Shown: positions 1-12,048 of the stretch, one piece after another | How the letters are laid out: each line of letters opens with the position of its first letter | Position numbering within the stretch: the first letter of the stretch is position 1 | NCBI GenBank assembly: GCA_030637775.1 | Contig: DAOWFY010000079.1 | Location: forward strand, 1 to 12,048 | DNA length: 12,048 nt | Reading direction: 5' to 3' | DNA from: DAOVGU01 sp030637775 [NCBI: bacterium] | Lineage (GTDB): Bacteria; Ratteibacteria; UBA8468 | Notes under the pieces: generated by a model | The model's input: the letters and a program-made list of their open reading frames with translations, nothing else | Told to the model about the DNA's origin: nothing | Database searches by the model: none | Made by a program: the position numbers and the translations under genes

Positions 1-632
1 ATCACTAAAGGCGTCTTTATCCTTTCGGCAATCTGCTTAACTCGGTCATGACGAATTACAGGCTTCCCTTTAAAAAGACCATGGTGGGTGCCGATACCAA
101 CGGCCAGAAGGTCAACCCCCGTATCCTTAACAAATTTCTCGGCCTCCTCCGGGAGGGTGAGGGCAGAATCCTCAGCCGTAATCTCCACGCCAATCTGCCC
201 CAGCCGACCAATCTCTCCCTCCACGCTGACACCTAAATGATGGGCCGCTTCCACCACCTTTTTTGTGACTTCAATATTTTCCTCATAGGTCCGAGGGGTT
301 TTGCCATCGGTCTGCAGAGAACCATCGATCATTACCGAACTGAAACCAAAGCGAATAAATCTAAGCACCGTCTGATAGTCCCGACCATGGTCAAGATGAA
401 GTGCCACCGGGACACTCGCGCGCTCAATCAGCGCCTTAACCAGGGCAATGAGTTCCTCGGGGTTGGTATACTTTAAGGTGGTGCCCGTTATCTGAAGGAT
501 AAAAGGGGCTTTCTCTTCTTCGGCGGCAGCAAATATCGCCTGTGCGCTCTCCATATTAATTGCATTAAATGCCCCTACGGCATAATTGCCAGCTACTGCT
601 TTTTCCATCAAATCTTTACTTGTCACTAACAT
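1..632 (-). CDS. fba: Class II fructose-bisphosphate aldolase, 3' end cut by window edge
   Basis: Class II aldolases use a zinc ion to cleave fructose-1,6-bisphosphate into dihydroxyacetone phosphate and glyceraldehyde-3-phosphate in glycolysis and gluconeogenesis. Reading in from 632 gives MLVTSKDLMEKAVAG followed by about 210 codons. The visible motifs are the family's: PVALHLDHG with the catalytic Asp and a zinc-ligand His, SVMIDGS, VEGEIGRLG, and VDLLAVGIGTHHG with a second zinc-ligand His. The ATG at 632 was chosen because a strong AGGAGGAG ribosome site lies just upstream. The C-terminal third lies outside the window. A near-consensus promoter precedes it, so it probably starts its own transcript. 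Related tagatose-bisphosphate aldolases share all these motifs, so the exact sugar substrate is inferred. Confidence 0.93.
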   Translation of the reverse strand, partial: MLVTSKDLMEKAVAGNYAVGAFNAINMESAQAIFAAAEEEKAPFILQITGTTLKYTNPEELIALVKALIERASVPVALHLDHGRDYQTVLRFIRFGFSSVMIDGSLQTDGKTPRTYEENIEVTKKVVEAAHHLGVSVEGEIGRLGQIGVEITAEDSALTLPEEAEKFVKDTGVDLLAVGIGTHHGLFKGKPVIRHDRVKQIAERIKTPLV

Positions 633-660
633 TTCTCCTCCTTTTTTTCAACCACAAGAT

Positions 661-729
661 GTCATTCTGAGGCATTAGCCGAAGAATCTCATTCTCAACA
701 ACGAGATGCTTCATTGCATTCAGCATGAC
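661..729. repeat. Imperfect palindromic intergenic repeat
   Basis: Outer arms GTCATTCTGA and its near complement TTCAGCATGAC, plus inner arms GAAGAATCTC (681-690) and GAGATGCTTC (703-712; 9 of 10 complementary), fold into one long hairpin. A smaller perfect hairpin, AATGACA/TGTCATT, lies at 730-749. I recall closely similar sequences (GTCATTCTGAG...GAAGAATCTC) as dispersed repeats in many environmental genomes. Here it would be transcribed in the aldolase leader. Confidence 0.7.
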
Positions 730-781
730 AATGACAATTATGTGTCATTCTGTGGTTTCAGTGGTTTTATTTGTTTCAGTC

Positions 782-811
782 AGTATAGAATATTTCCCTT
801 AATATTGTCAA
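782..811 (-). promoter_or_regulatory. Sigma70-type promoter for the aldolase gene
   Basis: On the minus strand the -35 box TTGACA (806-811) is a perfect match. An 18-base spacer follows, then the -10 box TATACT (782-787), five of six to consensus. Transcription would start near 775, giving a leader of about 143 bases that contains the palindrome at 661-729. Confidence 0.7.
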
Positions 812-964
812 ATTTCGCCACTTACTAATCAGGCTATCTTTAGTAGAAATATGCGGATAGATTAACTTCCAGACAATTCTCACAGCAACTATTGAATTGA
901 TGTGATAGAATAAACGGGGAGGTGAGAAAGGATGAAATGTGGGTTTCCTGCCTGCTTCAAATTG

Positions 965-1822
965 CTATTTCGCTGAAGAACTAAGGAAAGCCTCTGGTAA
1001 TTTCCTCAGGATGTCGGTGGCGATGAGAGAGGCTTCGCCTTTCTCCTTGGCAGCAAGATCTCCGGCTAAACCGTGCAGATAAACGCCAAATTTTGCTGCG
1101 GGGAAACTTTCCAAGCCCTGAGCGAGAAAAGCGCCGATAATACCGGTAAGCACATCCCCACTACCGGCAGTTGCCATTCCCGGATTACCGGTTTTATTGA
1201 TATAAACATCCCCTTTTTGATCGGCGACAACCGTTTTATATCCCTTCAAAACAAGCGTAACACGATATTCGGCAGCAAAATCTCTGGCAATTTTCTCTCG
1301 ATTCTTTTGAATCTCTGAGATATCCCTTTTAAGAAGCCTGGCCATCTCTCCAGGATGAGGAGAGAGAACAAGAGCGCTCTTCGTCCTTTTTAAAACGGTA
1401 ATCTCCCTGGCTAAGATATTAATCCCGTCGGCATCTAAGATGGCTGGTTTATCGATCCGGGGGAGAAGATTGAGGAGAAGAGTTGTGGTCTCCTCGGCAG
1501 TAGAAAGGCCAGGACCGATGGCAAAAGCATCTATCTTTTTAGAAAATTCCAAAATCTGGGGCAATGCTTCTGTCGAGAGGGTTTTTTCTTTGGTTTCCAA
1601 AAGAGGCTTGGTCATTACCTCGGTTAATTTTACCTCAAGAATGGTATTGAGACTTTCCGGAATTCCTAAGGTTACCAACCCCGCGCCGGCCCGTAAAGCG
1701 GATAAACTACAAAGGGCAGCCGCTCCCGTAAGCCCGGGGGAGCCGCCAATCACCAGGAGGTGACCGTAATCCCCTTTATGAGTCTCGGCTTTCCTCTTTA
1801 TCAAAAGGGAAGGAAATTTCAT
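965..1822 (-). CDS. nnrD: ADP-dependent NAD(P)H-hydrate dehydratase
   Basis: NnrD removes water from the damaged S-hydrates of NADH and NADPH at the expense of ADP, restoring usable cofactor. The 285-residue frame carries the ribokinase-like signatures of the family: KGDYGHLLVIGGS near residues 16-28, LDADGIN near 130, SPHPGEM near 155, and GNPGMATAGSGDVLTG near 212-227 with the nucleotide-binding GSGD. In many bacteria this domain is fused behind the NnrE epimerase; here it stands alone and no epimerase is in the window. I chose the ATG at 1822 because it forms an ATGA overlap with the stop of acpS. An in-frame TTG at 1837 would add five residues. It is probably cotranscribed with acpS and rpmA. 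Confidence 0.92.
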   Translation of the reverse strand: MKFPSLLIKRKAETHKGDYGHLLVIGGSPGLTGAAALCSLSALRAGAGLVTLGIPESLNTILEVKLTEVMTKPLLETKEKTLSTEALPQILEFSKKIDAFAIGPGLSTAEETTTLLLNLLPRIDKPAILDADGINILAREITVLKRTKSALVLSPHPGEMARLLKRDISEIQKNREKIARDFAAEYRVTLVLKGYKTVVADQKGDVYINKTGNPGMATAGSGDVLTGIIGAFLAQGLESFPAAKFGVYLHGLAGDLAAKEKGEASLIATDILRKLPEAFLSSSAK

Positions 1823-2193
1823 TTCTCCAAGAGACAATGGGCAATGGCGTAATCTCCAGTGTGGGAGATGGTCAAAAATGGCCTTATTTTCTCTCTATTT
1901 ACTAAGGACTTGGCAGAACCTTCCAGGCAATAGAAGGGCTGACCACCTTCTTTATTATTAATCTGGATCTCTTTCCATCTGATCCCCGACCTCTCAGCCC
2001 TTCCCAGAGCCTTGAGGAATGCTTCCTTGGCCGCAAATCTTGCGGCAAGGTGTTGAAAAGGAGGTTTCTTCTTCTGGCAGTAGATGAGTTCTTCGGAAGT
2101 AAAGATCCTCTCACTAAAATGCTTCCCCCATCTTTCAATTGCCCTCTTTATCTTTTTGATCTTAACAATATCAATGCCTGTACCGAATATCAT
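1819..2193 (-). CDS. acpS: Holo-[acyl-carrier-protein] synthase
   Basis: AcpS transfers the 4'-phosphopantetheine arm from coenzyme A to a serine of acyl carrier protein, activating fatty acid synthesis. The 124-residue length is normal for the family. The magnesium-binding Asp lies in GTGIDIV (D8) and the catalytic Glu in ARFAAKEAFLKALG (E57); the C-terminal ISHTGDYAIA block is also typical. The gene lies 20 bases after rpmA and overlaps nnrD by four bases. No clear ribosome site precedes the ATG at 2193, so it probably depends on translation from rpmA. Fatty-acid context elsewhere in the window comes from accD. Confidence 0.95.
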   Translation of the reverse strand: MIFGTGIDIVKIKKIKRAIERWGKHFSERIFTSEELIYCQKKKPPFQHLAARFAAKEAFLKALGRAERSGIRWKEIQINNKEGGQPFYCLEGSAKSLVNREKIRPFLTISHTGDYAIAHCLLEK

Positions 2194-2213
2194 TTTGAAA
2201 GGGGAAGTAGTTT

Positions 2214-2450
2214 TTAAGGTCTTACGCTTATCCTTCTTCCCTCGAATAAAACCGTACCGTCGATCAGGGAAAAGAGGGTATCGTCCCGGCCAAGGCCGAC
2301 ATTGCGACCCGGAAAAAATTTTGTTCCTCGCTGGCGCACCAGGATGCTTCCGGCGGTAACTACCTGACCGCCAAATCGCTTCACCCCTAACCTCTGGCCC
2401 GCGCTATCCCGGCCATTACGACTTGCTCCCAGTCCTTTCTTATGTGCCAT
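2214..2450 (-). CDS. rpmA: 50S ribosomal protein L27
   Basis: L27 is a protein of the large ribosomal subunit whose N-terminus reaches the peptidyl transferase centre. The sequence begins [16 protein letters not shown] and continues with [35 protein letters not shown] and LIDGTVLFE, all diagnostic. There is no N-terminal extension of the kind cleaved by Prp protease in Firmicutes. At 78 residues it is a little short, with an abbreviated C-terminus. An AAGGAG site lies about eight bases before the ATG. The usual upstream partner rplU (L21) is absent; a tRNA-Glu gene takes its place and probably shares the promoter near 2564. Confidence 0.97.
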
Positions 2451-2481
2451 AGTTATTTCTCCTTTTCTATCCTTTTCACAG

Positions 2482-2554
2482 TAGCCCCAAGGGGATTCGA
2501 ACCCCTGCCTGATGGCTGAGAACCACCTGTCCTAAACCCCTAGACGATAGGGCC
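2482..2554 (-). tRNA. tRNA-Glu (anticodon CTC)
   Basis: The minus strand folds as a 73-base cloverleaf: acceptor GGCCCTA against TGGGGCT, D-stem GTCT/GGAC, anticodon stem GGTGG/CCATC with loop TTCTCAG (anticodon CTC), and T-arm AGGGG-TTCGAAT-CCCCT. The 3' CCA is not encoded. The terminal pair is a G1-U72 wobble and the variable loop has four bases. It lies just upstream of rpmA in the same direction. Confidence 0.93.
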
Positions 2555-2559
2555 AATGT

Positions 2560-2592
2560 TTTTATTATAGCACAAAATGTAGTATAATAAAA
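2560..2592. promoter_or_regulatory. Overlapping divergent promoters of the tRNA genes
   Basis: Two perfect TATAAT boxes face outward: 2583-2588 on the plus strand for tRNA-Val/tRNA-Asp, and 2564-2569 (minus) for tRNA-Glu/rpmA. Each has a TTTTAT element 17 bases upstream, which overlaps the other's -10 box. The minus box is preceded by TGC, an extended -10. Each start site would lie a few bases before its tRNA. Confidence 0.7.
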
Positions 2593-2596
2593 TTAA

Positions 2597-2669
2597 GGGC
2601 GAGTGGCTCAGCTGGGAGAGCGTCTGCCTTACACGCAGAAGGTCAGAGGTTCGAACCCTCTCTCGCCCA
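2597..2669 (+). tRNA. tRNA-Val (anticodon TAC)
   Basis: The acceptor GGGCGAG pairs with CTCGCCC. The anticodon stem TCTGC/GCAGA holds loop CTTACAC with anticodon TAC, and the T-arm is AGAGG-TTCGAAC-CCTCT. CCA is not encoded. It begins nine bases after a perfect TATAAT box. Confidence 0.97.
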
Positions 2670-2673
2670 CATC

Positions 2674-2747
2674 GGGGACGTCGCCTAGTGGATTAAGGCC
2701 CCGGACTGTCGATCCGGTGATCGTGGGTTCGAGTCCCATCGTCCCCG
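2674..2747 (+). tRNA. tRNA-Asp (anticodon GTC)
   Basis: The acceptor GGGGACG pairs with CGTCCCC. The anticodon stem CCGGA/TCCGG holds loop CTGTCGA with anticodon GTC, and the T-loop is TTCGAGT. It lies four bases after tRNA-Val and is probably on the same transcript. CCA is not encoded. Its 3' end is repeated at 2876-2894. Confidence 0.97.
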
Positions 2748-2894
2748 CTACATTGATTACGCTTAGGGCAACAAGACTGACCTGAGCGCGTGCTGTGCAC
2801 GAAAAGCCGATGGTAAGGAGGCGACAGCGAAGGCAGCCGGCTTCGGAGGAGGAGCGAGTGGCGACGGGTGAGAAGGAGTCCCATCGTCCCCGCT
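2731..2894. repeat. Duplication of the tRNA-Asp 3' end around a 126-base insert
   Basis: The 19 bases at 2731-2749 (GAGTCCCATCGTCCCCGCT), covering the tRNA-Asp 3' end plus two bases, recur exactly at 2876-2894. Between the copies lie 126 bases with no gene. They contain a perfect CGTGC-TGT-GCACG hairpin at 2789-2801 and a GC-rich purine-heavy tract. The arrangement matches what site-specific integration into a tRNA 3' end leaves behind (paired att-like repeats), but no integrase is present. A template-slip duplication is possible. Confidence 0.75.
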
Positions 2895-2901
2895 TAGCAA
2901 A

Positions 2902-3315
2902 ATGGAAAAGAGAGGATATGCCGGGAGAGAAAGGAGGAGGTTTGTTCGGGTAAGCCTTCCCCTTTTCGTCCGTTATCAAAAGAGGGATAAGATCGCTGGT
3001 AAAAATGAGCCTCTCGCTGGTCTGGTTGAGGACATTATAAGTTTGTCCCTTACCAAGAATATCAGTGAAGGCGGTATCAGGATTGTAACCAGGGAAAGAT
3101 TTGAGCCGGGAACCTATCTAACAGTTGACATCCATGTCCCTGATCGCAAAACCCCCATCCGCACCTTGACCAAGGTCGTCTGGACGAAGAAAAGGCCACT
3201 TCGCTCTGGCTACGATACAGGAGTTCGCTTCATTAGGGTAGAGAAGGGAGGTAGAAAAGACCTTTCCTTCTATCTTTCCACTTTTCAAAAGGTGGAGGAG
3301 TTAACTGCAGAGTAG
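2902..3315 (+). CDS. PilZ-domain protein, probable cyclic-di-GMP receptor
   Basis: PilZ domains bind cyclic di-GMP and relay its level to motility, polysaccharide or adhesion machinery. The 137-residue protein has both binding signatures: RRFVR (RxxxR, residues 12-16), and NISEGG (residues 53-58), fitting the D/NxSxxG motif. A beta-rich stretch and a final TGVRFI strand complete the fold. No other domain, signal peptide or membrane segment is visible, so its partner is unknown. The ATG at 2902 is the only start after an in-frame stop at 2869, yet no ribosome site precedes it at a useful distance. The tRNA-end repeat finishes only seven bases upstream. Its 3' end overlaps convergent folC by 15 bases. 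Confidence 0.85.
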   Translation: MEKRGYAGRERRRFVRVSLPLFVRYQKRDKIAGKNEPLAGLVEDIISLSLTKNISEGGIRIVTRERFEPGTYLTVDIHVPDRKTPIRTLTKVVWTKKRPLRSGYDTGVRFIRVEKGGRKDLSFYLSTFQKVEELTAE

Positions 3316-4581
3316 ATTTTCGAGGGAGCCGGCAAGGTAGAAGGAACCAAAGATACAGATGGGCTCCTTTTTTCGATGCTCAAGAGCAAATCTGAGGGCT
3401 GCTTTTGGGTTAGCGATCATCTTAATTTTCTCCTTCTTTAAATATTCTTTAGCAATTCGAAACAGATCTTTCACCTCCTTTGCCCGTTTGCTTTTAGGCT
3501 TGGTCAAGATAACAAGTTTGGCAATTGGGGCAATAATCTTAAGGATGCTTTCACTGTCCTTGCCTTCCAGACAGCCGTAGATAAAGATATATTTTCTATG
3601 AGAAAAGAGATTTATCAAGGATTTACAGAGAGCTTTGACGGCTGCCGGGTTGTGTCCCACATCATAGATAATTAAGGGTTTTTTAGAAAGGACCTGGAGT
3701 CGGCCAAAAATTTTGGTTTTAAGAAGTCCCCGTCTGATGTCTTGATTTTTTATCCGAAAACTAAAGGAGGAAAGCGCCTTAATTGCTTTTGCCGCAACAG
3801 CAGCATTTTCTATCTGGAATTCTCCCAAAGCAGGGAGTTTAAGTTCATTGTATAGGAATTTCCTCATGTAGGGGCTTGATTCATCAAGCCCGCGGGTCGG
3901 ATGAATCCGGCCCCTACTTGCCCAATACAAGGCAACATCTTTCTTTTTGCACTCTTCCCTGATTACCTGCGCAACTTCCCTTCTTTGAGGGGAAGATACC
4001 ACAATAGAGCCTTTTTTAATAATTCCGCATTTCTCCCAAGCGATTGCCGCAAGGGTTCCACCCAGATATTCTGTATGCTCTAAGGATATGGGAGTGATCA
4101 CGCAGACCAAGGGCTGTAAAATATTAGTAGCATCAAGCCTTCCCCCCATTCCCACTTCCGCCACCAGGAGATCAATCTTCTCTGCGGCAAAATACTGGAA
4201 AGCGGCCGCAGTCACCACTTCAAAATAGGTAAGAGGGATGCCGGAGGCTTCTACTCTCTTTTCAATCTTGGGGAGAAGTTCGGTCATCAGGTCGGCAAAC
4301 CTCCTTTTAGAAATTGGTTTCCCGGGAAGAGCAATCCTTTCGGTCACTTCGAGAAGATGGGGGGAGGTATATAGCCCTACCTTATAGCCGGCTTCAGAAA
4401 GAATGTTTGCAATGAAATTGGCCACCGAACCCTTGCCATTGGTGCCGGTGATATGAATGCTTTTGTATCCCTCCTGCGGATTACCCAATTCAGAAAGCAA
4501 ACCCCTGATTGGTTCTAATCCCAACTTAATGCCAAATCGGGTAAGGTTATCAAGAAAATGAACTGCCTCGGTATATTTCAC
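3301..4581 (-). CDS. folC: Bifunctional folylpolyglutamate synthase / dihydrofolate synthase
   Basis: FolC is an ATP-dependent Mur-ligase-type enzyme that adds glutamate to dihydropteroate or to folates, making and retaining the one-carbon cofactor. At 426 residues it has a normal length. The P-loop HITGTNGKGS (43-52), YTSPHL (71-76), AEVGMGGRLDATN (141-153), SLEHTEYLG (166-174), LGEFQIENA (252-260) and YDVGHNPAA (306-314) are clear. The start is a GTG sharing a GTGA overlap with the accD stop, so the two are translationally coupled. Residues 222-238 are encoded by a palindromic repeat in the variable loop before the LGEFQIENA motif. The 3' end overlaps the convergent PilZ gene. Confidence 0.95.
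   Translation of the reverse strand: MKYTEAVHFLDNLTRFGIKLGLEPIRGLLSELGNPQEGYKSIHITGTNGKGSVANFIANILSEAGYKVGLYTSPHLLEVTERIALPGKPISKRRFADLMTELLPKIEKRVEASGIPLTYFEVVTAAAFQYFAAEKIDLLVAEVGMGGRLDATNILQPLVCVITPISLEHTEYLGGTLAAIAWEKCGIIKKGSIVVSSPQRREVAQVIREECKKKDVALYWASRGRIHPTRGLDESSPYMRKFLYNELKLPALGEFQIENAAVAAKAIKALSSFSFRIKNQDIRRGLLKTKIFGRLQVLSKKPLIIYDVGHNPAAVKALCKSLINLFSHRKYIFIYGCLEGKDSESILKIIAPIAKLVILTKPKSKRAKEVKDLFRIAKEYLKKEKIKMIANPKAALRFALEHRKKEPICIFGSFYLAGSLENLLCS
3868..3917. repeat. 50-base palindromic element inside folC
   Basis: The ends are GTAGGGGC and GCCCCTAC; the 18-base arms differ at two positions. Two inner hairpins are also present: GGGCTTGAT/ATCAAGCCC (3872-3891) and CGGAT/ATCCG (3898-3909), giving a cloverleaf-like fold. 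It is read in frame on the minus strand as residues 222-238 of FolC. Rickettsia palindromic elements are the known precedent for in-frame repeats of this type; I infer only analogy, not relationship. Confidence 0.8.
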
Positions 4582-5423
4582 TTAGAAAAGATGGAGAGAA
4601 TTTTGGCAAGAGTAGGTTTGATCTCTTTGCGGGGAAGCACTAAATCAATCATCCCATGCTTAAAGAGGAATTCGCTTCTCTGGAAGCCTTTGGGCAATTT
4701 CTGCCGGATGGTCTGCTCAATCACCCGGGGTCCGGTAAAGCCAATTAAAGCCTTGGGCTCAGCTAAGATGATATCTCCCAAGAGGGCATAACTGGCCGCT
4801 ACCCCGGCCATGGTGGGGTCGGTAAGCAGGGAGATATAAAGCACACCTGCCCTTTTTAATTTTCCGATGGCCGAGGCGGTCTTGGCCATCTGCATTAAGG
4901 AGAGCATCCCTTCATGCATTCTTGCTCCCCCTCCACCGGCCGATACGGAAAGGAAGGGGATTTTTTTCTCTAAAGCGCTCTCGGCAGCTCGGGCAATCTT
5001 TTCTCCCACAACCGAGCCCATACTGCCCATAATGAAGTGGGAATCTGAGACGGCCAAAATTATCGGGCATCCTGAGAGTTTGCCTTCGCCGGCGATAACC
5101 GCCTCTGAAAGTCCTGTTTTCTCTCTCGCCTCCTTGAGCTTCTCCTGATAGGGCTGTTGGGACCGGAAATCAAGGGGGTCAGCCGAGGAAATCTCTTTAT
5201 CGCTCTCCTGGAAGGAATTCTCGTCCAAGATAAGATTTATCCGCTCTTCGGCGGTGAGCCTGAAATGGTGTTCGCACTTGGGGCAGACCTTGAGGTTCTC
5301 CGTTAATATTTTCTTATAGATAACCCTGCCGCAGCTATCGCACTTCTCCCAGAGATCCTTCTTGATCTCTCTTTTCTCTCTTATTGGCAGAACTGCATAC
5401 TTCCTCTTCTTAAACCAGGCCAT
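4578..5423 (-). CDS. accD: Acetyl-CoA carboxylase carboxyltransferase subunit beta
   Basis: AccD, with AccA, moves the carboxyl group from carboxybiotin to acetyl-CoA, making malonyl-CoA for fatty acid synthesis. The 281-residue protein opens with a four-cysteine zinc ribbon (C28, C31, C47, C50: CDSCGR and CPKCEH). The crotonase-like carboxyltransferase core follows, with VIAGEGKLSGCP, FIMGSMGSVVGEK, GGGGARMHEGMLSLMQMAKT (163-182), TDPTMAGVAASYA and GFTGPRVIEQTI. It overlaps dapA by 14 bases and folC by four. The accD-folC pairing is also found in E. coli. No accA or biotin carboxylase gene is in the window. Confidence 0.96.
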   Translation of the reverse strand: MAWFKKRKYAVLPIREKREIKKDLWEKCDSCGRVIYKKILTENLKVCPKCEHHFRLTAEERINLILDENSFQESDKEISSADPLDFRSQQPYQEKLKEAREKTGLSEAVIAGEGKLSGCPIILAVSDSHFIMGSMGSVVGEKIARAAESALEKKIPFLSVSAGGGGARMHEGMLSLMQMAKTASAIGKLKRAGVLYISLLTDPTMAGVAASYALLGDIILAEPKALIGFTGPRVIEQTIRQKLPKGFQRSEFLFKHGMIDLVLPRKEIKPTLAKILSIFSK

Positions 5424-6276
5424 AATTCTCCAATATCTTCTTTAGTTTTCCCTCTTTCTCCTCGCTCATCTTGGCTAAGGGTAGCCGCAACTCTGGCTCA
5501 ATTAGCTTCATTAAACCAAGAGCCGTTTTCACCGGGATAGGATTGGTTTCCAAAAACATTGCCCGGCAAAGCGGGAAAAGTTTTAGGTGCAATTTCCTTG
5601 CCTCCTCGATTTTTCCATCCCGGTAACTATGGACCAAATTTGCCACTCTTTTTGGGGCGATGTTGGCCACCACCGAGACAACCCCGGTCCCGCCAACCGA
5701 AAGAATGGGTAGGGTCAGAGAATCATCCCCGGAAAGAACCGTAATATCACAGAGGGAAAGAATCTCGCTTACCTGATTAAGGCTGCCAGAAGCCTCCTTG
5801 ATACCAATAATATTTTTTATTTTGGAAAGTTCGGCTACGGTCTCGGGAAGGATGGAAATACCGGTCCGGGAGGGGACATTATAAAGGATAATGGGAATAT
5901 CAACCGCACCTGCCACTTTTTCATAATGAAGAAAAAGTCCTTTGGGAGTGGGCTTATTGTAGTAAGGGGTAATGAGAAGAGCGGCGTCGGCTCCTATTTC
6001 TTTAGCATGTTTTGTTAACTCTATTGCCTCGGCTGTTGAGTTGGAGCCGGTTCCCGCAATAACCGGGATCCTTTTCTTTACCAAATCCACGGTAAGAGAA
6101 ATCATTCTCTTTTGTTCTTCCATGGAAAGGGTTGCTGCTTCTCCTGTACAGCCGCAGGGAAGAATACCGTCTGTCCCATTTTTAATCTGAAATTCAATTA
6201 ACCTCCCTAAAGCCTCCTCGTCAATTTTGCCATTTTTAAACGGCGTTACTAAAGCGACAATTGAACCCTCAAACAT
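5410..6276 (-). CDS. dapA: 4-hydroxy-tetrahydrodipicolinate synthase
   Basis: DapA condenses pyruvate with aspartate semialdehyde, the first committed step to diaminopimelate and lysine. The 288-residue TIM-barrel shows GSIVALVTPF at the start, the Schiff-base lysine in IIGIKEASG (K160), YNVPSRTG with the catalytic tyrosine (Y132), PYYNKP (Y106) and GGTGVVSVVAN. The usual GTTGE motif reads GCTGE: the threonine corresponding to E. coli T44 is a cysteine at residue 43. A strong GGAGGG site precedes the ATG, eight bases after dciA. Other pyruvate-dependent lyases share the fold, but the Tyr/Arg pattern favours DapA. Confidence 0.93.
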   Translation of the reverse strand: MFEGSIVALVTPFKNGKIDEEALGRLIEFQIKNGTDGILPCGCTGEAATLSMEEQKRMISLTVDLVKKRIPVIAGTGSNSTAEAIELTKHAKEIGADAALLITPYYNKPTPKGLFLHYEKVAGAVDIPIILYNVPSRTGISILPETVAELSKIKNIIGIKEASGSLNQVSEILSLCDITVLSGDDSLTLPILSVGGTGVVSVVANIAPKRVANLVHSYRDGKIEEARKLHLKLFPLCRAMFLETNPIPVKTALGLMKLIEPELRLPLAKMSEEKEGKLKKILENYGLV

Positions 6277-6284
6277 ACTCCCTC

Positions 6285-6593
6285 CTATTTAGCCCTAAAC
6301 TTAATCTCCCTAATCCCGGGCATAACCTCCTTTAATTTGGTCAGAATCCTTTCCTTCTCCATTAAAAGATGAGAAAGATGCGGTGAGCTATCAATCAGGA
6401 TATGCAAGGTTCCTTTTTTTAGCCCCTTAATCCTGGCATGCGCCGCTGTTTCCTCTCCAATTAGAGATTTCCAGACACCAACAATATCCTCCCGGCTCGG
6501 CGCTCCTCTTGCTCTTATCGGCTTTCCCTTCACTATTTTCTCAATTATACCCGGAATAATCTCTCCAATCCTCTGGGGGTCAGGTCTCCACAT
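6285..6593 (-). CDS. dciA: DUF721 / DciA-type helicase loader
   Basis: DciA loads the replicative helicase DnaB in most bacteria that lack DnaC or DnaI; it belongs to the DUF721 family. The 102-residue product has the family pattern: an N-terminal IGEIIPGIIEKIVKG helix, VWKSLIGEETAAHARIKGLKKGTLHILIDSSPHLSHLL, and a basic C-terminus IREIKFRAK. Position near dnaN supports this. The ATG at 6593 lies inside the inverted repeat 6574-6604, so codons 1 to 6 (MWRPDP) come from that repeat. The ribosome site is poor, and a six-codon frame (ATG at 6600, ending at 6580) overlaps the start. Translation may therefore depend on upstream cassette genes. Confidence 0.8.
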   Translation of the reverse strand: MWRPDPQRIGEIIPGIIEKIVKGKPIRARGAPSREDIVGVWKSLIGEETAAHARIKGLKKGTLHILIDSSPHLSHLLMEKERILTKLKEVMPGIREIKFRAK

Positions 6594-6604
6594 TTGACAT
6601 TTTG
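6574..6604 (+). repeat. Left terminal inverted repeat of the cassette
   Basis: The plus strand reads TGGGGGTCAGGTCTCCACAT and continues TTGACATTTTG. It matches the complement of 8456-8486 at 24 of 31 positions. It contains the presumed dciA start codon (6591-6593, minus strand). Confidence 0.7.
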
Positions 6605-6630
6605 TTCTTTTTTCTTGGTAATGCTTCTAA

Positions 6631-7152
6631 TTACCCGAATGGAGGTATATCGACCGGCAAGCCAACCCTCATAAAGAATCTTGCGAAAGCCTGAGATAAA
6701 TGCTCTCTGTAAGGAGGTAATAAGCGCAATCTTTTACCTCTTTTTTTAGCTAAATCTATAATAAAATCAAAAGGGACGCTATAAATACTCCGAAAATCAA
6801 CAATCAAATAATCCGTTTCAAATCCATCTATCTCACATTTATTCAGGAGATGATAACCTGGTAAATGTCCTCGCCTTAAGGATTCTTTCGTTTTTTTCTT
6901 TTTATAATTTGGATTCTTTTCTTCGAATTCTTTTAGTGTCCAAATCGGGCAAACAAGAACCAAATCAAGTTTCCTTTGCTCAAGATCACATGATTGGCTC
7001 ATAACGGTCACATCATATTCAATAACTTCAGTGGATACTTTCCCTAATTCTATTGCTGTAGTGGGGACTACAACGGGACAGGAGTTTACAAAATCCCCTT
7101 GCAATAGTAGTTCACTGCCCTCCACTATATCGTACCATGGATACTTTTTCAT
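6631..7152 (-). CDS. Uncharacterised protein with GDFVNSCPV and SQSCDL motifs
   Basis: I do not recognise a named family. The product (173 residues from the ATG at 7152) starts MKKYPWYDIVEGSELLLQGDF and contains VNSCPVVVP, then VTVMSQSCDLEQRKLDLVLVCPI. A lysine-rich loop NPNYKKKKTKES, a strand-rich TDYLIVDFRSIYSVPFDFI stretch and a C-terminal SQAFARFFMRVGLPVDIPPF follow. The pattern suggests a compact beta-rich soluble domain with conserved cysteines; no signal peptide or membrane helix is visible. I recall similar SQ(S/T)CDL-containing hypothetical proteins in other genomes but no function for them. An in-frame TTG at 7161 is an alternative start. It is the last cassette gene, 30 bases after the 133-residue frame. 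Confidence 0.7.
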   Translation of the reverse strand: MKKYPWYDIVEGSELLLQGDFVNSCPVVVPTTAIELGKVSTEVIEYDVTVMSQSCDLEQRKLDLVLVCPIWTLKEFEEKNPNYKKKKTKESLRRGHLPGYHLLNKCEIDGFETDYLIVDFRSIYSVPFDFIIDLAKKRGKRLRLLPPYREHLSQAFARFFMRVGLPVDIPPFG

Positions 7153-7182
7153 GCTTCTCAATCTTCCTCTTTGACCCCTAAC

Positions 7183-7584
7183 TTAAAATTCTTCTGGTTC
7201 AACAATTCTGGGCTCCCCTCTTCTAATGTTTTCCACCTTCATCTCAACGGTATATCTTTTCCTCGGTGGCATTCGCACGATAAAGTCATGTTCTAACATT
7301 TCCGTGACTATATCTTCTTCTGATATATCTACAATTTCTTCTATCAAAGACGTTTCATTCTTTATCTCATAACGTGGCCAGACCGAAGACAAATCAATTT
7401 CAAGCAAAGATAACGCCTGATATAAAAACGGACCTTTTAACCGTTTCTCCCTTATCAAAATAGATAATAGCCTATTCCATGCTTCGTTTTTGTCTATCTC
7501 CTCTACTCTTGAGCTTATAGCAAACGGGCAGGGAATTGGATAATCTTGGTATGTAACATCTTGCAATGTTAACTGATATATCAT
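7183..7584 (-). CDS. Uncharacterised 133-residue cassette protein
   Basis: No family is recognised. The sequence begins MIYQLTLQDVTYQDYPIPCPFAISSR, has a central helical part (EAWNRLLSILIREKRLKGPFLYQALSLL) and an acidic stretch around EEIVDISEEDIVTEMLEHDF, and ends in basic-then-acidic VENIRRGEPRIVEPEEF. It is soluble, without a signal peptide or membrane segment. The ATG forms an ATGA overlap with the stop of the TIGR04255-type gene, and an AAGGAGG site lies in the final codons of that gene. The two are thus translationally coupled and likely made in fixed proportion. A small partner or regulator of the larger protein is possible but unproven. Confidence 0.75.
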   Translation of the reverse strand: MIYQLTLQDVTYQDYPIPCPFAISSRVEEIDKNEAWNRLLSILIREKRLKGPFLYQALSLLEIDLSSVWPRYEIKNETSLIEEIVDISEEDIVTEMLEHDFIVRMPPRKRYTVEMKVENIRRGEPRIVEPEEF

Positions 7585-8354
7585 TCAAACCTCCTTATTA
7601 ATTCTCCTTCTATCATCTTAAAAAACCAATCATCTGTTAATTCATGAGCCTCTTTTACCCATATAGCAATTTCACTCTTAACCTTAGGAGCATCATCTCC
7701 GATTGACTGAACTTGGGTTTCCCATATTAAAGCATTTGCTCCTTCTCTCTTTCCCCGTGTAAATCTCAGGTGTACTGCCCCCTTAGGCTTTGTAGATGGA
7801 AAAGAAAATCTTAAGTCAAAGCCTAAAGGCAATTTACTAACTCTAGCATCTTCAAATAGTTGTTTACGGATATCTATATTCATTTTCATTTTCCCCTTCA
7901 AAAAAGTGAATATGTCATCTTTTCCATAATCAAAGTCAATGGCATCAATATACCGTAATAACAACCCATTAACCCTCAAATTGTTTTCTGCATCTGGATA
8001 TGCCTCAAAAAGTGTATCCAAAAGGTGAGATATTCTTTTCTCAAAATCTTCCCACACATATCCTTCTGTATCATTTAGGGTAATGATTCCGGGCCCTATT
8101 TGAATGAGGGGCCATTCATTTTTGCCTTTCCTAAATCGGTGTTGAACAACATATCCTGCAATTTCATCCGGCATGGTTGCAGTAGGTAATTGCTCAGGGA
8201 AAGGATATCCCTCCTTGACCCTATCATATATTCTGCCAATCAGCATTTTGTAGTGCGGATCTATTTTCAATCCAGACTTTGGTTCTTGTAGTTCCCACCG
8301 TAACTCAAATATTGCCTCTACAAGAGGCTTGTTTTTTAGGATTTTTCTACCCAT
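7581..8354 (-). CDS. TIGR04255-type sporadically distributed protein
   Basis: The 257-residue length and the N-terminal KNKPLVEAIFELRW fit the TIGR04255 family, whose members are scattered among unrelated bacteria and have no established biochemical role. Other features are PLIQIGPGIITLND, YVWEDFEKRISHLLD, LLLRYIDAIDFDY, a strand-rich GFDLRFSFPSTKPKGAVHLRF, and a C-terminal KEAHELTDDWFFKMIEGELIRRFE typical of the family's closing helix. The protein looks soluble. A strong GGAGG site sits seven bases before the ATG at 8354. It is the first intact gene of the cassette and is coupled to the next one. Assignment is from memory of the N-terminal motif. Confidence 0.75.
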   Translation of the reverse strand: MGRKILKNKPLVEAIFELRWELQEPKSGLKIDPHYKMLIGRIYDRVKEGYPFPEQLPTATMPDEIAGYVVQHRFRKGKNEWPLIQIGPGIITLNDTEGYVWEDFEKRISHLLDTLFEAYPDAENNLRVNGLLLRYIDAIDFDYGKDDIFTFLKGKMKMNIDIRKQLFEDARVSKLPLGFDLRFSFPSTKPKGAVHLRFTRGKREGANALIWETQVQSIGDDAPKVKSEIAIWVKEAHELTDDWFFKMIEGELIRRFE

Positions 8355-8458
8355 TTTATAACCTCCGTATTCTTTTCTAAAGCCGCCACTTCACCTAACT
8401 TGTCTATATCCGAAATTAACTTAGGACATATCTCCTTTGGCCGATGACTATAACCCAA
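8336..8458 (-). pseudogene. Possible truncated frame at the cassette head
   Basis: A 40-codon open frame runs from TTG (8458) to TAA (8336), overlapping the TIGR04255-type gene by 19 bases. Its product, LGYSHRPKEICPKLISDI and on to NTEVIKWVEKS, has the mixed charged/hydrophobic composition of a real C-terminus. The frame stays open upstream into the inverted repeat, so it may be the tail of a gene whose 5' part was lost at the repeat boundary. It has no good start or ribosome site. Chance is not excluded. Confidence 0.3.
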
Positions 8459-8486
8459 TTTGTTAAATGTAGAGGTCTGACCCCTA
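8456..8486 (-). repeat. Right terminal inverted repeat of the cassette
   Basis: The minus strand reads TAGGGGTCAGACCTCTACAT and continues TTAACAAATTG. Its first three bases are the TAG stop of dnaN. The inner part, AGAGGTC-T-GACCCCT (8471-8485), is itself a near-perfect 15-base palindrome. Confidence 0.7.
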
Positions 8487-9581
8487 TTCCGTTTTTACGG
8501 GCATCAGGATATATTTATATTCCTCCTCAGTATCGGGACGAATAAGAGCCGGTTTTAAGGGATCGGAAATCCCCACAATTACATTTTCGACCTCTAAGCT
8601 TTTCAAAACATCCAGGATATAGACAGGGTTAAAGGAAACGGCGATCTTCTCGCCAGAGTATTCAACCGGAATTTGTTCCCTGGCTTCACCCGCTTCCGGG
8701 GTATTAATGGAGATAACTATTTCTTTGGGGACAAAATCAAGCCTTATTGAGCTATGGCGTTCAGTGGTGAGGAGACTGATACGTCTTACCGCAGCAATCA
8801 ACCTTTCCCTTTTCACTCTTATCTCCTTTAACTCCTCCCCCGAGGGAAAGATGGTCTCATAGCTGGGAAACCGGCCTTCAATAAGTTGAGAGATAATAAG
8901 CAGGTCGGCTGTCTTAAACATAATCTGATTAGGAGTGATGGTGATTTCAACCTCTCCTTCTTCGGCCAAACATTTCTCCAGCTCATCGATTAACTTTAAA
9001 GGTAAAATTAAGTCCATCTCTGCTGGTGAGGAATAGGACTTCTTGATATAGGCAAGCCTCCTGGTATCGGTTCCTACCAAAATCAAGCTGTCCTTTTTTA
9101 GGCTAAAAAGCAGTCCTCGCAGATAGGCCCTCGTCTCATCATAGGCGATAGAGAATTTTGTTTTCTTTAACATCTCTTTTAAAACCTCTTGTTTCATTCT
9201 TAGAACAGTCCCTTTCTTAACTTTGGGCAGGCCAGGGAATTCCTCGATCTTTAAACCGGGTAAGGTAAATGCAATCTTACCAACCGTTATCTGAGTTTTT
9301 TCGGTTTTCTCTTTAATGATATTAATTTCAGCTTCCGGTAATTCCCGGATGATACCGGCGAACCTTCTTCCCGGCACAAGGAGGCTCCCCTCTCTTTTTG
9401 TTTTACAAAGGATTGCTGTTCTCATCGTCAACTCTAAATCCGTAGCGGTCAAAAATATTTTATTTTTTTCTGCCTGTAAGAAAATAAAGGAAAGTGCGGG
9501 AAGAGAAGGTTTTAGACTAATAACTCCCACAATCCTCTGCAATCCATTTAAAAGATCTTTTCTTCTAATATTTATCTCCAT
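8484..9581 (-). CDS. dnaN: DNA polymerase III beta subunit (sliding clamp)
   Basis: DnaN forms the dimeric ring that tethers DNA polymerase III to the template. The 365-residue length is standard. Recognisable segments are the N-terminal MEINIRRKDLLNGLQRIVGV, FLTATDLELTMRT, GSLLVPGRRFAGIIREL, ETRAYLRGLLF, LVGTDTRRLAYIKK, EGRFPSYETIFP and VSFNPVYILDVL near the end. The C-terminus YILMPVKTE keeps the MPV peptide typical of bacterial clamps. An AAGGAG site lies six bases before the ATG. The TAG stop is the first triplet of the cassette's right inverted repeat, so the last residues may have been altered by that insertion. It lies 179 bases after dnaA. Confidence 0.97.
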   Translation of the reverse strand: MEINIRRKDLLNGLQRIVGVISLKPSLPALSFIFLQAEKNKIFLTATDLELTMRTAILCKTKREGSLLVPGRRFAGIIRELPEAEINIIKEKTEKTQITVGKIAFTLPGLKIEEFPGLPKVKKGTVLRMKQEVLKEMLKKTKFSIAYDETRAYLRGLLFSLKKDSLILVGTDTRRLAYIKKSYSSPAEMDLILPLKLIDELEKCLAEEGEVEITITPNQIMFKTADLLIISQLIEGRFPSYETIFPSGEELKEIRVKRERLIAAVRRISLLTTERHSSIRLDFVPKEIVISINTPEAGEAREQIPVEYSGEKIAVSFNPVYILDVLKSLEVENVIVGISDPLKPALIRPDTEEEYKYILMPVKTE

Positions 9582-9760
9582 TTTTTCTCCTTATTTTATC
9601 TTTTAAATAATAGTAATATTAATACTCATAGTCTTCATCATAAGAACGTCTATTCAGTTAATTAAGAACTATAAATACACAAAAGTCTATATTCTGTACT
9701 AATCCCACGGAGTAATTAGTTAACTTAAAAAATGTTCAAAAGTTATCACTAACCTGTTTA
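9582..9760. other. AT-rich dnaA-dnaN intergenic region
   Basis: This 179-base stretch is strongly AT-rich and has no gene. It carries the dnaN ribosome site and the downstream hairpin of the dnaA message. I found no exact TTATNCACA DnaA box on either strand and no convincing -35/-10 pair. Confidence 0.5.
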
Positions 9761-9767
9761 TTACTCC
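9709..9767 (-). other. Long imperfect hairpin overlapping the dnaA stop
   Basis: In the minus-strand RNA, GGAGTAAT (9767-9760), which includes the first bases of the dnaA stop codon, pairs perfectly with ATTACTCC (9716-9709). Inner arms TAGT/ACTA and AACTT/AAGTT extend the stem. No T-run follows, so this is not a standard intrinsic terminator. It could protect the dnaA 3' end or affect dnaN expression. Confidence 0.4.
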
Positions 9768-11119
9768 CCTTTAATCTTAACTACCATCTTCTCAGTCTCT
9801 TCCTTAAAATAAGGGTCCTTCTCCGTCATTTTTTTAATTTTTTTACAGGCATAGATAATAGTGGCATGATCCTTTCCTCCAAAACTATCACCAATTTGAG
9901 GTAAAGAAGCATCGGTCAATTCTCTGGCCAAATACATCGCAATCTGCCGGGGCAGAACAAATGACTTAATTCTTCTTCTTCCTTTAAGATCGGAGATATG
10001 AAGATTAAAATTTTCTGCAACCTTCTCTAAAATAGTCTCTACGGTAATTGGTTTTTGATAGACTTCTGTAATAATATCCTTTAATACCTCCTTAGCAAAT
10101 GGAAGATCTATTCTTTTGGCAAAAAGGGAACTGCAGGCAATAAGTTTGGTAAGCGCACCTTCTAATAGACGAATATTACTTTTTATCCTTTCGGCAATAA
10201 AATCTATTACCTCCTCATCAAAACTTACCCTCTTGATCTCCATCTTCTTCTTTAAAATAGCAATTCTGGTCTCTAAATCCGGGGGCTGGATGTCCGCGAC
10301 AAGCCCCCACTCAAAACGGCTTACCAATCGCTTCTCTAAGGCAGCGATCTCCTTGGGAGGCCGGTCTGAGGAGATTACTACCTGTTTATGATTATCATAA
10401 AGGGTATTAAAGGTGTGAAAGAATTCTTCCTGAATTCTTTCCTTGCCGGCAAGGAAATGGATGTCGTCAAGGAGGAGAATATTAAGGCTACGAAACCTGT
10501 TTCTAAAGGCGTTGGTTGTACGATTCTGGATACTGTCGATGTACTGGTTGACAAACTTTTCACTGGGAAGATATCTTACTCGATATCCACCTCGCTCCTT
10601 AATAAAATGACCAATTGCCTGCATCAGATGAGTCTTTCCCAATCCTACCGATCCATAGATGAAGAGTGGATTGTAAGCAGTGCCAATTGATTGGGCTACA
10701 GCAAGAGCAGCAGCGTGCGCCAGCCTATTGGAACTTCCAACAACAAAATTATCGAAAATAAAATTGGGGTTAAGCCCGGAGTGGTCAGCCCTTGCCGCTT
10801 CCTTCACGCGGAAACTCTGGGTCGCCTGCCTGCCGGCAGGCAGGATAGGAGCCGGTTCATTGGGGTAATCTTCCGGCAGGGAAAATTCAATTAAAATGTC
10901 CCTTCTAACAACAGAGGAAACCGCTCTTTTGATCAGGGGAAGGTAGTGGTCTTTTACCCAGTTCTTAAAGAAAGTATCCGGCACTTTTAATGTTATCTCC
11001 TTATTCGTAAAGGAGAAGGCTTTTATTGGTAGAAACCACAGCTTGAAGGCCTTGGGATCAACCTCTTTTTTGATTATATCAAGAGCCTTCTCCCAGATAT
11101 CCACAGCCTTTTCTTGCAT
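9761..11119 (-). CDS. dnaA: Chromosomal replication initiator protein DnaA
   Basis: DnaA binds boxes at oriC, forms an ATP-dependent filament and opens the duplex. The 452-residue protein shows domain I (about 1-75), a variable linker (80-115), the AAA+ domain with NFIFDNFVVG (119-128), Walker A GSVGLGKTH (156-164), Walker B LLLDDIHFL (215-223) and ISSDRPPKEI (249-258), and the DNA-binding domain IV ending in the signature GGKDHATIIYACKKI (414-428). Linker residues 92-99 (ILPAGRQA) are encoded across a 20-base perfect palindrome, an apparent repeat insertion in the part of DnaA that tolerates change. The ribosome site before the ATG is weak. DnaA boxes upstream suggest self-regulation. Confidence 0.98.
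   Translation of the reverse strand: MQEKAVDIWEKALDIIKKEVDPKAFKLWFLPIKAFSFTNKEITLKVPDTFFKNWVKDHYLPLIKRAVSSVVRRDILIEFSLPEDYPNEPAPILPAGRQATQSFRVKEAARADHSGLNPNFIFDNFVVGSSNRLAHAAALAVAQSIGTAYNPLFIYGSVGLGKTHLMQAIGHFIKERGGYRVRYLPSEKFVNQYIDSIQNRTTNAFRNRFRSLNILLLDDIHFLAGKERIQEEFFHTFNTLYDNHKQVVISSDRPPKEIAALEKRLVSRFEWGLVADIQPPDLETRIAILKKKMEIKRVSFDEEVIDFIAERIKSNIRLLEGALTKLIACSSLFAKRIDLPFAKEVLKDIITEVYQKPITVETILEKVAENFNLHISDLKGRRRIKSFVLPRQIAMYLARELTDASLPQIGDSFGGKDHATIIYACKKIKKMTEKDPYFKEETEKMVVKIKGE
10825..10844. repeat. Perfect 20-base palindrome inside dnaA
   Basis: CCTGCCTGCCGGCAGGCAGG is fully self-complementary and GC-rich in an AT-richer gene. Read on the minus strand it encodes the core of ILPAGRQA in the DnaA linker. 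I recall LPAGRQ-encoding palindromes as dispersed in-frame repeats in candidate-phylum genomes. Confidence 0.85.
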
Positions 11120-11266
11120 TCTTTTCAGGACAGCAATTATGATTGCTTAAAATCGAAACAGAGATTAATCCCACAAGGAGAGCTATATTCGGCAATGATT
11201 TTGTTAAAATTAAGGTCACCCTTTTCAAGTCTTATTTGGAGAATTTTTGGTATAGAGAATAGCGCT

Positions 11267-11275
11267 TTATTCACA
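11267..11275 (-). promoter_or_regulatory. DnaA box, one mismatch
   Basis: TTATTCACA (TGTGAATAA on minus) differs from consensus at one position and fits TTATNCACA. It is in the same orientation as the perfect box. Confidence 0.6.
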
Positions 11276-11297
11276 GAATCATAATCTTTTTAACAAC

Positions 11298-11306
11298 TTA
11301 TCCACA
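11298..11306 (-). promoter_or_regulatory. DnaA box, perfect consensus
   Basis: TTATCCACA on the plus strand (TGTGGATAA on minus) equals the high-affinity consensus. It lies four bases beyond the secA stop codon. Confidence 0.8.
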
Positions 11307-11310
11307 GGGG

Positions 11311-12048
11311 TTACTTTCTTCCGCAGCAATGTTTATATTTCTTGCCGCTGCCGCAGGGACAGGGTTCGTTGCGCCCGATTTTTCTTCCTTCCCGGTGATA
11401 AGGAACCGGTTTGGCGGCTGGCTCTGCCGGGGACGGAGAAGCTTGAGGAACCACTGCTGCCTCCTCTCTTTTGCTAACCAAAACCTTCTCGTCAAAGGAG
11501 CCAACCTCGGAATGCACAAAGGAAATCTGGGCTTCTGCTCTTCTTGCCTCCTCCTCAGAGATGGCCTCAATCTTAAACAGGTAATTTACCACCTCTCCCC
11601 GGATGGCATCATTCATCTGATCAAAGAGAAGGTAACTTTCCTGCTTATAGGCAACGACGGGATCGTGCTGACCATAGGCACGCAGCCCAATCCCTTCGCG
11701 AAGATTGTCCATATCATAGAGATGGTTCTTCCAGCGGTTATCGATTACCTGGAGAAGAATGGTACGCTCAAGATTGTCCATCAATTCTTTTCCCAATCGC
11801 TCCTCTTTCTCCTGGTAAGCAGTCTCGACCTTCTTTAACAACGAGTCCCTTGTTCTTTCTCGGTAGAGCTCTGGATTTTTCTCGTCCAATCGCTCTGGGA
11901 TAAAGGAAAGGCGAAAGAAGAGGTTGACCCATTTACTCAGTTCGCCCAGGTCCCATTCCCCTGGTTTAACATCGGGATTAAGATAGCGATTGATTCCGCT
12001 TTCCACCTCCTCAATGAGAAGGTTATGAATATATTCGGTGAGATCCCC
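11311..12048 (-). CDS. secA: Preprotein translocase ATPase SecA, C-terminal part
   Basis: SecA is the ATPase that drives unfolded proteins through the SecYEG channel at the inner membrane. The window holds the last 245 codons; the frame continues open past 12048. It begins [20 protein letters not shown] and includes the helical scaffold [30 protein letters not shown] and [14 protein letters not shown], which is diagnostic. After a proline/alanine-rich linker comes the zinc-binding tail [20 protein letters not shown], with the CxC...CC pattern that binds SecB and lipids. A GTG at 12006 is an internal valine, not the start. The location directly upstream of oriC/dnaA in the same direction is not a common order. 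Confidence 0.97.

What the first reader, a model, noticed from the sequence alone, without database searches (positions are those of the whole stretch)
6574..8486. Inverted-repeat-bounded cassette inserted between dnaN and dciA
Seen: the 31-base ends 6574-6604 and 8456-8486 are inverted repeats with 24 of 31 identities (mismatches at positions 2, 11, 12, 16, 23, 27, 28), and everything between reads as one accessory block with lower G+C in the stretches I counted. Known: dnaN is usually followed closely by recF, dciA or gyrB. Inferred: a 1.9-kb mobile unit without its own transposase entered the replication locus.
Basis: partly seen in the sequence, partly recalled or inferred. Interest (0 to 1): 0.8.

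Follow-up and report, generated by a model that had tools for sequence, protein, structure and literature searches.

The report
Toxin-like operon between mobile-element ends
A small, widely traded toxin-antitoxin-like gene set sits between two core replication genes, framed by short repeats that belong to the organism's own transposase family; the repeats look older than the genes they frame, so the block is probably not a ready-made jumping unit.

Summary
The inverted repeat is real: 24/31, mismatches as listed; 200 Markov versions of the window reach at most 20. Its arms belong to a dispersed family (43 places in this draft genome, reversed pattern 0) that also bounds the genome's two Y1/HUH transposase genes and fits TIRYT ends (GGGGWSAS). 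These ends lie at gene junctions, as solos or short inverted pairs. The cargo, absent from 60 relatives, is a three-gene TIGR04255 operon with homologues in distant bacteria and archaea; its third protein models as a MazF/CcdB fold, and some homologous operons carry PIN or MazF genes there. One relative is empty at dnaN-dciA; two others each keep one arm at the matching position (within one base) beside different DNA. At a second site a 130-bp pair here corresponds to 6.6 kb of genes between the same ends in the sister species. I read this as resident transposase ends framing captured cargo; movement as one unit is not shown, and end-bearing junctions were not enriched for large insertions (2/15 against 6/67).

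The parts
8456..8486 (-). dnaN-side end, type A (core GGGGTCAGACCTCTACATTTAACA at 8461-8484); its first G completes dnaN's TAG stop
6574..6604 (+). dciA-side end, type B' (core GGGGTCAGGTCTCCACATTTGACA at 6576-6599); its inner ATG is the start codon of the dciA frame (MWRPDP...)
7581..8354 (-). TIGR04255-family protein, 257 aa, first gene of the cargo operon
   Evidence: NCBIfam TIGR04255 E 5e-41; 24 homologous loci
7183..7584 (-). 133-aa middle gene, variable among homologous operons
   Evidence: no Pfam family; weak PADLOC hit NsnC E 8e-4; alignment A2
6631..7161 (-). third gene, 176 aa from TTG (the ATG at 7152 is the likelier start), MazF/CcdB-like fold predicted
   Evidence: no Pfam or PADLOC family for any of nine members and one PDB sequence match at E 0.53; AlphaFold model pLDDT 75.7 matches MazF chains
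8382..8399 (-). conserved leader motif GTTAGGTGAAGTGGCGGC upstream of the first cargo gene; its first seven bases fit the integron core site GTTRRRY
   Evidence: aligned leaders of homologous operons; the attC consensus is recalled
8484..9581 (-). dnaN, upstream flank in the direction of transcription
6285..6593 (-). dciA, downstream flank in the direction of transcription

Best explanation
The arms are ends of the lineage's own TIRYT/RAYT-type repeat family, which settles at stop/start junctions of adjacent genes and can supply a stop to the incoming gene and a start to the outgoing one. They were at the dnaN-dciA junction before the present cargo (shown in part: each arm has a counterpart at the matching position in a different relative). 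A horizontally travelling three-gene TIGR04255 operon, most likely a toxin-antitoxin-like module (toxin fold predicted, activity inferred), was captured between them in the lineage of this genome. How it was inserted (illegitimate insertion, or recombination between identical ends) is inferred and not resolved. The operon lies co-directionally between the two replication genes, and the repeats leave both neighbours with usable reading frames.
For: The ends bound both own Y1_Tnp genes (C119 11441/12601, C86 1941/2926). Pattern hits in 4 of 35 phylum genomes, all four in this family, 0 in the 31 others. Junction placement: outer edge more than 30 nt inside an ORF in 16 of 141 ends against 88% of 13,550 random points in the same loci; an incoming stop within -10..+30 nt in 66 of 99 against 254 of 9,124. 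dciA-side end at the same base in G001 with a DUF4258 protein and a weakly MqsA/YokU-like one beside it; a dnaN-side end within one base in G003; G002 empty with TGA-G-ATG. Two type A solos (C136, C29) face type B' solos at the same junctions in G002 (flush for C136, about 7 bases apart for C29), so mixed subtypes need not mean separate origins. Cargo: 0 of 60 relatives but 24 loci in other lineages, 11 of them at 67-85% best-segment identity, all three genes together in 8 of 24. Third gene is PIN in four loci and PemK/MazF in the two such loci scanned. Second site: 130-bp pair in G000 C110, 6.6 kb with five genes between the same ends in G001, the cargo beginning beside a surviving stretch of pair interior.
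Against: No relative keeps both ends at dnaN-dciA without this cargo, so 'both ends first' is pieced together from two species; a preference for junctions could place ends at the same position twice. Ends are not always kept: of 15 end-bearing junctions compared with G001, 9 have an end in G001 too and 6 do not. End-bearing junctions were not enriched for length differences (>=500 bp: 2 of 15 against 6 of 67, Fisher p 0.63; >=150 bp: 2 of 15 against 15 of 67). No clear remnant of a pair interior or of the transposase gene was found inside the window block.
Confidence: 0.58

Rival explanations
1. The 1.9-kb block is a non-autonomous passenger element: the two ends and everything between were moved together by one of the genome's two Y1 transposases acting in trans.
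For: Inverted ends of the right family and orientation; two transposase genes in the genome, each bounded by such ends; the inner bases of the window ends (GACATTTT, AACAAATT) resemble those of transposase-bearing copies more than the GACAAAAT of most solos; empty site in G002.
Against: Arms of different subtypes; dciA-side arm shared at the same base with G001, which holds other cargo; no second copy in the draft genome; ends absent from the 24 homologous loci.
Confidence: 0.17
2. Pure coincidence: the operon was inserted at a permissive junction and two solo ends later landed on either side, with no relation to each other.
For: Solos are common (14 in the 29 own-genome loci); a convergent solo pair within 1.9 kb arises in about 8% of random placements of 16 solos; differences of >=500 bp occur at 6 of 67 end-free junctions too.
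Against: Both end positions have counterparts in relatives that lack the cargo, which argues that the ends came first.
Confidence: 0.2
3. The cargo reached the site as an integron gene cassette inserted by an integron integrase at a secondary site.
For: The leader's start fits GTTRRRY and the leader is partly conserved among homologous operons. In L120 the operon has attC-like sites on both sides (upstream z -6.5, downstream -1.7), L143 has one downstream (z -5.1).
Against: Nothing attC-like follows the third gene in the window (26 nt to the end), and the stretch upstream does not fold (z 0.35). Other candidates fold weakly or not: L124 -1.0, L126 -3.0, L123 0.8. No integron integrase over the curated cut-off in any of 35 phylum genomes; 34 have sub-threshold matches, as do all 14 control genomes, and G022 and G003 hold the strongest pieces.
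Confidence: 0.1

Closest known systems
[quoted passage not shown] PMC3733652, passages; subclass 2.1 in PMC6006769, passages and section 20)
   Same: Y1_Tnp transposase with a Bac_DnaA_C-like C-terminal segment, long terminal inverted repeats starting GGGGTCAG (fits GGGGWSAS), ends dispersed as solos and dimers
   Different: The window block holds a three-gene operon and no transposase, with ends of two subtypes; the passages read mention no case with passenger genes
REPINs / REP elements with RAYTs (PMC3116915, passages)
   Same: Short inverted pairs and solos at gene ends, thought to be moved by a Y1 transposase in trans
   Different: No GT[AG]G tag and no stable hairpin in the single ends; interiors often differ, once inverted, at matching sites
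TIGR04255-family operons and MazF/PIN toxin modules
   Same: Conserved gene order in 8 of 24 loci; third gene with predicted MazF-like fold, elsewhere PIN or PemK family
   Different: Third gene here has no Pfam family; antitoxin role of either other gene untested; no paper in the held library contains the word TIGR04255
Integron gene cassettes, including archaeal ones (PMC9668308, passages)
   Same: Homologues in two Methanosarcinales MAGs stand beside attC-like palindromes; cross-domain spread; toxin-antitoxin content
   Different: Nothing attC-like after the operon and no integron integrase over cut-off in the window's draft genome

Membership tests
TIRYT / TIRtron | Y1/HUH tyrosine transposase (PF01797) in the genome | tested here: met
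   Two genes, E 2e-16 and 6e-16; NCBIfam REP_Tyr_transpos E 8e-19 and 5e-21, both below its cut-off of 80 bits
TIRYT / TIRtron | C-terminal helix-turn-helix (Bac_DnaA_C-like) | tested here: met
   PF08299 E 5.8e-7 and 1.5e-4, both under the gathering score of 31.5 bits
TIRYT / TIRtron | Transposase gene bounded by inverted repeats with GGGGWSAS | tested here: met
   C119 and C86 elements, GGGGTCAG at both ends
TIRYT / TIRtron | The block itself encodes the transposase | tested here: not met
   Three cargo genes, none matching a transposase family; so the block is not a TIRtron
GTAG REP / REPIN | GT[AG]G tag next to a stable palindromic hairpin | tested here: not met
   No such tag at the outer edge; three single ends fold no better than shuffles
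Toxin-antitoxin module | Toxin of a known fold in a small operon | tested here: met
   Best model of the third protein (pLDDT 75.7; two of five models below 50) matches MazF (Foldseek E 1.9e-4; VIA Z 9.7, rmsd 3.0 over 106 residues), with CcdB chains up to Z 8.7; sequence searches alone find nothing significant
Toxin-antitoxin module | Toxicity neutralised by a partner | not testable with these tools
   needs expression assays
Integron gene cassette | attC site after the cassette and an integron integrase in the genome | tested here: not met
   26 nt between the third gene and the end, no attC-like site; TIGR02249 over cut-off in 0 of 35 phylum genomes. The genome is a draft (83.5% complete), so absence is provisional

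The most novel reading that the evidence does not exclude
End pairs of a TIRYT-type transposase family act as fixed docks: the ends stay at a gene junction across species and genera while what lies between is exchanged, inverted, or replaced by gene cargo (toxin-like operon here, five metabolic genes in the sister), perhaps by transposase-made nicks or recombination at the ends.
Probability: 0.25. Interest if true: 0.78.

Novelty: new variant of a known kind. Interest (0 to 1): 0.5.

Why it matters
Repeats of this class are usually treated as miniature non-coding elements. Two sites in sister species where such ends frame several genes, one of them between dnaN and dciA, suggest that they can frame or attract gene cargo without breaking the essential neighbours, because the ends carry usable stop and start codons. 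It also points to TIGR04255 operons as a widely exchanged toxin-antitoxin-like class with interchangeable third genes.

Tried and rejected
An upstream truncated gene: a 39-residue open frame just upstream of the first cargo gene (within 8340-8460, minus strand) first looked like the C-terminus of a gene cut by the end; only one of 24 loci gave a match (E 0.016), and a motif scan of 23 loci found it in that one alone, while the alignment shows a partly conserved nucleotide leader, so the idea was dropped.

Transposase remnants inside the block: the inner 150 nt aligned to three transposase-bearing elements, 12 window tests; the best score was reached by 3 of 200 shuffles (inner right against C86, uncorrected), taken as not significant. 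Remnants of pair interiors: none above shuffles in the window, but a clear one in the G001 6.6-kb case.

Hotspot test: end-bearing junctions were not enriched for large insertions. Interior turnover: of nine orthologous comparisons, six had both interiors of at least 15 nt; one was of the same class, one an exact 15/15 inversion, four not alike (one G000 site is counted twice). Independent re-insertion is not excluded. One search compared flanks only with loci in hand, nearly all chosen for their ends, so it overstates how often ends are kept; (9 of 15) is the fairer figure. Two solo sites were searched in three relatives: C136 has a different insert of about the same length in G001 and an end in G002, in G003 only the first half matched; at C122 the matches break off near the site and settle nothing.

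Inverted repeats around 20 of the 24 homologous operons: best 18-mer arms at most equal to the shuffles' maximum except L126 (leader motif, 16 against 14) and L128 (15 against 14); L120 ties with the leader motif. The test is insensitive: the window's own arms only tied (15 against 15). The TIGR04255 protein: model pLDDT 79.4, middling matches only (TBP by Foldseek, guanidino kinases by VIA, best Z 9.1), no call made. A PADLOC hit for the 133-aa protein (E 8e-4) was not followed. The Pantoea plasmid homologue (28% identity) lies between prophage lysis and terminase genes, a lead towards defence only.

Not counted: ends with more mismatches or beyond the listed rows, and listed ends whose surroundings were not fetched (for example G001 C179, C56, C184; G002 C3, C8, C117, C35). 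The 83 loci behind searches were nearly all chosen because they hold ends, plus the dnaN loci of the relatives and one G003 transposase locus; edges within 60 bases of a locus end were left out of the 141.

Papers: passages of PMC3733652, PMC3116915, PMC9668308 and PMC3686654; passages and section 20 of PMC6006769. Searches for printed passenger cases: 'repin'+'cargo' (74 papers, ten listed, none fitting by title except a Pseudomonas comparison not read), 'rayt'+'passenger gene' (2 papers, listing only), 'dciA'+'dnaN'+'toxin-antitoxin' (0), 'toxin-antitoxin'+'REP sequences'+'RAYT' (1, listing only), 'TIRYT' (2). The attC consensus is recalled.
Full report
The window is one whole contig (12,048 bases) of a draft genome of 1.40 Mb in 177 contigs, 83.5% complete. 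The stretch between is 37.3% G+C against 45.3% for the rest, and holds three genes on the same strand as dnaN and dciA.

The arms are not private to this block. A search with the 24-base core, three mismatches allowed, gave 43 places in the own genome and none with the reversed pattern. Two subtypes exist: A (GGGGTCAGACCTCTACATTTAACA) and B (GGGGTCAGGTCTCAACATTTGACA, with a B' variant TCTCCAC). Both genes of the genome found with the Y1/HUH transposase model PF01797 are bounded by such ends, C86 by A at both sides and C119 by B. The proteins carry a sub-threshold but low-E Bac_DnaA_C-like segment at the C-terminus. The ends' GGGGTCAG fits GGGGWSAS, the consensus reported for many TIRYT ends (PMC3733652 passages; PMC6006769 section 20). 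In the window the dnaN-side arm is A and the dciA-side arm B'.

Among the loci examined, 29 of the own genome show 21 inverted pairs and 14 unpaired ends; 30 of G001 (same genus) 20 and 12; 22 of G002 (same family) 15 and 6; two of G003 one unpaired end. Of the 56 pairs, 51 are 42-209 bp long, three hold a transposase gene (1.0-1.2 kb), and two hold other genes: the window (1.9 kb) and a G001 site (6.6 kb). Neighbouring ends within 250 bp were plus-then-minus in every case in G000, G001 and G002. By the 23-base pattern with two mismatches, 4 of 35 genomes of the phylum hold the ends, all four in this family.

The ends sit at gene junctions. Only 16 of 141 outer edges lie more than 30 nt inside an open frame of at least 80 codons, against 88% of 13,550 random points in the same loci, and 66 of 99 have the stop of an incoming gene within -10 to +30 nt, against 254 of 9,124 random points. 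In 20 cases the longest open frame leaving the end begins inside it (19 at the same ATG, one at a TTG), typically as MLRPDP or MWRPDP; in several of these another ATG follows a few codons later, so only some are real start donors. dciA of this genome is a good case: MWRPDPQRIGEI and G001 MLRPDPKRIGEI against MATRIGEI in G002 and MITKIGEI in G003. dnaN's stop TAG takes its G from the other arm, while the protein ends at the same residues (KTE) as in G001 and G002.

Relatives at the dnaN-dciA junction: G002 is empty, with dnaN's TGA, one G, then dciA's ATG. G001 has about 1.1 kb of other DNA with a DUF4258 protein and one weakly like MqsA/YokU (both below the Pfam cut-offs for that second protein) and one B end, at the same base beside dciA as in the window. 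G003 has about 0.56 kb with a B' end within one base of the matching position beside dnaN. So each arm has a counterpart in a species that lacks the cargo. The difference in subtype is not decisive: the type A solos at C136 and C29 face type B' solos at the same junctions in G002, flush for C136 and about 7 bases apart for C29.

Sites often persist and contents change. Flanks of own-genome elements find an element at the same site in fetched loci of G001 or G002 in many cases, but those loci were mostly chosen for their ends; in the junction comparison 9 of 15 end-bearing junctions have an end in G001 too, 6 do not. At C110 the own genome has a 130-bp pair; G001 has 6,608 bp between the same ends, with an FAD oxidoreductase, a GNAT acetyltransferase, a sulfatase, an unassigned 363-aa protein and a family 20 glycoside hydrolase, the first gene beginning where a pair interior (like L175 and L022) leaves off. 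The sulfatase has no match at E 1e-20 in the own genome; 16 of 35 phylum genomes have one, at 39% identity or less apart from the query itself. Of six comparisons with both interiors of at least 15 nt, one pair is alike, one is an exact inversion, four differ. Against a special role for the ends: among 82 orthologous junctions, 2 of 15 with ends and 6 of 67 without differ by at least 500 bp (p 0.63), a small sample.

The cargo. The first protein is TIGR04255 (E 5e-41). It is in 0 of 60 relatives but in 24 loci of other lineages, among them Methanosarcinales, ANME-2, Synergistaceae, Firmicutes, Aminicenantes and WOR-3. Best-segment identity is 67-85% in 11 of the 24; the 85% is over a 98-residue piece of L143, and full-length copies reach 76%. 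Phages gave no match and plasmids one (28% identity), on a Pantoea plasmid between prophage lysis and terminase genes. All three genes are together in 8 of the 24 loci. Elsewhere the third gene is a PIN protein (L125, L126, L128, L140) or a PemK/MazF protein (L130 and L134 scanned). The window's third protein has no Pfam or PADLOC family and no significant PDB sequence match, but its predicted structure (best model pLDDT 75.7, nine-sequence alignment, two of five models poor) has MazF chains as best matches (Foldseek E 1.9e-4; VIA Z 9.7, rmsd 3.0, 106 residues), with CcdB close behind. A toxin-antitoxin-like module is the natural reading; activity is inferred.

None of the 24 loci has these ends within 5 mismatches (two hits at 6 and 7, taken as chance). 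Instead the leader, GTTAGGTGAAGTGGCGGC here, looks like an integron core site, and in L120 attC-like stretches stand on both sides (upstream z -6.5, downstream -1.7), with one downstream in L143 (z -5.1); candidates in L124, L126 and L123 gave -1.0, -3.0 and 0.8. Integrons are reported from archaea, with toxin-antitoxin cassettes common (PMC9668308 passages). In the window nothing attC-like follows the operon and the stretch before it does not fold, and no integron integrase passes the curated cut-off in 35 phylum genomes, though sub-threshold matches, as in all 14 controls, are general. The cassette past is therefore a lead about the donor, not a description of this block.

Verdict. The block is accessory cargo framed by ends of a TIRYT-type family that probably were there first. 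That it travels as a unit is possible (0.17), but the shared single ends, mixed subtypes and missing second copies speak against it. The most novel open reading, that such end pairs are stable docks whose contents are exchanged, rests on two cargo sites and a handful of interior swaps and is given 0.25.

Noticed in passing
G000 C73 (L025:1502-1562) and G001 C150 (L173:1527-1587): The 15-base interior of an inverted pair is exactly inverted between two species at the same site.
   Followed up: partly
G001 C87 (L155:1505-8112): Five genes (FAD oxidoreductase, GNAT, sulfatase, unassigned, GH20) between the same ends that are 130 bp apart in the window's genome.
   Followed up: partly
L120:3004-3085 and 4865-4953, L143:5672-5740: attC-like stretches beside TIGR04255 operons in Methanosarcinales MAGs; the next genes in L120 (DUF433 and a sub-threshold PIN-like fragment) also look toxin-antitoxin-like.
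   Followed up: partly
window about 10800-10845: The DnaA frame holds a short stretch ILPAGRQ that looks like a dispersed repeat inside coding sequence; G001 has a related variant.
   Followed up: no
G001 L055 about 2610-2680, G003 L057 about 2990-3150: Another likely dispersed repeat (GTCATTGCGAG...) lies in the dnaN-dciA junctions of both relatives.
   Followed up: no
G000 C34, C76, C78, C136, C170, C26 against G001: Where the own genome has an end at a junction, G001 has a different short insert, some of them palindromic.
   Followed up: partly
window 2481-2748: Three tRNA genes (Glu, Val, Asp).
   Followed up: no
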